From Evansella sp. LMS18 (lineage in GTDB: Bacteria; Bacillota; Bacilli; Bacillales; Salisediminibacteriaceae): a DNA stretch of 64,000 nt. The position numbers and the translations under genes were made by a program. The number at the start of each line of letters is the position of its first letter. Position 1 is the stretch's first letter. Shown here piece after piece: positions 1 through 64,000 of the stretch. Under the pieces are notes generated by a model. That model was given only the letters and a program-made list of their open reading frames with translations, searched no databases and was not told where the DNA came from. Location of the stretch: assembly GCF_024362785.1 (NCBI RefSeq), contig NZ_CP093301.1, positions 2,852,001-2,916,000 of the forward strand. The letters are read 5' to 3'.

Positions 1-22
1 AAAACTAAACGGAGGTAACAAA

Positions 23-1168
23 ATGAAACATCCTTACTTAACAGAAGACCATGAAATGTTCCGGAAAGCGCTGCGGAAATTTCTCGATAAAGAGGCAGCA
101 CCGCATTTTGATAAATGGGAGGAAGACAGGCTCATCCCTCGATCCTTCTGGAAGAAGATGGGGGAGCAGGGTTTCCTTTGTCCTGATGTTGACGAGAAAT
201 ATGGAGGATCAGGTACAGACTGGGGCTTCTCCGTAGTCATTAATGAAGAGCTTGAGCGGATTGGTACGAGTTTAATAGGTATCGGGCTTCATAACGACAT
301 TGTTATCCCTTATATCACTTCGTACGGAACGGAGGAGCAAAAAGACCGCTGGCTGCCTGATTGCGTAACAGGAGACGCGATTACTGCCATTGCGATGACA
401 GAGCCTGGTGCAGGGTCTGACCTTGCGAATATTAAAACGACAGCAGTTCCAGAGGGAGACCATTATGTACTTAACGGCCAGAAAACGTTTATAACGAACG
501 GGATTCATGCAGATCTTGTTATTGTTGCCTGTAAGACGGACCCGGATGCTGTGCCTAAACATAAAGGAATCAGCCTTCTTGTGGTTGAAAGAGGGATGGA
601 GGGGTTCTCCCGGGGGAGGAAGCTGGATAAAATCGGCCTCCACAGCCAGGATACTGCCGAGCTGATTTTCGAAGATTGCAAGGTTCCGAAAGAAAATCTT
701 CTTGGTGAGGAAGGAAAAGGATTCCTCTATTTAATGGATAAACTGCAGCAGGAGCGTCTCCTTGTCGCTATTGGCGCCCAGACAGCCTCGGAAGATATGC
801 TGGAAATGACACTGGAATATGTAAAAACGAGAAAAGCATTCGGCAAGACGATCAGCCAGTTTCAGAATACGCAATTCAAGTTAGTGGAAATGGCCACGGA
901 AATAGAAATCGGGAGAACCTTCCTTGATCAGCTGATCGCAAAGCATATGGCAGGGGAAGACGTAGTTACCCAGGTGTCCATGGCAAAATGGAAGCTGACA
1001 GAAATGGCCAGGAACATTGCAACAGAGTGTATGCAGCTGTACGGTGGTTACGGCTATATGGAGGAATATAAAATAGCGAGAAGATACAGGGACACTCCAG
1101 TTTCCGCCATTTACGCAGGGACGAATGAAATTATGAAAACGATCATCGCGAAAAAAATGGGGTTGTAG
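23..1168 (+). CDS. acyl-CoA dehydrogenase
   Basis: A 381-residue FAD-dependent acyl-CoA dehydrogenase, full length for the family. It would oxidise an acyl-CoA to the trans-2-enoyl-CoA and pass electrons to ETF. The first signature AMTEPGAGSDLA lies near residue 124 and the C-terminal GGYGYMEEYKIARRYRD near 342. The C-terminal segment reads YAGTNEIM, so the Glu used by medium- and short-chain enzymes is Ala. A Glu in QQERLL (about residue 244) sits where the long-chain and isovaleryl enzymes carry their catalytic base; this assignment is inference. A GGAGGT ribosome site lies just upstream. It is the first gene of a same-strand set with two CoA ligases and a CoA-transferase, an arrangement reminiscent of caiA-caiC-caiB. 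The substrate is not determinable from sequence. Confidence 0.93.
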   Translation: MKHPYLTEDHEMFRKALRKFLDKEAAPHFDKWEEDRLIPRSFWKKMGEQGFLCPDVDEKYGGSGTDWGFSVVINEELERIGTSLIGIGLHNDIVIPYITSYGTEEQKDRWLPDCVTGDAITAIAMTEPGAGSDLANIKTTAVPEGDHYVLNGQKTFITNGIHADLVIVACKTDPDAVPKHKGISLLVVERGMEGFSRGRKLDKIGLHSQDTAELIFEDCKVPKENLLGEEGKGFLYLMDKLQQERLLVAIGAQTASEDMLEMTLEYVKTRKAFGKTISQFQNTQFKLVEMATEIEIGRTFLDQLIAKHMAGEDVVTQVSMAKWKLTEMARNIATECMQLYGGYGYMEEYKIARRYRDTPVSAIYAGTNEIMKTIIAKKMGL

Positions 1169-1221
1169 GCAGCCGGAACTTTACTTTTACCTGAGGAAAT
1201 TAATTTAAGGAGGATATTACT

Positions 1222-2784
1222 ATGTACACGACAATTGGCAAATTATTTGATCAGACTGTCAGAAAATATCCGGACAAAGAAGCATTATATTATGTGCAGA
1301 AGAATGTGCGCTACACATACAGGGAGTGGGACAGGCAGGTTAATAAGGCAGCTAACGCCCTGAAAGACGCAGGAGTGGCTAAAGGGGACAGGGTTTCTAC
1401 TTATTTATTCAACACAAAAGAGCTGGCAACCATATTTTTCGCCTGTGCAAAAATCGGAGCTGTATTCAACCCGATTAATTTCCGGCTGGCAGCAAATGAG
1501 CTGAAGTTCATTCTGGAAGACGCGAATCCAAAGGTCATTCTTTTTGAAAAAGCGCTCGCTCCTCACGTTTCAGAAATTCAGCAGTATTTTTCCGGAATGA
1601 GCTTCTGGTATGTGGATGATGAAGCCCCGGACTACGCAGAGAGCTACCATGAAGCAGTTGCGGGAGCATCCGGGGACCGGCCTGAAGCTGAGGTTGCCGA
1701 GGACGACCTGTATGCGATTATGTACACGAGCGGCACAACCGGGAGGCCAAAAGGAGTTATGCACCGGCACCGGGATATGGTGGAACAGAGCCTTATCATC
1801 ATTGCGGGTATGAACCTGACAGAAGAGGACAGAGGCCTGGTGACAGCACCGATGTTCCACTGTGCCGAGCTTCATTGCGCGTTCCTACCTCGGGTCCATA
1901 GCGGAGCGGCAAATATTATCACCCACCACTTCGAGCCAGTGAAGACACTCGAGCTCATTGAAAAGGAAAAAATAAGCCTGTTCTTTTCGGCGCCGACGAT
2001 GTGGAATATGATGCTCCAGGAAGACCTTGAGAAGTATGATCTTACCTCTCTGAGGCTTGGCCTGTACGGAGCAGCTCCGATGGCTCCTGCTTTGGTGAAT
2101 GCCATCCATGACAACTTCAAAGTAAAGCTGATTCAGGCGTACGGAATGACAGAAATGGGGCCGGCTGTCACTTTCCTTAAAGAGAATGAACAGATCAGAA
2201 AAGCGGGTTCTGCTGGAAAAGCCATTTTAAATCATGAAATCAGGGTCGTACGTGCAGGTGAAGATGGCCGGTCAGAACCGGATGAGGAAGTTGCACCAGG
2301 GGAAACCGGAGAAATTATCGTTCAGGGACCATGCATGATGCAAGGATATTTTAACAGGGAAGAGGCAACAAATAAGGCGATTTATAAAGGCTGGTACTAC
2401 TCGGGCGATATTGGCTATTTCGATGAAGAAGGCTATTTATGGATTGCTGACAGAGTGGACGACATGATCATCAGCGGCGGAGAAAATATTTATCCTCGTG
2501 AAGTGGAAGACGTGCTCTATGACCATGAGGGCGTACTGGATGTGGCTGTCATCGGGGTGCCCGATGAAAAATGGGGTGAAAAAGTCATCGCGCTCGTTGT
2601 AAAAAAAGATCCAGCTCTCACAGAAGAAAAGCTTGAAGAGTTCTGTAAAAACAGTGACCGTCTTGCGGGCTATAAACGGCCGCGCCAGTACATTTTCACA
2701 GAACAACTGCCGAGAAACGCCAGCGGAAAAATACAGAAGTTCATGCTGCGAAGGCAGCTCCAGGAGGCAAATACTGCGCATTAA
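1222..2784 (+). CDS. AMP-forming acyl-CoA ligase (first of two)
   Basis: A 520-residue ANL-superfamily adenylating enzyme that would activate a carboxylic acid with ATP and CoA. The P-loop-like motif YTSGTTGRPKGV starts near residue 168. YGMTEMGP (A5 region), YYSGDIGYFDEEGYL (A7) and the hinge segment DRVDDMIISGGENIYPREVE are all present. The C-terminal catalytic lysine motif PRNASGKIQK is intact. The gene starts 53 bp after the dehydrogenase with a good AAGGAGG site. Its length and motifs fit a medium/long-chain or CaiC-like ligase; the acid used cannot be read from sequence. Confidence 0.92.
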   Translation: MYTTIGKLFDQTVRKYPDKEALYYVQKNVRYTYREWDRQVNKAANALKDAGVAKGDRVSTYLFNTKELATIFFACAKIGAVFNPINFRLAANELKFILEDANPKVILFEKALAPHVSEIQQYFSGMSFWYVDDEAPDYAESYHEAVAGASGDRPEAEVAEDDLYAIMYTSGTTGRPKGVMHRHRDMVEQSLIIIAGMNLTEEDRGLVTAPMFHCAELHCAFLPRVHSGAANIITHHFEPVKTLELIEKEKISLFFSAPTMWNMMLQEDLEKYDLTSLRLGLYGAAPMAPALVNAIHDNFKVKLIQAYGMTEMGPAVTFLKENEQIRKAGSAGKAILNHEIRVVRAGEDGRSEPDEEVAPGETGEIIVQGPCMMQGYFNREEATNKAIYKGWYYSGDIGYFDEEGYLWIADRVDDMIISGGENIYPREVEDVLYDHEGVLDVAVIGVPDEKWGEKVIALVVKKDPALTEEKLEEFCKNSDRLAGYKRPRQYIFTEQLPRNASGKIQKFMLRRQLQEANTAH

Positions 2785-2804
2785 CTGCAGAAAGGATACA
2801 AGCC

Positions 2805-3917
2805 ATGCTTGAAGGAATCCGGGTCATCGATTTTTCTTTTTACCTTCCGGGGCCCTATGCCACACTGCGGCTCGCTGACATGGGTGCTGAGGTGATAAAA
2901 GTGGAACCGCCGGATGGAGAACCAGCTCGTCATATGGGGGAGAAAAAAGATGGCACAGGCTTAGTTTTTTTAGCGAATAACAGAAATAAGAAGAGTGTAA
3001 CTCTGAACCTGAAGGACGGGGACGGCCAGGCAGCGGCAAGAAGGTTAATCAAGGAAGCGGATGTGGTTATCGAAAGTTTCCGTCCCGGTGTTACAAAAAG
3101 GCTCGGAATCGATTATGAAACTGTGAAAAAGGACAAGCCGGATATCATTTATTGTTCCATCTCCGGCTACGGGCAGTCCGGGGAAATGAGTGCTCTCGGA
3201 AGCCATGATTTAAATTACATGGCTGTGAGCGGAGCCCTGGCACAGATAAAGAATGACGCCGGCGAGCCTGTCCATCCAACAAACACGTTTGCTGATCTCG
3301 TCGGCGGGATCGGAGCTAATGAAGCGATTTTAAGTGCATTGCTGCAGAGAGAACGTAAGGGGCAGGGGTGCTATCTCGATCTGGCGATAGTGGATGTAAT
3401 GACATCGCTTATGACAAATCATCTTGCTTATCTGGATGGAGCTGGTGAGGAAAATGGGGTGCCGCTTCTCGGCGGCAGTGTTGTTTCCTACCAAATCTAC
3501 CAGACGAGTGACAACCGTTATATGGCTCTGGCTGCACTGGAAGAAAAGTTTTGGGAGAATTTTTGTAAAGGGATTGGAAGAGAAGATCTCCTGAGAGGGC
3601 AGTTTGCCGCTGCAAAAGACGGCGATTCAGTTTACGAAGAAATGAAAGCGTTTTTTCGAAGCAGGTCGATGGAGGAGTGGACTTACTTCGGGCTGAAAAC
3701 AGATTGCTGTCTTACTCCTGTACTGGAAACGAGTGAGCTTTCCAAGGCGCCTGTTACAGGAAGCAGACAGGTGATTTCTGATCCAGGATGGGGCATCAGG
3801 CAGGTGCATTCTCGAAATGTCCAGGTAAGCAGCCTGACACCTCCCCCTGAGACAGGAGAACACACGGAAGAAGCTATTCAGAAAGATAAGAACAGGACCC
3901 AGGAAGCACAGAAATAA
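2805..3917 (+). CDS. CaiB/BaiF family (class III) CoA-transferase
   Basis: A 370-residue class III CoA-transferase, which moves CoA between acids through an Asp-CoA thioester. The N-terminal signature GIRVIDFS...GPYATLRLADMGAEVIKVEPP is complete, followed by FLANNRNKKSVTLNLK. The candidate catalytic Asp lies in AIVDVM (about residue 197), by analogy with formyl-CoA transferase Asp169. The C-terminus carries the usual PPPETGEHTEEA segment and then a short charged tail. It lies 20 bp after the first ligase, so the genes are probably cotranscribed. With the two ligases it gives two ways to load the substrate onto CoA before dehydrogenation. Confidence 0.9.
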   Translation: MLEGIRVIDFSFYLPGPYATLRLADMGAEVIKVEPPDGEPARHMGEKKDGTGLVFLANNRNKKSVTLNLKDGDGQAAARRLIKEADVVIESFRPGVTKRLGIDYETVKKDKPDIIYCSISGYGQSGEMSALGSHDLNYMAVSGALAQIKNDAGEPVHPTNTFADLVGGIGANEAILSALLQRERKGQGCYLDLAIVDVMTSLMTNHLAYLDGAGEENGVPLLGGSVVSYQIYQTSDNRYMALAALEEKFWENFCKGIGREDLLRGQFAAAKDGDSVYEEMKAFFRSRSMEEWTYFGLKTDCCLTPVLETSELSKAPVTGSRQVISDPGWGIRQVHSRNVQVSSLTPPPETGEHTEEAIQKDKNRTQEAQK

Positions 3918-3956
3918 GGATGATCAAACTAAACCTTTGGAAGGGGAAATGCGGAT

Positions 3957-5579
3957 ATGATGAACATGCCTTTAACTGTAGGATCGATGCTTGAAAGAGC
4001 AGAAAAGTTTTTTCCGAAGAAAGAAGTAGTCTCCAGGACACTATCAGGGGTCCACAGGTTTACTTATGAGGAAATTGGAAAAAGAACCCGGCGTCTTTCC
4101 AGTGCTCTGGAACGTATAGGGGTCTCTCAAGGCGACAGGGTGGGGACGCTGGCCTGGAACCATCACCGCCATCTTGAAATCTATTTCGCTGCGCCAGGGA
4201 TGGGGGCAGTTCTTCATACAATAAATCTGAGGCTTTCCCAGGAGCATCTTGTATACGTCATTAATCATGCAGAGGACAAGGTTATACTGATTGATGAAGA
4301 TCTCCTTCCGCTGATCGAGGGTATTAAAGGTAGATTAACGTCAGTTGAGGCTTTCATCATCATGAGCGACAACTCCGAACTTCCTGAAACGTCCTTATCA
4401 CCTGTCTATTCTTATGAAGAGCTTTTGTCAGAGGCGGATGAGAGCTATGAATTTGTGAAAGACATTGACGAGAACGCTCCGGCAGGAATGTGTTATACTT
4501 CCGCAACTACAGGGAATCCAAAAGGGGTAGTTTATTCACACAGGGGAATTGTGCTCCATAGTTTTGCGATGGCGTTAGCGGATGCAGCTGCCCTATCTGA
4601 GTCGGACCGCTGCATGCCTGTTGTTCCAATGTTCCATGCGAACGCCTGGGGGCTTCCGTTTGCGGCAACATGGCTTGGTACTACACAGGTGCTGCCTGGT
4701 CCTCAGTTCACACCAAAACTGTTAGCTGAATTCATAGAATCAGAAAAGGTAACTGTAACAGCTGGTGTCCCTACGATCTGGCTTGGCCTCCTTAAGGAGC
4801 TGGACGAAGGAAATTATGATACGAGCAGCGTCCGTGCTGTTTTATGCGGCGGTTCCGCGGCTCCATCGGGAATGATTAAAGCTTATGAAACGAAATATAA
4901 TATGCCGTTCCTGCATGCTTACGGGATGACAGAAACAAGTCCTCTTGTAACATTATCAAGGCTGAAGAGTTACCAGGAAGACCTGCCCGAACAGGATAAA
5001 CTGGATATCCGGGCAAAACAAGGGCTCCTTGTGCCAGGGCTCGAGATGAAAGTGCTTGGCGCAAACGGCGAAGTAGCCTGGGATGGGGAAGAAATGGGAG
5101 AGCTCCTTATCCGTGGCCCGTGGATCGCAGATGAGTATTATAAAGATGAGCGTACAGAGGAGGCGTTCCGTGACGGCTGGCTTCATACAGGAGACGTGGT
5201 CACAGTGGATAATGAAGGTGTTATCAAAATTGTCGACAGGACTAAGGATTTAATAAAAAGCGGCGGAGAATGGATTTCCTCGGTAGACTTAGAAAATGCT
5301 CTTATGGCTCATGAAGCAGTATTCGAAGCAAGCGTCGTGGCGGTAGCACATCCGGAGTGGCAGGAGCGTCCTGTTGCCTGCGTCGTCCTTAAAGATGCTT
5401 ATAAAGATACTGTGTCTGCAGAGGACTTGCAGGAGTTTTTAAAACCTCAGTTTGCTAAATGGTGGCTGCCGGACGATATCGTCTTCTTAGATGAAATACC
5501 GAAGACCTCTGTCGGAAAGTTTTTAAAGAGATCACTCAGGGATAAGTTAAAAGATCACTTATTGAGTGGGACGAAATAA
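3957..5579 (+). CDS. long-chain fatty-acid-CoA ligase-like protein (second ligase)
   Basis: A 540-residue ANL-superfamily CoA ligase, distinct from the upstream one. The ATP-binding motif YTSATTGNPKGVVYSHRG starts near residue 180, with Ala for the usual Gly. YGMTETSP, the GDVVTVDNEGVIKIVDR segment and the SGGEWISSVDLE hinge follow, and the C-terminal lysine lies in KTSVGKFLK. Length and motifs match medium/long-chain fatty acid ligases of the AlkK type. It is the last gene of the acyl-CoA operon and is followed at once by a long hairpin terminator. ATG 3957 is used; ATG 3960 or 3966 would shorten it trivially. Confidence 0.91.
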   Translation: MMNMPLTVGSMLERAEKFFPKKEVVSRTLSGVHRFTYEEIGKRTRRLSSALERIGVSQGDRVGTLAWNHHRHLEIYFAAPGMGAVLHTINLRLSQEHLVYVINHAEDKVILIDEDLLPLIEGIKGRLTSVEAFIIMSDNSELPETSLSPVYSYEELLSEADESYEFVKDIDENAPAGMCYTSATTGNPKGVVYSHRGIVLHSFAMALADAAALSESDRCMPVVPMFHANAWGLPFAATWLGTTQVLPGPQFTPKLLAEFIESEKVTVTAGVPTIWLGLLKELDEGNYDTSSVRAVLCGGSAAPSGMIKAYETKYNMPFLHAYGMTETSPLVTLSRLKSYQEDLPEQDKLDIRAKQGLLVPGLEMKVLGANGEVAWDGEEMGELLIRGPWIADEYYKDERTEEAFRDGWLHTGDVVTVDNEGVIKIVDRTKDLIKSGGEWISSVDLENALMAHEAVFEASVVAVAHPEWQERPVACVVLKDAYKDTVSAEDLQEFLKPQFAKWWLPDDIVFLDEIPKTSVGKFLKRSLRDKLKDHLLSGTK

Positions 5580-5583
5580 TTTT

Positions 5584-5632
5584 CATGTTAAAAAGGCGCA
5601 ACTTCGATTTTGGAGGTGCGTCTTTTAACATG
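5584..5632. terminator. bidirectional intrinsic terminator
   Basis: Inverted repeat with outer arms CATGTTAAAA / TTTTAACATG and an inner GC-rich stem GGCGCAaCTTC / GGAGGTGCGTC. It ends the acyl-CoA operon and is symmetric enough to work on both strands. Confidence 0.8.
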
Positions 5633-5663
5633 AAATCAGTATTTAATTGATGTTGGTGAGTGT

Positions 5664-5861
5664 AATCGGCGAAATAGGTGGTTGAATCGGCGAAAATGAC
5701 AGTTCAATCGGCGAAATCAGGAATCCAATCAGCGAAGTTCGATTCATTATGGGGAATCGGAGGGCCAATCAACGAAAAACAGAGTTCAATCAACGAAATC
5801 GATGGTTCAATCAACGAATAAAGGTGTTTAATCAACGAAATCGATGGTTCAATCAACGAAA
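5664..5861. repeat. 21-bp-period intergenic array, core AATCGGCGAAA / AATCAACGAAA
   Basis: Nine recognisable copies of an 11-bp core begin at 5664, 5685, 5706, 5727, 5767, 5788, 5809, 5830 and 5851. The step is exactly 21 bp except for one degenerate unit between 5727 and 5767. The first copies read AATCGGCGAAA and the later ones AATCAACGAAA, so the array has two sequence blocks. It fills the gap between two convergent genes. The open frames through it are a by-product of the multiple-of-three period. Related arrays lie at 32769 and 43445. Confidence 0.85.
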
Positions 5862-5929
5862 AGGAGATCATCCCCAAAAAAAGAGGATGCATCAACTTTG
5901 ATGCACCCTCTTACCTTAATTCTTTTTAG

Positions 5930-7618
5930 TTAATAATCAAGCTCATCAATTGCCTGTACTTCTTCTCCTGTATCGAGGAAGGTGATCGTTACTTCGTCGC
6001 CCTCTTCAATAAATACCGCTCTTGGATAGGAGGTGGCGTTAACAGTATAAATACGGTCTTCCCCTTCCAATAAGAGACGGACAGTAACATTATCTTCTCT
6101 GTCCCATTTATAGACCCTTTCAACTGTGGCTGTTAGTTCAATAACATCTCCAACAGCTCCTGGCTGGGCGTCATCATCGCCTGATCCGGAAAGGGATAAC
6201 TGATAGGCTCTGAACGCCTCAGCTTTTGTTTCGCCATAGCCGTAAACATTTTCACTGCGTGCGCTTACGAGCATGATCTGGCGCAGAACAGCATTTCGGT
6301 CCATCAGCGGAACCACCCATGTATAATTATCATAAATATTATACAGCGTCGGTGTTCCTGCAACATAATCATCCCGGCGGAACGTCCTTTCCGCAAGGTC
6401 CATAGCAGTACGTCCGTTTAATGAGCCGCTCGCATCACGGTAGTAGCTAAGTTCTCCCGTTCGTGCATCAAACATCGTGAAACCAACCATGGAACGGGAG
6501 GCTTCCCCTTCGCCCCGCAGGCGCATATGGTCGGTGAACCAGTTTTGCTGCAGCTCACGGTCAACTACACCGGTTACGGCATCGTCCGCACCCCATTGAG
6601 TTGGTTCAGTCAGCCCTTCCCTTGCGAAGAAACGGTTAATGATCCCGCTTTTATAAACACCAAACCAGTGGTTTCTTTCTTCAGCAATATGCGGCGGATA
6701 AATCCTGTTCACCCATTCAGGGGCTTCCTCTTTAGCGTAGTTCTCCATTTCCCCTGTTGCCGGATCTACGATAACTATCCCGTCTACTTCCGCTACTCTT
6801 CGGAACTCCGTATAATGTCCGTAACTTATTATATAGTATGGATCTCCATCCTCATCCACCTCGAATGTAGTATCAAGCATCAGAATGTCAGGATACTGGG
6901 CCCGGACATGCCTTTCAAGATTTTCATGAAAAAAAGCAGATGGTACATATCTCATCTCTGTAAGGACGAGCTCAGGTTCCGCCCGGGAGTTTTCAGCATT
7001 GACCGCAATGTATCCAGGAGCAGCGTCACTCCGGTACCAGCGGAATAATCCATCATATTCAATAGGGGTAATCCAGAATAAGGTTTCGTCAACCCGCTGA
7101 ATTCTCGTCTGCCCTAAGTTATAAAAAGCCGGGTTATCAAGCTGTCCCATCATTACATCAGAACGGTATTCTGCATAGCTTCTCGGGACAACAGGTATGT
7201 TGGCTTCATTTACAGGCTGCATTTCTTCAATGGTTACTTCCTCGCCGCCTGCAATATCATACTTCGCATCCGCAAGAAATAAAGGCTGGATGACCCAGAA
7301 TACGATGAAGCCTGCAAGGATGACGAGGCCGACACTGGCCCCCATAACTGCCGGCTGTCTGCGGAATGTTTTTTTAACTGAAAAAGCAAGTATGTTATCA
7401 GCCATTAAGCTGATTCCGATAATCGGTAAGTAATATGCTGTAATTGCCGAAATACTTTGGTCAAGGAGACCTAAATAAAAGATAGCCAGGCCGTAAAACA
7501 AGCCTAATAAATACCGGGGGACAAGCCATTTTTTAAATTCGGGTGTTCTCCACCATTCCAGCTGGAAAGGGAGGAACAATACTGCAAGCAAAGCGCTCAG
7601 GATGAGCATCTGGAGCAT
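5930..7618 (-). CDS. unknown membrane-anchored protein with large extracytoplasmic part
   Basis: About 562 residues from ATG 7618, which follows AGAGGTG at good spacing; an upstream GTG at 7627 would add three residues. Four hydrophobic segments fill the first ~125 residues: MLILSALLAVLFLPF, YLLGLFYGLAIFYLGLL, AYYLPIIGISLMA and VGLVILAGFIVFWVI. A long acidic soluble region follows and is probably outside the membrane. It includes a short Asp-rich linker (SGSGDDDAQPG, about residue 490) before a C-terminal beta-rich stretch that may bind ligand. I recognise no catalytic motif. The gene converges on the acyl-CoA operon and is divergent from the ABC-F gene. Function unknown. Confidence 0.8.
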   Translation of the reverse strand: MLQMLILSALLAVLFLPFQLEWWRTPEFKKWLVPRYLLGLFYGLAIFYLGLLDQSISAITAYYLPIIGISLMADNILAFSVKKTFRRQPAVMGASVGLVILAGFIVFWVIQPLFLADAKYDIAGGEEVTIEEMQPVNEANIPVVPRSYAEYRSDVMMGQLDNPAFYNLGQTRIQRVDETLFWITPIEYDGLFRWYRSDAAPGYIAVNAENSRAEPELVLTEMRYVPSAFFHENLERHVRAQYPDILMLDTTFEVDEDGDPYYIISYGHYTEFRRVAEVDGIVIVDPATGEMENYAKEEAPEWVNRIYPPHIAEERNHWFGVYKSGIINRFFAREGLTEPTQWGADDAVTGVVDRELQQNWFTDHMRLRGEGEASRSMVGFTMFDARTGELSYYRDASGSLNGRTAMDLAERTFRRDDYVAGTPTLYNIYDNYTWVVPLMDRNAVLRQIMLVSARSENVYGYGETKAEAFRAYQLSLSGSGDDDAQPGAVGDVIELTATVERVYKWDREDNVTVRLLLEGEDRIYTVNATSYPRAVFIEEGDEVTITFLDTGEEVQAIDELDY

Positions 7619-7998
7619 TTTTTTCACCTCTGTTAGTTAATTGATTGTATGATAGCTATTTCTCTTTACGGATAAGAAGCTCTGTTAGTTTCGTTATATC
7701 AAACTTCTTACTTATACTTTATCATGAAAACAGGCAAAGGTATGTGAATTTCATGCAAATAGAAGAGAGAAGTTTTTTCACGGTTCCGGACAATATGAGG
7801 CGGTATCGCGCCTGAACACAGTGATTTAACGGAAGTTCGGGCATGCTGCCAGCCAGCTCCCGCTGCTCCCCATTCACACACACTTAGTTTTTTCCAAAAA
7901 AGTCTGCTGCTGTCCTGAAGGGGAAGTTTCAGTTACAATAAAGAGACTGACTATCAACAGTCTGTACAGGTTAATTTGAAAAAAGGATTTGATGATTG
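7619..7998. other. divergent intergenic region
   Basis: A 380-bp non-coding gap between divergent genes, so it should hold promoters for both. Near the ABC-F gene an inverted repeat AGACTG-8-CAGTCT spans 7944-7963, about 35 bp before the start; it could be an operator or a leader hairpin. I see no gene here. Confidence 0.4.
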
Positions 7999-9906
7999 AT
8001 GAGCATATTCAGAGTAGAAAATCTTCATAAAACATACGGAGAAAAAGTTTTATTTAATCATATTACATTTTCAGTAGGGGAAAAGGAACGAATTGGCCTG
8101 ATAGGTGTCAACGGAACAGGCAAGTCTTCTCTTATGAAGGTGCTGGCTGGGATTGAAGGTAAAGAAGCAGGGGAAATGTACCACGCAAATGATTTCAAAA
8201 TAGAATACCTGCCTCAGGAGCCTGAGCTGAAAGAAGATCTCACTGTCCTGGACCAGGTTTATTTTGGGGATGCGCCGATTATGAAGGCAATGCGGGGTTA
8301 CGAAACGGCACTTCTGGATCTTGAGAAAGATCCTGCTGATGAAGGGAAACAGAAGAAGCTTGCCAAAATGCAGCAGAAAATGGATGAAGAAGAGGCCTGG
8401 GAAGCGAACACGATAGCGAAGACCATTTTAACGAAGCTTGGTATTACGGAATTTTCAAAACAAGTACAGTATTTGTCCGGCGGCCAGAAAAAGAGGGTTG
8501 CAATAGCAAAGGCACTCATTCAGCCTGTGGATCTGCTCCTTCTGGACGAGCCAACGAACCATCTTGATAATGAAACGATCGAATGGCTTGAACAGCATCT
8601 TGCTCAGTACCGGGGAGCTTTAATGCTGATTACCCACGACCGCTACTTTTTGAACCGGGTGACAAACCGGATTTTTGAGCTGGATCAGGGGGAGCTGTAC
8701 CAGTATGAAGGGAATTACGAACTGTTCCTTGAGAAAAAGGCTGAGCGGGAAGAGGTTGCGGAACAAAGAGAGTCTAAACGCCAGAACCTGCTCAGGCGGG
8801 AGTTGGCCTGGCTGAAGCGGGGAGCTAAGGCAAGGACTACAAAGCAAAAGGCGAGAATTCAAAGGGCAGAGAAGCTTCAGGATGAAAAAGGTCTAACCGA
8901 AAAAGGGGAAGTGGACTTTGCAATCGGCTCTGTCCGGCTCGGAAAGAAAGTTATCGAGCTGGAAGAAGTGAGTAAAGCTTACGAAGGTAAGCAGCTGATC
9001 AAAAACCTGAGTTACCTTATTGTCCCTGGGGAAAGGCTTGGAATCATAGGGCCCAATGGTACCGGGAAGTCAACATTACTGAATATCATGGCGGGAAGAG
9101 CGAAACCTGACAGCGGGTCTGTAGAGACAGGAGAAACTGTAAAAATAGGCTACTATACACAGGATCATGAAGATCTTGACGGTTCCCTCAAGGTTATTGA
9201 GTATATTAAGGCAGTAGCAGAAGTTGTTCAGACAGCTGATGGAAGGGTAATAACTGCAGAACAGATGCTTGAAAGATTTATGTTTCCCCGCCCGGTGCAA
9301 TGGACGCATATTCACCGGTTATCAGGAGGAGAAAGAAGAAGGCTCTATTTGTTAAAGGTTTTAATGGGAGAGCCTAATGTACTGTTTCTGGATGAGCCCA
9401 CAAATGACCTGGATACCCAGACACTTTCTGTCCTTGAGGATTATCTTGACCAGTTTCCGGGAGTAGTGATTACCGTCTCCCACGACAGGTATTTTCTCGA
9501 CCGGGTGGTGGATCATCTCCTTGTTTTTGAAGGGACAGGCAATGTATCCCGATATCAAGGTTCCTACAGCGAATTTATGGAGGAGAAAAAACAGCAGACC
9601 CCTGCAAAAGCGCAAAAGGGTGAGTCTTCGTCTTCTCATGGCCATGGAAAACAAGAAAAAAGTAAACCGAAAAAGCTTTCTTACAAAGATCAGAAAGAAT
9701 GGGAAGGCATTGAAGAACGGATCGCAGCACTTGAGGAAAGACTAGAGCAGCTTGAAAAGGAAATAATGGAGTCAGGAAGCAATCTTGACAGGGCGCGTGA
9801 TCTTTATGAGGAGCAGAATAAAGTGGAAGCGGAGCTCGAGCAGGCAATGGAACGCTGGGAAGAACTTTCTCTTCTCGTCGAAGAAATTGAAGCAGGAAAT
9901 AATTAA
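7999..9906 (+). CDS. ABC-F family ATPase (Uup/YfmR-like)
   Basis: A soluble ABC-F protein of 635 residues with two fused nucleotide-binding domains and no membrane segment. Walker A motifs are GVNGTGKSS (near residue 37) and GPNGTGKST (near 350). Signature motifs are LSGGQKKR and LSGGERRR, with Walker B LLLLDEPTNHLD and VLFLDEPTNDLD. The linker between domains is Arg/Lys-rich (LAWLKRGAKARTTKQKAR). The C-terminus is a charged low-complexity stretch and then a coiled coil (about 560-635), as in Uup/YfmR. Such proteins act on stalled ribosomes. ATG 7999 has an AAAGGAT site; the TTG at 7996 is less likely. Confidence 0.93.
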   Translation: MSIFRVENLHKTYGEKVLFNHITFSVGEKERIGLIGVNGTGKSSLMKVLAGIEGKEAGEMYHANDFKIEYLPQEPELKEDLTVLDQVYFGDAPIMKAMRGYETALLDLEKDPADEGKQKKLAKMQQKMDEEEAWEANTIAKTILTKLGITEFSKQVQYLSGGQKKRVAIAKALIQPVDLLLLDEPTNHLDNETIEWLEQHLAQYRGALMLITHDRYFLNRVTNRIFELDQGELYQYEGNYELFLEKKAEREEVAEQRESKRQNLLRRELAWLKRGAKARTTKQKARIQRAEKLQDEKGLTEKGEVDFAIGSVRLGKKVIELEEVSKAYEGKQLIKNLSYLIVPGERLGIIGPNGTGKSTLLNIMAGRAKPDSGSVETGETVKIGYYTQDHEDLDGSLKVIEYIKAVAEVVQTADGRVITAEQMLERFMFPRPVQWTHIHRLSGGERRRLYLLKVLMGEPNVLFLDEPTNDLDTQTLSVLEDYLDQFPGVVITVSHDRYFLDRVVDHLLVFEGTGNVSRYQGSYSEFMEEKKQQTPAKAQKGESSSSHGHGKQEKSKPKKLSYKDQKEWEGIEERIAALEERLEQLEKEIMESGSNLDRARDLYEEQNKVEAELEQAMERWEELSLLVEEIEAGNN

Positions 9907-9919
9907 ATTGCATTCAAAA

Positions 9920-9957
9920 ATCCTCGCGATTAAAATTCTCGAGGATTTTTTTTTGTA
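9920..9957 (+). terminator. intrinsic terminator after the ABC-F gene
   Basis: Hairpin with arms AATCCTCGcGA and TCtCGAGGATT followed by a run of T residues. Confidence 0.85.
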
Positions 9958-10081
9958 TTACCTAAGTCCCTGCAGGTTACTGCCTTCTATAAGTAAAATT
10001 CTCTTATTCCTTTAAAGTTTATTCACAAGGTTAAAATATTGTTTATAATTATAAAAGCAATTATAACGGGGAGTGGGAAGA

Positions 10082-11515
10082 GTGCGCAGAAATTCTTTAT
10101 TAATTTTACTGTCTTTATCTCTTGTTTTTGCAGCCGGGTGCACAGACAGTGAGAGTAATGCAGTAGAAAATCTTGAAATGAATGCTGATGCAGAAGAGAA
10201 TAATGAAGCTGTGGAAGAATCTTTACCTGAAGATGACGTACCTAAAGAAAATGATGAACAAATTGAAGAAGAAGTGTATGAAATTGACCTGGATTATGAG
10301 ATATTTGCCAACGATCCCAATGAGGTCCTGCCATGGCTCAAACTCGGGCCTGGAAAATATAGTGGAGAAGACTATGATGAAACCACTGTACGGGAAGAAA
10401 TCGATCAGTGGCCAGATGGATTAGAGCCTGAACAGTATTTTCACTATTTATTAGCGTTAACGGCAGAGGATTACACGGAGCACCAGGAATTCCTTGAAGA
10501 AACAGAAGTGTTGTTTAGTGAGATTTCTGCAAGGCCGGACGATATGGAAGCAGGCCAAGCGGATGATGAAGGAACACTTCATGTGCAAATATTGCTTGAC
10601 GCGAGCGGCAGTATGGCAGGACAGCTGGAAGGGCGCACTAAAATGGAGCTTGCTAAAGAAGCTGTAGCTGATTTTGCGGCAGACTTGCCTGAGGAAGCGA
10701 ATGTGTCGTTAAGAGTATATGGACATAAAGGAAATAACCGTGCAGACGGTAAAGAAGAATCGTGTGGATCTACAGAGGAAGTATATATTTTAGGTCCTTA
10801 TGAAGAAGAGGGATTTGGTGAAGCACTTGATAAATTTGAACCTGTGGGGTTTACTCCGCTGGCCGCTGCAATTGAAGCCGCAGGCGAAGATTTAATGAGG
10901 GCCCATGAAAAAGGAGTACAAAGTGTAGTCTATGTCGTAAGTGATGGTGAGGAAACTTGTGGAGGGGATCCGGTTGCAGAGGCGGAAAAGCTTCAGGATT
11001 CTGATATTGACGCAGTTGTAAATATAATCGGCTTTGATATTGAAGCCTCTGAGCGTGCAGCACTGGAAGCTATTGCTGAGGCTGGTGCAGGGGAATATTT
11101 CAATGCGGATACAGAACAGGAGCTGCGCAATACCTTTGAACGGGAAAGAAGTGCTTTGATTAATGAGTGGTACAGCTGGCAATCACAAAATGTTAATAGT
11201 GCTTACTCTCAGCAATCCGAATATGTAAATAGCTCTTACGGTGAGCAGTCAACAGCAGTAAATAAATCTTATGCTGAACAAAGCCGCCAGAAAAACCTTA
11301 CATATTATATGAACAGTATTTTTGAAGATGCAGATACTGGTGAAATCCGTGATCTCATTGATGCCAGATCGAACGGCATCCGTGAATATTTCCAGGATGA
11401 GCATGGAAAAATACGCGAAGAGGCGCAAGAAACCGGAAACAGGCTCAGAGAGGAAGTAAGAGAAAAAGGGGAAGAAGAAAGAGATAACCTGCGCCAGCGA
11501 AATGCCGATGATTGA
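10082..11515 (+). CDS. vWA-domain lipoprotein with C-terminal short repeats
   Basis: About 477 residues from GTG 10082, which GGGGAG precedes at a good distance; GTG 10073 is the alternative. The N-terminus is a lipoprotein signal peptide with lipobox FAAGC. An acidic linker follows. A von Willebrand A domain starts near residue 175 with MIDAS motif LLDASGSMAGQ. Near residues 365-410 four ~11-residue repeats appear (QNVNSAYSQQS, EYVNSSYGEQS, TAVNKSYAEQS and a weaker fourth). A highly charged helical tail ends the protein. It is predicted to sit on the outer face of the membrane and bind a partner through a metal ion. Partner and role are unknown; the gene stands alone. Confidence 0.88.
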   Translation: MRRNSLLILLSLSLVFAAGCTDSESNAVENLEMNADAEENNEAVEESLPEDDVPKENDEQIEEEVYEIDLDYEIFANDPNEVLPWLKLGPGKYSGEDYDETTVREEIDQWPDGLEPEQYFHYLLALTAEDYTEHQEFLEETEVLFSEISARPDDMEAGQADDEGTLHVQILLDASGSMAGQLEGRTKMELAKEAVADFAADLPEEANVSLRVYGHKGNNRADGKEESCGSTEEVYILGPYEEEGFGEALDKFEPVGFTPLAAAIEAAGEDLMRAHEKGVQSVVYVVSDGEETCGGDPVAEAEKLQDSDIDAVVNIIGFDIEASERAALEAIAEAGAGEYFNADTEQELRNTFERERSALINEWYSWQSQNVNSAYSQQSEYVNSSYGEQSTAVNKSYAEQSRQKNLTYYMNSIFEDADTGEIRDLIDARSNGIREYFQDEHGKIREEAQETGNRLREEVREKGEEERDNLRQRNADD

Positions 11516-11545
11516 TTCGGGCAGCCCGACAAAAAAATATAGTAC

Positions 11546-11587
11546 TTCAGGCAGTGTCATAAAGTTCGTTATGATACTGCTTTTTTT
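11546..11587 (+). terminator. probable terminator after the vWA gene
   Basis: Stem GGCAGTgtCATAA / TTATGatACTGC followed by a run of T at about 11579. Confidence 0.75.
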
Positions 11588-11704
11588 GTTCACAAATTTG
11601 TACGGGTTCTGGGCCTGTAAACAGGATTAACATAATTTAATGGGGGGTAAAGCCATAATAAGAATATACAAAGGGGCGATATTATCTAGAGGGAGGCGGC
11701 ATCT

Positions 11705-11863
11705 ATGAATATCTCGAAGGAGGAATTTCTCCAGCTGGTGGATTCTTTAACCGAAGATGAAAGAAGAATAGTCTTTACCTTTATTGAAGAGCTGAGAATA
11801 GCTGAAGCATACAGGTTTTCAAAAGAAGCTATGCGTGGATCCTATGACCAGGATGCTCATTAA
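11705..11863 (+). CDS. small acidic protein of unknown function, 52 residues
   Basis: A 52-residue reading frame that begins at ATG 11705 and ends with TAA at 11861. A GGGAGG ribosome site lies about 9 bases upstream. The protein starts MNISKEEFLQLVDSLTEDER and is predicted to be mostly helical and amphipathic. I do not recognise a family. The stop codon is 6 bases before the closing stem of the structured RNA candidate at 11869, so gene and RNA probably share a transcript. No membrane segment or signal peptide is seen. Confidence 0.6.
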   Translation: MNISKEEFLQLVDSLTEDERRIVFTFIEELRIAEAYRFSKEAMRGSYDQDAH

Positions 11864-11868
11864 AAGAC

Positions 11869-11972
11869 GGGATAGTAATTGCTTTAGAATTTTTTCTAAA
11901 GGAACATACCTGTTAACTTAAGGCAGAGACAGATAATTACGCCTTATGGGAAAGCAGGTTAATTACTATCCC
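11869..11972 (+). ncRNA. candidate structured RNA, three-way junction
   Basis: Three stems close on one junction. P1 is a perfect 12-bp stem, GGGATAGTAATT (11869-11880) with AATTACTATCCC (11961-11972). P2 is an 8-bp hairpin, CTTTAGAA (11882-11889) with TTCTAAAG (11894-11901). P3 has ACCTG (11908-11912) with CAGGT (11955-11959), and further in TAAGGC (11919-11924) with GCCTTA (11941-11946). Only 1 to 6 bases separate the stems. A rho-independent terminator follows 18 bases later. The segment AAAGCA (11951-11956) could pair with TGCTTT (11993-11998) of that terminator, so a switching leader is possible. I recognise no known riboswitch consensus. It could be a 3' UTR of the 52-residue gene or a leader for the propeller gene at 12178. 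Confidence 0.55.
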
Positions 11973-11990
11973 TTTATATAGATCTGATGC

Positions 11991-12020
11991 CATGCTTTGT
12001 TTTGTAAGCATGTTTTTTTT
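11991..12020 (+). terminator. intrinsic terminator after the structured RNA
   Basis: CATGCTT-8-AAGCATG followed by eight T residues. It lies 18 bases after P1 of the structured RNA and about 158 bases before the next gene. Confidence 0.85.
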
Positions 12021-12177
12021 ATTTCGTACTGGACAAGCTGAAGGACCTTTGGGTTTATAAAAATGCAGAGTCACACTTTTGAATTAGATGCCGTATTTTC
12101 TGAACTTGGGTTATTTAGCAAATCCTTCATCAAGCATTTTTATATGAAATATTACAAATTGTAAAGGGTGAGAGAGG

Positions 12178-13221
12178 ATGAAACTTTTTGTAGCTGCCTC
12201 AGAAAATATTTATGTAATCGAGCAGACTTTAGAAGGCTGGAATATAAATAAAGCGGTATTGCCTGAGAAAAAAATACAGGCCATAGCTGCAGATCCGGGG
12301 AAAGATGTGATTTATGCAGGAACCTTTGATCATGGATTGCTGAAAAGTACCGATAAGGGCAGCAGCTGGGAGCAAGCAGGAAAGGAAATCTTGCCGGACA
12401 GGATAATGTCTTTGCATATGAGCCCTCATAAGGATAAAGATACTGGATATCACATGGTGTTTGCAGGTACAGAACCAAGTGGATTGTATTGTTCTTCAGA
12501 TGGAGGAAATACATGGAAGGATTTCCCGGCACTGCTTGAAGTGCCCTCAAAAGAAGACTGGAGTTTTCCCCCAAGGCCGGAGACTCATCATGTGAAGGAT
12601 ATAGCTGTCGGGTATGAAGATGACCACTTTATCCTTGCGGGAATCGAGCTTGGCGGGGTAATGCGCAGCATTAATGGAGGCATGACATTTGAAGACCGGA
12701 AGCCAGGTTCCCAATTTGACTGCCATGAGATTATCCTTCACCCGGAAGCTCATGAAAGAATCTATGAAACGGGTGGAGGAGGTTTTGCAGAAAGCAGGGA
12801 TCACGGGAAAACCTGGGAGACCCAGAATGAAGGTCTTGGAAGCTTTTCCTACCTCGTTCATGGAGCGGTGGATCCTGATGACCCGGAAACCATCGTAGTG
12901 TCAGGAGCCGAAGGACCTTCAAAGGCATACTCTCCTGAAAACGCAGAAACAGTTGTTTTCCGTAGAGAAAGTAAGTTTAATGCGTGGGAGAGAGTCACTG
13001 ATGGACTCCCGGAGCCCCACGGATCGACCGTGTTACAACTTCTTTCTAATCCTGAAGAACCAGGAGCTTTTTATGCAGTAAATAACACAGGAATCTATCG
13101 TTCCGTGACCAAAGGGAAAACATGGAACAGGCTGCCGGTGGCGTGGCCGGACGAGCTTAAGGGTGAACGTATAGAAGATGTGTATCTGCTTCCAGTGAAG
13201 AAAACTGATAATCCTTATTAA
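12178..13221 (+). CDS. BNR/YCF48-type beta-propeller protein
   Basis: A 347-residue protein with no signal peptide that reads as a beta-propeller. BNR-like repeats of the form S-x-D-x-G-x-x-W recur: STDKGSSWE (near 60), SSDGGNTWK (near 104), SINGGMTFE (near 163), SRDHGKTWE (near 205) and SVTKGKTWN (near 310). Such proteins are often annotated as exo-sialidase-like or glycosyl-hydrolase-like, but no catalytic set is evident and the cytoplasmic location argues against a sialidase. A GGTGAGAGAGG site precedes the ATG. Ligand and role are unknown. Terminator and structured RNA lie upstream. Confidence 0.82.
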   Translation: MKLFVAASENIYVIEQTLEGWNINKAVLPEKKIQAIAADPGKDVIYAGTFDHGLLKSTDKGSSWEQAGKEILPDRIMSLHMSPHKDKDTGYHMVFAGTEPSGLYCSSDGGNTWKDFPALLEVPSKEDWSFPPRPETHHVKDIAVGYEDDHFILAGIELGGVMRSINGGMTFEDRKPGSQFDCHEIILHPEAHERIYETGGGGFAESRDHGKTWETQNEGLGSFSYLVHGAVDPDDPETIVVSGAEGPSKAYSPENAETVVFRRESKFNAWERVTDGLPEPHGSTVLQLLSNPEEPGAFYAVNNTGIYRSVTKGKTWNRLPVAWPDELKGERIEDVYLLPVKKTDNPY

Positions 13222-13245
13222 AATAGAAAAGGGGGCTAGGTCAAT

Positions 13246-13361
13246 TTTGCGGGTCCTCATTCCGCTATTTCGGTAAATTCCTTGTTTTCAACAGGCTTTT
13301 AGGTTCCTGGTTCCCCCCTGGAATCATCGAAAATTATGAGATTAACGGAATGAGGAACCGC
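13246..13361. repeat. long inverted repeat between convergent genes
   Basis: Arms GCGGGTCCTCATTCCG (13246) and CGGAATGAGGAACCGC (13346-13361) pair with one mismatch around an ~85-base interior. It may be a 3' UTR structure or a small decayed mobile repeat. The rest of 13222-13493 holds only the terminator listed next. Confidence 0.6.
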
Positions 13362-13398
13362 AACAACCCCATGAAGAAGCACCTTTTTTTCGGAAAAA

Positions 13399-13431
13399 AA
13401 TAACAGACCAAATCCTTAGATTCGGTCTGCA
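13399..13431 (-). terminator. terminator of the AI-2E permease gene
   Basis: Read on the minus strand, CAGACCGAATC and GATTTGGTCTG-type arms form a stem followed by TTATTTTTTT. A near-identical hairpin ends the gene at 30134. Confidence 0.8.
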
Positions 13432-13493
13432 AATTAGTATGCTGTTTCATATACTTCCTTTCAGTACACCCTCTTTTTTTCCCGCTTCCTTTA

Positions 13494-14636
13494 TTACCTT
13501 CTGTTGTTTGAGTCTTCTTCTTGTTTCCAGCCATCCCGGACAAAGTGACCTAAGGAATGGAAGACACCAACGTCCTTTAGTATAACGAGCAGTACCAGGA
13601 TGAACGGACCGAGAAATACACCGACAACCCCAAAGAGCTGGTAACCGATAAATAAAGAAATCAATACTGACAATGCGTTCAGGTTCATGCTCGAAGAGAG
13701 AATCTTAGGTTCGATCGACTGCCTGATGGCTACAGTCACCCCGTATACTACTGCGATTCCAATACCCAGACTAATATTTCCGGTGAGAAATAAAAAAATA
13801 AACCAGGGAATCAGAATAGTGCCGGAGCCAAGGTAAGGAAGTATTTCAGCAACCCCGACGATGAGAGCAAGAGTAAAAGCCTGATCAATACGCAGGATGG
13901 TCAGCCCTGTAAATACTACGATGGAAGCAATGGCCATTAATATAATCTGGGCCCTCAGAAAACCGAGAACACGGTATTTGAACATATGCTTAAATTGGCG
14001 GGACATTTTCAGGATTTCTGCCGGAACACTGGCCCGAACTTTTCTGTTGATGGTATCCCAGTCTTTTCCTATAAAATAAAAGGCAAGGAAGATAAACAAA
14101 AAAGCAATTAAAAAGGCGGGCACTGCAATGATCAATTGTGTAAGCCAGTCTGCCACACGTTGTCCAAGCTCCCCGAATAAGACGGCAGCCTGGGTGCCAA
14201 GCTCGGCGATACCCTCCTGCAGAGTTGTTTGCTGTTCAGGGGTCAGTGAATCCATAACACCTGTTATCCGCTGCCAGATAGGAAAAATGCTTTCATTGAA
14301 AAATTGCTGAATCTGGAAAGCACCTGTTTCTATCCATCCGGGAACCTGGCTTGAAATTCTCCTTACCCCGATAATGATAAGAAAAACAATACCGGTAAAA
14401 ATAGCTATGATTGTCCCAAGCCCGGAAAGCAAGGCGATAAAAACAGCCAGTCCGTTTGGAAGACGAAGCTTTTCCCTGAGAAGGCGAATGAAAGGAATGA
14501 ACATCCACACTAGAGCAGTTGAGATCCAAAAAGGATAGGATATAGTGAAGAACCAGCCGAGAAGCCAGAAAAGCCCTGCACCCAGCAAAGTAATAAGTAT
14601 AAATCTTGCTATGATTAAACCTTGCTTCTTCGTCAT
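13494..14636 (-). CDS. AI-2E family transporter (YtvI/YdiK-like permease)
   Basis: About 380 residues from ATG 14636, which follows an excellent GGAGGG site; the longer frame upstream has no ribosome site. Eight hydrophobic segments are visible, with the usual large soluble loop between TM3 and TM4 (about residues 100-170) and the family's characteristic region VGVAEILPYLGSGTILIPW near 270. Family members export AI-2, transport small molecules or act as Na+/H+ antiporters; the substrate here is unknown. The C-terminus is short and charged. It converges on the propeller gene. Confidence 0.88.
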   Translation of the reverse strand: MTKKQGLIIARFILITLLGAGLFWLLGWFFTISYPFWISTALVWMFIPFIRLLREKLRLPNGLAVFIALLSGLGTIIAIFTGIVFLIIIGVRRISSQVPGWIETGAFQIQQFFNESIFPIWQRITGVMDSLTPEQQTTLQEGIAELGTQAAVLFGELGQRVADWLTQLIIAVPAFLIAFLFIFLAFYFIGKDWDTINRKVRASVPAEILKMSRQFKHMFKYRVLGFLRAQIILMAIASIVVFTGLTILRIDQAFTLALIVGVAEILPYLGSGTILIPWFIFLFLTGNISLGIGIAVVYGVTVAIRQSIEPKILSSSMNLNALSVLISLFIGYQLFGVVGVFLGPFILVLLVILKDVGVFHSLGHFVRDGWKQEEDSNNRR

Positions 14637-14663
14637 GCTGCCCTCCTGTATCACTTTATAAAG

Positions 14664-14723
14664 TGAACCTTCAATCAGTGGGGGGGGGTTCATACCCCAC
14701 TGATTGTCAGTTGAACAAATCGG
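14664..14723. repeat. hairpin repeat, copy 1 (IS200/IS605-type end or PATE-like)
   Basis: TGAACCTTCAATCAGTGGG and CCCACTGATTG form a stem, followed by AGTTGAACAAATCGG. The same unit recurs at 14999. Downstream the sequence ATGTTAGCGTCCGTTATCTC continues. Such palindrome-plus-tail units resemble ends of IS200/IS605 elements; no transposase is present here, so a non-autonomous remnant is inferred. Confidence 0.5.
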
Positions 14724-14817
14724 GATGTTAGCGTCCGTTATCTCCTGCCTCAACATCTTCGCTTCACTTTATGTTTTGAGGCGACAGTTTTAAGGACGGT
14801 TACATCGGGATAAAAAA

Positions 14818-14964
14818 CTATATTTGCTGTACCCGGTTGATAGTATCTTTAATCATAGCAGAAAAAGGTCTGGGAGAAAAAGGATAGGCAAGATTATTTA
14901 TCCTCTGGCAGAGGAACCTTTTTAAATGGGCCGTATCAGGCATGTGTAAAAATAGCTCTTTCAT
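14818..14964 (-). CDS. possible small protein, 48 residues
   Basis: A frame of 48 residues beginning MKELFLHMPDTAHLKRFL, preceded only by a weak GGCGGG. It lies between the two hairpin repeats. No family recognised; it may be spurious. Confidence 0.25.
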   Translation of the reverse strand: MKELFLHMPDTAHLKRFLCQRINNLAYPFSPRPFSAMIKDTINRVQQI

Positions 14965-14998
14965 TTGTAACCCGCCTCGACGCATGTATAAAATAAAA

Positions 14999-15057
14999 TG
15001 AACCTTCAATCAGTGGGGGCTACTCATCTCCCACTGGTTGTAAGTTGAACCAATCGG
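14999..15057. repeat. hairpin repeat, copy 2
   Basis: Second copy of the unit at 14664, in the same orientation: TGAACCTTCAATCAGTGGG, then TCCCACTGGTTG and AGTTGAACCAATCGG. It ends just before the SDR gene and may shape its leader. Confidence 0.5.
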
Positions 15058-15097
15058 TATAAACACAAAATCGAATGAAATGAAAGAGGTGTTTTTT

Positions 15098-15856
15098 ATG
15101 AAATATATAATAATAACGGGTGCATCAAGAGGACTTGGAAAAGCAACAGCAGAACTTTTTCTGGAACACGGATACCATGTGATTTCTGTTGCCCGCTCTG
15201 AAAATGAAGGGCTGGCAGCAAAGGCCTCTGAAAAAGGTGCTTACTTCACTAATCTTCAATATGATTTATCTGACACGGACGGAATAGCAGGGCTAATGAA
15301 TGATGTCTTTCAAAAAATAAATACAGGACAGGCGGAAGAAATTCACTTAATTAACAATGCAGGAATACTTGACCCGATTAAGCCTGTCGAAAGAAGCAGC
15401 GCCAGAGAAATAAAATTAAACATAAATGTTAACCTGATTGCACCAATGGTCATGGTGTCTGAATTTATGAAGCACGCTGCTGACCTTCCGACTGAAAAGA
15501 GAATCATTAATATTTCTTCCGGAGCAGGCAGACACCCTGTATACGGATGGGGATGCTACGGTTCTTCAAAAGCAGGGCTTGATCTGTTCAGCCAGACAGT
15601 AAGTGCCGAACAGAGGGGGAAGAAGTTCCCTGTTAAATCAGTGTCCTTTGCCCCTGGAATCATTGATACGGATATGCAAAAACAAATTCGTGCGACAGAT
15701 AAGGAAGATTTTGCAGATGTGGAACGTTTCAAAGAGTACAAGGAAGAAGAACAGCTTCTTCCTCCTGAAAAAGTAGCAGGGATTTTAGTGGAATTAATTG
15801 AAAATGAGAGCTTCCCGGATGGGAGGGCCACTTCCGTAAACGAGTTCTTAAATTAA
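15098..15856 (+). CDS. short-chain dehydrogenase/reductase (YueD/benzil-reductase-like)
   Basis: A 252-residue classical SDR from ATG 15098, chosen because AGAGGTG lies 6 bases before it; the earlier ATG at 15080 lacks a site. The NAD(P) motif is TGASRGLGKA at the N-terminus, NNAG follows near residue 86, and the active site has Ser in ISSGAGR and YGSSKAG with the Tyr-x-x-x-Lys pattern. The sequence and length match the (S)-benzoin-forming benzil reductase group (YueD), an NADPH carbonyl reductase. The physiological substrate is unknown. Confidence 0.88.
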   Translation: MKYIIITGASRGLGKATAELFLEHGYHVISVARSENEGLAAKASEKGAYFTNLQYDLSDTDGIAGLMNDVFQKINTGQAEEIHLINNAGILDPIKPVERSSAREIKLNINVNLIAPMVMVSEFMKHAADLPTEKRIINISSGAGRHPVYGWGCYGSSKAGLDLFSQTVSAEQRGKKFPVKSVSFAPGIIDTDMQKQIRATDKEDFADVERFKEYKEEEQLLPPEKVAGILVELIENESFPDGRATSVNEFLN

Positions 15857-15887
15857 AGGGACAGAAAAATAAAATATATTCATACAG

Positions 15888-15968
15888 AAATATCGTTCTT
15901 TGTTAGTTGCAGATACTGTCGTGTAGAACAGTAATGCATAAATGACTAATACAGGAACGATTTTTTTA
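15888..15968 (+). terminator. possible terminator before pflB
   Basis: Widely spaced arms ATCGTTC (15891) and GAACGAT (15956) followed by TTTTTT. The loop is long (~58 bases), so confidence is modest. Confidence 0.4.
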
Positions 15969-16120
15969 TCTGTCCGTCACATTTTAGCCAAACTTTATTC
16001 ATAATTCCTCTACATTTATTTTTAAAGTCTTGTGAGATAATGTACATACAAACAAATCAATAACAAATCTGCAATTTTAAATATAAGTCCTTTTTTTATT
16101 AAAGACGGAGGGGATAAATT

Positions 16121-18355
16121 ATGAAAACTATGGAAACTTTGAAAGCATTTAAAGAAGGTAAATGGACAACGGAAATCGATGTCAGAGATTTTATCCAGTT
16201 GAATTATCGTCCGTATGATGGGGATGAAAGCTTCCTTACTGAAGCAAGCGATGCTACGAAAGATCTTTGGCAGAAGGTTCTTCAGCTGAGCAAGGAAGAA
16301 CGGGAACGAGGGGGAGTATACAATCTTGATACAGAAATCGTCTCCACAATAACGTCTCACGGTCCTGCTTACCTGGATCAAACGAAAGAAAAAATCGTCG
16401 GTTTTCAGACGGATGAACCGTTCAAGCGTTCCATGCAGCCATTTGGCGGTATCAGAATGGCGGCAACAGCACTTGAAACATATGGTTATGAAATTGATGA
16501 AGAAGTCGAGAAGATTTTTACGGAATTCCGTAAAACTCATAACCAGGGAGTATTTGATGCTTATACACCGGAAATGCTCCTTGCAAGAAAAGCAGGCATT
16601 ATTACCGGGCTCCCGGATGCATATGGAAGAGGACGCATTATCGGTGACTACCGAAGAGTAGCACTGTATGGTGTGGACCGCCTGATTGAAGCTAAGAAGG
16701 AAGAAAAGCTCAGCTTAAACGGCACGATGACAGAAGATGTTATCAGGCTGAGAGAAGAGGTTTCTGAGCAAATCAAAGCACTTCAGGAACTGGGAGAGCT
16801 GGGTAAAATCTATGGTTTTGACATTTCCCGCCCTGCGGAAAACGCGGTCGAAGCATTTCAGTGGCTGTACCTTGGCTATCTGGCTGCCATTAAAGAGCAA
16901 AACGGCGCGGCAATGAGCTTAGGAAGAGTTTCTACTTTCCTTGATATTTATATTGAGAAAGATCTGGAAAACGGCATAATGACAGAAGTGGAAGCACAGG
17001 AACTTGTGGATCATTTTGTTATGAAACTGCGTCTTGTGAAATTTGCCCGTACACCTGATTATAATGAATTATTCAGCGGGGACCCAACGTGGGTTACAGA
17101 AGCAATCGGCGGTGTCGGCCTTGATGGCAGACATATGGTAACAAAGAACTCCTACCGTTTTCTGCACACACTGAAGAACCTTGGCCCTGCGCCGGAACCA
17201 AACCTGACAGTACTCTGGTCTGTTGATTTACCGGAAACATTTAAAAAATACTGTGCGCAAATGTCTATTGAAACAAGTTCCATTCAATATGAGAATGATG
17301 ACATTATGAGACCGGAATTCGGTGACGACTACGGAATTGCCTGCTGTGTATCAGCAATGACAATCGGTAAACAAATGCAGTTCTTCGGAGCCAGGGCAAA
17401 TATGGGAAAAGCATTGCTCTATGCTATTAACGGCGGAGTGGATGAGAAGCAAAAAAAGAAAGTGGTGCCTGGAATTGATCCGATTACAAGTGAGTATCTC
17501 GACTATGACGAAGTCGTGGAAAAGTTCGATGTAGTCCTTGAATGGCTGGCAGAACTGTATATTAACACTCTTAACGTCATCCACTATATGCATGATAAAT
17601 ACAGCTACGAAAGAATTGAAATGGCGCTTCACGACAAAGATATCCGCCGCACCATGGCTACAGGAATCGCAGGTCTTTCAGTAACAGCTGACTCCCTGAG
17701 CGCAATTAAGCACTCCAGGGTGAGAGTGATCCGCGATGAGGACGGCCTTGCAGTGGATTATGCAATTGAAGGGGAATACCCGCAATACGGAAATGACGAC
17801 GACCGTGTAGACGAAATTGCGAAAGAACTTGTGGTGAAGTTCTCTAAAATGCTGAAACAGCACCCAACTTACCGTAACTCGGAAACTACCATGTCTATCT
17901 TAACCATTACCTCAAATGTAGTATATGGAAAGAAAACTGGTAATACACCAGACGGCAGAAAAGACGGGGAACCATTCTCCCCTGGAGCGAACCCGCTTCA
18001 CGGAAGAGATAAAAAGGGTGCACTTGCATCTCTGAACTCTGTCGCTAAGATGCCTTACGAGCATTCAGTTGACGGGATATCCAATACTTTCTCCATCGTT
18101 CCTAAGGCTCTTGGACGGGAAGAAGAAGTGCGTAAAGCGAACCTGGCAGCTATCCTGGATGGATATATGGAAAAAGAAGGCCATCACTTAAATATCAACG
18201 TATTTGACCGTGAGACACTTCTTGATGCGATGGAGCATCCGGAAGAGTATCCTCAGCTTACTATCAGAGTTTCCGGGTACGCAGTTAACTTCATTAAGCT
18301 TACCAGGGAGCAGCAAATCGATGTTATTAACCGTACTTTCCACGAAAGTATGTAA
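16121..18355 (+). CDS. pflB: formate C-acetyltransferase (pyruvate formate-lyase)
   Basis: A 744-residue glycyl-radical enzyme that splits pyruvate with CoA into acetyl-CoA and formate without oxygen. The two catalytic cysteines lie in GIACCVSAM (Cys408-Cys409). The radical glycine is Gly719 in RVSGYAVNF, close to the C-terminus. The length is normal. A GACGGAGGGG site precedes the ATG. The activase gene follows 61 bp later and a formate/oxalate-type carrier after that, so the three form a fermentative unit. A TTGTGA-type half-site lies about 90 bp upstream but is too weak to call FNR or Rex control. Confidence 0.97.
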
Positions 18356-18365
18356 CTATTAAAGT

Positions 18366-18403
18366 CAGGGGGGAGCCTGGATAACTGGTTCCCCTCCTGT
18401 TTT
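18366..18403 (+). promoter_or_regulatory. pflB-pflA intercistronic stem-loop
   Basis: CAGGGGGGAGCC (18366-18377) pairs with GGTTCCCCTCCTG (18387-18399) with one bulge and a G-U pair; TTTT follows and then the pflA ribosome site. It may act as a partial terminator or RNA-stability element that lowers activase relative to PFL. Confidence 0.6.
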
Positions 18404-18416
18404 GGAGGTAATTACT

Positions 18417-19148
18417 ATGGAAGGCAGAATACATTCAGTTGAGACATCAGGAATGGTTGATGGACCGGGAATACGTTATGTGATCTTTACCCAGGGGTGC
18501 CTGCTTCGATGCCAGTACTGCCATAACCCTGATACATGGGACCGTAAAAAGGGAAATGCCGTAACAGTGGAATCTCTTATAGAGGATATTAAAAAGTATC
18601 TCCCTTATATGAAACATTCAGGGGGAGGAGTGACAGTAAGCGGCGGTGAACCTCTGCTGCAGCTGGACTTCCTGTATGAGCTTTTTAAGGAGTGCAAGAA
18701 GCTCGGTATCCACACAACTATCGACAGTTCCGGCGGATGTTATTCTGTGAATCCCACTTTCCAGAAAAAATTGAAGCAGGTTCTTGAAGTAACCGACCTC
18801 TTCCTCCTCGACCTGAAGCATGCGGACGAAGAAAAGCACAAGACGCTGACTGGAGTGACAAACAAGCATATTAAAGAGTTTGCCAGCCTTCTTAGCAAAG
18901 AAGATGTTCCTGTATGGATCCGGCACGTACTTGTACCGGGCTATACAGATGATGAGCAGGATTTAAGGAAGCTGGGTGAATTTATCGGGGATCTTGATAA
19001 TGTGGAAAAAATTGAGGTGCTCCCATATCACAAAATGGGCGTTTACAAGTGGAGGGAACTGGGACTTCAGTATGAGCTTGAAAACGTTAATTCCCCATCG
19101 GAAGAAGAGGTAATGAAAGCAAGACAGCTGCTTACAGCTGCGTATTAA
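18417..19148 (+). CDS. pflA: pyruvate formate-lyase activating enzyme (radical SAM)
   Basis: A 243-residue radical SAM enzyme that installs the glycyl radical on PFL. The cluster-binding motif C-x3-C-x2-C is CLLRCQYC near residue 29. The SAM-binding GGE motif is VSGGEPLLQ near residue 78. The gene starts at ATG 18417 behind TTTGGAGGT; an in-frame TTG at 18402 overlaps that site and is rejected. It follows pflB and the stem-loop above. Confidence 0.96.
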   Translation: MEGRIHSVETSGMVDGPGIRYVIFTQGCLLRCQYCHNPDTWDRKKGNAVTVESLIEDIKKYLPYMKHSGGGVTVSGGEPLLQLDFLYELFKECKKLGIHTTIDSSGGCYSVNPTFQKKLKQVLEVTDLFLLDLKHADEEKHKTLTGVTNKHIKEFASLLSKEDVPVWIRHVLVPGYTDDEQDLRKLGEFIGDLDNVEKIEVLPYHKMGVYKWRELGLQYELENVNSPSEEEVMKARQLLTAAY

Positions 19149-19212
19149 GGAACAACGATAATATAATCAGGGAGCTTCTTCTCGGACGCAGAAGTTCCGT
19201 GAGGAGATGACC

Positions 19213-20472
19213 ATGATGAAAAAAGAAAAAAACAGGTGGCTTATCGCATTGTCCGCTGTAGCAATCCATTTATCGATTGGTTCCGCGTATGCCTATAGTG
19301 TGTATACGAATCCAATTAACGAGTTAGCCGGCTGGAGTTCTACCCAGATCACAATGGCTTTTACAATAGCCATTGTATTTCTGGGGCTTTCCGCTGCCGT
19401 TTTTGGCAGGTTTGTTGAAAAGAAGGGCCCAAGGAAATCAGCAATTCTTGCAGCCGTGCTGTTCAGTTCCGGACAGATAGGCGCAGGGGTCGCTGTCTTA
19501 ATTGAATCACTCCTATTATTCTGGATTATGTACGGCGTTGTTGGGGGCATGGGATTAGGAATCGGGTATATCGCACCTGTATCAACGTTAGTTAAATGGT
19601 TCCCTGACAGAAGAGGGCTGGCAACTGGGATGGCGGTTTTCGGTTTTGGGGCAGGGGCGTTGATAACAAGCCCTGTGGCGGCTGAATTAATAAGCATTAC
19701 AGGAGTTTCAAATACTTTCTTTATTCTTGGAACGTTTTATTTTCTGCTGATGATACTTGGGGCTTCTTATATTGCCAGACCTCCTCAAGGATGGATGCCT
19801 GCTGGAATGAAGAGGGCTTCCAGTCCTGTGAAAGACCGGGTCAAGGAAGACCTTGCTCAGCTTACAGCGAATGAGGCTGTGAAGACAAAGCGTTTCTGGC
19901 TGCTTTGGGTCATGATGTTTATAAATATAAGTGCGGGAATCATGATTATATCTGTTGCTTCCCCAATGGCCCAGGAAATGGCTGGCCTCAGTGTCGCCGC
20001 AGCCGCCTCAATGGTCGGTATTATGGGTATCTTTAACGGTGCCGGACGAATTGGCTGGGCAGGGATATCCGATTATATTGGGAGGCCTGCTGTTTTCTCA
20101 GTCTTCTTCATTATTCAGATTATCGCTTTTCTCGTTCTGCCTTTTATCACACACCCAGTATTATTTCCTTTAGTAATTATTGTGGTAATGACATGTTATG
20201 GCGGAGGTTTTGCCTCTTTGCCGGCCTTTATCGGCGATATGTTCGGGACAAAGCAACTGGGGGCTATCCACGGCTATATTTTAACAGCGTGGTCCATGGC
20301 GGGAGTAATGGGGCCGATAGCTGTTTCAAGTTTAAAAGAAATCTCAGGGAGCTACACCCCAACATTTTATTTATTTACTGCCCTTCTCATAATCGCTTTC
20401 ATTGTTTCCTTGATAACAGCACGGGATGTTAAGAAAATACGGGAAAACAATAAGCAAAATTCAGCAGCCTGA
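19213..20472 (+). CDS. OFA-family MFS transporter (oxalate/formate antiporter-like)
   Basis: About 419 residues with 12 predicted membrane segments and a central loop near residues 195-225. The start region matches OFA-family carriers (RWLIALSAVAIHLSIGSAYAYSVY). The MFS loop motif appears as RFVEKKGPRKSA after TM2. It lies 64 bp after pflA, so export or exchange of formate or another carboxylate from the PFL pathway is likely. That is a context-based inference. ATG 19213 is preferred over 19207 because GAGGAG ends at 19206. Confidence 0.86.
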   Translation: MMKKEKNRWLIALSAVAIHLSIGSAYAYSVYTNPINELAGWSSTQITMAFTIAIVFLGLSAAVFGRFVEKKGPRKSAILAAVLFSSGQIGAGVAVLIESLLLFWIMYGVVGGMGLGIGYIAPVSTLVKWFPDRRGLATGMAVFGFGAGALITSPVAAELISITGVSNTFFILGTFYFLLMILGASYIARPPQGWMPAGMKRASSPVKDRVKEDLAQLTANEAVKTKRFWLLWVMMFINISAGIMIISVASPMAQEMAGLSVAAAASMVGIMGIFNGAGRIGWAGISDYIGRPAVFSVFFIIQIIAFLVLPFITHPVLFPLVIIVVMTCYGGGFASLPAFIGDMFGTKQLGAIHGYILTAWSMAGVMGPIAVSSLKEISGSYTPTFYLFTALLIIAFIVSLITARDVKKIRENNKQNSAA

Positions 20473-20495
20473 ACTTCACTGGCAGTCTGCGAAGC

Positions 20496-20526
20496 TGGAG
20501 CTCGTTAAGACGGGCTCTTTTTTTAC
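20496..20526 (+). terminator. terminator of the pfl-OFA unit
   Basis: GAGCTCG / CGGGCTC stem (one G-U pair) followed by seven T residues. Confidence 0.8.
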
Positions 20527-20603
20527 ATTATACGAAGTATATTTGCTTAAATGTGAGGGTTCAGATTAAGCACCTATTCCGATCTGAAAAATAGAAGGAG
20601 CGA

Positions 20604-21047
20604 GGGAACGAAAGAGTGCTATTCGTTCCCAGAGGAGGCGGCATCCTTGGAGTGAGGGAACGAATGAGGCCTTTTCGTTCCCAGAGGAGGCGGCATCCTT
20701 GGAGCGAGGGAACGAAAGAGTGCTATTCGTTCCCAGAGGAGGCGGCATCCTTGGAGCGAGGGAACGAAAGAGTGCTATTCGTTCCCAGAGGAGGCGGCAT
20801 CCCTGGAGCGAGGGAACGAATGAGGCCTTTTCATTCCCAGAGGAGGCGGCATCCTTGGAGCGAGGGAACGAAAGAGTGCTATTCGTTCCTAGAGGAGGCG
20901 GCATCCTTGGAGCGAGGGAACGAAAGAGTGCTATTCGTTCCCAGAGGAGGCGGCATCCTTGGAGCGAGGGAACGAAAGAGTGCTATTCGTTCCCAGAGGG
21001 GTCGGCATCCTTGGAGCGAGGGAACGAATGAGACCTTTTCGTTCCCC
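20604..21047. repeat. 52-bp tandem hairpin array A, nine units
   Basis: Units start at 20604, 20656, 20708, 20760, 20812, 20864, 20916, 20968 and 21020, with an exact 52-bp step. Each unit has arms GGGAACGA and TCGTTCCC around an 11-base loop, then a 25-base purine-rich linker (AGAGGAGGCGGCATCCTTGG and on). Two loop types occur: AAGAGTGCTAT in six units and ATGAGGCCTTT-like in three, in the order A-B-A-A-B-A-A-A-B. 52 is not a multiple of three and both strands are open, so this is not coding. A second array with the same period lies at 58933. Confidence 0.9.
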
Positions 21048-21139
21048 GCGGGAGCCTCTCCCTCGAATAAAATCCAGCTTAATTATAGTGAATTGTATTT
21101 AAAATAACTCAATAGATGAAGAGATTCCGCCTATTGATT

Positions 21140-21572
21140 CGAAGTACCTTTGTTAAAGGCTCTGTTAAACTTTGTTGTTGATTTTCGCTACAGGAAGCTC
21201 GCTTGCCTCGGGCATTGCTTCAAAGAGCGTTACTTCTCCGAAAACGCGTCGATTTGTTTCGACGGATATTCTGCGAAGCTAAGCTGGCAGAGGAAGAAAC
21301 AGCTACCCTATGTAGAGACTTCTGTCTCTTCCTCTTAGAGCATCACTTCGAAGCTGCTTGCGTCGAGACAACTCGCAGTGTTTTCACGAAGCTTTGCTCG
21401 TAGCTAATGCTATTCCCGAAAGCGTCTCGCCTCCTGTGTCTCTTTCTCTACAAGCATCCCTTGGAAGTGTATACGTCGAGACAACTCGCAGTTTTCCAAG
21501 ATGTTATGCTCGTCGCTACAATCAACACAGTATAAAAAATCAACATCGGCCTTTAACATAGCCTTGGTAAAA
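21140..21572. repeat. degenerate element with inverted ends (MITE-like)
   Basis: The left end reads AAGGCTCTGTTAAACTTTG then GTTGATT; the right end, read on the minus strand, has AAGGCTATGTTAAAGGCCGA then TGTTGATT. Between them are two partial copies of GTCGAGACAACTCGCAGT (21363 and 21477). No transposase is present. No coding gene is supported from 20473 to 21782. Confidence 0.5.
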
Positions 21573-21782
21573 GAATATTCCCCTCTCTCTTCACAACTCT
21601 CATATTTACTGCAACGGCTGCTAAATATTTCGTACAACATATATAGATAGAAGTTCTCTATCCCAACCATTTTTTCTTGTTTACACAGATTTACCGCCAT
21701 AACAAAACGTAAATGTTTTCAATCTTTAAATAAAGCCGGTAAAATTAAGGGGGTAACAATATAAGGTCAGGGGAGACGTTTT

Positions 21783-22229
21783 ATGGAGTGGAAGTTAAAG
21801 AAGTTTGAAGAGTTTACAGCAGATGAGCTTTATCGTGTTTTAAAACAGCGAGTGGATGTATTTGTGGTGGAGCAGGATTGCCCATATCCGGAGCTGGATG
21901 ATCATGACAGAAATGCGTATCACCTTTTTAAAGTAGTAAATGGCGAAATAGCCGCCTATTCACGATTGCTTCCGAGAGGAACGGTATATGAGGAGGCGTC
22001 TATAGGAAGGGTTCTTGTAAACAAAGAGTTCAGGAAACAGGGTTTAGGAAGGGAACTATTGGAGAGGTCCATGGACTTTCTCCAGAATGAGCTGGAAGAG
22101 AATAAAATAAAACTTCAGGCTCAGGAATATTTACGGGATTTTTATGCATCCTTTGGCTTCAAGCCTGTTTCAGAAGTCTATCTTGAAGACGGTATTCCTC
22201 ATGTTGATATGATTTACACAAAACAATAA
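21783..22229 (+). CDS. GNAT acetyltransferase, ElaA-like
   Basis: A 148-residue single-domain GNAT protein. The N-terminal LKQRVDVFVVEQDCPYPELDDHD pattern is typical of ElaA-type proteins. The acetyl-CoA loop is RVLVNKEFRKQGLGRELL near residue 76 (Q/R-x-x-G-x-G/A). The C-terminus carries AQEYLRDFYASFGF. It would transfer acetyl from acetyl-CoA to an amine; the substrate is unknown. An FAH-family gene follows 14 bp later, probably in one transcript. Confidence 0.88.
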   Translation: MEWKLKKFEEFTADELYRVLKQRVDVFVVEQDCPYPELDDHDRNAYHLFKVVNGEIAAYSRLLPRGTVYEEASIGRVLVNKEFRKQGLGRELLERSMDFLQNELEENKIKLQAQEYLRDFYASFGFKPVSEVYLEDGIPHVDMIYTKQ

Positions 22230-22243
22230 AAGGAAGTGGCGTG

Positions 22244-22867
22244 ATGGAGGAAATGAAAAATATTTTTTGTGTAGGAAGAAATTATGCAAACCATGCAAAA
22301 GAGCTTGGCAACGAAGTTCCCGATGAACCGATTTTATTTTCAAAGCCGACTCATTCCCTGGCCAGCGCAGATGGTTCAAGTATTGTGTTTCCGGCAGGCA
22401 GAGGGGAAATACATCATGAACTGGAGATCGTCCTCTACATAGAAGAAGAAATACCTGAGGAGTTTGAAGTGACTGACGTCGTTAAAAAAATGGCGCTCGG
22501 AATAGATTTCACACTGAGAGATGAACAGTCCGAACTGAAGAAAAAAGGCCAGCCATGGCTGAAAGCAAAGGGATTCAGGAATTCCGCAATCGTTACGGAT
22601 TTTTGGGAATTTCCTGGTGAACAACAAATGAAAGAGACTGAATTTTCCTTAATTAAAAACGGGGATATTGTTCAAAAAGGCACCATAAAGGATATGATGT
22701 TTGGCTTTAAAGATATTATTAACTACTGCAACGACTATTTCAGCCTTAAAAAAGGAGATGTTATTTTTACGGGAACGCCTGAGGGAGTTGGACCTATCCA
22801 AGACAAAGATGAATTGAAACTTGTCTGGGGCAATGAAGAAAAGGGCTCTTTTCGCGTTAAAATGTAA
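22244..22867 (+). CDS. fumarylacetoacetate hydrolase family protein
   Basis: A 207-residue FAH-fold protein, short like acylpyruvase and oxaloacetate decarboxylase members. The N-terminal CVGRNYANHAKELGN and the metal-binding Glu residues in EIHHELEIVLYI (near residue 48-58) are present, as is the C-terminal FTGTPEGVGPI segment. It would cleave or decarboxylate a beta-diketo or oxo-acid with a divalent metal. ATG 22244 has AGGAAG at 7 bases; GTG 22241 is the alternative. Confidence 0.87.
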   Translation: MEEMKNIFCVGRNYANHAKELGNEVPDEPILFSKPTHSLASADGSSIVFPAGRGEIHHELEIVLYIEEEIPEEFEVTDVVKKMALGIDFTLRDEQSELKKKGQPWLKAKGFRNSAIVTDFWEFPGEQQMKETEFSLIKNGDIVQKGTIKDMMFGFKDIINYCNDYFSLKKGDVIFTGTPEGVGPIQDKDELKLVWGNEEKGSFRVKM

Positions 22868-22971
22868 ATTAACTTCCGGATTGATAAGGGGTTCCTTCGC
22901 TGCTGCAGTGAATTAGAGCCTCTTTTCCAATAGTTGTTCAAATCCGCTGTATAAAAGAAAGGATGATAGAA

Positions 22972-23757
22972 ATGGATCTAGGACTGAAAGGGAAGAGTGT
23001 GCTCGTACTTGCTTCAAGTAAAGGTCTTGGCAAAGCTTCCGCTGAATTGTATGCAAAAGCTGGAGCAAACGTGATGATTACAAGCAGGACAGAAGAAAAC
23101 CTGGTAAAAGCTGCTGAGGACATAAAAAAGCATGCTGAAGGGAAAGTCACCTGGAAGTGCTGTGATGTTTCAAAACCAGCTGAACTGGAAAGTCTTATTG
23201 AAAGCACCGTTCAGGAGTTTGGGGGGATCGATGTTCTGGTTAACAATGCAGGGGGGCCGCCACCGGGAACATTTGAGGAACTGGCTGATGAAGAATGGGA
23301 ATTAGCTTTCCAGCAAAATTTGATGAGTATCGCCCGTACAGTGCGGTTTGCACTTCCTTATCTCAAAGAATCCAGGGGAAAAATAATTAATATTACTTCT
23401 ATCTCTATGAAAGAGCCGGTGGACGGACTGCTTCTCTCCAATGTTTTCAGGATGGGGGCAGCAGGCCTGGCAAAAACTTTATCAAAGGAACTGGCTCAGT
23501 ACGGTATTTTAGTAAATACGATTGGTCCCGGGAGAATAGCGACGGAAAGGCTTGTGGAACTTGATGGGAAACGGGCTGAGAGGTTAAATACAAACCCGGA
23601 GGAAGTCAGAAAGGAAACAGAGGCTGGTATACCCCTGGGCAGGTATGGTAAACCAGAGGAATTTGCCAGTACTGTGTTATTTCTTGGTTCATCGTTGAAC
23701 ACTTATATTACCGGGCAGATGTTCCTGGTGGACGGAGGAATGTCGAAAGCATACTAG
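22972..23757 (+). CDS. SDR family oxidoreductase (3-oxoacyl-ACP-reductase-like)
   Basis: About 261 residues from ATG 22972, with AAAGGATG upstream. The cofactor motif is VLASSKGLGKA rather than the usual TGxxxGxG, NNAGGPPPG lies near residue 88, and the catalytic region ITSISMKEPVDGLLLSN lacks the usual Tyr-x-x-x-Lys: the Tyr position appears to be within NVFRMG. This atypical active site is seen in the YpmD/GluDH-like SDR subgroup; activity should not be assumed. IGPGRIATERL and the C-terminal YITGQMFLVDGGMSKAY are typical. It follows the FAH gene by ~100 bp. Confidence 0.85.
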   Translation: MDLGLKGKSVLVLASSKGLGKASAELYAKAGANVMITSRTEENLVKAAEDIKKHAEGKVTWKCCDVSKPAELESLIESTVQEFGGIDVLVNNAGGPPPGTFEELADEEWELAFQQNLMSIARTVRFALPYLKESRGKIINITSISMKEPVDGLLLSNVFRMGAAGLAKTLSKELAQYGILVNTIGPGRIATERLVELDGKRAERLNTNPEEVRKETEAGIPLGRYGKPEEFASTVLFLGSSLNTYITGQMFLVDGGMSKAY

Positions 23758-23811
23758 GTCGGCATCTGGGAGTTTGCAGCTATCCATATATGTCCGAAAA
23801 GGAGTGTAAGC

Positions 23812-24123
23812 GTGGAAAAGGCAGTTTCCGTTGAGGAAATAAGAAGCATCGTAAAAGCGGAAGAAAAAGTCCTCTTGCTCATAAAGACAAGCAATTGTAC
23901 TGTTTGTACTGCTGTTGAACAGCAGCTTAATGAATTTCTTCATGAAAGAATAGGCTTAAAAGCAATTAAGATTAACATCAAGGATGACCAGAAAGTTTCC
24001 GGTGAATATATGGTACTGACAGCTCCTGCTGTTATTCTTTTTTTCCAAGGAAAGGAAATATGGAGAGGCGCGAGATTTATCAGTTTTTCAGAGCTGGAGC
24101 AGGTGCTTTTGAAGCTGAATTGA
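23812..24123 (+). CDS. thioredoxin-like protein
   Basis: A 103-residue thioredoxin-fold protein that starts with GTG behind AAAAGGAG. The redox site is NCTVC near residue 32, so spacing is C-x-x-C, and the cis-Pro region is VLTAPAVILFF near residue 68. It resembles the YtpP-type small thioredoxins. No signal peptide is seen, so a cytoplasmic reductase role is likely. Confidence 0.82.
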   Translation: MEKAVSVEEIRSIVKAEEKVLLLIKTSNCTVCTAVEQQLNEFLHERIGLKAIKINIKDDQKVSGEYMVLTAPAVILFFQGKEIWRGARFISFSELEQVLLKLN

Positions 24124-24301
24124 GCGTCTGTATAAGCAACTCCTGTTCTCTGAGCCTTTGCGCTAAGGTTTGTTTTTCTAAAAGCGGGGGTATTGAATTC
24201 ACAAGGACAAAAAACGAAACAGCTGTATGAGTATCCACTGAAAAGAAAACGGCACTGCGTGATAAAAGTTCTTGGGAATTCTTGAATTAGGAGGGGTTGC
24301 T

Positions 24302-24463
24302 TTGATTTTTGGTCCTTTAGTATTTGCAATGTTTATACTGGCGATGATTTTTATCATCTTTGATTTATTCGGATGGCTGGCATGGATTTTACTGGCTGCT
24401 GCAATTGTCGGGCTGATTATAAAGTTCTCCAGAAAAGGAAAGGAAGCCAGCAGTGAAAGTTAG
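24302..24463 (+). CDS. small two-helix membrane protein
   Basis: A 53-residue hydrophobic protein from TTG 24302, chosen because AGGAGGGG lies just upstream; a longer TTG frame from 24272 reads across that site. Two membrane helices are evident (FGPLVFAMFILAMIFIIF and LAWILLAAAIVGLII) followed by a basic tail KFSRKGKEASSES. No family recognised. Confidence 0.6.
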   Translation: MIFGPLVFAMFILAMIFIIFDLFGWLAWILLAAAIVGLIIKFSRKGKEASSES

Positions 24464-24529
24464 CCGGTGAAGTTAAGCTGGCCTGCGATAAGCAGCCAGA
24501 ACTTATTAAAGCATATAAAACAAGCTGAA

Positions 24530-24566
24530 GTTCAAATGGAAACTTCAGCTTGTTTTTAGTTTAAGG
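24530..24566. terminator. bidirectional terminator
   Basis: CAAGCTGAAGTT / AACTTCAGCTTG with T residues on both sides. It serves the small membrane gene and the minus-strand mreBH. Confidence 0.85.
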
Positions 24567-24595
24567 GGTATATTTCCCCCGAGAAACTATCATTT

Positions 24596-25603
24596 TTATT
24601 TAGTAGCTTTTTGCAGCTTGTGAATGATATTTAAAGATCGTCCTGTACCTATAGCAACTGATTCAAGAGGACTTGGAGCTATATGGACAGGCACATCAAT
24701 TTCTTCGGCAATCCATTCCTGAATGCCGTTAAGCAGCGCTCCTCCTCCTGTAAGAATGACTCCACGGTCCACTATATCTCCGCTTAACTCAGGAGGGCAG
24801 TCTTCCAGCGTCGTTCTGATTGTTTCCAGAATGGACAGCAATGGTTCCCTGATCGCTCCCTGGATTTCTAATGAGCTTAAAGTAATTGTTTTAGGGAGGC
24901 CGGTTACTAAATCTCTTCCCCGGATTTCCATTGTCTGCTCCTCATGGTCTATGAGCGCATAACCTATTTCCATCTTAATGTTTTCCGCTGTCCGGTAACC
25001 TATTAACAGGTTGTACTTCTTCCGTACATACTGGATGATGTCATCGTCTAACTGATCCCCTCCAAGCCTTAGGGAATGGGAAGTAACGACACCTCCGAAC
25101 GAAATAATCGCCACTTCAGTTGTGCCGCCGCCTATATCCACGACTACGTTTGCGATTGGCTCTTCTACCGGAAGGTCAGCACCGATTGCAGCTGCAATGG
25201 GCTCTTCAATAAGGTCGACCTGTCTGGCGCCGAAGTTCTTTACGGCATCATGAATTGCCCGGCGTTCCACCGATGTTGCACCTGATGGAGCACAGACGAC
25301 CACATTAGGTTTTCTTAAAGTTAAATTAACTGTTTTACTCACTTTTCTCATAATGTGCTTCAGCATATCAATCGTCACCTGGTAATCGGCAATTACTCCG
25401 TCTTTTAGTGGACGGATGGCAACAATATGTTCCGGAGTCTTACCCACCATGTTTTTCGCATCATTGCCAATGGCGAGCACCTGTTTTGTATTTACATCGA
25501 TAGCGACAACAGAGGGCTCATTTAAAACAATCCCTTTATTTTTCGTATATACAAGGATATTGGCAGTACCTAAATCAATCCCGATTTGAGTGTTTGAAAA
25601 CAT
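24596..25603 (-). CDS. mreBH: rod shape-determining actin homologue MreBH
   Basis: A 335-residue bacterial actin, full length. The start region [19 protein letters not shown] carries the phosphate-1 motif; the phosphate-2 region is [13 protein letters not shown] and the adenosine motif is [14 protein letters not shown] 25603 follows GGAGGAATTTAT; the upstream frame is not needed. The sequence is closer to MreBH of Bacillus than to MreB or Mbl, and the gene stands alone without mreCD, as mreBH does in B. subtilis. It would form membrane-bound filaments guiding cell-wall synthesis and autolysins. Confidence 0.92.
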
Positions 25604-25782
25604 ATAAATTCCTCCAACTTTCATTCGTTTTCGTGACCATATAATAAACTTCTATATTATAAGCCAGTTTATAGGGGGAAAACCAAAGATAATTTATGGT
25701 AATTTATTCATTTGTCGTTTTCGTGAAGCTTTGTTACGCCCTGCGTTGAAATTATGTTCATAGGTGAAAAAATAAGGTTAAG

Positions 25783-25969
25783 TGAATGAATTTCATATAT
25801 AAACTTTGTAAAAAAGATGAATGTTTCTTTCGACTGCAGCATAAGACGGCGACTCTGGCGGGAAAAGCGGGAGCTGAAAATCCATTTTTGACGGCGTTCA
25901 GCCGGGAAAAATTAGTTGAAGCCGTGCCCGCAGAACGCGTCCGCCTGAAGCGTAAATCGAACAACAAAG
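25783..25969 (+). repeat. ~190-bp interspersed repeat, copy 1
   Basis: Begins TGAATGAATTTCATATATA and ends near CGAACAACAAAG. The core AATCCATTTTTGACGGCGTT and GAAGCCGTGCCCGCAGAACG matches a second copy at 49941 in the same orientation. The AAGCGGGAGCTGAAAATCC-type core resembles a repeat common in Bacillaceae intergenic DNA, from memory. The rest of the 611-bp gap 25604-26214 shows nothing else clear. Confidence 0.75.
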
Positions 25970-26214
25970 TAACCTTTTAAGATAATGTTTGTATTAAAGT
26001 TGTAAATTTTGAATTATGAAATTGATTCAAGTAAGTATAAAATATAAAAAACTCCCTTATTGCCCATTCCCACTATTCCCGCCGTTAAAACACGGTGATT
26101 TCAATTAAATGAAAACACTCCAAAGGTCTGTTAAAATGGAAAATACCGGGATAGAAAATAGCATTTAACAGACAGATAAATGTCCATATCCCGTATTCAA
26201 AAAGGAGAGAAATA

Positions 26215-27381
26215 ATGTTTTCGACGAACGATCTACTCTTAAAAACAGATAAGCAGAAACAACTGTATTCCCGTGCTGCTTCATTTTTGGACAGCTTCAG
26301 CCATCGTGCTGCAGAGTATGATGAGACAGCGCAGTTTCCCCGTGAAAACTTTGAGGAGTTAAAAGCTCAGGGAATGACTGCTCTTACAGTCCCCGGCCAT
26401 TTGGGAGGAGAAGGAATCTCTTTATATGAATTTCTCCTTGTACAGGAAACCCTTGCTCAGGGAGACGGTGCTACAGCTTTGTCACTCGGCTGGCATAACG
26501 GGATTATTATGCAGTTAAGGGACACTGGCAAATGGCCGCAAGATAAATTTGAAAACCTTGCTAAAGAAACCATCGAGAAAAAACTGCTCGTAAACGCTGC
26601 TGCAACTGAACCCAGCACTGGAAGTCCGGCAAGGGGCGGAAAGCCGGCTACAACAGCAGTAAAAAATGAGAACGGCTGGTTAATAAACGGAAAGAAAACT
26701 TTTACATCACTGGCACCTGTTCTCGACCGTGTAATTATCACCGCAACGGTACAGGAAGGCAGTAAAGAATATATCGGGGAGTTTCTGCTGAACACAGACA
26801 CAGAAGGTATCCGCTTCGATGAAACCTGGAATACTCTCGGCATGCGGGCTACAAGAAGTGATGACTTAATCCTTAAAAACGTGCAAGTACATGAAGATGC
26901 GCTGGTGGCGACCAGGGATCAGGGACATGGACAGACACCTCAAGGCTGGCTGCTTCATATTCCTGCCTGCTATTTGGGTATAGCTATAGCCGCCCGGAAC
27001 GAGGCTGTCAAATTTGCCAAAAATTATCAGCCTTCCAGCCTTCCGCATCCGGTTTCGGAAACGTCCGAAGTGAGGAGGAAAACCGCCGAAATCGACATGG
27101 AACTGATGAAAGCCCGGTACTTCATGTATTATACAGCATCTCTGTGGGACGAGTTCCCTGAAAAAAGGACGGCAATGGGAGCTGAACTGGCGGCGGTTAA
27201 AACAGCGTGCACCAATTCAGCTGTAAAGGCAGTCGACCTGGCACTCAGAATAGCTGGAGGGCAAAGTTTACACAAAAACAATGCGTTTGAAAGATATTAT
27301 CGTGATGTGAGAGCCGGATTGCATAATCCGCCTCCAGATGACATAACGATGCAGATCCTTGGGAAAAAAGCATACGAATAG
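26215..27381 (+). CDS. acyl-CoA dehydrogenase (YdbM-like)
   Basis: A 388-residue acyl-CoA dehydrogenase-like flavoprotein, unlike the one at 23. The N-terminal FPRENFEELKAQGMTALTVP and the middle AATEPSTGSPARGG / GWLINGKKTFTS motifs are of the class that includes B. subtilis YdbM and DszC-type enzymes. The C-terminal AGGQSLHKNNAFERYYRDVRAG has no YEG-type catalytic Glu, so it may oxidise acyl-CoA differently or be a flavin monooxygenase relative. An AAAGGAGA site precedes the ATG. It stands alone. Confidence 0.85.
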   Translation: MFSTNDLLLKTDKQKQLYSRAASFLDSFSHRAAEYDETAQFPRENFEELKAQGMTALTVPGHLGGEGISLYEFLLVQETLAQGDGATALSLGWHNGIIMQLRDTGKWPQDKFENLAKETIEKKLLVNAAATEPSTGSPARGGKPATTAVKNENGWLINGKKTFTSLAPVLDRVIITATVQEGSKEYIGEFLLNTDTEGIRFDETWNTLGMRATRSDDLILKNVQVHEDALVATRDQGHGQTPQGWLLHIPACYLGIAIAARNEAVKFAKNYQPSSLPHPVSETSEVRRKTAEIDMELMKARYFMYYTASLWDEFPEKRTAMGAELAAVKTACTNSAVKAVDLALRIAGGQSLHKNNAFERYYRDVRAGLHNPPPDDITMQILGKKAYE

Positions 27382-27389
27382 CATCCTGC

Positions 27390-27419
27390 CGCAAAGTGTT
27401 TTTCACTTTGCGTTTTTTG
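27390..27419 (+). terminator. terminator of the YdbM-like gene
   Basis: CGCAAAGTG-TTTT-CACTTTGCG followed by six T residues. Confidence 0.9.
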
Positions 27420-27819
27420 TTGGATCTGAAATCTGACTGGCAGGACTAAAGATTTACTTCTGCATGATGCCAATGAAAAAGGGAAAACCGGATAGTCTTA
27501 AAGTCACTATACAGTAAGTTACCTTCCTATAATTTTTAGAGAAATCAGAATTCTTTCTGAAAATACATTGCCATTATGAAAACATAGCAGTATTATAATA
27601 CCAATAGTAATATTTTGTAAATTGTTTTCAAGCCCCATAAAAACTTCGTACAGAGCGAAAGATATAGCAGTTTCAAAAGAGCACAGACCTCCTGTGCCGG
27701 GATTTTTCTTTAAGAGATATAATAGCTGGCATATGTCAGCATATATAGAAAAATATAAATACATAAGAAATGTTCATGCTGAGAAACCGGGTGGTATTGA
27801 TTGAAAGGGGAGTGCACGT
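27420..27819. other. AT-rich intergenic region
   Basis: About 400 bp without a supported gene. Open frames on both strands lack ribosome sites. It should hold the promoter of the MOSC gene. Confidence 0.4.
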
Positions 27820-28464
27820 ATGAAACGGTTAAAGGCTAACATAATTTCAGTCAATGTGGGAAAGCCGCAAACTCTTTCCAGAGGTGAGAAATCAGTTACT
27901 TCCGCATTGGAAAAGACTCCGGCAGAGGGAAGGATATTTTTGTCCAGGCTGAATCTGGCGGGTGATGGACAGGCCGATTTAACTAACCATGGCGGGGAGG
28001 ATAAAGCGGTATGCGTTTATGCTTACGACCATTATCCTTTCTGGGAAGAGGAGCTTGGGCAAAACCTGCCGCTGGGGGCTTTCGGTGAAAATCTGACAGT
28101 TAAAGGCCTGGTGGAAGAAGCGGTGCATATTGGCGATGTTTTCCAATGGGGAGAGGCTCAGGTTCAGGTAAGCCAGCCGAGGGTGCCGTGTTATAAAGTA
28201 GGCATGCGCTTTGGTGTGGGAGAACTTCCAAAGTTGATAGCAGAAACAGGCTACACCGGTTTTTATATGAGGGTGTTAAAGGAAGGATACGTCTCGGCAG
28301 ATAACCCGCTCCAGTTTGTAAAGAGGTATTCAGAAATATCGATAGCTTACGTCAATCATATTTATTATGAGGACCGCCATAATGAGGAAGCGCTTAAGGA
28401 AATCAGCAGCATACCTGAACTGTCAGCTAAATGGCGGGAAAGCATTCAGAAACAGTTAGCGTGA
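27820..28464 (+). CDS. MOSC domain protein (YiiM-like)
   Basis: A 214-residue MOSC-domain protein. The signature region SRLNLAGDGQADLTNHGGEDKAVCVYAYDHY (taken in parts, near residues 46-76) and FGENLTVKGL are typical of YiiM. The conserved Cys in QPRVPCYKVGMRFG (near residue 127) is the expected molybdenum-cofactor or sulfur-carrying residue. YiiM-type proteins reduce N-hydroxylated compounds with Moco. Start behind AAGGGGAG. Confidence 0.9.
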   Translation: MKRLKANIISVNVGKPQTLSRGEKSVTSALEKTPAEGRIFLSRLNLAGDGQADLTNHGGEDKAVCVYAYDHYPFWEEELGQNLPLGAFGENLTVKGLVEEAVHIGDVFQWGEAQVQVSQPRVPCYKVGMRFGVGELPKLIAETGYTGFYMRVLKEGYVSADNPLQFVKRYSEISIAYVNHIYYEDRHNEEALKEISSIPELSAKWRESIQKQLA

Positions 28465-28471
28465 ATATAAT

Positions 28472-28507
28472 AAAAAACAGAGTGAATAATCTTCACTCTG
28501 TTTTTGT
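28472..28507. terminator. bidirectional terminator
   Basis: AAACAGAGTGAA-taat-TTCACTCTGTTT with T residues on both strands, between convergent genes. Confidence 0.9.
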
Positions 28508-28524
28508 ATTGTTGAAACATCCTG

Positions 28525-29511
28525 TCAGAGGATTACCGCAATCCAGTAATAAAGCGGGATGCCCAAAATTAAATTGAATGGCAGGGTGATTCCCAGCGCA
28601 GAGCCTAAATACAACCCTGAATTAGCTTTAGGTATAGCGTGTTCAATTGCTGCAGGGGCGGCAATATATGAGGCGCTTCCTGTCAGTACCCCAAACATCA
28701 TTGCTCCTCCCGTTGACAAGCCGATAAAGCTGGCAGTCAATACACCGATCGTACCTCCGATTAATGGAAGTATAACAGCGAATGTAAAGGAAAGCGGATT
28801 AAAGTTCTCCAGCCTTTTCATGCTCTGGGTTGCAATCATTCCCATATGGAGAAGGAAAATACATAAAATACCGTAAAAAAGGTCTCCAAACAGCGGCTGA
28901 ATACTTGCCAGGCCGTCTGTATGGGCAGTCATACCGATAAAAATACCGCCCAGGAGGAGGAAAATACTTTTTCCGAAGAAAGCTTCTTTTATTACGAATC
29001 CAAGGCTTGTGTGCGGATTATTGATTTTATCCTGATGCTTTCTCGCGGAAATCTTATACAGGATGATGGCAATGATAATCGCCGGTCCTTCCATTATCAC
29101 AAGAATGGCTGACATATATGATTCATAGGAGACACCTATTTTATCAAGAAAAGCAAGGCCGGCAACAAAAGTAACAGCGCTGACCGAACCGTAATGAGCT
29201 GAAATTGCCAGGGCATTTTCCATATCATACTTATATAATTTTCTTAAGATTACAAGCGAGATAAACAGCATCAGGACGCTCAGCATTATGGCTGCTCCTA
29301 TAGAAGGCAGCATGTCGGTAAAGGAGACAGACCGTAGTTCCATTCCGCCTTTAATACCGATAGTAAATAGGATAATCATTGTGTACCCTGTATAAAAAGC
29401 AGTTGGCACTTTAAGATCAGAGTTTACAAGCACAGCGATTATACCTAACAGAAAAAACAAAATCATTGGTGAAAATAAATTAGCGTACGCAATTTCTATT
29501 ATTTGTTCCAT
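28525..29511 (-). CDS. SbtA-like Na+-dependent bicarbonate transporter
   Basis: A 328-residue permease with about 10 membrane segments. The N-terminal SPMILFFLLGIIAVLVNSDL and IGIKGGMEL motifs match the SbtA (DUF897) family, as does SASYIAAPAAIEHAIPKA near residue 280. Cyanobacterial SbtA imports bicarbonate with Na+. No SbtB-like PII partner is next to it. It would supply bicarbonate to carboxylases, especially at high pH; that role is inference. Confidence 0.85.
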   Translation of the reverse strand: MEQIIEIAYANLFSPMILFFLLGIIAVLVNSDLKVPTAFYTGYTMIILFTIGIKGGMELRSVSFTDMLPSIGAAIMLSVLMLFISLVILRKLYKYDMENALAISAHYGSVSAVTFVAGLAFLDKIGVSYESYMSAILVIMEGPAIIIAIILYKISARKHQDKINNPHTSLGFVIKEAFFGKSIFLLLGGIFIGMTAHTDGLASIQPLFGDLFYGILCIFLLHMGMIATQSMKRLENFNPLSFTFAVILPLIGGTIGVLTASFIGLSTGGAMMFGVLTGSASYIAAPAAIEHAIPKANSGLYLGSALGITLPFNLILGIPLYYWIAVIL

Positions 29512-29777
29512 TTAGTTACCTCTCATGTTAAATTTTAAATTTAAATTAAAAGTAATTTTATAAATTATATCAGGAAAGCAGCAAAGATAGCATCAATTTT
29601 TTTTACAGATATTCTCCTGCATTTAGCATGCCCTTCCATGTAATATTTTTTCAGGAGGCGAATTCCTGCCGCTGTGGGTTTTCAGCGAAGTAGTCCTTTC
29701 TATTGATGCTAAAAAAACAGCATGAATTTCGAAAAACTGGGAATAGTACCTCTAGAATGAAACACAGGAGGAATATT

Positions 29778-30134
29778 ATGGGACACTCAATTACTGAATT
29801 AACAGATTGGTTACAGGAGATAAAAGGCAGCACTGTTTTTATAAAGAAAGAAGAGCTTTCCACGGGCTTAAATGAAGTGATGGATACGGATGAAGTAAAG
29901 CTTAGCCTGGAAGGAGTAACTTTGAGGGAATCAATGGATGAGCACATTGACGATTATCTGGAGAACCAGGAACTTATCCTGCAGGGAACGGGCAGTATAA
30001 AAAGCGATAATGGAGAGGCGCAGATTCCTAATGATATGTATGAAATACCCCTGGCAGGACCAGTTTCAGTAACAAAAGAAGGCGAAAGTATGAAAGTGGA
30101 GACCGAAAAAGCAGCTTACACTTTTAAAGTCTAG
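29778..30134 (+). CDS. unknown acidic protein, 118 residues
   Basis: A 118-residue protein from ATG 29778 with AGGAGG upstream. It starts MGHSITELTDWLQEIKGSTV. It has no membrane segment. The body is acidic with LSLEGVTLRES and DNGEAQIPNDMYEIPLAGP, probably beta-rich. The length and ribosome site suggest a real gene; no family recognised. A terminator follows. Confidence 0.7.
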   Translation: MGHSITELTDWLQEIKGSTVFIKKEELSTGLNEVMDTDEVKLSLEGVTLRESMDEHIDDYLENQELILQGTGSIKSDNGEAQIPNDMYEIPLAGPVSVTKEGESMKVETEKAAYTFKV

Positions 30135-30207
30135 TAAATAAATGCAGAATAAAAGCACGGCATGAAGGGCAAATAGTTCTGAATGCTTGGAGAAATACAT
30201 GAAAACT

Positions 30208-30247
30208 AATAAACAGACCGAATCTTTTGATTTGGTCTGTTTATTTT
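30208..30247 (+). terminator. terminator, second copy of the CAGACCGAATC hairpin
   Basis: CAGACCGAATC-TTTT-GATTTGGTCTG, then TTTATTTTT. Arms are nearly the same as those at 13404-13429. The remaining 300 bp to 30555 shows no gene. Confidence 0.8.
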
Positions 30248-30555
30248 TCTAATAAATCGAAACAAGGTGGTTTTGGGATTCGTAAATAGGCACAATTACT
30301 AGAGGGAACTGTTCTTTTTTTAACTGGACTCGTCCCACCCCCCGCCAAGTAAGAAATTTAACTGGAGAAAGGTGAGGCGGTACGATTCCGCATCACCGGT
30401 ATGTAGCGGAATACTGAAAGATACAGCGAATAAACCTCAGTTTTTATAAAACAATTCAACCCTTTTTGAAGGATTTTCCGTAAAAGTAAGGAATTCTTTA
30501 ACAAAGCAGCGTTCCGAAGTTCCTGCCCAAATATGATGAGGAGGTTGCTTAGCAA

Positions 30556-30846
30556 ATGGAAGATAATAAAAAACCAAAAATGGAGGACCCCCGGTTTAAG
30601 ATTGCGAATCGCGAAGCTATGATCGGGGTAGCACTCGTTGTCTTTAATTTTCTCTGGTGGTATGGATTTGCCTATGGACTGGGCTCTGGCCCCGTGGAAG
30701 AATACAGCTACATATTAGGGCTGCCTGCCTGGTTTTTTTACAGTTGTGTCCTCGGGCTTGCTGTAATGATCATTCTTGTAATCATCGTCGTTAAAGGTTT
30801 CCTGAAAGAAGTCTCTTTTGAAGACGATGGGGGACAGGAAAAATGA
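30556..30846 (+). CDS. YhdT/DUF997-type small membrane protein, PanF partner
   Basis: A 96-residue protein with two membrane segments (VALVVFNFLWWYGFAYGLG and WFFYSCVLGLAVMIILVIIVV). The RFKIANREAMIGVALVVFNF pattern is that of YhdT-family proteins. It overlaps the next gene by ATGA, so it is translationally coupled with the sodium/pantothenate symporter, the usual context of this family. Confidence 0.85.
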   Translation: MEDNKKPKMEDPRFKIANREAMIGVALVVFNFLWWYGFAYGLGSGPVEEYSYILGLPAWFFYSCVLGLAVMIILVIIVVKGFLKEVSFEDDGGQEK

Positions 30847-32285
30847 ATACGCCTGTACTTATTTCATTATTCACTTTTATTGTATTAATATTTATAATCG
30901 GTTTCTGGTCTTCCAGACAGATGAGCCGGAGGCAGGGTTCTTTTCTACACGAATATTTCCTGGGAAGCAGAGAACTTGGGGGCTTTATACTGGCTATGAC
31001 AATGGTTGCTACATACGGAAGCGCGAGCAGCTTTCTGGGAGGTCCGGGTGCCGCGTATACACAGGGGCTCGGCTGGGTGCTTCTTGCTATGTCCCAGGTG
31101 GCAACGGGGTATTTTGTACTTCTTATCCTTGGGAAAAAATTCGCGATTATGGCGAGAAAATATGACGCTGTCACACTTATCGATTTCCTGAAGAAAAGAT
31201 ACGAATCCAAAGCAGTTGTGCTTATTTCCGCAGCCAGTATCATCATATTTTTATTTTCAGCCATGGCGGCCCAATGGGTCGGCGGGGCTTACCTGATCGA
31301 GTCATTAACAGGCCTTACGTATACGAGCGCACTCTTTATTTTTGCAGTCGCTGTTCTTATTTATGTAATTATCGGCGGTTTCAGAGCCGTAGTTGTTACA
31401 GATACGGTCCAGGGTGTGGTCATGTTCTTCGGGACGATAATTATCCTGATCGGAACAATCATTGCCGGGGGCGGCATTACCAACATTATGAATGACCTGG
31501 TAGCGGAGAACCCTAATCTTGTTACTCCTTTCGGGCATGATGGGGGCCTTACTCCAGCCTATGTAGCTTCTTTCTGGATTCTCGTAGGAGTAGGCGTAGT
31601 CGCCCTTCCACAGGTTGCCGTCAGGGCCATGTCCTATAAAAATGCTAAGGCGATGCACCGGGCGCTGATTGTAGGGACTATCGTAGTCGGAGTGATTATG
31701 CTCGGAATGCATTTAATCGGCGTGTTTGCACGCCCGATTCTTCCCGGCCTAGAGGTGGCGGATCAGGTGATGCCGTTGATTACAATGGAGGTTCTCCCGC
31801 CATGGCTTGCGGGGATAGTCCTTGCCGCACCTCTCGCAGCAATTATGAGTACCGTTGATTCTTTGCTGCTCCTGGTCAGTTCCGCTGTTGTGAAAGATGT
31901 TTATATAAATTATATAAAGCCTGAGGCAACCGAGAAGCAAGTGAAAAGAGCTAGTTTTTCTGTTACAGCCGTTTTAGGTGTACTCGTGTTCGCGTTAGCT
32001 CTCAGCCCGCCTGATTTGCTTATTTGGCTGAATCTTTTCGCCTTTGGAGGCCTTGAGGCTGCTTTCATATGGCCGCTGATTTTTGGACTGTACTGGCAAA
32101 GGGGGAACAAATGGGGAGCCCTTGCATCCATGATTACAGGGGTAACGAGCTATATCATTATCCATCAGTTTTTTCCAAATCCACTCGGAATGCATTCCGT
32201 TGTCTTGCCGATAGTGATTTCGTTTGCGTCTTATATAATTGCTGTTTTACTGACTGATAAGCACGAAAGGCAGATTGCCGTTTGA
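30843..32285 (+). CDS. panF: sodium/pantothenate symporter
   Basis: A 480-residue sodium:solute symporter with about 12-13 membrane segments. The region EYFLGSRELGGFILAMTMVATYGSASSFLGGPGAAY is diagnostic of PanF-type SSS carriers (seen in parts). The conserved LAAPLAAIMSTVDSLLLLVSSA segment lies near residue 325. The small DUF997 partner upstream supports pantothenate as substrate. It overlaps the next frame, which starts later at 32315. Confidence 0.92.
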   Translation: MNTPVLISLFTFIVLIFIIGFWSSRQMSRRQGSFLHEYFLGSRELGGFILAMTMVATYGSASSFLGGPGAAYTQGLGWVLLAMSQVATGYFVLLILGKKFAIMARKYDAVTLIDFLKKRYESKAVVLISAASIIIFLFSAMAAQWVGGAYLIESLTGLTYTSALFIFAVAVLIYVIIGGFRAVVVTDTVQGVVMFFGTIIILIGTIIAGGGITNIMNDLVAENPNLVTPFGHDGGLTPAYVASFWILVGVGVVALPQVAVRAMSYKNAKAMHRALIVGTIVVGVIMLGMHLIGVFARPILPGLEVADQVMPLITMEVLPPWLAGIVLAAPLAAIMSTVDSLLLLVSSAVVKDVYINYIKPEATEKQVKRASFSVTAVLGVLVFALALSPPDLLIWLNLFAFGGLEAAFIWPLIFGLYWQRGNKWGALASMITGVTSYIIIHQFFPNPLGMHSVVLPIVISFASYIIAVLLTDKHERQIAV

Positions 32286-32314
32286 TCAGAGCGGAAAATA
32301 AGGGAGGGGAAAGG

Positions 32315-32641
32315 ATGCCAGTATATAACAAGCTTGTGAGGGACAGGATACCGGAGATTATAGAAAAAAATGGAGCGGAGTGTGACGTCAGGCGTCTGGA
32401 GACAGGAGAGTTTGAAGCCGAGGCTAAAAAGAAGCTGCAGGAAGAGCTGGAAGAATATCTTGAAGCCGGGAATGCGGAACAGGCACTGGAAGAGCTGGCG
32501 GATTTGCTTGAGCTCATATACTGCCTTAGTGAACATCACGGCTACTCAAGGGAAGAACTGGAAAGCTTAAGGGAAGACAAAGCTGAACGAAGAGGCTCGT
32601 TTTATGAGAAATGGTTTCTCGTCAAAGTCAGGGATGAATAG
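32315..32641 (+). CDS. MazG-like / phosphoribosyl-ATP pyrophosphohydrolase-like protein
   Basis: A 108-residue all-alpha NTP-pyrophosphatase-like protein. It begins MPVYNKLVRDRIPEIIEKNG, the standard start for this family of small hydrolases. The E-x-x-E pattern is in KLQEELEEYLE (near 45) and the E-x-x-D in EELADLLELIYCL. ATG 32315 is chosen because AGGGAGGGG and GGA lie upstream; the longer frame has no site. It would hydrolyse an unusual NTP. Confidence 0.85.
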   Translation: MPVYNKLVRDRIPEIIEKNGAECDVRRLETGEFEAEAKKKLQEELEEYLEAGNAEQALEELADLLELIYCLSEHHGYSREELESLREDKAERRGSFYEKWFLVKVRDE

Positions 32642-32672
32642 CAGTGTGCTGGAAAAACAGTATGTGAATATA

Positions 32673-32712
32673 AGTAGCTGTTGAGAAATTTTTCTCAGCA
32701 GCTTTTTCCTTT
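32673..32712 (+). terminator. terminator of the panF unit
   Basis: AGCTGtTGAGAAA / TTCTCAgCAGCT followed by TTTTT. Confidence 0.85.
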
Positions 32713-32768
32713 TTTGGGAGTCAAATATGCTTGTAAGCAGGGGCTTGGAATTAAAAAGAGAGTTCTTA

Positions 32769-33004
32769 TTCTCGAAACCAGCCAGTCAATTCTCGAAAAA
32801 GCAGGTTTCATTCTCGAAATCGAGCCTCCAATTCTCGAAGTGAGTTTTAGTTCTCGAAACCAGCCAGTCAATTCTCGAAAAAGCAGGTTTCATTCTCGAA
32901 ATCAAGCATCTGATTCTCGAAGTGAGTTTCAGTTCTCGAAACCAGCCAGTCAATTCTCGAAAAAGCAGGTTTCATTCTCAAAATCGAGCATCCAATTCTC
33001 GAAA
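32769..33004. repeat. 21-bp-period intergenic array, core ATTCTCGAAA
   Basis: Twelve cores begin at 32769, 32790, 32811, 32832, 32851, 32872, 32893, 32914, 32933, 32954, 32975 and 32996. Steps are 21, 21, 21, 19 and repeat, so an 82-bp higher-order unit with four cores occurs three times. The array lies after the panF terminator. The rest of the gap to 33310 is AT-rich and probably holds the promoter of the next gene. Confidence 0.88.
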
Positions 33005-33310
33005 GTCCATTCCTATTTACTAAGAATTCCAGTCAATTTACAAAACGACAACATTATAACTCAGAAAAATAATTTTCGACAATTTTCACCAAAAGTAATC
33101 TGCTAGCCTGTTAGTTACCAGTGCAAACCCCTTGTCATAGCAATAAAAAACATGAAGAAAAAAAGAAAATGTCCTTTTAGGAAAATAAATACGAAATATG
33201 TGAAAATTTTCTTGAGTTAACATTATTTATTAATTGTTTACTATTGTATATTATTAGGTAAAGGTACTTTTGTCCTAGGATGATTATCGAGAGAGGGGCA
33301 GGCACTTTTC

Positions 33311-33370
33311 ATGTCATATCAGCTTCCGAAAAAAGGCCTGTACCAATTAATTGCTGCGGAGGTGTATTGA
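33311..33370 (+). CDS. possible 19-residue leader peptide
   Basis: ATG 33311 to TGA 33370 encodes 19 residues, MSYQLPKKGLYQLIAAEVY. The stop codon directly abuts the GTG start of the regulator, so translational coupling is possible. Its ribosome site is GAGAGGGG about 12 bases away, a weak position. No signal peptide is present. Confidence 0.35.
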   Translation: MSYQLPKKGLYQLIAAEVY

Positions 33371-34651
33371 GTGCTTGGCAAAGTATTAAAATATAACCGG
33401 ATGAGACAGCAAAAAAGACAGGAAGAAGTTTGTGAAGGTATTTGTTCTGTTTCCTATTACAGCAAGATAGAGAATGACACGGCTAACCCAAGTCCTGAAG
33501 TTCTTGACATGCTCATGGAAAGACTTAACATTAACCAGCAGCAAATCCATCTGTATGATGAGAAAAAACTGAAGGAAGAATTACATGAATGGCACAGGCT
33601 GATCATTAACGGGGAAGTACATAACGCGGAGGACAAGTTTGTCGATTTGCAGCAAAAAGTCGCCTCCATAAAAAGCCGGAAGCTTTCTGTATTATTCGAG
33701 CTGTTTTTTGCGCGAATGTGCCTGCTCATAAACGAGGGTGCCCGTGCTAAAGAGATCATCTTCCAAAATGAAACAGTTATTAGAGATTTAAATGATTCAG
33801 AGCTTTACTTTTATTTTCTGAAAGTCAAAGCGGCCAGGGAATACTATAACAGTAATTATGCTATTGCAGGAGAGCTGCTTGAACTGGCTGAAGGAAAAAT
33901 AGATATTTTTATACACCCGAGGTTTGAAACAACAGACTTGTATTATATGGCAGGGCTGTGTGCATCAATGCTGAATGATGCCACTCTTGCAATATATTAT
34001 CTTTCCCGGGTTGTTGATGCCTTTGATTCTTCCTATGATTACATAAAGAGCGGGGACTGCAGGCTTCACCTTGGGAAAGCGTATAAAGCGCTGAGGAAGT
34101 TTAAAGAAGCAGAAGAAAACTATAGCCTCGCCTCGAGGATTGCCGGCCAGTTAAAAGACCAGAAGCTTGAAGCTGAAATCGAGCAGCTGGTGGGGGAAAT
34201 GTATTCTGCCATGGGAAGGCACAAGGGGGCTGTCCACCAGTATCAGTTGAGTTACAGACTCAGGCAAAAAGAAGAGCGGCTAGTTACGATTTGCGCCATT
34301 CTGGAAGAATTAAATTATTTAGGGCACAAGCCGGAAATGGTCAGCTGGGTGGAACATGGAATGGAAATCATCCGGAATATCAGCTCTGAGCGGGAGCTGT
34401 CTGTTAAAGAAAAAGTCTCGCAGCATAAATTGATTTATTATCAGGTGCTCTCAGATCCGAGTGGCGAAAAAGACGCTGGGAAGGTTATTTCCCATGAAGT
34501 TATACCTTTCTTTGAAAATATTGATCTGGACGGCTTCCTGCCAAAAGCAGCCGGGGAACTTGCCAGGTATTATGAAAAAAGCGGTGACTACAAATCTTCC
34601 GCCCTATACTATAAAAAAGCCATGGAAGCATTACAATACAGCACCCCGTGA
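33371..34651 (+). CDS. HTH-TPR regulator of the RNPP/NprR-like type
   Basis: A 426-residue protein with an N-terminal HTH (about residues 5-60; QEEVCEGICSVSYYSKIEND is the family pattern of PlcR/NprR) and a C-terminal run of TPR-like helical repeats up to about 420 (for example YYLSRVVDAFDSSYDYIKSG, LGKAYKALRKFKEAEENY, GEMYSAMGRHKGAVHQYQLSY). Length is close to NprR (about 423). It starts with GTG behind GGAGGTG. Such proteins usually bind a secreted, re-imported peptide; no peptide gene with a signal sequence is seen directly downstream. The target genes are unknown. Confidence 0.85.
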   Translation: MLGKVLKYNRMRQQKRQEEVCEGICSVSYYSKIENDTANPSPEVLDMLMERLNINQQQIHLYDEKKLKEELHEWHRLIINGEVHNAEDKFVDLQQKVASIKSRKLSVLFELFFARMCLLINEGARAKEIIFQNETVIRDLNDSELYFYFLKVKAAREYYNSNYAIAGELLELAEGKIDIFIHPRFETTDLYYMAGLCASMLNDATLAIYYLSRVVDAFDSSYDYIKSGDCRLHLGKAYKALRKFKEAEENYSLASRIAGQLKDQKLEAEIEQLVGEMYSAMGRHKGAVHQYQLSYRLRQKEERLVTICAILEELNYLGHKPEMVSWVEHGMEIIRNISSERELSVKEKVSQHKLIYYQVLSDPSGEKDAGKVISHEVIPFFENIDLDGFLPKAAGELARYYEKSGDYKSSALYYKKAMEALQYSTP

Positions 34652-34685
34652 TAAAACCGGAACTTTTTTTCACGGGGCTTTTCTT
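34644..34685 (+). terminator. terminator after the HTH-TPR gene
   Basis: CCCCGTG ... CACGGGG with a ~20-base loop, then CTTTTCTTTCC. Confidence 0.7.
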
Positions 34686-34697
34686 TCCTTCTTTCTT

Positions 34698-35693
34698 TCA
34701 GATTTGCTTATTTCGCAACGCATAGCCTGATAAAAAACTGAGGAAAACATGGGTACCGGCTTTCACCGTCATCTGCCCAAAATCCTTATGGGGGTCCAGG
34801 CATACAATATCCATTGCCGATACTTTTGGGTGCTGTCCCGCTGTAAAAACAGCTTCGAAAAGCTCATCGGTCCGCATTCCCCCAGGCGTGGCAGCTGGAA
34901 CACCGGGGGCGTACGCCATATCCAGCACATCCATATCGCAAGTTAAATAGATAACATCCACTTCCTCAGAGAGCTCCTCAAGGGCTGCATTAACAACTCT
35001 TTCAATCCCCTTTTTCCGTACAGCACTCATAGTCGTATAGTTCACATTGTGAGTATCAGCAAATTCTTTTAGATCCTTGGTGTTAAAAAAACCATGAAGG
35101 CCAATATTGTGAACATGATTTCCTTTAATAAGCCCTTTTTCAATCATCAGCCTCACAGGAGTCCCGTTTGCAGGGCCCAGTTCTGAAGGATCTCTGAGGT
35201 CAAAGTGGGTGTCGAACTGCAGCAAACCAATTGTTTTATCCGGCTCAGCCGCTTTAAACCCTTCAATCAGCTTCGCGGTAACGGAATGGTCCCCGCCAAT
35301 GGCGATGGGCAATGGATGGCTGTGCCTGGTTTTTATGTCTCTCATCGCTCTTATGATGTTGCGGTGGCATTCTTCTATATTCGTAACATGTTGAATCGTA
35401 TCACCAAGGTCAATTACTGAAAGGTGGGATAAATCCATGTCAGCATCTATATTGTACGTTGCAAAGCCTTTCCAGGATCTCCGGAAAAAATCAGGAAACT
35501 CAGAAGCGGCAGATGCGCTGATTGAAGAGCGGGAGAGAGGGATGCCGAAAAGAAGGGCATCCGCCTCGTTTAATTCAGACTCTGATTTGATTTCCGTTAC
35601 TGGTTTAATCCACTCGTGGACTTTTGCGGCATTTTCCCTGTCGCTTGTCCAGGTGAAGGAGGGAGGAGTTAATCCCTCGTGACTTATTTTCAT
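34698..35693 (-). CDS. hutG: formimidoylglutamase
   Basis: A 331-residue arginase-fold Mn enzyme, last step of histidine degradation: N-formimidoyl-glutamate to glutamate and formamide. Metal-binding motifs are GGDHS (near 137), DTHFDLRD (near 160) and TCDMDVLD (near 247). It starts inside the end of hutI (4-bp overlap), so the two are coupled. Confidence 0.93.
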   Translation of the reverse strand: MKISHEGLTPPSFTWTSDRENAAKVHEWIKPVTEIKSESELNEADALLFGIPLSRSSISASAASEFPDFFRRSWKGFATYNIDADMDLSHLSVIDLGDTIQHVTNIEECHRNIIRAMRDIKTRHSHPLPIAIGGDHSVTAKLIEGFKAAEPDKTIGLLQFDTHFDLRDPSELGPANGTPVRLMIEKGLIKGNHVHNIGLHGFFNTKDLKEFADTHNVNYTTMSAVRKKGIERVVNAALEELSEEVDVIYLTCDMDVLDMAYAPGVPAATPGGMRTDELFEAVFTAGQHPKVSAMDIVCLDPHKDFGQMTVKAGTHVFLSFLSGYALRNKQI

Positions 35694-36961
35694 AGTTTAT
35701 CACCCTTTGAATAAACTATTTTCCCATTTTTTATAACAGTTTCTGTATGGTTAACGCCATAATGATAAGTAAACTGCAGGTGGTGGGGAATATCCCAGAT
35801 CACTACATCTGCTGTTTTCCCCGGCTCTAAGCTCCCGATAGTCGAGCCTCGTTTAATTGCATGTGCCGCATTTATCGTTGCTGCCGTGATGGCTTCTGCA
35901 GGTGTCATTCCCATTTTTAAGCTCGCCAGATTCAACATGAACGGCATGGAAACACTTGGTGATGAACCGGGGTTGCAGTCTGTGGAAAGAGCAACAGGCA
36001 CACCGGCGTCAATGGCTTTTCTTCCATTTGCAGATTCGGCCATAAGGAAAAAGGCTGTACCAGGGAGAAGCACGGCGACTACCCCTTTTTCTGCCATCAT
36101 CTCCAGGCCACGGTCGGAAACTTTTAATAGATGGTCTGCAGACACTGCTCCTACCTCAGCGGCGAGTTCTGCCCCTCCATACGGCTCAATTTCATCAGCG
36201 TGTATTTTAGGAAGAAGGCCGTATTTTTTTCCGGCTTCCAGGATTCTCCTTGACTGCTCAGGCGTATACACTCCCCGCTCACAGAAAACATCGTTAAACT
36301 CAGCGAGATTGGACTCCGCTGCTTCTGGCAGCATTTCATCTGTGACAATCCGTACGAATTCATCAGGTCGGTCTTTATATTCCTGGGGAATGACATGCGC
36401 TCCCATAAAAGTGTGGACGATGTCGATGGGATGGTTTTTATCCAGTTCATGTGCCACCTCTAACTGCCGCTTTTCAACTTCCCACTCCATGCCATAACCA
36501 CTTTTTGCTTCCAGGGTGGTCACTCCGTGCTCAAGGAATTTATCAAGCCTGCGAAAGCTTTGTTCATACAAATCTTCAAACGATGCCTCCCGGGTCATTC
36601 TTGTTGTGGCATGAATGCCTCCGCCCTGCTCCATGATTTCCATATAGGAAGCTCCCTGCAGCCTCATGTTATATTCGTTTTCTCTTGTACCGGCGAAAAC
36701 AAGGTGGGTATGAGGGTCAACAAAACCTGGAGCTACGACCTTTCCATTTGCATCCACGACGTCCGCCTGACTGATTTCATCAGAATATTTTTCTTTCAAA
36801 AATTCGGTTTCCCCGGCAGCTTCGATTTTCCCTTCTTTAATAAGGAGTGCGCCGTTTTCAATGATTCCAAGGTCGTTCATTGCTTCTTTCCGGGCCGGCT
36901 TTTCCGAATGTCCTTTCACTGTCAAAAGTTCATTTGCGTTTTTTATGAATACATAGCCCAT
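35690..36961 (-). CDS. hutI: imidazolonepropionase
   Basis: A 423-residue amidohydrolase, third hut step: imidazolonepropionate to formimidoylglutamate. The first metal motif is FVDPHTHLVFAGTREN near residue 76. HTFMGAHVIPQEY near 187, HADE near 252 and LSTDCNPGSSPS near 326 are present. It starts 2 bp after the end of hutU. Confidence 0.95.
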   Translation of the reverse strand: MGYVFIKNANELLTVKGHSEKPARKEAMNDLGIIENGALLIKEGKIEAAGETEFLKEKYSDEISQADVVDANGKVVAPGFVDPHTHLVFAGTRENEYNMRLQGASYMEIMEQGGGIHATTRMTREASFEDLYEQSFRRLDKFLEHGVTTLEAKSGYGMEWEVEKRQLEVAHELDKNHPIDIVHTFMGAHVIPQEYKDRPDEFVRIVTDEMLPEAAESNLAEFNDVFCERGVYTPEQSRRILEAGKKYGLLPKIHADEIEPYGGAELAAEVGAVSADHLLKVSDRGLEMMAEKGVVAVLLPGTAFFLMAESANGRKAIDAGVPVALSTDCNPGSSPSVSMPFMLNLASLKMGMTPAEAITAATINAAHAIKRGSTIGSLEPGKTADVVIWDIPHHLQFTYHYGVNHTETVIKNGKIVYSKGDKL

Positions 36962-36962
36962 T

Positions 36963-38630
36963 CTATTTTGCTCCTTTCCGGGTGATCAGCGGGAGATGAA
37001 TCCCTTTCTCTTCAGCAGTTTCAATCGCTTTTTCATATCCAGCGTCCGCATGCCGCGCTATTCCCATTCCAGGGTCGGTGGTCAGTACACGCTCAAGCCT
37101 TTCCTCTGCCTCTTTTGTCCCGTCGGCAACGATTACCATGCCAGCGTGGAGGGAATAACCCATACCTACACCGCCCCCATGATGGACGGAAACCCAGCTT
37201 GCTCCGCCAACACTGTTGATGAGTGCATTTAATATTGGCCAGTCAGCTACCGCGTCGCTTCCATCCTTCATCGCCTCCGTTTCCCTGTTAGGAGAAGCTA
37301 CTGAGCCAGAATCGAGATGGTCCCGGCCAATGACGATCGGAGCTTTAATCTCACCAGCTGCCACGAGGTCATTAATGATTTTTCCGAAGCGTGCCCGTTC
37401 CCCATAACCGAGCCAGCATATCCTGGAAGGCAGCCCCTGAAACTGGATTTTCTCCCGGGCCATCCGGATCCATTTACATAATGCTTCATTCTCGGCGAAT
37501 TCTTTTAAAATAACTTCGTCTGTTTTATGGATATCCTCAGGATCACCAGAAAGAGCAACCCAGCGGAACGGCCCTTTTCCTTCACAAAACTGGGGCCGGA
37601 TATATGCGGGGACGAACCCAGGGAAATCAAAAGCATTTCCAACACCTTCATCAAAAGCAACCTGACGGATATTGTTTCCGTAATCGAAGGTCACGGCACC
37701 CTTTTGCTGCATATCGAGCATGCACTGCACATGCTTTGCCATACTTGCTTTTGCTTTTTTTACATATTCACCGGGGGACTGGCTTCTCAGCTGTTTTGCT
37801 TCTGGTAGGGAGTACCCTTTAGGAATATAACCGTTCAGTGGATCGTGGGCGGAGGTCTGGTCTGTCAGCACGTCCGGGATAAACTTTCTTTCAAGCATTT
37901 CAGGGAGTACCTCAGCGGCATTCCCCACGAGCCCGATAGAGAGGGGGCGTCCTTCTTCTTTGGCGGTTTTCGCGAGGCGAAGCGCTTCATCAAGGCTCTC
38001 GGCCATCACATCAAGGTACTTTGTATCAATTCGTCTCTGCACCCGGAGAGGGTCAGCTTCCACCGCCAGGCAGACTCCCTCAGCCATCGTCACCGCAAGA
38101 GGCTGTGCGCCGCCCATTCCCCCGAGGCCGGCTGTGAGTGTAATTGTTCCTTTCAAAGTTCCGTTGAAGTGCTGGCGGGCGAGCTCAGCAAAGGTTTCAT
38201 ACGTTCCCTGGACGATCCCCTGGCTGCCAATATAAATCCAGCTGCCTGCGGTCATCTGGCCGTACATCATGAGCCCCTTTTTCTCAAGCTCGTGAAAGTG
38301 GTCCCAGTTTGCCCATGCCGGTACTAAATTGGAATTGGCGAGGAGTACTCTTGGCGCATTTTCATGGCTTCTAAATACAGCGACAGGCTTGCCTGACTGA
38401 ATGAGGAGCGTTTCGTTATTTTCAAGGTTTTTCAGAGTTTCAATGATAGCTTCATAGCTTTCCCAGTTTCTCGCTGCCTTCCCGATGCCTCCGTAAACAA
38501 CAAGATCATCAGGGTTTTCCGCCACATCAGGGTCGAGGTTATTGCGAAGCATTCTGAGTGCTGCTTCCTGTACCCAGCCTTTCGCCTCCAGTTCCGTTCC
38601 CTGATTTGCCCGGATAACTCTTTTGCTCAT
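36963..38630 (-). CDS. hutU: urocanate hydratase (urocanase)
   Basis: A 555-residue NAD-dependent hydratase, second hut step: urocanate to imidazolonepropionate. ATG 38630 follows AGGGGTGG; the longer frame is rejected. Characteristic stretches are [19 protein letters not shown] (near 175), [13 protein letters not shown] (near 237), [19 protein letters not shown] (near 404, with the conserved Cys) and [18 protein letters not shown] (near 488). Confidence 0.96.
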
Positions 38631-38680
38631 ATTTGGCCACCCCTTTATTGATTTGCCTTCATCGTAATGGAGTTTCATGG

Positions 38681-38692
38681 CTGTTTACAGAT
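38681..38692 (-). promoter_or_regulatory. candidate operator ATCTGTAAACAG upstream of hutU
   Basis: On the minus strand this 12-mer reads ATCTGTAAACAG with palindromic core CTGTTTACAG. The same 12-mer occurs at 40613-40624 in the hutH leader. Sharing between the two hut units is seen; its role is inference. Confidence 0.35.
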
Positions 38693-38791
38693 TACAAAAC
38701 AGGGAAATGACAGATTTATTTTAGGGGTCGGGAAATTGATCAGAAGAGGAACTGATTAAAATGATAAAAACTTTAGGTTAGTATAAAAATT

Positions 38792-40330
38792 TCAGGTCCT
38801 GATATGGTTTTTGGCCTGGAAAGGAAATTGGGAGATGGCTCCTTTGCTTAAACGGTAAGCACTTGGCGATGCTCCGAACTGCTGGTGAAAACAGCGGCTG
38901 AAATAGCTCGCTTCCCTGAAGCCGCAAAGGACGGTGATTTCCTTAATGGTTAAAGGAGTTTCCAGAAGAAGACGCCTTGCTTCCTGCAGCCTGATATTTA
39001 ATAGTTTCTTCCGGAATGACAGGCCTGTTTTTTCTTTAAACAGATGGCTTAAGTAGGAAGGGTTGCGCTTTACCGAATTTGCCGCATCTTCTAATCTAAG
39101 TTCGCTGTTCCAGTAATTTCGTTCCAGATAAAAGACAGCATGTTCCACGGTATCGTAAATTGACTGTTTTTCTTTCAAGAGTGCTTCCTCGAAAACGTGC
39201 TGAATGAATATATATAACTCCTGCACAATGCTGTACAGCACCGGCCGGTTGAGAATGGTTTCATACGTGGCTTCATACTGCGTTTCAATGGTTCCTTCTG
39301 TCAAATTGAAAAGGTGCATATAACGGCGAATCTGAGCAAGAATGCTTGTTAGCTTTGTTCTGATAAGATTCGGTGAAGGGTAAGGTTTTTCGATTTTCAG
39401 GAAACTGCTGTATAAATCTTCTTTAATTGCTGTAAAATCCTGCTGATTGAGCATATCAATCCATTTTCTCTGCTCAGCAGGAGACAGAAAAGGGTCGTAT
39501 GTTTTCCATTTCACTGGTTCAGGGAAAGAGAGAACTTTCCTTTGTCCCTGATAGAAGACCATCTCAGCCATATCTTCCGTTTCTTCGTAAAGGGCCTTTA
39601 ACGTTTTTAGTGGAGGGGCAGCATTATCATAAATAACACAAGATAAAGGAGTGTCGTTTCTTTCTTCCCAGAAATGGAGAAACTGGTTGGCCTCTTTTTC
39701 CCATTCCTGCTTGTTTTTCTTCGGTAAATAAACAAGGACTTTTCCTGAAAGAGGAAGCATATTTATTTTTTCAGGGGCGTAAAAGGACTGCAACTGTTCT
39801 GCTGTGGAAAAAACGGCATTTTTATCCCCGGGAATATAAGAGATAAGGCAGCCGGGAGGCAGAGGCTCCATCTCCTGGCCAAAAAGCCTGGCGTATGAAA
39901 ACGGATTATTACCGGAGGTTTCTTCATTTTGTGAATGGCTGTTTTGCGGTGCCGGGCCGCTTAGTTTATTTAAAGACCTTTTAACTGCAGCATAGAGCCG
40001 TGCTGGAGAGTGAGGTTTTAAAAGGAGATCCGCGGCTCCAATTCTGATGGCTCTCATTGCCTGTTCGAATGTGGCTTCGGCAGATGTGCAAATAAATTGT
40101 CTTTCCGGCCTTTCTCCGAGAGCATAAATTCTTTTAATAGACTCATCAGAAAACATGTCAATCTCCATAATGATAATGTCTGGCTGCAGATTTTCCATTA
40201 ATTCAATGCTTTTTTGTTCACAGGAAGAAGTATAAACAGCATCTATTGCTGCAGAGGAGCGGGAAAGAAACCATTCTGTCCCCTGGCATTCCATCTTATC
40301 CCTGTCAGCTATTAAGACCGTTGCACCCAT
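38792..40330 (-). CDS. response-regulator-like AraC family regulator (probable hut regulator)
   Basis: About 512 residues from ATG 40330 (GTG 40339 lies too close to the ribosome site). An N-terminal REC-like domain (residues 1-125) is followed by a long middle region and a C-terminal AraC/XylS double HTH (about 400-505; RLEDAANSVKRNPSYLSHLFKEKTGL in parts, and GFREASYFSRCFHQQFG). REC keeps IADRD and LLKP, but the expected phospho-Asp is Glu56 in IIIMEID, so it may not be switched by phosphorylation. No kinase is next to it. It lies between hutU and the divergent hutH, replacing HutP in this position, so control of hut is likely by context. Confidence 0.88.
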   Translation of the reverse strand: MGATVLIADRDKMECQGTEWFLSRSSAAIDAVYTSSCEQKSIELMENLQPDIIIMEIDMFSDESIKRIYALGERPERQFICTSAEATFEQAMRAIRIGAADLLLKPHSPARLYAAVKRSLNKLSGPAPQNSHSQNEETSGNNPFSYARLFGQEMEPLPPGCLISYIPGDKNAVFSTAEQLQSFYAPEKINMLPLSGKVLVYLPKKNKQEWEKEANQFLHFWEERNDTPLSCVIYDNAAPPLKTLKALYEETEDMAEMVFYQGQRKVLSFPEPVKWKTYDPFLSPAEQRKWIDMLNQQDFTAIKEDLYSSFLKIEKPYPSPNLIRTKLTSILAQIRRYMHLFNLTEGTIETQYEATYETILNRPVLYSIVQELYIFIQHVFEEALLKEKQSIYDTVEHAVFYLERNYWNSELRLEDAANSVKRNPSYLSHLFKEKTGLSFRKKLLNIRLQEARRLLLETPLTIKEITVLCGFREASYFSRCFHQQFGASPSAYRLSKGAISQFPFQAKNHIRT

Positions 40331-40599
40331 TTCATCCACATCCCTGTCAGCTTGATTGTTAAGTTCATTTTACTTGAATAGGTGGGTATTTAACAGAGGA
40401 GTCTGAAAGTTCTTGACATTGGGAACTTCCCGAAAGTACGATGAAGATAGAGAAGTTGGGCTGCCTGGCAGCTGGTACTTTTTTTGAAGGGTTATGGGTG
40501 GGCGGTAGGAAGAAGGAATTGTTATGGGATAAAATGATAAATGAGTGATGAGTTATGAATGTATTATGCAATGGATTCATTTTAAAACGAAATTCGAGG
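40331..40599. other. divergent gap upstream of hutH
   Basis: About 270 bp between the regulator and the hutH leader terminator. It should hold the promoters of both. No gene is supported; the frame opening at 40545 runs into hutH through the terminator and lacks a ribosome site. Confidence 0.4.
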
Positions 40600-40645
40600 G
40601 CAGTGGAGAGAAATCTGTAAACAGATTTCACTCCACTGCTTTTTT
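40600..40645 (+). terminator. intrinsic terminator in the hutH leader
   Basis: Arms GCAGTGGAG-GAAATCTG and CAGATTTC-CTCCACTGC (one A-A mismatch inside) close on loop TAAA, followed by six T residues. It ends 40 bp before hutH ATG, so hutH expression must involve read-through or a promoter inside the short gap. This recalls the HutP antitermination of B. subtilis, but no HutP gene or tandem UAG repeat is seen. Confidence 0.85.
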
Positions 40646-40685
40646 ATTGCTTTATCACAATGAACGGAGAAAGGTGGCAGAATTA

Positions 40686-42182
40686 ATGATTATTTTAACA
40701 GGGGACACACTGACGTTAAATGATCTTAAACAGGTAGTCCGGGACAGGGAGGAAGTAGCACCAGGGAGCGATGCAATAAAAAGAGTGGAGGAAACGAGAA
40801 ACGCAGTTGAAGCGATAGTAAGCAATGGAAAGGTCATTTATGGCATTAATACAGGTTTTGGAAAACTCAGCGATGTAAAGATTGCCAGTGAAGACGTAGA
40901 AATTTTGCAAAAAAATCTGATACTCTCCCATGCATGCGGAGTTGGGGATCCTTTTAGTGAGGAAGTCTCAAGAGCTATGCTTCTCCTCCGTGCAAATGCC
41001 CTTCTGAAAGGTTTTTCCGGTGTGAGGAAAGAGCTCGTTGAGAAGCTGATTGAGTTTATAAATAAAGGAATCCACCCTGTTGTTCCTTCTCAAGGTTCAT
41101 TAGGAGCAAGCGGGGACCTGGCACCTCTTGCGCACCTTGCTCTGGCGTTAATGGGCAAAGGGGAAGTGTTTTACAGCGGGCGCCGGGAACCAACAGGCAA
41201 GGTGCTGAGAGAAACGAAAACTGAGCCTGTCGTTCTTAAGGCGAAGGAAGGACTTGCACTTATTAACGGGACCCAGGCAATGACCGCTGCCGGAGTCCTT
41301 GCCTACCTGGATGCTGAAGAAGCAGCCGAACAGGCAGACTATATCAGTGCTATGACAATGGAGGGGCTGCAGGGGATTATTGATGCGTTTAGTGAAGACA
41401 TCCATCTTGCGAGAGGCCACGAGGAACAGATTGAAGTTGCCAGGAGGATGAGGCACTATTTGCGGGGCAGTAAGCTCGTGACGAGGCAGGGAGAGCTGAG
41501 GGTTCAGGATGCCTATTCTCTTCGGTGCATTCCCCAGGTGCATGGAGCATCCCGCCAGACTCTTGCTTATGTAAAAAAGGTACTGGAAACGGAGATGAAC
41601 GCTGCGACAGACAACCCGCTTATCTTTGAAAAAGGAGGAAAGGTTTTATCAGGTGGGAATTTCCACGGGCAGCCGGTTGCACTGGCAATGGATTATCTCG
41701 GCATCGCAATGGCGGAAATAGGCAATATTTCAGAACGGCGGATTGAACGTCTCGTAAATCCTCAGCTCAATGACCTGCCTCCTTTTCTCAGCCCGCAGCC
41801 TGGCCTGGAATCGGGGGCGATGATCATGCAGTATGTTGCAGCCTCCCTCGTATCTGAAAATAAAACACTGGCACATCCTGCAAGTGTGGATTCTATTCCC
41901 TCCTCCGGAAACCAGGAGGACCATGTAAGCATGGGCACCATTGCAGCACGGCATGGGGCGCAGATTGTGAAAAATACAAGGCGGGTGCTTGCTATTGAAA
42001 TGATTTGTGCCATGCAGGCAGCAGAGATCCGTGGGAAAGGGAAAATGGGCGGGGCGACAAGGATACTGTGGGAAGAAGGGAGAAAAATTGTCACTTCCAT
42101 AACAAGAGACAGGGTATTTTCGGAGGATATCGAGCGGCTGACAAGCTGGCTGGAAAAGGAACAGAGGAAGAGTATGGAGTAG
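40686..42182 (+). CDS. hutH: histidine ammonia-lyase
   Basis: A 498-residue MIO enzyme, first hut step: histidine to urocanate plus ammonia. The Ala141-Ser142-Gly143 triad that forms the MIO cofactor lies in [21 protein letters not shown] near residue 53 and [11 protein letters not shown] near 328 are also typical. ATG 40686 fits family length; a GGAGAAAGG site lies upstream. It is divergent from the regulator and the other hut genes. Confidence 0.96.
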
Positions 42183-42277
42183 GGGAAACAGTGGGGAGCG
42201 GGGAAATGGATTTTCCCGTTTTTTCACAACTCCTGCTTGAAAAGCTTTATAATGGAACGGGAAAGGAGGCTTTTTTA

Positions 42278-43414
42278 ATGAATCAAAATATAAACGAAAT
42301 AGAAACACCTGCACTACTCCTCGACGAGATAAAGTTAAACAGGAATATCGAAAGAATGATGAAAGTCAGAGATACATACGGAGTAAAGGTCAGGCCTCAT
42401 TTCAAAACACATAAATCTGTATTGATTGCCAAACGGCAGCTGGAAGCAGGAGCTTGCGGAATAACTGTCGCTACGGTGTCCGAGGCGGAGGTACTCCTTG
42501 AAAACGGGGTAGACGATATACTGCTTGCTTTTCCAGTGGCAGACCCTAAAAGGATAGGCAGAATGCTCGACTGGGCAGACAAGGCGAGAATTATATTAAC
42601 TATCGACAGCAAGGAGCAGGGGAGCATTGTGGAAGAGGAAGCCGCCAAAAGATCCCTAAGTGCGGAAGTCTGGATAAAAATAAATTCAGGATTGAACCGC
42701 TGCGGTACAGAACCTGGCCGGGAAGCAGCGGAACTGGCGGAATTTCTCGTGAAAAAGTGTGCTCATTTGGATTTGACAGGAATGTTCACCCATGCGGGGC
42801 ATTCTTATAAAGCTTCCAGTGCGGAAGAACTTGACGCGATTGCGAAAGAAGAAGCGGAAAGTGTATTGAATTCCGCGGAGCTATGCAGCGAAGCAGGCAT
42901 TAAACTGAAGCATCTGAGTGTCGGCTCCACACCTACATTTGAAAGAGCGGCAAAATATAAAGGAATTACCGAGGTGAGACCGGGGAATGCGGTTTTTTTC
43001 GATGCGATGCAGGCCGGTTTAGGGGTGGCGTCATGGGAAGAAACAGCACTTACTATTTTGGCTTCAGTAGTTTCAAAAAGAGGTGACCGGCTGATTCTGG
43101 ATGCAGGAAGTAAAGCTCTCACTACAGAAAAAGGTGCCCACGGGAATGAAGCGGTTAAAGGTTTTGGACGAGTACTTACAGAAAACGGGGAACTTTATGT
43201 AAGCAGAGTTTCAGAGGAACACGGCATAATAGATTACCAGGATAATTCTGGGAGTTTTGAAGATATATCAGGGTCTCTAGCTCTTAATGACAAGGTGGAA
43301 ATTGTCCCGAATCACGCATGTGTGTCCGTAAACTTGTTCAATCATTACAATTTACTGCTCCAGGATGGTCGGATTGAGGTTCTTGCAGTAGATGCGAGGG
43401 GTAAATCGCAATAG
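42278..43414 (+). CDS. D-threonine aldolase / D-serine dehydratase-like PLP enzyme
   Basis: A 378-residue fold-type III PLP protein from ATG 42278 with AAAGGAGG upstream. The PLP lysine lies in RPHFKTHKSV near residue 45. The C-terminal metal-binding His-x-Cys motif is VPNHACVSVN near residue 348, as in D-threonine aldolase and D-serine dehydratase. It would cleave or dehydrate a D-beta-hydroxy amino acid; the substrate is not certain. It lies ~95 bp after hutH. Confidence 0.87.
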   Translation: MNQNINEIETPALLLDEIKLNRNIERMMKVRDTYGVKVRPHFKTHKSVLIAKRQLEAGACGITVATVSEAEVLLENGVDDILLAFPVADPKRIGRMLDWADKARIILTIDSKEQGSIVEEEAAKRSLSAEVWIKINSGLNRCGTEPGREAAELAEFLVKKCAHLDLTGMFTHAGHSYKASSAEELDAIAKEEAESVLNSAELCSEAGIKLKHLSVGSTPTFERAAKYKGITEVRPGNAVFFDAMQAGLGVASWEETALTILASVVSKRGDRLILDAGSKALTTEKGAHGNEAVKGFGRVLTENGELYVSRVSEEHGIIDYQDNSGSFEDISGSLALNDKVEIVPNHACVSVNLFNHYNLLLQDGRIEVLAVDARGKSQ

Positions 43415-43444
43415 ACACAGTATTTTTCAGGTGAATGTCATTTT

Positions 43445-43545
43445 TATTGGCTAAATTTTTATTTTATTGGCGATATTCATTAACTTATTGGCGAAAAACT
43501 GATTTTATTGGCGAAATCCAGAATTTATCGGCGACTCGCCAATAA
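43445..43545. repeat. 20/21-bp-period intergenic array, core TATTGGCGAAA
   Basis: Cores begin at 43445, 43465, 43486, 43506 and 43526, with steps of 20, 21, 20 and 20. The last unit is followed by an inverted copy (TCGCCAATAAA), giving a small hairpin. It lies between convergent genes, like the array at 5664, and has the same CGAAA ending. Confidence 0.8.
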
Positions 43546-43557
43546 ACTAAAAAAACA

Positions 43558-43595
43558 AAGGCGCAGCTTCAGTTCTAAGAAGCTGTGCCTGTTTT
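43558..43595. terminator. bidirectional terminator
   Basis: GGCGCAGCTTC / GAAGCTGTGCC with T residues on each strand, strongest on the minus strand (CTTTGTTTTTTTA). Confidence 0.85.
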
Positions 43596-43596
43596 A

Positions 43597-44259
43597 TTAA
43601 AACCACCTTGTTATCCAGTCAATTCCATAATAAGAGGCTGCTGTGATGACTATCGTCCAGAGGATGAGGCTGATCCCCATCCATATGGTAGTTTTGAGCT
43701 TATCTGATTTAAGGGACAGGGCGATAACCGCTGCCAAATGAATGCCGGTGATGATCGGCCCTACAAATGCGAGACCTGGTAGTCCATATTTGTGGAAAAT
43801 AGCTGCCGCTTTTTCTTTTTTAGAAGACTTTCTTTTTGCCGGTAAATTACTTGCATCTGGATTCTCACTTGGGCCTTGAACATCCATATCTGCTCCCTGT
43901 ACATTCTTCTCCCGATTGAATTCCTGGCTGCTAACAGAGCTCTCAATATGGTTTGTTTCGGAGGTGCCACTTTGCATATCCCGGTTCGTACCGGCCGCTT
44001 CTTTTTTCCTTTGCTTCTGTAGTTTTTTGAAACGGCGCTTTTCCTGCCAGTCCTGATACCATTTTGTCTGCTGGAACCATTTTAGCAGGTATACGATTAA
44101 GATAATCGGAAGAAAGTTTCCTATAAATGATACAATTCCAACCATGTATGGGTTTAAGCCCATGGCTATTCCGATAGGTATTACTATTAATATCTCAAGC
44201 CACGGCGTTGCAGCCATAACAAAGATCAAAATGTACTGCCACAATGTTTCCCACAACAT
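43597..44259 (-). CDS. small multidrug export-like membrane protein
   Basis: A 220-residue protein of the Sm_multidrug_ex (PF06695) type. The N-terminal half WLEILIVIPIGIAMGLNP and SFIGNFLPIILIVYLL and the C-terminal half KYGLPGLAFVGPIITGIHLAAV with TTIWMGISLILWTIVITAASYYG show two membrane blocks. Between them is an unusually long charged insert (about residues 70-150). Function in efflux is only suggested by the family name. Confidence 0.82.
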   Translation of the reverse strand: MLWETLWQYILIFVMAATPWLEILIVIPIGIAMGLNPYMVGIVSFIGNFLPIILIVYLLKWFQQTKWYQDWQEKRRFKKLQKQRKKEAAGTNRDMQSGTSETNHIESSVSSQEFNREKNVQGADMDVQGPSENPDASNLPAKRKSSKKEKAAAIFHKYGLPGLAFVGPIITGIHLAAVIALSLKSDKLKTTIWMGISLILWTIVITAASYYGIDWITRWF

Positions 44260-44547
44260 AAAATATCCTCCTGTTACAGCCTGTTACATCTACTGATATC
44301 ATTCTAATCTTTTATATCCCACCGGTAAAACAATTAAACTTATAAGAACAGCCTGGCAGATAAAGTCAAGCATATTTAAAAATATCCACAAAAAGTTCGG
44401 GGGTCTGGCCCTTGTCGAAGAAGGCTCTTGTAGAAGACTTCTCGTATCGATAACCCGCGACCCGTTGCGACCAAAATGTTTCATGTTGCTGCCCGGGAGG
44501 AAAAGCATCTAGAGGCAGTGACTCTCCATGGGAAACGAGGTGGTTTT

Positions 44548-45027
44548 ATGTTCGGTTTATCGGATATACCAACTTTTATTTGGGCGATTTTCATTTCCCT
44601 CCCTGTGGTATCACTTATTCATGAGGCCGGACATTACTTGACCGCCAGAATATTCGGAGGGAAACTGAAGTTTACTATAGGGCAGGGGAAAGTCATTTTC
44701 CAGTCAGGTGATTTTGAGGTGCGCCGGGTATTCTTTCTCGATTCCTGGTGCCAGGTTGAAGAGTTGAATGTAAGTAATAAGTTTTCCCATGCTCTTGTTT
44801 ATGCAGGCGGGGTTTTTTTCAATTTACTGTCTATCTTGATTGTGAACAGCCTGCTCCATCTTGGGATATTCCAGGAGCATATTTTTTTCTATCAGTTTGT
44901 TTATTTTTCCCTGTATTATATGGTCTACGCTCTGATTCCAGTGGAAGTAGGGAAAGGAAATCCAACCGATGGAAAAGCTATATATGATGTGTTGAAACAT
45001 GGAATTAACAAAGATAACTTAGACTGA
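44548..45027 (+). CDS. membrane protein with HEAGH metalloprotease-like motif
   Basis: A 159-residue protein from ATG 44548 (GAGGTGG upstream). The first segment ends in SLIHEAGHYLTARIFGG, an HExxH motif next to a membrane helix, as in site-2-protease (M50)-like proteins. Two or three more membrane segments follow (HALVYAGGVFFNLLSILIVN, FVYFSLYYMVYALIPVE). The C-terminal NPTDGKAIYD has an Asp after NP, like the M50 third ligand motif. It is short for a canonical M50 protease. The gap 44260-44547 shows no gene. Confidence 0.78.
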   Translation: MFGLSDIPTFIWAIFISLPVVSLIHEAGHYLTARIFGGKLKFTIGQGKVIFQSGDFEVRRVFFLDSWCQVEELNVSNKFSHALVYAGGVFFNLLSILIVNSLLHLGIFQEHIFFYQFVYFSLYYMVYALIPVEVGKGNPTDGKAIYDVLKHGINKDNLD

Positions 45028-45183
45028 TAAACAAGGTATTTTTCCAGCAAAATCCCACGCCGACTGGAAAACTTATTTTGTATAAATCGCGGTAAACGCC
45101 TATAATTGAATTATATATAAAGAAGCAGCACATTAACGCTGTGTTAGTTTTGAATGCTGCCTTACTAAAGGGGGAGTGGACAG

Positions 45184-46557
45184 ATGAACGAAGCAATTCA
45201 TTCACTGGTACAAAAACAGAGGGACTATTTTTACAGCGGGGAAACAAAAAATATATCTTTTCGCCAGAAGCAGCTGCACCGCCTTAAAGAAGCAATACAG
45301 AGGCGTGAACAGGATATACTGGACGCATTAAAAAAAGATTTAAATAAATCCGAGCATGAGGCCTTCCTCACGGAAATCGGCTTCCTCTACGCAGAAATAA
45401 AAGATATGCTCAAGAATGTTGATTTATGGGCGGCTCCAAGAAAGGAGAAAACCCCATTAACTCATACAGGGACGAAAAGTATCATCCATAAAGACCCGTA
45501 CGGTGTTACCCTTCTTATCGCTCCGTGGAACTACCCGTTCCAGCTTGCGATCGCACCTTTGATTGGTGCACTTGGGGCAGGGAACACAGCGATCATAAAG
45601 CCTTCGGAGATGACGCCGAACACAAGTTCAGTTATCACAGAACTGATTGCTGACACCTTTGATGAAAAGTATGTTGCTGTCGTTGAAGGAGATGCTGAGA
45701 CGGCAAAGGACCTTCTGGACGAAAATTTTGATTACATCTTCTTTACCGGAAGTGTTCAGGTAGGAAAGAAAGTGATGGAAGCCGCCTCAAGGCATTTAAC
45801 GCCGGTAACCCTCGAACTGGGCGGCAAAAGCCCGGCGATTGTGGCAAAGGATGCAAATATAAAGCTTGCTGCTAAAAGGATTGTCTGGGGAAAATTCATC
45901 AACGCGGGACAGACATGTGTAGCGCCAGACTATATTTTAATCCATGAAAAAAAGCGCAGGAAATTCCTTAAGTACGTCGTTCATTATATTCAGAAGTTTT
46001 ATGGAGAGGATCCAGGCAGGAATGCAGACTATCCAAAAATAGTCCATGAAAAGCATGTGGAGCGTCTGGCAAAGCTCCTTGATAATGATAAAGTGTACTA
46101 TGGTGGTGAATATAACGCGGAAAACCGCTTTATGGAGCCGACGGTAATGATCGATGTCACACAGGACGATCAGGTTATGCAGGAGGAAATTTTCGGCCCT
46201 ATTATGCCTATCCTTACTTATTCAGATGAATATGAAGTTATTGAACAGGTGAGGAACAGACCTAATCCACTGGCTCTTTATTTGTTTACGGAGAACAAGG
46301 GGACGGAACAGTATATCCTTGAAAGCCTCTCCTTTGGGGGCGGGTGTGTAAATGACACAATTATGCATCTTGCCACGCCGTATTTGCCGTTTGGCGGCGT
46401 TGGGGAAAGTGGGATGGGTGCTTACCATGGAAAGTTCAGTTTTGATACTTTTACCCATCAAAAGAGTGTGCTGAAATCCACCACCACTTTTGACATTCCA
46501 TTGCGGTACAGCAAATCAAAAACCTCGTTAAAAGCATTGAAAAAAATGTGGGAATAA
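45184..46557 (+). CDS. aldehyde dehydrogenase (class 3-like)
   Basis: A 457-residue NAD(P)-dependent aldehyde dehydrogenase of the YwdH/ALDH3 type. The catalytic Cys is in NAGQTCVAPDY near residue 243, and the catalytic Glu in LELGGKSPAIV near 209. The cofactor motif is FTGSVQVGKK near 184. It would oxidise fatty or aromatic aldehydes. GGGGGAGTG precedes the ATG. Confidence 0.93.
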   Translation: MNEAIHSLVQKQRDYFYSGETKNISFRQKQLHRLKEAIQRREQDILDALKKDLNKSEHEAFLTEIGFLYAEIKDMLKNVDLWAAPRKEKTPLTHTGTKSIIHKDPYGVTLLIAPWNYPFQLAIAPLIGALGAGNTAIIKPSEMTPNTSSVITELIADTFDEKYVAVVEGDAETAKDLLDENFDYIFFTGSVQVGKKVMEAASRHLTPVTLELGGKSPAIVAKDANIKLAAKRIVWGKFINAGQTCVAPDYILIHEKKRRKFLKYVVHYIQKFYGEDPGRNADYPKIVHEKHVERLAKLLDNDKVYYGGEYNAENRFMEPTVMIDVTQDDQVMQEEIFGPIMPILTYSDEYEVIEQVRNRPNPLALYLFTENKGTEQYILESLSFGGGCVNDTIMHLATPYLPFGGVGESGMGAYHGKFSFDTFTHQKSVLKSTTTFDIPLRYSKSKTSLKALKKMWE

Positions 46558-46628
46558 TACAGAAAAAGCGGACTGGCTGAGTTTTTAATAGATGCGCCTC
46601 CGAGGTGCTATTAAGTCATTCACGGGCA

Positions 46629-46673
46629 AAAACACATGCGATTATACAGTTGTCGCATGTGTTTTTTGTGTTT
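46629..46673. terminator. terminator between convergent genes
   Basis: AACACATGCGA ... TCGCATGTGTT followed by TTTTTT on plus. Confidence 0.85.
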
Positions 46674-46759
46674 TAAAAATAGCAACCAAGCAAACGGATC
46701 CTCATTCCGTTAAATGGCCAAAAAGAGTACTCCAGGAATGGTGCAGCGGTTCCGCGTTC

Positions 46760-47956
46760 CTAAAAGAAATCGTAAAAGAACGGCTGCTTCGCCGGTACAG
46801 CCCCTTCCAGACGCTGGACATCTTCCTCAGTCCCTTGTATCAGCCCTTCATAATAAAGAGTGCTGGCTGATTGCGCGTTCATTAAAACAGCTGTGAGTGT
46901 CTGTACACTCAGACTTAGTCCTTTTTTAGGCGGGTGCTGGCAGGATCCTGACTCTTTTGCCGGGAAAAATTTAACCTCCGCATCTCCTCTGTCACCCTTA
47001 TCAGAAAGGAAGTAGGTCCCGTTGTTCCAAGAGCAAAATTCATCGGAAACATGAAGCACCAGCGGTTCGCTCCCCTTATACAAATGAAACGGATATATTT
47101 TAAGAAACGCTTCCACGTCCACGATTCGGGCCATAAAGTATGAAACTAGTTTTCGCTCCACTTTAGGGTCCCTTAATATAAACGGCAGGCCGCTATGCGG
47201 CATGGTGGTCCATTCCACTTTGTCCAGCATGGAATCGTGGTCTGAAATGAAAGCAAACAAGCCATCACGTGACTCTGTATCCAGCCATATTAACTCTTTT
47301 ATTGTCATCTTATTTTCTTTCACCTGGTAAATCATATAGCCCTTTGCTTCATTATTTTGATTGTAATAAACAGCAAGAGTCCCTTTTTTACGCTCAAATA
47401 TATTAATATTCCACCAACGCTCGTCCCGGGCGAGTGTTCCCAGGTAGCGTTTTGCCCAAGTCTGGTAGACATCATCAACAAGTGAAAGGTCATTCTCCAC
47501 CCGGCGCACCTTACCGCTGCCTTTCTTGCCAGCAGGCAGCTGTTCCTTTGTTAATGTTACAATCTGCTGTTCGGCGAAGAGCTCCCAGCCCATCTTTCTG
47601 TAAAACGGGATGGAAAAAGGGTAGAGGAAGGATAAGATCTGGCCTTCTTTCATCATCTCTTCAAGGCTGTGAAGGAGAAGCTGTTTAACAAGACCGCCGC
47701 GACGGTGCTCAGGCCAGGTAACCACACCAGATACTCCTCCCATGGGCACCTTTTCACCGAAAATATATACAGAAAGGGGCAAGGTAGTGCTTTTTGCGAG
47801 AATTTCCCCATTTTCTTCAGCTACCCAGGTGTTTTCCGGGGCAACCCATGCTTTACGTTCTTCCCTTTCCTTCTCTGTAAGTTCATACTGAAATGCAAAC
47901 TCCGACATACGGATGCTGTATTCCATTTCCTCTTCCCGCAGTCTTCTTATGTACAT
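46760..47956 (-). CDS. Eis-like GNAT acetyltransferase with SCP2-like C-terminus
   Basis: About 398 residues from ATG 47956 (AGAGGTGGGG upstream; a GTG at 47965 is the alternative). The N-terminal GNAT core has VSGVVTWPEHRRGGLVKQLL near residue 82. A second GNAT-like half and an SCP2-like C-terminus with LTAVLMNAQSASTLYYEGLI complete the Eis layout. Eis proteins acetylate amines, including aminoglycosides; substrate here unknown. Confidence 0.87.
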   Translation of the reverse strand: MYIRRLREEEMEYSIRMSEFAFQYELTEKEREERKAWVAPENTWVAEENGEILAKSTTLPLSVYIFGEKVPMGGVSGVVTWPEHRRGGLVKQLLLHSLEEMMKEGQILSFLYPFSIPFYRKMGWELFAEQQIVTLTKEQLPAGKKGSGKVRRVENDLSLVDDVYQTWAKRYLGTLARDERWWNINIFERKKGTLAVYYNQNNEAKGYMIYQVKENKMTIKELIWLDTESRDGLFAFISDHDSMLDKVEWTTMPHSGLPFILRDPKVERKLVSYFMARIVDVEAFLKIYPFHLYKGSEPLVLHVSDEFCSWNNGTYFLSDKGDRGDAEVKFFPAKESGSCQHPPKKGLSLSVQTLTAVLMNAQSASTLYYEGLIQGTEEDVQRLEGAVPAKQPFFYDFF

Positions 47957-48113
47957 AATCCCCACCTCTGTTTTTAATAAATATTAGTCTGTCACTATAA
48001 TATTTGATTTTATCAGAAAAAAACAGATACGGTATGTTTCGGAAACAAAGAAAACGAGAAAAAGAAGTATTATTGGTCGTAATAGCTTAATAAAAATTAC
48101 TAACAAAGGTGAT

Positions 48114-49436
48114 ATGATGGCTGAAGAAGAGAAAATATATGACTTGGCAGGAATAGGGATTGGACCGTTTAACCTTAGCATGGCGGCATTGCTGGAGGAT
48201 AATCATGAACTGGAAGCTGTATTTTTTGATGAGTCTCCGTCCTTTCAATGGCATCCGGGGATGCTTATTGAAGAGACCGATTTACAGGTCCCTTTTCTGG
48301 CAGACCTTGTAACTTTTGCAGACCCTTCAAACAGGTTCAGCTTTCTGAATTATCTTCACCAACATAACAGACTTTATAAATTTTATTTTTTTAACAGGTT
48401 CGATATCCCGCGGCGTGAATATAACGATTATGCCCAGTGGGTGGCTGAACAGCTGAGCAATTGCATGTTCGGGGAGCGGGTAATTGATCTCATTGATAAT
48501 AAGGAAAGCGACACTCCCCATTATGAGGTAGTTACTGAAAATCGGGAAACAAAGGAAAAGAGAAAATTCGCAGCGAAAAATATCGTGCTTGGGACAGGAA
48601 GCACGCCGATGGTGCCAGGGAATTTCAGTGATTTTCCTGAAGAGGATGTTTTCCATACGGCTAGCTACCAGTACTTAGAAGAGGAAATTTCAGAAGCGGA
48701 ATCTATTCTTGTTACCGGCTCTGGCCAGAGTGCGGCGGAAGTATTCCTGGATCTTCTGGAAAAAAAGAAACGTGATCAGAAACTTACATGGCTGACCAGA
48801 TCACCTGGATTTTTTCAGCTTGAAGCAGGAAAGCTGGGACAGGAAATTTTCTCCCATGATTATATAGATTATTTCCACCCCTTGCCATTTGAAAAAAGGA
48901 AGGAGGAGCTTCCTCACCTGAATCATCTGAGGAAAGGGGTAGAACAGAAGACGTTTCATAAAATATATGATCTTCTGTACCATTACTCGGTGCAGAATAT
49001 TGACCCTGGAGTTACAATTGGGGCGAATATGGAACTGAAAGAAATAGAAAGAGAGCAGAAAGCATACAGACTTACTTTTGAACATAAGAAAGAAGAACAG
49101 AAATACCGTTTCAAAGCAGATAAAGTCATTTTAGCAACTGGCTATAAACCGAATATACCGGAATGGCTCACTAAACTGAGGGATAAAATAGAGTGGGAGG
49201 ATGAAAAACGATTTAAAGTGACCAGGGATTATCAGCTTTCCTTTAAAAGAGAGAGGCCTCACAAGATATATTCTCTCACTAATCTGGAACACTCCCATGG
49301 GGCTGGGGCAACTAACCTGGCACTTTCTGTAGGAAGAAATGTAAGGATTATCAATAGTATTGCCGGGAAACAAGTTTATCAGGAACAGGATAACACCGTG
49401 TTTCAGTCATTTACATTCAGAGATAAAGAACATTAA
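48114..49436 (+). CDS. lysine/ornithine N-monooxygenase (siderophore type)
   Basis: A 440-residue FAD/NADPH N-hydroxylase of the IucD/SidA group, which makes N-hydroxy-lysine or -ornithine for hydroxamate siderophores. The FAD motif is GIGIGPFNLS near residue 14, the NADPH motif is VTGSGQSAAEVFLDL near 198, and the C-terminal ATGYKP near 340 is present. It stands alone: no NIS synthetase, NRPS or acetyltransferase gene for a siderophore lies beside it. No clear Fur box is seen upstream. Confidence 0.9.
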   Translation: MMAEEEKIYDLAGIGIGPFNLSMAALLEDNHELEAVFFDESPSFQWHPGMLIEETDLQVPFLADLVTFADPSNRFSFLNYLHQHNRLYKFYFFNRFDIPRREYNDYAQWVAEQLSNCMFGERVIDLIDNKESDTPHYEVVTENRETKEKRKFAAKNIVLGTGSTPMVPGNFSDFPEEDVFHTASYQYLEEEISEAESILVTGSGQSAAEVFLDLLEKKKRDQKLTWLTRSPGFFQLEAGKLGQEIFSHDYIDYFHPLPFEKRKEELPHLNHLRKGVEQKTFHKIYDLLYHYSVQNIDPGVTIGANMELKEIEREQKAYRLTFEHKKEEQKYRFKADKVILATGYKPNIPEWLTKLRDKIEWEDEKRFKVTRDYQLSFKRERPHKIYSLTNLEHSHGAGATNLALSVGRNVRIINSIAGKQVYQEQDNTVFQSFTFRDKEH

Positions 49437-49439
49437 GAA

Positions 49440-49470
49440 GCCTGTGAGCTCATGCTCACAGGCTTTTATT
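49440..49470 (+). terminator. terminator after the monooxygenase gene
   Basis: GCCTGTGAGC-TCAT-GCTCACAGGC followed by TTTTATTCTT. Confidence 0.9.
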
Positions 49471-49496
49471 CTTCAGAATTACAGCTATGACAACAT

Positions 49497-49769
49497 TTAT
49501 TTTATTATCTGAAAGGAATTGCTGGAATCGTCTACCTCCATTTCAGTAAGGTGAAGATCTGTCACCTTTGCAGGATACTTTGCCTGTTTCACTCGTTCGA
49601 TAAATCTGTCTACTTGCGTATCCTGCCCCTGTACTTCAAACTCCACCAGTCCATCACTCCGGTTTCTGACCCATCCGCTGAGATTATGGTCAGCTGCCAG
49701 GTTATGTGTGAAGTATCGGAAACCAACTCCCTGAACACGTCCTTCAACCACGCCAAGAATTCTTTGCAA
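49497..49769 (-). CDS. acylphosphatase
   Basis: A 90-residue acylphosphatase that hydrolyses acyl-phosphates. The active site is GRVQGVGFRYFTH (Arg near 23) with catalytic Asn in GWVRNRSDG near 42. It starts with TTG behind GAGGAGGG. Full length for the family. Confidence 0.92.
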   Translation of the reverse strand: MQRILGVVEGRVQGVGFRYFTHNLAADHNLSGWVRNRSDGLVEFEVQGQDTQVDRFIERVKQAKYPAKVTDLHLTEMEVDDSSNSFQIIK

Positions 49770-49940
49770 TCTCTACCCTCCTCGCCATCAGTCATGATGC
49801 CTTTTGTTTCTCTCTTCCGCGCTTTTCCCTTTTTGATTAAGAATATAACTAGATAAATCGAACTAAATTGGTGGAAAAAGACCCTCCCTGTAATAAACAA
49901 TATGTGGTAAATTATATTGGTTGAGATTTTATTATTAAAC

Positions 49941-50133
49941 TGAATGAATTTTATATATAGACTTTGCATAAAAAAGACGAACATTACTTTTCGATTGCAG
50001 CGTAAGACGGCGAATCGTGCGGGAAAAGCATGAAAAGCTGAAAATCCATTTTTGACGGCGTTCAGCGGTCAAAAATTAGTTGAAGCCGTGCCCGCAGAAC
50101 GCGTCCGTCTGAAGCGAAAATCGAACAATAAAG
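49941..50133 (+). repeat. ~190-bp interspersed repeat, copy 2
   Basis: Second copy of the element at 25783, same orientation, roughly 80% identical by eye. It ends about 20 bp before the acyltransferase start, so it supplies the leader of that gene. The part of the gap before it (49770-49940) shows nothing clear. Confidence 0.75.
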
Positions 50134-50153
50134 AAACAGAATGGAATGGTAAT

Positions 50154-50900
50154 ATGCTGAGAACTATTTTCTGGTTTATTTTCTTTTTCAGCTATCTTGT
50201 CTGGGCTATGCCTGCTCTCTGGAAAGCAGACAGGCTGAAAAAGCAGGGGAAAACAGAAGAACATGAAAGACATGTGGAGAAAATCACTTCAGAATGGGCA
50301 GCCGCCTTGTTAAAGGTTGCAGGCGTAAAAGTACATGTCCATGGGAAAGAAAACCTTCCAGATAAGGAAAACTGCCTGATTGTGAGCAATCATCAGGGAA
50401 ATTTTGATATTCCTATCTTACTGGCGAACCTGGAAAGAAAAATAGGCTTTATCTCGAAAGTTGAAGTGAAAAAGATTCCACTTATCCCAGGATGGATGGA
50501 ACATATGCAGTGTATTTTTATGGACAGGAAAAACAGGCGCCAGTCCATTAAAGCAATCCTCGACGGTGCCAGAAACCTTGAAGAAGGGCATAATATTGTT
50601 ATTTTTCCGGAAGGGACGAGAAGTAAAGGCGGCCCGGTGGGGATGTTTAAAAAAGGAAGCTTTAAACTGGCATCAAAGTCCGGCGCGGCAATTCTCCCGG
50701 TAGCAATCAATGGCTCATACAAAGCGATGGAATCGAATAAAAATATCATTCGACCTGCAGAAGTCCATCTGACAATCCTGCCGCCGGTGAGGATTCATCA
50801 GCAGCATCCCGACATGGAATTGGAACAGCTTGCTGATATCGTAAAAGGCCAGATCGAAGAGACATTGGCCGGCACTCAGAAAAAGGCTGGTAAGATTTAA
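50154..50900 (+). CDS. 1-acyl-sn-glycerol-3-phosphate acyltransferase (PlsC-like)
   Basis: A 248-residue acyltransferase with an N-terminal membrane helix (FWFIFFFSYLVWAMPALW). The H-x4-D motif is SNHQGNFDIP near residue 77 and the second motif FPEGTRSKGG near 150. It makes phosphatidic acid from lysophosphatidic acid. ATG 50154 is chosen since the frame upstream lies in the interspersed repeat; the ribosome site (GGAATGG) is weak. Confidence 0.9.
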   Translation: MLRTIFWFIFFFSYLVWAMPALWKADRLKKQGKTEEHERHVEKITSEWAAALLKVAGVKVHVHGKENLPDKENCLIVSNHQGNFDIPILLANLERKIGFISKVEVKKIPLIPGWMEHMQCIFMDRKNRRQSIKAILDGARNLEEGHNIVIFPEGTRSKGGPVGMFKKGSFKLASKSGAAILPVAINGSYKAMESNKNIIRPAEVHLTILPPVRIHQQHPDMELEQLADIVKGQIEETLAGTQKKAGKI

Positions 50901-51036
50901 GGGCAGTATGCCATGTCGATAAATGGAGAATGGCGACTGGTTTCGGCAGGCGGTGTCTCTCCTGGTTCGGGGAATTCTTAAGGAATTTTACAAAAAAAAG
51001 CAGGAATTTATTACTAAACAGCTAATTTATTAAAAA

Positions 51037-51054
51037 TGAATGACTAATCATTTT
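51037..51054 (+). promoter_or_regulatory. FadR-like operator before the SCP2 gene
   Basis: TGAATGACTAATCATTTT fits the Bacillus FadR (YsiA) consensus TGAATGAMTARTCATTCA at 16 of 18 positions. It lies just upstream of the ribosome site. Confidence 0.55.
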
Positions 51055-51072
51055 TTCGGAAGGTGGAGAACG

Positions 51073-51402
51073 ATGGCTGTTAAAGAAAAATTCGAGGTAC
51101 TGACAACGAGAATGAATGACGACCCGAGTCACCTGGAGGACATGAACGTAGTGTACAAATTCAATCTGTCCGGAGATGAAGAAGGTACGTACCAGCTTAA
51201 AATTGAAGACAAGAAAGCGGAATATACTCTTGAAGAAAAGCATGAACCAACGATTACGCTGGAAATGAGCGATAAAAACTTCCTTAAACTGGCTGAGAAT
51301 GACCTTAACCCGACTATGGCCTATATGAGCGGAAAACTCAAAGTAAAGGGAGATCTTTCCCTCGCCTTAAAGCTTCATTCTTTATTGAAAAAATATCAGT
51401 AA
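51073..51402 (+). CDS. SCP2 sterol-binding domain protein
   Basis: A 109-residue SCP2-domain protein from ATG 51073 (AAGGTGG upstream). NVVYKFNLSGDEEGTYQLKI, ITLEMSDKNFLKLAENDLNP and AYMSGKLKVKGDLSLALKL (in parts) are the usual signature. It would carry fatty-acyl or other lipids. A FadR-like site upstream suggests control with fatty-acid degradation. Confidence 0.9.
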   Translation: MAVKEKFEVLTTRMNDDPSHLEDMNVVYKFNLSGDEEGTYQLKIEDKKAEYTLEEKHEPTITLEMSDKNFLKLAENDLNPTMAYMSGKLKVKGDLSLALKLHSLLKKYQ

Positions 51403-51409
51403 TGAGAAA

Positions 51410-51440
51410 ACGTGACCAGCAGCCTGGTCACGTTTTTTTA
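51410..51440. terminator. bidirectional terminator
   Basis: CGTGACCA ... TGGTCACG followed by TTTTTTT; the minus strand also has TTTT for the fbpB-like gene. Confidence 0.85.
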
Positions 51441-51449
51441 AAAGGAAGC

Positions 51450-51590
51450 TTACGCTTTCTGAAGGTGTTTCTCCATATATCTCTCGTCTACTTTTTCTTC
51501 TATTTTTTCCAGCTCTTTGTTATCCCTCAGCAGCTGCTCTTTATTCTCATTTACAAGCTCTTCAAAACTTTTCTTGAATTTCTTTCTCAT
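51450..51590 (-). CDS. FbpB-like small basic protein, 46 residues
   Basis: A minus-strand frame from ATG 51590 with AAAGGATG 6 bases upstream. It encodes 46 residues starting MRKKFKKSFEELVNENKEQL, rich in Lys and Glu, helical. The K-S-F-x-x-L-V-x-x-N pattern is that of the Fur-regulated basic protein B family (FbpB/FbpC). In B. subtilis FbpB acts with the small RNA FsrA in iron sparing. No clear Fur box is seen upstream, so iron control is only inferred from the family. Confidence 0.72.
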   Translation of the reverse strand: MRKKFKKSFEELVNENKEQLLRDNKELEKIEEKVDERYMEKHLQKA

Positions 51591-51770
51591 TTATATCATC
51601 CTTTTCGAATAATTAATCATAATTTTCTTTCAATTCAATTATATAACTTTATGTATAAAAAAGCGACTTAATTTGTTACAATTTTGCGAACTTTGTCGGA
51701 CATGTACTGAAAAGGAACGCATATACTTAAAGGAACTCAGCGAAAAATTGAAGGCTCAGGAGGTTTAACG

Positions 51771-52223
51771 GTGTTCGAATCTGGTAAAAGGAATGAGTAT
51801 AGTAATGACAGGGCTTCCGGGGAATATGCTCTGTCTTTAATAAGGCGGCTCGCGAGAAGAGAGAGCACGGAAGAGCTTTTGTATGATTATCTGAAGGTAA
51901 TTTCGGACGATTCTGTAACGAAACGTATTCTTCATTCTGTGTTAATGGATGAACGGGCACAGTTCCGTATGCTTAAGGAGCTGTATAAGCATTTGACGGG
52001 AGCACCATTAGAGGTGCAGGCCCCGAACTTTATTCGCCCTGAATCATTAAAGGACGGTCTTTCAGGAATAATGATGAGAAAGGCAAAGAAAATAAAGCTT
52101 TATACACAGCTGATTAATAATCTCCCTGCAAACTACAGCCCCTTTCTGTTTTCATTTATAAATGATGAACACATGCACATGAATCTGATCAATTTTTTGC
52201 TTATAAGGTCCTCCGGAGAATAA
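51771..52223 (+). CDS. ferritin-like helical protein
   Basis: A 150-residue all-helical protein starting with GTG behind AGGAGGT. ADJACENT helices carry ESTEELLYDYLKVISDD, LMDERAQFRMLKELYKHLTG and SFINDEHMHMNLINFLL, a pattern of Glu and His residues like ferritin-like di-iron proteins. Whether it binds metal is not clear: only DE-x-x-QF and DEHMHM are obvious. No signal peptide. Confidence 0.72.
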   Translation: MFESGKRNEYSNDRASGEYALSLIRRLARRESTEELLYDYLKVISDDSVTKRILHSVLMDERAQFRMLKELYKHLTGAPLEVQAPNFIRPESLKDGLSGIMMRKAKKIKLYTQLINNLPANYSPFLFSFINDEHMHMNLINFLLIRSSGE

Positions 52224-52232
52224 TTTTCTGTT

Positions 52233-52415
52233 TTTTCCACAATATCCACAGAATTATACACAGGGTTATACTCTGTGTTTTTTGCTTCATTTTAGTTTTT
52301 CCACATTATCCACAAATATATAGATTAAAACTTATTAACAGACCTCAGAAAAAATCTGGGCTTAAATAAAAGAGAGAAAGTAAGTTATTAACATTATCCA
52401 CAATTCTGTGGATAT
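52233..52415. promoter_or_regulatory. DnaA-box cluster (seven boxes)
   Basis: Two perfect TTATCCACA boxes lie at 52306-52314 and 52394-52402. Near-matches are TTTTCCACA (52233, 52297), ATATCCACA (52242), TTATACACA (52254) and, on minus, ATATCCACA (52407-52415). All lie within 183 bp of non-coding AT-rich DNA. B. subtilis has such clusters outside oriC that bind DnaA. Confidence 0.75.
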
Positions 52416-52480
52416 GTATAATCAGGCTATCGTTTCATGACAACCTGGGAAAAATAAGTTAAAATAATAGAAAAGTCGAG

Positions 52481-52494
52481 TGAATGATCATTCA
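52481..52494. promoter_or_regulatory. palindromic operator before the MBL gene
   Basis: TGAATGATCATTCA is a perfect 14-bp palindrome with the same half-sites as the FadR-like site at 51037 but without the 4-bp spacer. A TetR-family repressor could bind. Confidence 0.45.
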
Positions 52495-52518
52495 TTTTTC
52501 TGTTGAAAGGAGAGCAAA

Positions 52519-53490
52519 ATGAGCGCCAGTATGAAGCAGCTGACAAAAGATATTATTCCAATCACATTACCTACTCCCTTTCAGGTTGGCCCTGTAAATA
52601 CCTTTCTCATTAAAGGGGAAGCTTTAACTCTTGTCGATACAGGGGCAAAATACGAGAAGGGGCTTAACGTGTTACAGCAGCAGTTAAAAGAACAGAATGT
52701 AACAATACGTGATATTGAGGTAGTGGTGCTTACGCATCATCATCCGGATCACATCGGATTACTCGGGGAATTCCCCCATGCCGAAGTATACGCCCATAAA
52801 AAGGTCCGGCCGTGGCTTAAAATGGAAAGCGGCTTCATGGCTGACAAAAATGCTTTTTTTCAGAAGCTATATAAAGAACATGGAGTGCCGGAAAGAATTA
52901 TAGAAGATATAAATAAAACGAATACTGGTTATCTCTCCCTTTCTGCGCAGGGGGATATCGATGTGGAATTGTCTGAAGGGAGGGAAATCCCGGGACTCTA
53001 CGGATGGAATGTGATTGAAACACCTGGGCATGCTCAGAGCCATATTTCACTATACAGGGAAAGCGACGGGGTACTCATTGCGGGCGATCACATTATCGAG
53101 CATATATCTTCCAACGCTATTATCGAAGCTCCATACGAGGGAGAAACGGAGCGTCCTAAAACCCTTCTGCAATACAGGGAGTCCCTTAAAAAGTGCCGGC
53201 ATGTAAATATTGCATATTCCGGGCATGGGGGACCAGTGATGAACCCTGGAGAACTCATCGAAAAAAGGCTCCTTGAACAGGACGATAAAGCAGAGCAGTT
53301 TAAAAAAATGATGGGGGACGAGCCGGTTACTTGTTTCGAGCTTTGTCAAAAAAGATACAGACACATATACGAAAAACAGCCTGCGTTAACTCTGTCCGAG
53401 ACATTAGGGCACCTTGACCTTCTGGAATCAAGAGGGGAAGTAAAGCATTTCTATCATGACGGGTTAGTTTATTACACCCCAATCTCCTGA
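52519..53490 (+). CDS. metallo-beta-lactamase fold hydrolase
   Basis: A 323-residue MBL-fold enzyme. The zinc motif is LTHHHPDHIGLL near residue 74; later ligands are GHAQSH near 173 and AGDHII near 192, and YSGHGGPV near 234. A C-terminal helical domain follows (LSETLGHLDLLESRGEV), as in LACTB2-like thioesterase/hydrolase proteins. The AAGGAGAG site lies upstream, with the palindrome above between promoter and start. Confidence 0.9.
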   Translation: MSASMKQLTKDIIPITLPTPFQVGPVNTFLIKGEALTLVDTGAKYEKGLNVLQQQLKEQNVTIRDIEVVVLTHHHPDHIGLLGEFPHAEVYAHKKVRPWLKMESGFMADKNAFFQKLYKEHGVPERIIEDINKTNTGYLSLSAQGDIDVELSEGREIPGLYGWNVIETPGHAQSHISLYRESDGVLIAGDHIIEHISSNAIIEAPYEGETERPKTLLQYRESLKKCRHVNIAYSGHGGPVMNPGELIEKRLLEQDDKAEQFKKMMGDEPVTCFELCQKRYRHIYEKQPALTLSETLGHLDLLESRGEVKHFYHDGLVYYTPIS

Positions 53491-53510
53491 TCCTGCTCCC
53501 GTTTCAAACG

Positions 53511-53556
53511 TCTGAACTAACTACGCAGGAACCACGGTCTCAGACTTTTTAGTTTG
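53511..53556 (+). terminator. weak terminator after the MBL gene
   Basis: GTCTGA ... TCAGAC with a long loop, then TTTTTAG. Confidence 0.4.
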
Positions 53557-53627
53557 TTGTATGGAATAATACGGGTAAAATAAAGGAAGAGACAACCATA
53601 TCGTGAATCAGGATGGAGGAATTAATT

Positions 53628-54110
53628 ATGGAAAGAGAATCCAGCAGCAAAAAGTGGCTTAAAAGAGGACTGGTCATCGGCACAGTTGCCGGAACGGTAT
53701 ATGCCTTTGCCAACAGGAAAAGCCGCACAAAGATTACGGAGAAGTTTGATGGAGGAGCGACAAAAGTAAAACAGCTCATCGAGGTAATGCAGGAAAACCG
53801 CGAGCCCTTTATAGAGCAGCTAAAAACTTCAGGGCAGAAAATCCAGTCAATTGTTGAAAATGCTTCTGATGATATAGAGAAATTAATTACTGTCTCCAAG
53901 CATATGAAAGAGCATTCCCAAGCTATTATCGCAGCACTGCAGGAAACGAAGGAAGAGTTTGAGGAACTTGCCGAAGGTCTAGAAAAAGAGACTGAAACAT
54001 CTGCACAAATTGAAGCCCCTGAGAGCGCACCACCTCTGTCGGATCCAGCAGAAGGCACTATTCCATTGCAGAAAGAACTGCCTTCCGCAGAACGCGAGAA
54101 GCTTACTTAA
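53628..54110 (+). CDS. YtxH-like membrane-anchored coiled-coil protein
   Basis: A 160-residue protein from ATG 53628 with GGATGGAGG upstream. A short hydrophobic stretch (RGLVIGTVAGTVYAFA, residues 14-30) is followed by a long helical, coiled-coil-like part to about 130 and a Pro/Glu-rich tail. The layout is that of YtxH-type general-stress proteins. Function unknown. Confidence 0.72.
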   Translation: MERESSSKKWLKRGLVIGTVAGTVYAFANRKSRTKITEKFDGGATKVKQLIEVMQENREPFIEQLKTSGQKIQSIVENASDDIEKLITVSKHMKEHSQAIIAALQETKEEFEELAEGLEKETETSAQIEAPESAPPLSDPAEGTIPLQKELPSAEREKLT

Positions 54111-54119
54111 TAATACGTG

Positions 54120-54184
54120 TCAGACTGCCGGTTTCCAGTCGGCAGTCCGAAAAATGGCCGCAAAAATGCAGGCCATTTTTTATA
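54120..54184 (+). terminator. tandem terminator hairpins
   Basis: GACTGCCG / CGGCAGTC (54123-54147), then AAAATGGCC ... GGCCATTTTTT at 54155-54181. Confidence 0.75.
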
Positions 54185-54336
54185 TGCCAGCCGATAAGCA
54201 GGACGGAGGGGACCTGTGCCTTTTTTTTAATCTGCCAATGACAAAGTCAGCATCGGGAAGCTGTAAAAGAAGGTTTGAAACAGCCTCTTAAAGGTTACAT
54301 ATCCTGTACATGCTAATCAAAGGAGGAATGTCGCAG

Positions 54337-55131
54337 ATGGCTTTGGCAGATGAATTGAAGGCTTTAAGGGAGTTCCAGTGTGAAGAAGGCAAGTGTGTAT
54401 TGTCTGTTTATCTGAACACGGACAGGGCAGACTCGGAACAGCAAAAAGGCGAATGGAAAATAAGGCTCAAAAACGGCCTCAAACGACATGAGGAATACCT
54501 AGAGGCCTCAGAAAATAAAGATCAGATGAAATCGTTCCGTAAATTGAGGAAGAAAGTTGAGAACGAGGTTAATGGAAACCAGTCCCAGCTTCAGAAAAGC
54601 GTTGTTATTTTTGCCTCCGATGTGGATGACCTCTGGTCTGTACATTACTTGCAGCTCCCTGTTGAAACAAGCTTTCACTGGGAAGAAGCTCCTGTTCTTG
54701 ACCAATTGACAAAGCTTCAGCAGGACTTCCCGAAAAGTGGTATCGTGCTTCCTAATATGGATGAAGTTAAAATCCTTGAGACGGACCTTGGAGAAATACA
54801 GGATACCCGGGTTTATTCTTTTGATCCAGATACCGGGAACTGGAACTATAAACAAGGTATGGGAGCAGAGGACAAAATTATGTCCGGAGCCACTCACACA
54901 GATAAATATGATCAGCGTTTCGAGGAAAACCTGAACAGATTTTACAAAGACATGGCTGGGAATATTGAAAAAATGAAGCAGGACCGGAACTGGGAAGCTC
55001 TCTACCTTGTAGGAGAGGCTGATCCAGTAAATACGCTGGAATCACAGTTGCGGGTCCCTGTAGACAAATCAGTGAAAAAGAATCTGAACAATGTTGATAC
55101 TTCGAAAGTACTTGAACATGTGTTCAGTTAA
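54337..55131 (+). CDS. VLRF1-like / aeRF1-type release-factor family protein
   Basis: A 264-residue protein from ATG 54337 with AAAGGAGG upstream. It starts ALADELKALREFQCEEGKCV with CVLSVYLNTDRADSEQQKGEW near residue 22. This matches Bacillus proteins annotated as VLRF1-family aeRF1-type release factors, from memory. The GGQ-type loop is not obvious: the nearest stretch is NYKQGMGAED. The family is thought to act on nascent chains or tRNA at stalled ribosomes. Activity is uncertain. Confidence 0.7.
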   Translation: MALADELKALREFQCEEGKCVLSVYLNTDRADSEQQKGEWKIRLKNGLKRHEEYLEASENKDQMKSFRKLRKKVENEVNGNQSQLQKSVVIFASDVDDLWSVHYLQLPVETSFHWEEAPVLDQLTKLQQDFPKSGIVLPNMDEVKILETDLGEIQDTRVYSFDPDTGNWNYKQGMGAEDKIMSGATHTDKYDQRFEENLNRFYKDMAGNIEKMKQDRNWEALYLVGEADPVNTLESQLRVPVDKSVKKNLNNVDTSKVLEHVFS

Positions 55132-55142
55132 TATTTAGTAAA

Positions 55143-55190
55143 AGGCGCTCTCGGCCAGACCAGGCTGGAGGGGCGCTTTTTTTTTGTTAA
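55143..55190 (+). terminator. terminator after the VLRF1-like gene
   Basis: GGCGCTCTCGGCC ... GGCTGGAGGGGCGC, imperfect stem, then nine T residues. Confidence 0.8.
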
Positions 55191-55212
55191 TTGATTGATT
55201 AGCAAAAGTAAA

Positions 55213-55399
55213 ATAACCGGAGATTTTTCGGTTATTTGCAGATTGGGGAGTGTTAAGGGGTGATATAAGGGGAGGTTTTCCGGTTATGCAAAGAAAAATC
55301 TCTCATTTTTGAGTTTTTTGGGTTAATAGCCGGAATCTCTCCGCCTATTTTAGCGTTTTTTCATAATAATGACGAGTTAGGCGGAATCCTTCCGTCTAT
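55213..55399. repeat. three short hairpin motifs between convergent genes
   Basis: ATAACCG...CGGTTAT (55213-55235), ATAGCCGGA...TCCGCCTAT (55326-55348) and TTAGGCGGA...TTCCGTCTAT (55377-55399) are related short hairpins with small loops. They fill part of a 442-bp gap (55132-55573). The rest shows no gene. Confidence 0.6.
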
Positions 55400-55573
55400 T
55401 TATGAGATCTGTTTCTAAATCTGAACTGGCAACCGAGAAGTGCATATCGGGATGGAAAAAAAGAAAAAGACGTATGCCCATTCATACGTCAGTTCTTGTC
55501 GCTTTAGTAAAAAAGCACAACTCTTTGCTGGTGAGAAGCAACCTTCTTTTTTGTAAAAGTTTACCTGCTTTTT

Positions 55574-56788
55574 TTACGCAATACCCTGCTTTTTCTGAAG
55601 CTGCCCTTTGTTAACCTTCTCAAAGACAGTTCCGGCGATAAACATAATCAGCAGCATGCCGCTAATAGAATAGTAAACAGCACCCTGGCCAATGACTCCG
55701 ATGAGCCAGCCGCTGATGGGAGGGCCAATCATGCTTCCTAAAGCGAAGAGGACGGCTGTCATCACATTGCCCGTTGGTAGCAGGTTTGCAGGAACGAGGT
55801 CCGCCAGGTAGGCAATCCCCAGGGAAAATAAGGATCCGAGTAGCATGCCGGAAATAGCGAATAATGACCAGAGAGCCCAGTTAATATGTTCCACAAACGT
55901 CATGGAAAAGAAGAGCAGCAGTCCGGCGAATAAAAGAGCCCGCAGCACTTTGCTCCGGCCTATCTTATCGCTCAATATGCCTAATGGCAGCTGAGTAATC
56001 AAACTTCCGAACACAAATGTTGGAAGAAGGAGCATGGTAACAAACTCGATATCAAGTCCCATCCTCATAGCATATACAGGGTAATTCCCATGCAATGAAG
56101 CTTCAAGGTAGCCGTAGCAAAAACCAGGAAGCAGGGCAAACCATGCTAACTTAATTACCTGTTTATATCGCTCGAAAGTATTTAACGAACCTGCAGTTTC
56201 AAAATCGCTTTCCGGCCATTCATTACGGAGAAACAAAATAAACACCCATGCGATTACACCGGAACAGGAAGCGATGATAAAAGGAAGAAACTCGTTTATC
56301 TCAAGGAGCCTCGTCATCATCGGGCCAATCCCGAATCCAAGGCCGAACGCGAGACCGTATATAGATAACTGCCGCCCTCTTTTTTCTTTAGTACTAGTGG
56401 AGCTGATCCAGACCTGGGTTGAAAAATGAATTAAGTTATCTCCCACTCCGACAATAATTCTCAAAATGAACCAGAACCAGAAAGCCTGCCAAAATGGAAA
56501 AAGAATTAATGAAACAGTAACAAGTATAAGACCGATAATAATAACTGGTTTATAACCATATTTTCTTACTGGTTTCTCAATAAAGGGAGATATAAGAAGA
56601 ATCCCGATATAAAGAGCAGCAGCATTCAAACCGTTTGCTGAGGCCGACACACCGGAGGTTTCCAGCATAACCGCCAGTACCGGAAGGAGCATCCCCTGCG
56701 AAAAACCGGCTATAAGAACCATCCCCACCAGCACCCAGTACCTGAAAACAGGATTATTTTTTTCTCTGTGAATTAAAGCAGCAGACAT
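55574..56788 (-). CDS. MFS transporter
   Basis: A 404-residue major facilitator with 12 predicted membrane segments. The loop after TM2 is FIEKPVRKYGYKP and the mid-protein one is ITQLPLGILSDKIGRSKVLR near residue 245. It resembles drug or sugar efflux carriers of Bacillus; substrate unknown. The minus-strand ATG follows GGAGGAAC. Confidence 0.87.
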   Translation of the reverse strand: MSAALIHREKNNPVFRYWVLVGMVLIAGFSQGMLLPVLAVMLETSGVSASANGLNAAALYIGILLISPFIEKPVRKYGYKPVIIIGLILVTVSLILFPFWQAFWFWFILRIIVGVGDNLIHFSTQVWISSTSTKEKRGRQLSIYGLAFGLGFGIGPMMTRLLEINEFLPFIIASCSGVIAWVFILFLRNEWPESDFETAGSLNTFERYKQVIKLAWFALLPGFCYGYLEASLHGNYPVYAMRMGLDIEFVTMLLLPTFVFGSLITQLPLGILSDKIGRSKVLRALLFAGLLLFFSMTFVEHINWALWSLFAISGMLLGSLFSLGIAYLADLVPANLLPTGNVMTAVLFALGSMIGPPISGWLIGVIGQGAVYYSISGMLLIMFIAGTVFEKVNKGQLQKKQGIA

Positions 56789-56977
56789 ACAATGTTCCTC
56801 CTACGCGGCATCATACTAATTAGCATTCATTGTTTATTGTAAATCGTTTGCTTATTTATGGGAAGAAAACATTTCCGGGCGGAGAAAGAAACGCCATTCT
56901 GAGTAAAATGGATGACTGGGCAAAACCAAAGGGGTAGAATAAATATCATAAGCATATAAAGGAAGTGACATGACGTT

Positions 56978-57358
56978 ATGAAATTTACATTTAATGAAAA
57001 CAGATTTGAAACAGAATTTGAATATGGAAAGCTACATATCTCAGGAGACGAGCAGCACGGCTTCCGCCCATATCAGCTGATGGTCAGCTCTGTTGCGGTA
57101 TGCAGCGGCGGTGTGTTAAGAAAAGTACTTGAAAAACAGAGAATGAAGATCAATGACCTGACAGTGGAAGCTGACGTGGAAAGAAATCCCGAGGAAGCTA
57201 ACAGACTGACGAAAATACATCTTCATTATACAATTTCGGGAGAAAACCTGAATGAAAAGAAAATAGAGAAAGCGATGGAGCTGGCTCAGAAAAACTGCCC
57301 AATGGCTCAGACAATAATCGCATCTGTGGAGCTTACTGAAAGCTTTGAAATTGTATAA
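56978..57358 (+). CDS. OsmC/Ohr family protein
   Basis: A 126-residue OsmC-fold protein. The two cysteines are in VAVCSGGVLRKVL (near 39) and NCPMAQT (near 108), the peroxidatic pair of the family. YhfA-like members have an unclear substrate; thiol peroxidase activity is expected. Confidence 0.88.
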   Translation: MKFTFNENRFETEFEYGKLHISGDEQHGFRPYQLMVSSVAVCSGGVLRKVLEKQRMKINDLTVEADVERNPEEANRLTKIHLHYTISGENLNEKKIEKAMELAQKNCPMAQTIIASVELTESFEIV

Positions 57359-57362
57359 GAAG

Positions 57363-57424
57363 GGAAGCTGCTGCAGGATAAATAGCAGAAGTAAAAAGGA
57401 AGTGCGCAGCTTCCTTTTTCTAAT
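57363..57424 (+). terminator. terminator after the OsmC gene
   Basis: GGAAGCTGC ... GCAGCTTCC followed by TTTTTCT; the loop is long (~35 bases). Confidence 0.6.
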
Positions 57425-57490
57425 TCAGGCATTTTCAGACCAGCAGCTGGCGGCCTTTTAAATAATATGGAGTTTAAATGAGGGGTCTAT

Positions 57491-58885
57491 ATGAGTAATA
57501 ATCAGCATGATTTTACAGAGGGAAGCATAACCAAAAAGATGGTTTTCTTTTCGGCGCCGATTTTCCTTACGAATCTGCTGCAGACATCTTATCAGCTGAT
57601 TGATTCTTTATGGGTGGGGAACCTTTTGGGAGCCAATGCCCTTGGAGCGATCGCCGTTTCAGGAACAGTGGTTTTTACCATTCTCTCATTTATTATCGGG
57701 ATTAACACCGCTGCGCTCACAATACTTTCCCAGCATAAGGGCGCTAAGGACGAAGAGGGACTGAAGAAATCACTGAACGCTTTTGTGGTTATTCTGGGAA
57801 TAATGACTGTGGTTCTCGGTCTTTTTGGTTTCCTCATGTCAGAATCAATTTTGCAGTGGATGGGAACACCTGATGAGATTCTTCCCCTGGCAACCACATA
57901 TCTGCAAATAAATTTTATCGGAATCATCTTTTTATTCGGCTATAATTTCATTGCTACTGTTTTGAGAGCACTGGGCGACAGTAAAACTCCTGTCCGTTTT
58001 GTGCTCCTGGCGGTTATTTTGAACGCGATATTTGACCCGGTCTTTATTGTGGTGTTCGATATGGGGATTGCGGGTGCTGCATACGCGACAATCGTCTCTC
58101 AGGGAACAGCGTTTGTATATGGACTTCTCTATTCCATTTATAAAGCGAATGTCCCTTTCTCCATGCCAAAATGGCCTGATGCCATTTTTATGAAAGTGAT
58201 CTTTCGCCTTGGACTCCCGTCTGGTTTGAGTATGATGGTGATTTCCGGTGGAGTGCTCGCCATTATGACAGTGGTCACTTCCTTTGGTGAAGAGGTTACT
58301 GCAGGTTTCGGAGCTGCCCAGCGGCTGGACAGTCTGATTATGATACCAGCGATGACCCTGGGTTCGGCAGTTAACAGTATCGCAGGCCAGAACATCGGGG
58401 CAAATTTATGGGGAAGAGTTAATGAAGTGGCGAAAAATGGAGTAATACTGATTTTACTTGTCTCTTTTTCCATTGGTGCAGCTATCTTTTTCAGTGCCGA
58501 ATTCCTCATCTCTTTATTCGTTCAGGACGAGGAGACGATTGCCTTTGGAAAAACTTATGTACAGACCATTGCATTCTTCTACCCGTTTCTCGGCATCAAT
58601 TTTGTTTTAAATGGAGTAGTGCGTGCCGCAGGGGCTATGATGCAAATTTTCGTACTGAATACAATTTCCTTCTGGATCCTCCGCTACCCTCTTACATATC
58701 TGTTCTCCAGCTGGATGGGGGAAGAGGGGATTGCGGTTGGGATGGCCGCCAGCTTTGTTATCAGCAGTCTCTTTGCGATCGGCTATTTCAAATATGGTAA
58801 ATGGCGGGAAATCAAACTCCTTGACGAGAAGGACGATGAAAAAGAGAAGTTGCTTGAGGAACTCGAGGAAAAAACGAAGAAATAA
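57491..58885 (+). CDS. MATE family efflux transporter
   Basis: A 464-residue MATE antiporter with 12 predicted membrane helices. The start SITKKMVFFSAPIFLTNLLQ and QLIDSLWVGNLLGANALGAI are family-typical; the second half repeats QRLDSLIMIPAMTLGSAVNS. It would export drugs or metabolites using Na+ or H+. The C-terminal tail is very charged (KDDEKEKLLEELEEKTKK). Its stop lies at the edge of the repeat array. Confidence 0.93.
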   Translation: MSNNQHDFTEGSITKKMVFFSAPIFLTNLLQTSYQLIDSLWVGNLLGANALGAIAVSGTVVFTILSFIIGINTAALTILSQHKGAKDEEGLKKSLNAFVVILGIMTVVLGLFGFLMSESILQWMGTPDEILPLATTYLQINFIGIIFLFGYNFIATVLRALGDSKTPVRFVLLAVILNAIFDPVFIVVFDMGIAGAAYATIVSQGTAFVYGLLYSIYKANVPFSMPKWPDAIFMKVIFRLGLPSGLSMMVISGGVLAIMTVVTSFGEEVTAGFGAAQRLDSLIMIPAMTLGSAVNSIAGQNIGANLWGRVNEVAKNGVILILLVSFSIGAAIFFSAEFLISLFVQDEETIAFGKTYVQTIAFFYPFLGINFVLNGVVRAAGAMMQIFVLNTISFWILRYPLTYLFSSWMGEEGIAVGMAASFVISSLFAIGYFKYGKWREIKLLDEKDDEKEKLLEELEEKTKK

Positions 58886-59419
58886 GGGTGGCCAGAAGGT
58901 CCTTCGGTACATGAGAAGGAGGTACTATTACTCTCAAGTGGTGCAAGAATGTCTTGCATCCCTTGAAAGAGAGGAAAAGGTGAACTCAAGTGATGCAAGA
59001 ATGTCTTGCATCACTTGAAAGAGAGGAAAAGGTGAACTCAAGTGATGCAAGAACGTCTTGCATCCCTTCAAAGAGAGGAAATGATGCACTCAAGTGTTGC
59101 AAGGGCGTCTTGCATCCCTTGAAAGAGAGGAAAAGGTGAACTCAAGTGATGCAAGAACGTCTTGCATCCCTTGAAAGAGAGGAAAAGGTGAACTCAAGTG
59201 ATGCAAGAACGTCTTGCATCCCTTCAAAGAGAGGAAATGATGAACTCAAGTGATGCAAGAACGTCTTGCATCCCTTCAAAGAGAGGAAATGATGAACTCA
59301 AGTGATGCAAGAACGTCTTGCATCCCTTGAGAGAGAGGAAAAGGTGAACTCAAGTGATGCAAGAAGGTCTTGCGTTACTTGAGAAGGAGAAACCCGTGCT
59401 CTCAAGTGGTGCAAGAGCG
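58881..59419. repeat. 52-bp tandem hairpin array B, left part
   Basis: Units begin at 58933, 58985, 59037, 59089, 59141, 59193, 59245, 59297, 59349 and 59401 with an exact 52-bp step; a degenerate unit precedes at about 58881. Each unit folds as CTCAAG-tg-ATGCAAGA with TCTTGCAT-cc-CTTGAG (or CTTGAA), then a purine-rich linker AGAGAGGAAAAGGTGAA. The last unit is cut by the insertion sequence. Confidence 0.9.
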
Positions 59420-60798
59420 TCAAGTCCATCTTTGTGTGTAAAAGTAGATACAATATTTTTCAGCTTCAAACAATGTATAGAGAGTTCTTTTTCACCAGGG
59501 AGGGGCGAGCCCCTCCCTGGTGAAATTAATTTTGCTTAAGGAAAGGCTTTTTTTGGTTCGTCCATTTCTCGTCGATGTCCATTAGAACAGACCCGATTAG
59601 TCGGATGGCCGATTGGTCATTTGGAAAGATTTGAATGACTTTTTCTCTTCTTCGAACCTCACGGTTTAAGCGTTCAAGCATATTGGTAGTGCGCAAACTG
59701 ATATGGTGCTCACTTGGATAAGCGTGAAATTGAATGGCATCCTCGAATCCTTCATCTAATATCTGAACTGCTTTTGTAAATCCTTTTACTGTTTCGTACT
59801 TTTGCACAAACTTTTCTTTGAGATCCCGGGCAAGGGCCACTTCAGGCACTCTAAAAATGGCTTTAAGTTCATGTTTGGCTTCTTCGCTGCCTTTCTTGGG
59901 CATGGCATCAACGATATTTCTGGAAAAGTGAAAATAACAGCGCTGCCAGGACGTGCCCAGAAATGTTTCCTGAATGGAGGCGACTAGCCCCTTGTGGGCA
60001 TCGGAGATCACCATTTTAGGAGACTGAATGCCTCTTCCCTTAAGATCCTCAAAGAAAGCAGTCCAGCTGCGTACAGATTCGCCATGAGTAACTTTAAGCC
60101 CTATGATTTCCCGATGCCCATCCTGAGTAATCCCACAAGCAATATGGACGGCTTTGGAAACTACTTTATTGTTCTCACGAACTTTAATATACATAGCGTC
60201 CACGTATAAGTACGGGTAGTAATGCACGTTAAGTGGGCGGTTTCGCCATTCGTTTACAATGGGATCCAGGGATTTTAACAAGTTAGAGACCTGTGATTTC
60301 GAGACACTCTTCCCGCATAATTCTTCCACAATCTTAGTTACTTTGCGTGTGGAAACGCCATTAACAACCATTTCAATCATAGACAGAACTAATGCCTGGT
60401 CACATCGGTTGTATTTTTCAAAGATGGTCGTGGAAAATTCTCCGTCTCTCGTACGAGGGACCTTAAGGGTGAGACCACCTGCGCCAGTCATGAGTTCACG
60501 GGAATAATACCCGTTACGCTGTCCCGTACGGTCTTCCGAGCGCTCGTAAGGTATGGCATTAATGTATTCATCTCTTTCTTTTTCCATCAATGAATTAAGA
60601 ATAAGGGTCAAAGACGCTTTCACAGGAGAACCTAGTGTACTGTTCTCTACTTCCTCTTTTAGTTGGTCCAAATTTATAGTAATATTGAGTTGGGTCATCA
60701 TCATTACCTCCGTGTGCTATTTTTCTTGGTCGAAAAACATTGTACCACGGGTCTTGATGATGACCTTTTCTTTTTACACAATTATATGGACTTTATCT
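59420..60798 (-). mobile_element. IS256-family insertion sequence
   Basis: A 1379-bp element. Ends are imperfect inverted repeats: CAAGTCCATCTTTGTGTGTA on the left and, on minus, AAAGTCCATATAATTGTGTA on the right. A 9-bp duplication GCAAGAGCG flanks it (59411-59419 and 60799-60807). Both copies fall at the same offset of the 52-bp repeat unit, so insertion postdates the array. Confidence 0.9.
59526..60698 (-). CDS. IS256-family (mutator-type) transposase
   Basis: About 390 residues from ATG 60698, placed 8 bases after GGAGG; two earlier ATGs at 60704 and 60701 are very close to that site. The DDE catalytic region has LYVDAMYIKVRE near residue 165, KMVISDAHKGLVAS near 230 and the downstream C-x2-H-like QRCYFHFSRNIVDAMPKKG block. 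Full length, so the element may still be active. Confidence 0.94.
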   Translation of the reverse strand: MTQLNITINLDQLKEEVENSTLGSPVKASLTLILNSLMEKERDEYINAIPYERSEDRTGQRNGYYSRELMTGAGGLTLKVPRTRDGEFSTTIFEKYNRCDQALVLSMIEMVVNGVSTRKVTKIVEELCGKSVSKSQVSNLLKSLDPIVNEWRNRPLNVHYYPYLYVDAMYIKVRENNKVVSKAVHIACGITQDGHREIIGLKVTHGESVRSWTAFFEDLKGRGIQSPKMVISDAHKGLVASIQETFLGTSWQRCYFHFSRNIVDAMPKKGSEEAKHELKAIFRVPEVALARDLKEKFVQKYETVKGFTKAVQILDEGFEDAIQFHAYPSEHHISLRTTNMLERLNREVRRREKVIQIFPNDQSAIRLIGSVLMDIDEKWTNQKKPFLKQN

Positions 60799-61081
60799 GC
60801 AAGAGCGCCTTGCGTCCCTTGAAAGAGAGGAAATGATGAACTCAAGTGGTGCAAGAGCGCCTTGCATCCCTTGAAAGAGAGGAAAAGGTGAACTCAAGTG
60901 ATGCAAGAACGTCTTGCATCCCTTCAAAGAGAGGAAATGATGAACTCAAGTGATGCAAGAACGTCTTGCGTTACTTGAGCAGGAGGTACTGTCACTCTCA
61001 AGTGGTGCAAGAATGCCTTGCGTTACTTGAGAAGGGGAAAACCCCACACTCAGGGAGTGCAAGAAGCACTCGCACAACTTT
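60799..61081. repeat. 52-bp tandem hairpin array B, right part
   Basis: The array resumes in phase: the cut unit (virtual start 60789), then 60841, 60893, 60945 and 60997, and a degenerate unit at 61049. Some units read CTTGCGTTACTTGAG instead of CTTGCATCCCTTGA. Confidence 0.88.
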
Positions 61082-61083
61082 AA

Positions 61084-61123
61084 AAAAGTGTCCCAGGTTT
61101 AAGTACCCGGGACACTTTTTTTT
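61084..61123. terminator. bidirectional terminator of the TRAP operon
   Basis: AAGTGTCCCAGG ... CCGGGACACTT with T residues on both strands. Confidence 0.88.
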
Positions 61124-61141
61124 ATCCCATACGCCACACAC

Positions 61142-62449
61142 CTAATTCCTCATAAGATCAGGAAGGAATGTGACAATCTGAGGGAACGCTATCAAAATTG
61201 CAGTACAGACAATCATTGCGATAACCATTGGTGTTACGCCTCGGAATATGGTCTGTATTGGCACGTCCTTCGCTACCCCTTTAATAACAAAGATACTGAC
61301 ACCTAGAGGAGGCGTTAATAAGCCGATGTTGACGACCATAACCATGATAACACCGAACCATACTCCGTCAAATCCCAGAGATGTAACGATAGGATGGAGA
61401 ATGGATAAAGTTAAAACAAATATGGACAGACCCTCGATAAAGAGCCCTAAAATGAACAGGACAACCAGAATCAGAAACAAAATGATATAAGGGCTGACAT
61501 CCAGGCCGCTCACATAATTTGTAACTTCCACAGGTATTCGGCTGATTGTCAGGAACTGACTGAAAAGGTTAGCACCAATTAAAATGAGAAAGATCATTGC
61601 TGTCAGGCGGACAGTATCGTCGAGAGAGTCACGCAGATTTTTAAACGTAAGCCGCCTTGTCACGAAAGCAAAAAGAAATGCACCGAATGCGCCTACACCA
61701 GCCGCCTCGGTAGGAGTAAAGATACCAGCGTAAATTCCGCCGACACTGATAATGAACAAAGCCAGAATCGGCCAGACGGGCTTTAAGCTTGTGAACCTTT
61801 TCGTCATTGTCGCTTTTTCAGCCCGGGCAGGAGCCAGGTCAGGGTTTCGGCGGATAAGAATAGCAATAGTAATAACGAATAAAATAATCTGCAGAATACC
61901 AGGGATTATTCCTGCAATGAGCAGTGCACCGATATTTTCGCCAGTTAATATTCCGTAAAGTATTAAAATGACACTTGGGGGGATGAGGATTCCCAAAGTA
62001 CCGCCTGCTGCCACACAGGCTGTTGACAAGGTTGGCTTGTAATTGTATTTTTCCATTTCCGGCAATGTTATTTTCGCCACAGTCGCAGTTGTGGCATTAA
62101 CGGAACCGGAAATCGCTGAAAAAATAGCGGCTGTACCTATGGTGGCCATTGCAAGTCCCCCACGGACATGGCCAATCCAGTTATCCACCGCCTTATACAG
62201 GTCTCTGCCAAGTCCGCAATATGACAGGACCATCCCCATTAAAATAAATAAGGGAATAACACTGAGAGAATAAGAGAACGCTGTATCAAAGGGGGTTCTC
62301 CCAAGCTGGAGAAGTGCGATATCCCAGCCTCTTATTAACCCTGTTCCGACTAAACCGACGACAAGCAAAGCGATACCAACAGGGATTTTCAGCAGAAATA
62401 AAATGAGCAAAAGGATCAGGCCCAGGACTCCGATTAATTCAGGACTCAT
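61142..62449 (-). CDS. TRAP transporter large permease (DctM)
   Basis: A 435-residue DctM-type protein with about 12 membrane segments, the transport-active subunit of a TRAP carrier that takes up organic acids with Na+. Typical regions are GAIFSAISGSVNATTATVAKITLPEM near 108 (in parts), GGTLGILIPPSVILILYG near 150 and LLTPPLGVSIFVIKG near 385. It overlaps the small permease gene by 11 bp. Confidence 0.93.
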   Translation of the reverse strand: MSPELIGVLGLILLLILFLLKIPVGIALLVVGLVGTGLIRGWDIALLQLGRTPFDTAFSYSLSVIPLFILMGMVLSYCGLGRDLYKAVDNWIGHVRGGLAMATIGTAAIFSAISGSVNATTATVAKITLPEMEKYNYKPTLSTACVAAGGTLGILIPPSVILILYGILTGENIGALLIAGIIPGILQIILFVITIAILIRRNPDLAPARAEKATMTKRFTSLKPVWPILALFIISVGGIYAGIFTPTEAAGVGAFGAFLFAFVTRRLTFKNLRDSLDDTVRLTAMIFLILIGANLFSQFLTISRIPVEVTNYVSGLDVSPYIILFLILVVLFILGLFIEGLSIFVLTLSILHPIVTSLGFDGVWFGVIMVMVVNIGLLTPPLGVSIFVIKGVAKDVPIQTIFRGVTPMVIAMIVCTAILIAFPQIVTFLPDLMRN

Positions 62450-62936
62450 TGTTCTTACCCACCTTTTGTGCGTATATAATTCCGTTCATTACTGCGGTTA
62501 AGGAGAAAACAAAAGTTCCCACAGCTGCCAGAATTGCAAATAGGAATATTGGAAGATTAAGGTCACCTGTCACTGTGTTTGACTGATAAAGACGCATGGC
62601 GTTTTGCCATAACTGCCATGTCAGCAGGAGCATTAAACCGGCAATAAAGAAATTGACAGCACTGTTAAAAATGGTTTGAGTTCTGTCAGAAAACTTCTCC
62701 ACGAGGAAATCAATTGTTATGTGCTCCTTTACCTGGTGTGTATATGCCAGGCCTAGAAATATAACCATTGAAAGTCCTGACTGAGTAAAGTCATAAGTCC
62801 CTGTCACCGGAATGTTAAACAGCCAGCGTCCTACTACATCAAAGGTGATCATCAGCATCATGGCTATTAAAATAAGCTGGGCTACAAAATGTAGCCCGCT
62901 GCTTAAAATATGAACAAGTTTCTTCATACTTATCAC
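62439..62936 (-). CDS. TRAP transporter small permease (DctQ)
   Basis: A 165-residue DctQ-type protein with four membrane segments (MLMITFDVVGRWLFNIP, QSGLSMVIFLGLAY, AVNFFIAGLMLLLTWQL, FLFAILAAVGTFVFSLTAV). It pairs with DctM. It starts 13 bp after the binding-protein gene ends. Confidence 0.9.
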   Translation of the reverse strand: MISMKKLVHILSSGLHFVAQLILIAMMLMITFDVVGRWLFNIPVTGTYDFTQSGLSMVIFLGLAYTHQVKEHITIDFLVEKFSDRTQTIFNSAVNFFIAGLMLLLTWQLWQNAMRLYQSNTVTGDLNLPIFLFAILAAVGTFVFSLTAVMNGIIYAQKVGKNNES

Positions 62937-62949
62937 TTCTTTTATCAGT

Positions 62950-64000
62950 TTAGTTGTTTCTGATTTCTACAGCTCTGTCATACATTTCCTGCGCAGGCAC
63001 TCCCTGGGCAGCCATATCTTCAATCCACTTTTCAACAATTGGCTGGAACGCTTCTTCCCATGCTGCGAGGTTATCACCGGAAAGCTCGATAAATTCCACT
63101 CCGTTTTCTGCTCCGGCGTTATATCCATTCTCTCCCGCCTGATCGAATACCGCTCCAGCATGCATGGACATATCTAACTGAGTGAGGTCGTCAAGCACTG
63201 CTTTGTCAGAATCGGACAGGCTGTTATATACATCTGTGTTCATGACACCAAAGAATGGTGTTGCAGAGAAGTTACCTACAGTTACATAATCCACTACTTC
63301 ATAGAAACTATAGTCAGCGAGAGTGGAAAACGGTGCCATAGCAGCGTCGATAGCTCCTCTTTCAAGTGCTTCATACACTTCTCCCATTGGCATTGTTACC
63401 GGAGTTGCTCCAAGTGCTTCAAGCATTTCCGCTCCTGCAGGTGATGGAGTCCGCACCCGTAGTCCCTGTAAGTCTTCAGGAGATTCGATTTTCTTGTCCG
63501 GGCTTAAAATTTGTGCTGGTTCTGCAGAGAATAAGAATAGAGGAGTTGTATCATTATGTTCCTCCTGCAGTTCCTCAAACTCTTCATAAAGTGTCCAGAA
63601 AATCTCGCCGCCTTTTTCTGCTGATTCAACAAGGAACGGCAGATCAATAACCGTAGCAATAGGGAATCTACCTGAAGAATAAGCATGAACACTTAAACTA
63701 AGGTCTGCTTCACCGGTAACGGCCATATCGTAGTGGGCGCCTGGTGCGCCTAACTGGTTATTGTCATATATGTCTGAAGTAATTCTTCCATTTGTCCGCT
63801 CTTCCAGATCCTCTGCAAGTGTTGTAAGTACATTTTGATGTATCGGGTGATTAGCCGGCAGGAAGTGTGAAACAGTCAGGTTGTGATCGCCTCCCTCGTC
63901 AGAGGTAACAGCACCATCATTGTTATTAGCCGCTTCCTCATTGTTATTATTGTTGTCATTGCCAGCTTCTTCTGCCGTGTTGTTATTTTCCGATGCCTCA
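62950..64000 (-). CDS. TRAP substrate-binding protein DctP, 5' end outside window
   Basis: The frame is open to the window edge (about 350 codons), so the true N-terminus is not visible. An Asn/Glu-rich linker precedes the mature domain, which begins HNLTVSHFLPANHPIHQNVL. SLSVHAYSSGRFPIATVIDL, SPEDLQGLRVRTPSPAGAEM (with the conserved Arg for the carboxylate) and TPVTMPMGEVYEALERGAID follow. It is probably a lipoprotein that binds a carboxylic acid outside the membrane. A start at 63726 inside the gene is not real. Confidence 0.92.
   Translation of the reverse strand, partial: EASENNNTAEEAGNDNNNNNEEAANNNDGAVTSDEGGDHNLTVSHFLPANHPIHQNVLTTLAEDLEERTNGRITSDIYDNNQLGAPGAHYDMAVTGEADLSLSVHAYSSGRFPIATVIDLPFLVESAEKGGEIFWTLYEEFEELQEEHNDTTPLFLFSAEPAQILSPDKKIESPEDLQGLRVRTPSPAGAEMLEALGATPVTMPMGEVYEALERGAIDAAMAPFSTLADYSFYEVVDYVTVGNFSATPFFGVMNTDVYNSLSDSDKAVLDDLTQLDMSMHAGAVFDQAGENGYNAGAENGVEFIELSGDNLAAWEEAFQPIVEKWIEDMAAQGVPAQEMYDRAVEIRNN

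Follow-up and report, generated by a model that had tools for sequence, protein, structure and literature searches.

Clustered extragenic palindromic repeats, which also serve as targets for insertion sequences, are known from enterobacteria and Pseudomonas as REP and BIME elements. Repeat families are normally recognised by their sequence. VNTR or minisatellite loci are also tandem, homogenised and variable in copy number, and their periods are ordinarily locus-specific and mutually unrelated. In one report, five of seven copies of ISRm5, an IS256-family element, lie in extragenic palindromic repeats (PMC1525189). A study of Pseudomonas fluorescens SBW25 describes REPINs and tandem REP arrays built of paired inverted repeats, with an orientation that follows replication and differs by chromosome arm and with a RAYT gene beside each sequence class (PMC3116915). 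The arrays that we describe here from Evansella are likewise extragenic, palindromic and clustered, and insertion sequences enter them, but they have no common palindrome, several unrelated units of fixed length occur in one genome, and no RAYT was linked to them at the Evansella loci checked. In contrast to the SBW25 classes, it is the sequence that varies and the length that stays constant, and in contrast to VNTR loci the periods are shared between loci. In the Evansella arrays, length is conserved within one base across unrelated sequences in several species. No published description of these arrays was found in the literature searched, which covered few subscription journals. Elements of this kind would escape a repeat search that relies on sequence, and a search by period detects them.

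The window, that is, the whole stretch analysed, covers 64,000 nucleotides of Evansella sp. LMS18 (G000) and holds two arrays, A and B. The features are listed in window coordinates; we take the insertion sequence to be of the IS256 family from its Transposase_mut domain.

20597..21046, plus strand: array A, 52-bp units with a GGGAACGAA-N9-TTCGTTCCC hairpin, unrelated to B (TRF, period 52, 8.7 copies)
57491..58885, plus strand: MATE-family transporter gene, upstream of array B
58886..58932, plus strand: degenerate first unit of array B, directly after the MATE stop codon
58933..59417, plus strand: left part of array B, tandem 52-bp units of hairpin and purine-rich linker (TRF, folding against shuffles, register)
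59410..59417, plus strand: left copy of the 8-bp target duplication
59418..60797, minus strand: IS256-type insertion sequence, 1,380 bp
59526..60704, minus strand: transposase, 392 aa (Transposase_mut PF00872, E 1.1e-135)
60798..60805, plus strand: right copy of the 8-bp target duplication
60798..61065, plus strand: right part of array B (TRF, comparison with the E. clarkii ortholog)
61084..61123, plus strand: intrinsic-terminator-like hairpin with T-run at the end of array B, read from sequence; the minus strand also scored terminator-like, for the convergent DctM gene
61142..62449, minus strand: TRAP transporter DctM subunit gene, convergent, downstream

Array B is a single period-52 array interrupted by the insertion sequence. 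TRF reports 58933-59421 in the left part (period 52, 9.4 copies, 90% matches, 0% indels) and two overlapping rows of the same period in the right part, 60798-61021 (4.3 copies) and 60944-61065 (2.3 copies). In register the array comprises about 14 units plus degenerate units at its ends, the first of these being read from the register of the downstream units and from the orthologous Evansella clarkii array; against that ortholog, B-type units come first in the right part and older-type units stand at its far end. On either strand, none of 100 shuffles folds as well as the consensus unit. A sequence-only reading had described at least 14 units with a hairpin plan at a 52-bp step across 58881-61081, and the count, the step and the plan all hold; the span does contain the repeats, together with the insertion sequence that the reading had passed over.

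Arrays A and B share their period, and their best circular ungapped identity of 0.44 is equalled by 20% of 60 shuffles, which confirms the earlier statement that their stems are unrelated. The linker word AGAGGA, taken at the time as part of a common plan, is indeed common to A and B but is not general in the consensuses of other unit families. The pattern AGAGGA-N46-AGAGGA has 88 matches in the genome, mostly from B-type units, compared to 3 for a reversed-pattern control. For A-type arms with an allowed gap of 10-40 bp, the gap was 24 or 25 among the matches listed.

The same lengths recur across the genus. Stretches of six Evansella genomes contained 81 tandem arrays with periods between 45 and 60, and 79 of these had a period of 51 or 52; the remaining two are 48-bp repeats that, judged from their consensus, look coding. 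Unit steps (n = 523) were 52 bp in 408 cases and 51 bp in 111, with one step of 50 and three of 53, so that only four fell outside 51-52. The two lengths are mixed within ten TRF arrays at nine loci, and one locus has 52-bp units in G000 and 51-bp units in E. clarkii (G004). All 14 arrays in systematic stretches of G001, G003, G006 and G008, chosen independently of array B, had a period of 52. The total stays at 51-52 bp although stem and linker lengths vary. The proposal that arrays alike in period but not in sequence reflect a common constraint is thereby well supported by unrelated units in six genomes, and the broad range of periods that would have spoken against it is absent within 45-60 bp, while other classes do have other periods. 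This suggests that spacing rather than letters is what the cell keeps. Seven genomes from five other genera, sampled in 18 stretches of 20 kb, yielded no array of 45-60 bp, where the density within Evansella (16 loci of 3.5 or more copies over 1.44 Mb of systematic stretches) predicts about four; such arrays are likely absent outside the genus.

Each unit consists of two inverted arms plus a linker, and many units have no detectable similarity to each other. Arm families can switch within a single array, as at 2183447, where an A-type unit ends a CAAG-type array. Identity to the consensus is mostly 0.80-0.97, linker included, and 0.70-0.73 in two mixed arrays. By reading, CGTC of the GTAG/CGTC tag occurs in many B-type loops, and no common tag was seen in C-type, A-type, 51-bp and other-species units. 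Hairpins were strong, with an energy that no more than 5 of 100 shuffles equalled, in 51 of the 79 arrays, and in two of seven in G003, and so are not a feature of every array. Among the CAAG-type arrays of G000 and G004 (46 consensuses), offsets 13-16 are filled by either of two Watson-Crick pairs, and pairing at offsets 3-17 averaged 0.73 compared to 0.16-0.24 after a slide of 1-3 bp, with the inner pairs partly fixed by the unit-picking motif and the outer change perhaps a single block event. Outer-stem pairing is preserved through paired changes in this one family group.

The arrays lie at gene 3' ends. Convergent gaps hold 24 of 58 arrays compared to 144 of 839 gaps overall, and divergent gaps 2 of 58 compared to 152 of 839, so the expectation that all arrays lie 3' of genes was nearly right, with two between divergent ORFs. 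The purine-rich strand is the leading strand at 49 of 53 loci, a bias that is largely background, since the same holds for 297 of 391 control gaps. A terminator-like hairpin precedes the array at 38 of 68 array-facing gene ends (control, 249 of 603), which places many arrays beyond the expected transcript end.

The insertion sequence has six copies in G000 with identical transposases, and all six lie inside 51/52-bp arrays, which belong to two unrelated arm families. With explicit hairpin axes, five of the six insertions fell no more than 1 bp from the point midway between axes, the window's own copy being the one off midpoint; a crude dyad scan at the insertion sites gave mixed centres. Midpoint insertion by this transposase is seen in both of the unrelated arm families. 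A homolog in G001 also sits in a 51-bp array, there inside a hairpin rather than at the midpoint, as judged by eye. The association is weak or absent for the homologs in G003, with only 2.2 weak repeats nearby, and in G005, where TRF found no array. No copy was found in the multi-contig assemblies of E. clarkii, G006 and G008, which do carry arrays, and the element is therefore probably not their creator.

The explanation that we favor, tentatively and at somewhat less than an even chance, is that these are REP/BIME-like inverted-repeat satellites selected for a spacing of about five helical turns, array B being one member of a genus-wide intergenic class. Chaining units head to tail would space the hairpins or dyads evenly, and about five turns per unit would bring all dyads to one face of the DNA, so that the whole chain could be bound by an architectural factor that reads structure, whether a nucleoid protein, gyrase/topo IV or condensin. 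Binding would occur past gene ends, where transcription accumulates supercoils, which would give the arrays a topological role. The letters could drift freely while slippage and conversion homogenise units within and between arrays in whole-unit steps, and the IS256-type transposase may recognise the same symmetry and for that reason insert midway between hairpins. If spacing is read in this way, the arrays would offer a direct handle on DNA geometry in vivo and on the role of REP-like repeats at gene ends.

Five helical turns had also been proposed from the sequence alone, and 51 and 52 bp are compatible with five turns of 10.2-10.4 bp; the DNA-binding protein suggested alongside was not found. 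In an independent class of 82 bp, a 21-21-21-19 step pattern (10.25 bp per turn) is kept across differing words, and this length is likewise compatible with 10.2-10.4 bp per turn. If exact phasing were important, 51-bp arrays would be expected to be overtwisted to match 52-bp arrays. With three twist tables, the predicted twist shifts in the right direction but too little, the totals still differing by 27-30 degrees, and the small shift accompanies lower GC; we dropped twist compensation on this basis. A bolder version of the spacing explanation, in which the element is sequence-independent and coded by length, with dyads at exactly five turns, host and transposon machinery reading spacing and symmetry, and the 82-bp class as a second word, appears doubtful to us.

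It is unlikely, if by no means far-fetched, that the arrays are instead REP/REPIN-like mobile elements whose fixed-size unit is copied by a Y1/RAYT-type enzyme acting on single-stranded hairpins, in which case the length would come from the copying machine and not from DNA phasing. The inverted repeats in the units, the occurrence of B-type units at many loci and a G000 site with about one unit where the E. clarkii array has 9.8 would all agree with mobility, as would the tendency of array orientation to follow replication, as reported for the SBW25 tandem REP arrays (PMC3116915). RAYT-like Y1 genes do precede other arrays, of 101 bp in G000 and 91 bp in G003, which begin 71 and 213 bp after the gene and have a similar plan in the two species with a different sequence in each. 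These arrays differ from the 51/52-bp class, however, in the Y1 neighbour itself, in having two palindromes and a long pyrimidine-rich linker, and in their inconstant period. None of 11 RAYT-like loci in three of the nine genus genomes (four in G000, three in G003, four in G001; mostly 2-3 kb inspected per side) had a 51/52 array beside it, the closest such array being about 3.5 kb away, and RAYT mobilisation of the 52-bp class was dropped on that ground. By eye, no RAYT type was common to G000, G001 and G003, and five of five apparent single units from pattern searches lay in period-52 arrays. A copying ruler also leaves the near-absence of 50- and 53-bp units unexplained, despite the free mixing of 51 and 52.

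Common descent without constraint seems less probable still. One ancestral 52-bp array would have drifted in sequence and kept its length because tandem homogenisation resists indels. Several families within one genome clearly share a GCAAG/CTTGC core, and the flanks of most E. clarkii arrays sampled match G000 array loci. However, single-base indels do spread, as the 52/51 difference between G000 and E. clarkii and the mixed arrays demonstrate, so lengths should have wandered before similarity was lost, which they have not; this argument is rough and uses assumed indel rates.

We consider it very improbable that the arrays act as RNA, with chains of 3'-UTR hairpins stabilising mRNA or binding a protein through GAGGA linkers. 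The position at gene 3' ends would suit such a role, and in the window array B precedes the terminator-like hairpin, with no terminator scored between it and the MATE stop codon. When copies are counted, G-T mismatches are slightly more frequent than A-C mismatches on the purine strand (528 versus 460), with G-T in excess in 29 arrays, A-C in 18 and 7 ties, but at the level of array consensuses the two are about equal and wobble thus indicates no clear RNA strand. The terminator-like hairpins ahead of the array at 38 of 68 gene ends also argue against it, no Rfam match at the gathering threshold fell inside an array, either in the window or at the five array loci searched (three fell outside), and RNA alone would not hold the total at 51-52 bp with variable stem and linker. 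CsrA/TRAP-type RNA targets were considered by motif and set aside.

Arrays are gained and lost between orthologous loci, with 8.7 units versus fewer than 2 in one comparison and no tandem repeat found within 1.5 kb at the MATE locus in five orthologous cases (75-79% protein identity); this turnover also counts against the favored explanation. That the arrays are functionless slippage satellites parasitised by the insertion sequence is equally improbable, since some constraint is needed to account for the strict limits on length and for the bias in position. Coding repeats do not fit because 52 cannot be divided by 3 and the two 48-bp arrays are the only ones with a coding look by consensus; a CRISPR array, which would have unique spacers, does not fit because whole units are alike, linker included; and a phage or plasmid origin was set aside when the left part of array B had no match in phage and plasmid collections, nor the B-type pattern in viral contigs.

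Besides the 51/52-bp arrays, G000 contains classes with periods of about 20.5/82, 86-101 and 184-186 bp, together with a small number of repeats of 203, 234 and 248 bp in 2-3 copies. Array classes of 86, 91, 101 and 185 bp fit whole helical turns only loosely, which speaks against the spacing explanation.

The two parts of array B are a single array interrupted by a 1,380-bp insertion sequence (IS) in the single-contig, 4,903,744-bp genome of Evansella sp. LMS18 (G000):

Window 58933-59421 and 60798-61065: array B, period 52, from the tandem repeat search (TRF)
Window 59418-60797: insertion sequence, 1,380 bp, inside array B, with a target duplication of 8 bp; encodes a Transposase_mut protein of 392 aa

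On one side of the array is a gene for a MATE transporter and on the other a convergent gene for a TRAP transporter; a terminator-like hairpin marks the end of the array. Its unit folds better than 100 of 100 shuffles on each strand. A pattern scan revealed the same repeat units in Evansella clarkii DSM 8720 (G004). By eye, the orthologous position there carries an array of period 52 whose units are of an older type; array B keeps this type at its ends, with B-type units occupying the middle, indicating that units were swapped while the 52-bp register was unchanged. No match to array B was found in a phage collection, a plasmid collection or a viral-contig pattern scan.

With the B unit as the query, G000 gave 179 matches, and the spacing pattern occurred 88 times there versus 3 times for the reversed control. 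Loci picked by likeness to B are biased to 52, whereas systematic 20-kb stretches are unbiased (37 from G000; 20 from G003, 4,681,672 bp, which we take to be E. cellulosilytica; and 5 each from the relatives G001, G006 and G008); the 20 stretches of E. clarkii were in part positioned on hits. TRF of all stretches and loci at periods of 45 to 60 bp found 81 arrays, 63 of 52, 16 of 51 and 2 of 48, the last two being coding-like, with a period divisible by 24 and by 3. The sequence-only reading had suggested that the period shared by arrays A and B reflects a common constraint and had named a broad spread of periods as evidence to the contrary; with 79 of 81 arrays at 51 or 52 within this range, the suggestion is well supported. 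G001, G003, G006 and G008 contributed 17 arrays, all 14 from systematic stretches having period 52 and the remaining 3, from loci fetched around IS homologs, period 51. Motif-free unit-to-unit steps, counted at lags of 44 to 59 only and with 21 of 26 bases having to match, were 50 (1), 51 (111), 52 (408) and 53 (3; n = 523). One locus has 52 in G000 and 51 in E. clarkii. Since 51 and 52 steps are mixed within ten TRF arrays (nine loci), one-base indels do occur, yet 50 and 53 are nearly missing. Length-locked arrays are real and general among the Evansella genomes sampled, and no array of 45 to 60 bp turned up in 360 kb (18 stretches) sampled from five other genera of the family (seven genomes).

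The best identity between A and B, 0.44, is at shuffle level (equalled by 20% of 60 shuffles), in agreement with the earlier view that their sequences differ. Among 19 representative units (171 pairs, for which a few nominal hits are expected), A clearly grouped with two further GGGAACGAA arrays and B with a CAAG array of 51 bp, and three G003 arrays formed another group; between-species pairs were mostly at shuffle level. In 46 array consensuses of the CAAG group, the inner pairs are nearly constant, which is partly built in because the selecting motif contains them, and the outer-stem pairs are replaced as whole Watson-Crick pairs, possibly in one block event. Only 51 of 79 arrays had a hairpin energy, on one strand or both, that no more than 5 of 100 shuffles equalled (G000, 34/45; G004, 6/17; G001, 6/7; G003, 2/7; G006 and G008, 3/3), and the period is thus more constant than a strong hairpin.

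When gaps of 10 to 40 bp were allowed between A-type arms, all of the matches listed had a gap of 25 or 24. For CTTGC...GCAAGA, the listed matches cluster at 48 bp, those of other lengths being scattered at about the frequency of the control's 11 and 19. Five seemingly isolated matches were fetched, and all lay inside period-52 arrays; isolated units are not established apart from one G000 site of about one unit (arm-linker-arm), the counterpart of a 9.8-unit array in E. clarkii. At G000:C1 2183200-2183750 (L233), an A-type unit comes last in an array of CAAG type and keeps its 52-bp register, so that two unrelated arm families are joined within one array.

All six IS copies of G000, with 100% identical transposases, lie within 51/52 arrays, of which the known ones span about 20 kb (about 0.4% of the genome) and all together perhaps 0.6% by our estimate. 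Matching 8-bp duplications were found at five of the six. Judged from the hairpin axes, five insertions fall no more than 1 bp from the point midway between hairpins (offsets 0, 0, 0.5, 0.5 and 1); the window's own copy, 4.5 bp off a hairpin axis, is the exception. The five occupy arrays of the GGGAACGAA and CAAG arm families, which are unrelated, and each has its own octamer. A 75% identical element in G001 sits inside a 51-bp array of different sequence, off the midpoint by eye, and the evidence of array association is weak for the homologs in G003 (58%) and G005 (72%). G003 has two more copies, apparently frame-shifted, one of them beside 21-bp arrays. REP elements are already known as IS targets, one IS256-family member being among the elements described (PMC1525189); in contrast to these, the targeted class in Evansella has no common sequence.

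The fixed length could be explained by a copying ruler, inheritance, RNA function or DNA geometry. That 50 and 53 are missing despite mixed 51/52 arrays argues for selective purging and so favors geometry, where a spacing of 51 to 52 bp would naturally be read as five turns at 10.2 to 10.4 bp. Predicted twist shows hardly any compensation between 51- and 52-bp arrays, which counts against five turns. On the supporting side is a second class in the same genomes, in which several arrays whose words differ all step by 21-21-21-19, adding up to 82 bp or eight turns of 10.25. Arrays of this class mostly combine a CGAAA/TTTCG core with words of their own. A variant of the step pattern is 21-21-19 (61), and other members of the 20- to 21-bp class have plain 21 or 20 steps. 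Loci of the 21-21-21-19 class (L, sequence stretches with local positions):

Window 32750-33010; L092 3823-4018 and 5229-5680
L094 18141; L097 18318; L078 7297
L131 14834; L138 16194; L053 5545

Short arrays of the 20- to 21-bp class also occur at window 5640-5870 and 43440-43540.

The main rival to the geometric reading is REP-like mobilization; 91- and 101-bp arrays of these genomes, differing in sequence between the species, lie directly 3' of genes like RAYT, the REP-associated Y1-type transposase:

L219 2087-3417 (G000:C1, about 628.6-629.9 kb): RAYT-like Y1 gene, then a 101-bp palindromic array 71 bp on
L222 2345-4651 (G003:C1, about 4383.3-4385.7 kb): RAYT-like Y1 gene, then a 91-bp palindromic array 213 bp on

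However, the 52-bp arrays adjoin RAYT-like genes at none of the 11 loci checked. The 52-bp class resembles REP/BIME elements but by test falls outside that family; length-locked inverted-repeat satellite is the name that fits it best. RNA function, to which a slight G-T excess counted by copies (528 versus 460) would point, is disfavored because terminators precede many arrays: between gene and array, 38 of 68 cases show a terminator-like hairpin, compared with 249 of 603 gene ends in the control, so many arrays are probably past transcript ends.

With open reading frames called by length alone, 58 arrays of at least four copies lay in 24 convergent, 32 co-directional and 2 divergent gaps, compared with 144, 543 and 152 of 839 background gaps (odds ratio for convergent, 3.4, P = 3e-5; for divergent, 0.16, P = 0.002). 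With replichore bounds that we set from GC skew, the leading strand is the purine-rich one at 49 of 53 loci, compared with 297 of 391 gaps in the control (Fisher P = 0.005); of the loci that depart from this, two lie near the presumed terminus of G000 and two, in G004, are near-neutral. In G000:C1 the skew reverses at about 1.9 Mb and about 4.55 Mb, taken to be the origin and terminus.

Beyond 45 to 60 bp, the periods form classes of 20-21/82, 86-101 and 184-186 bp, with a few repeats of 203 to 258 bp in two to three copies each. In the 184- to 186-bp tandem arrays, of which those in L110 and L146 also contain sub-steps of 51 bp, TTTGTCCAG and CTGGACAAA alternate:

L066 19006-19658; L099 6928-7412; L101 16472-16902
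L110 15726-16192; L146 17129-18176

A Y1-transposase-like gene lies directly 5' of a gene that looks, by eye, like one for a single-stranded-DNA-binding protein in two species (L066 3645-4367 and L223 2447-3208).
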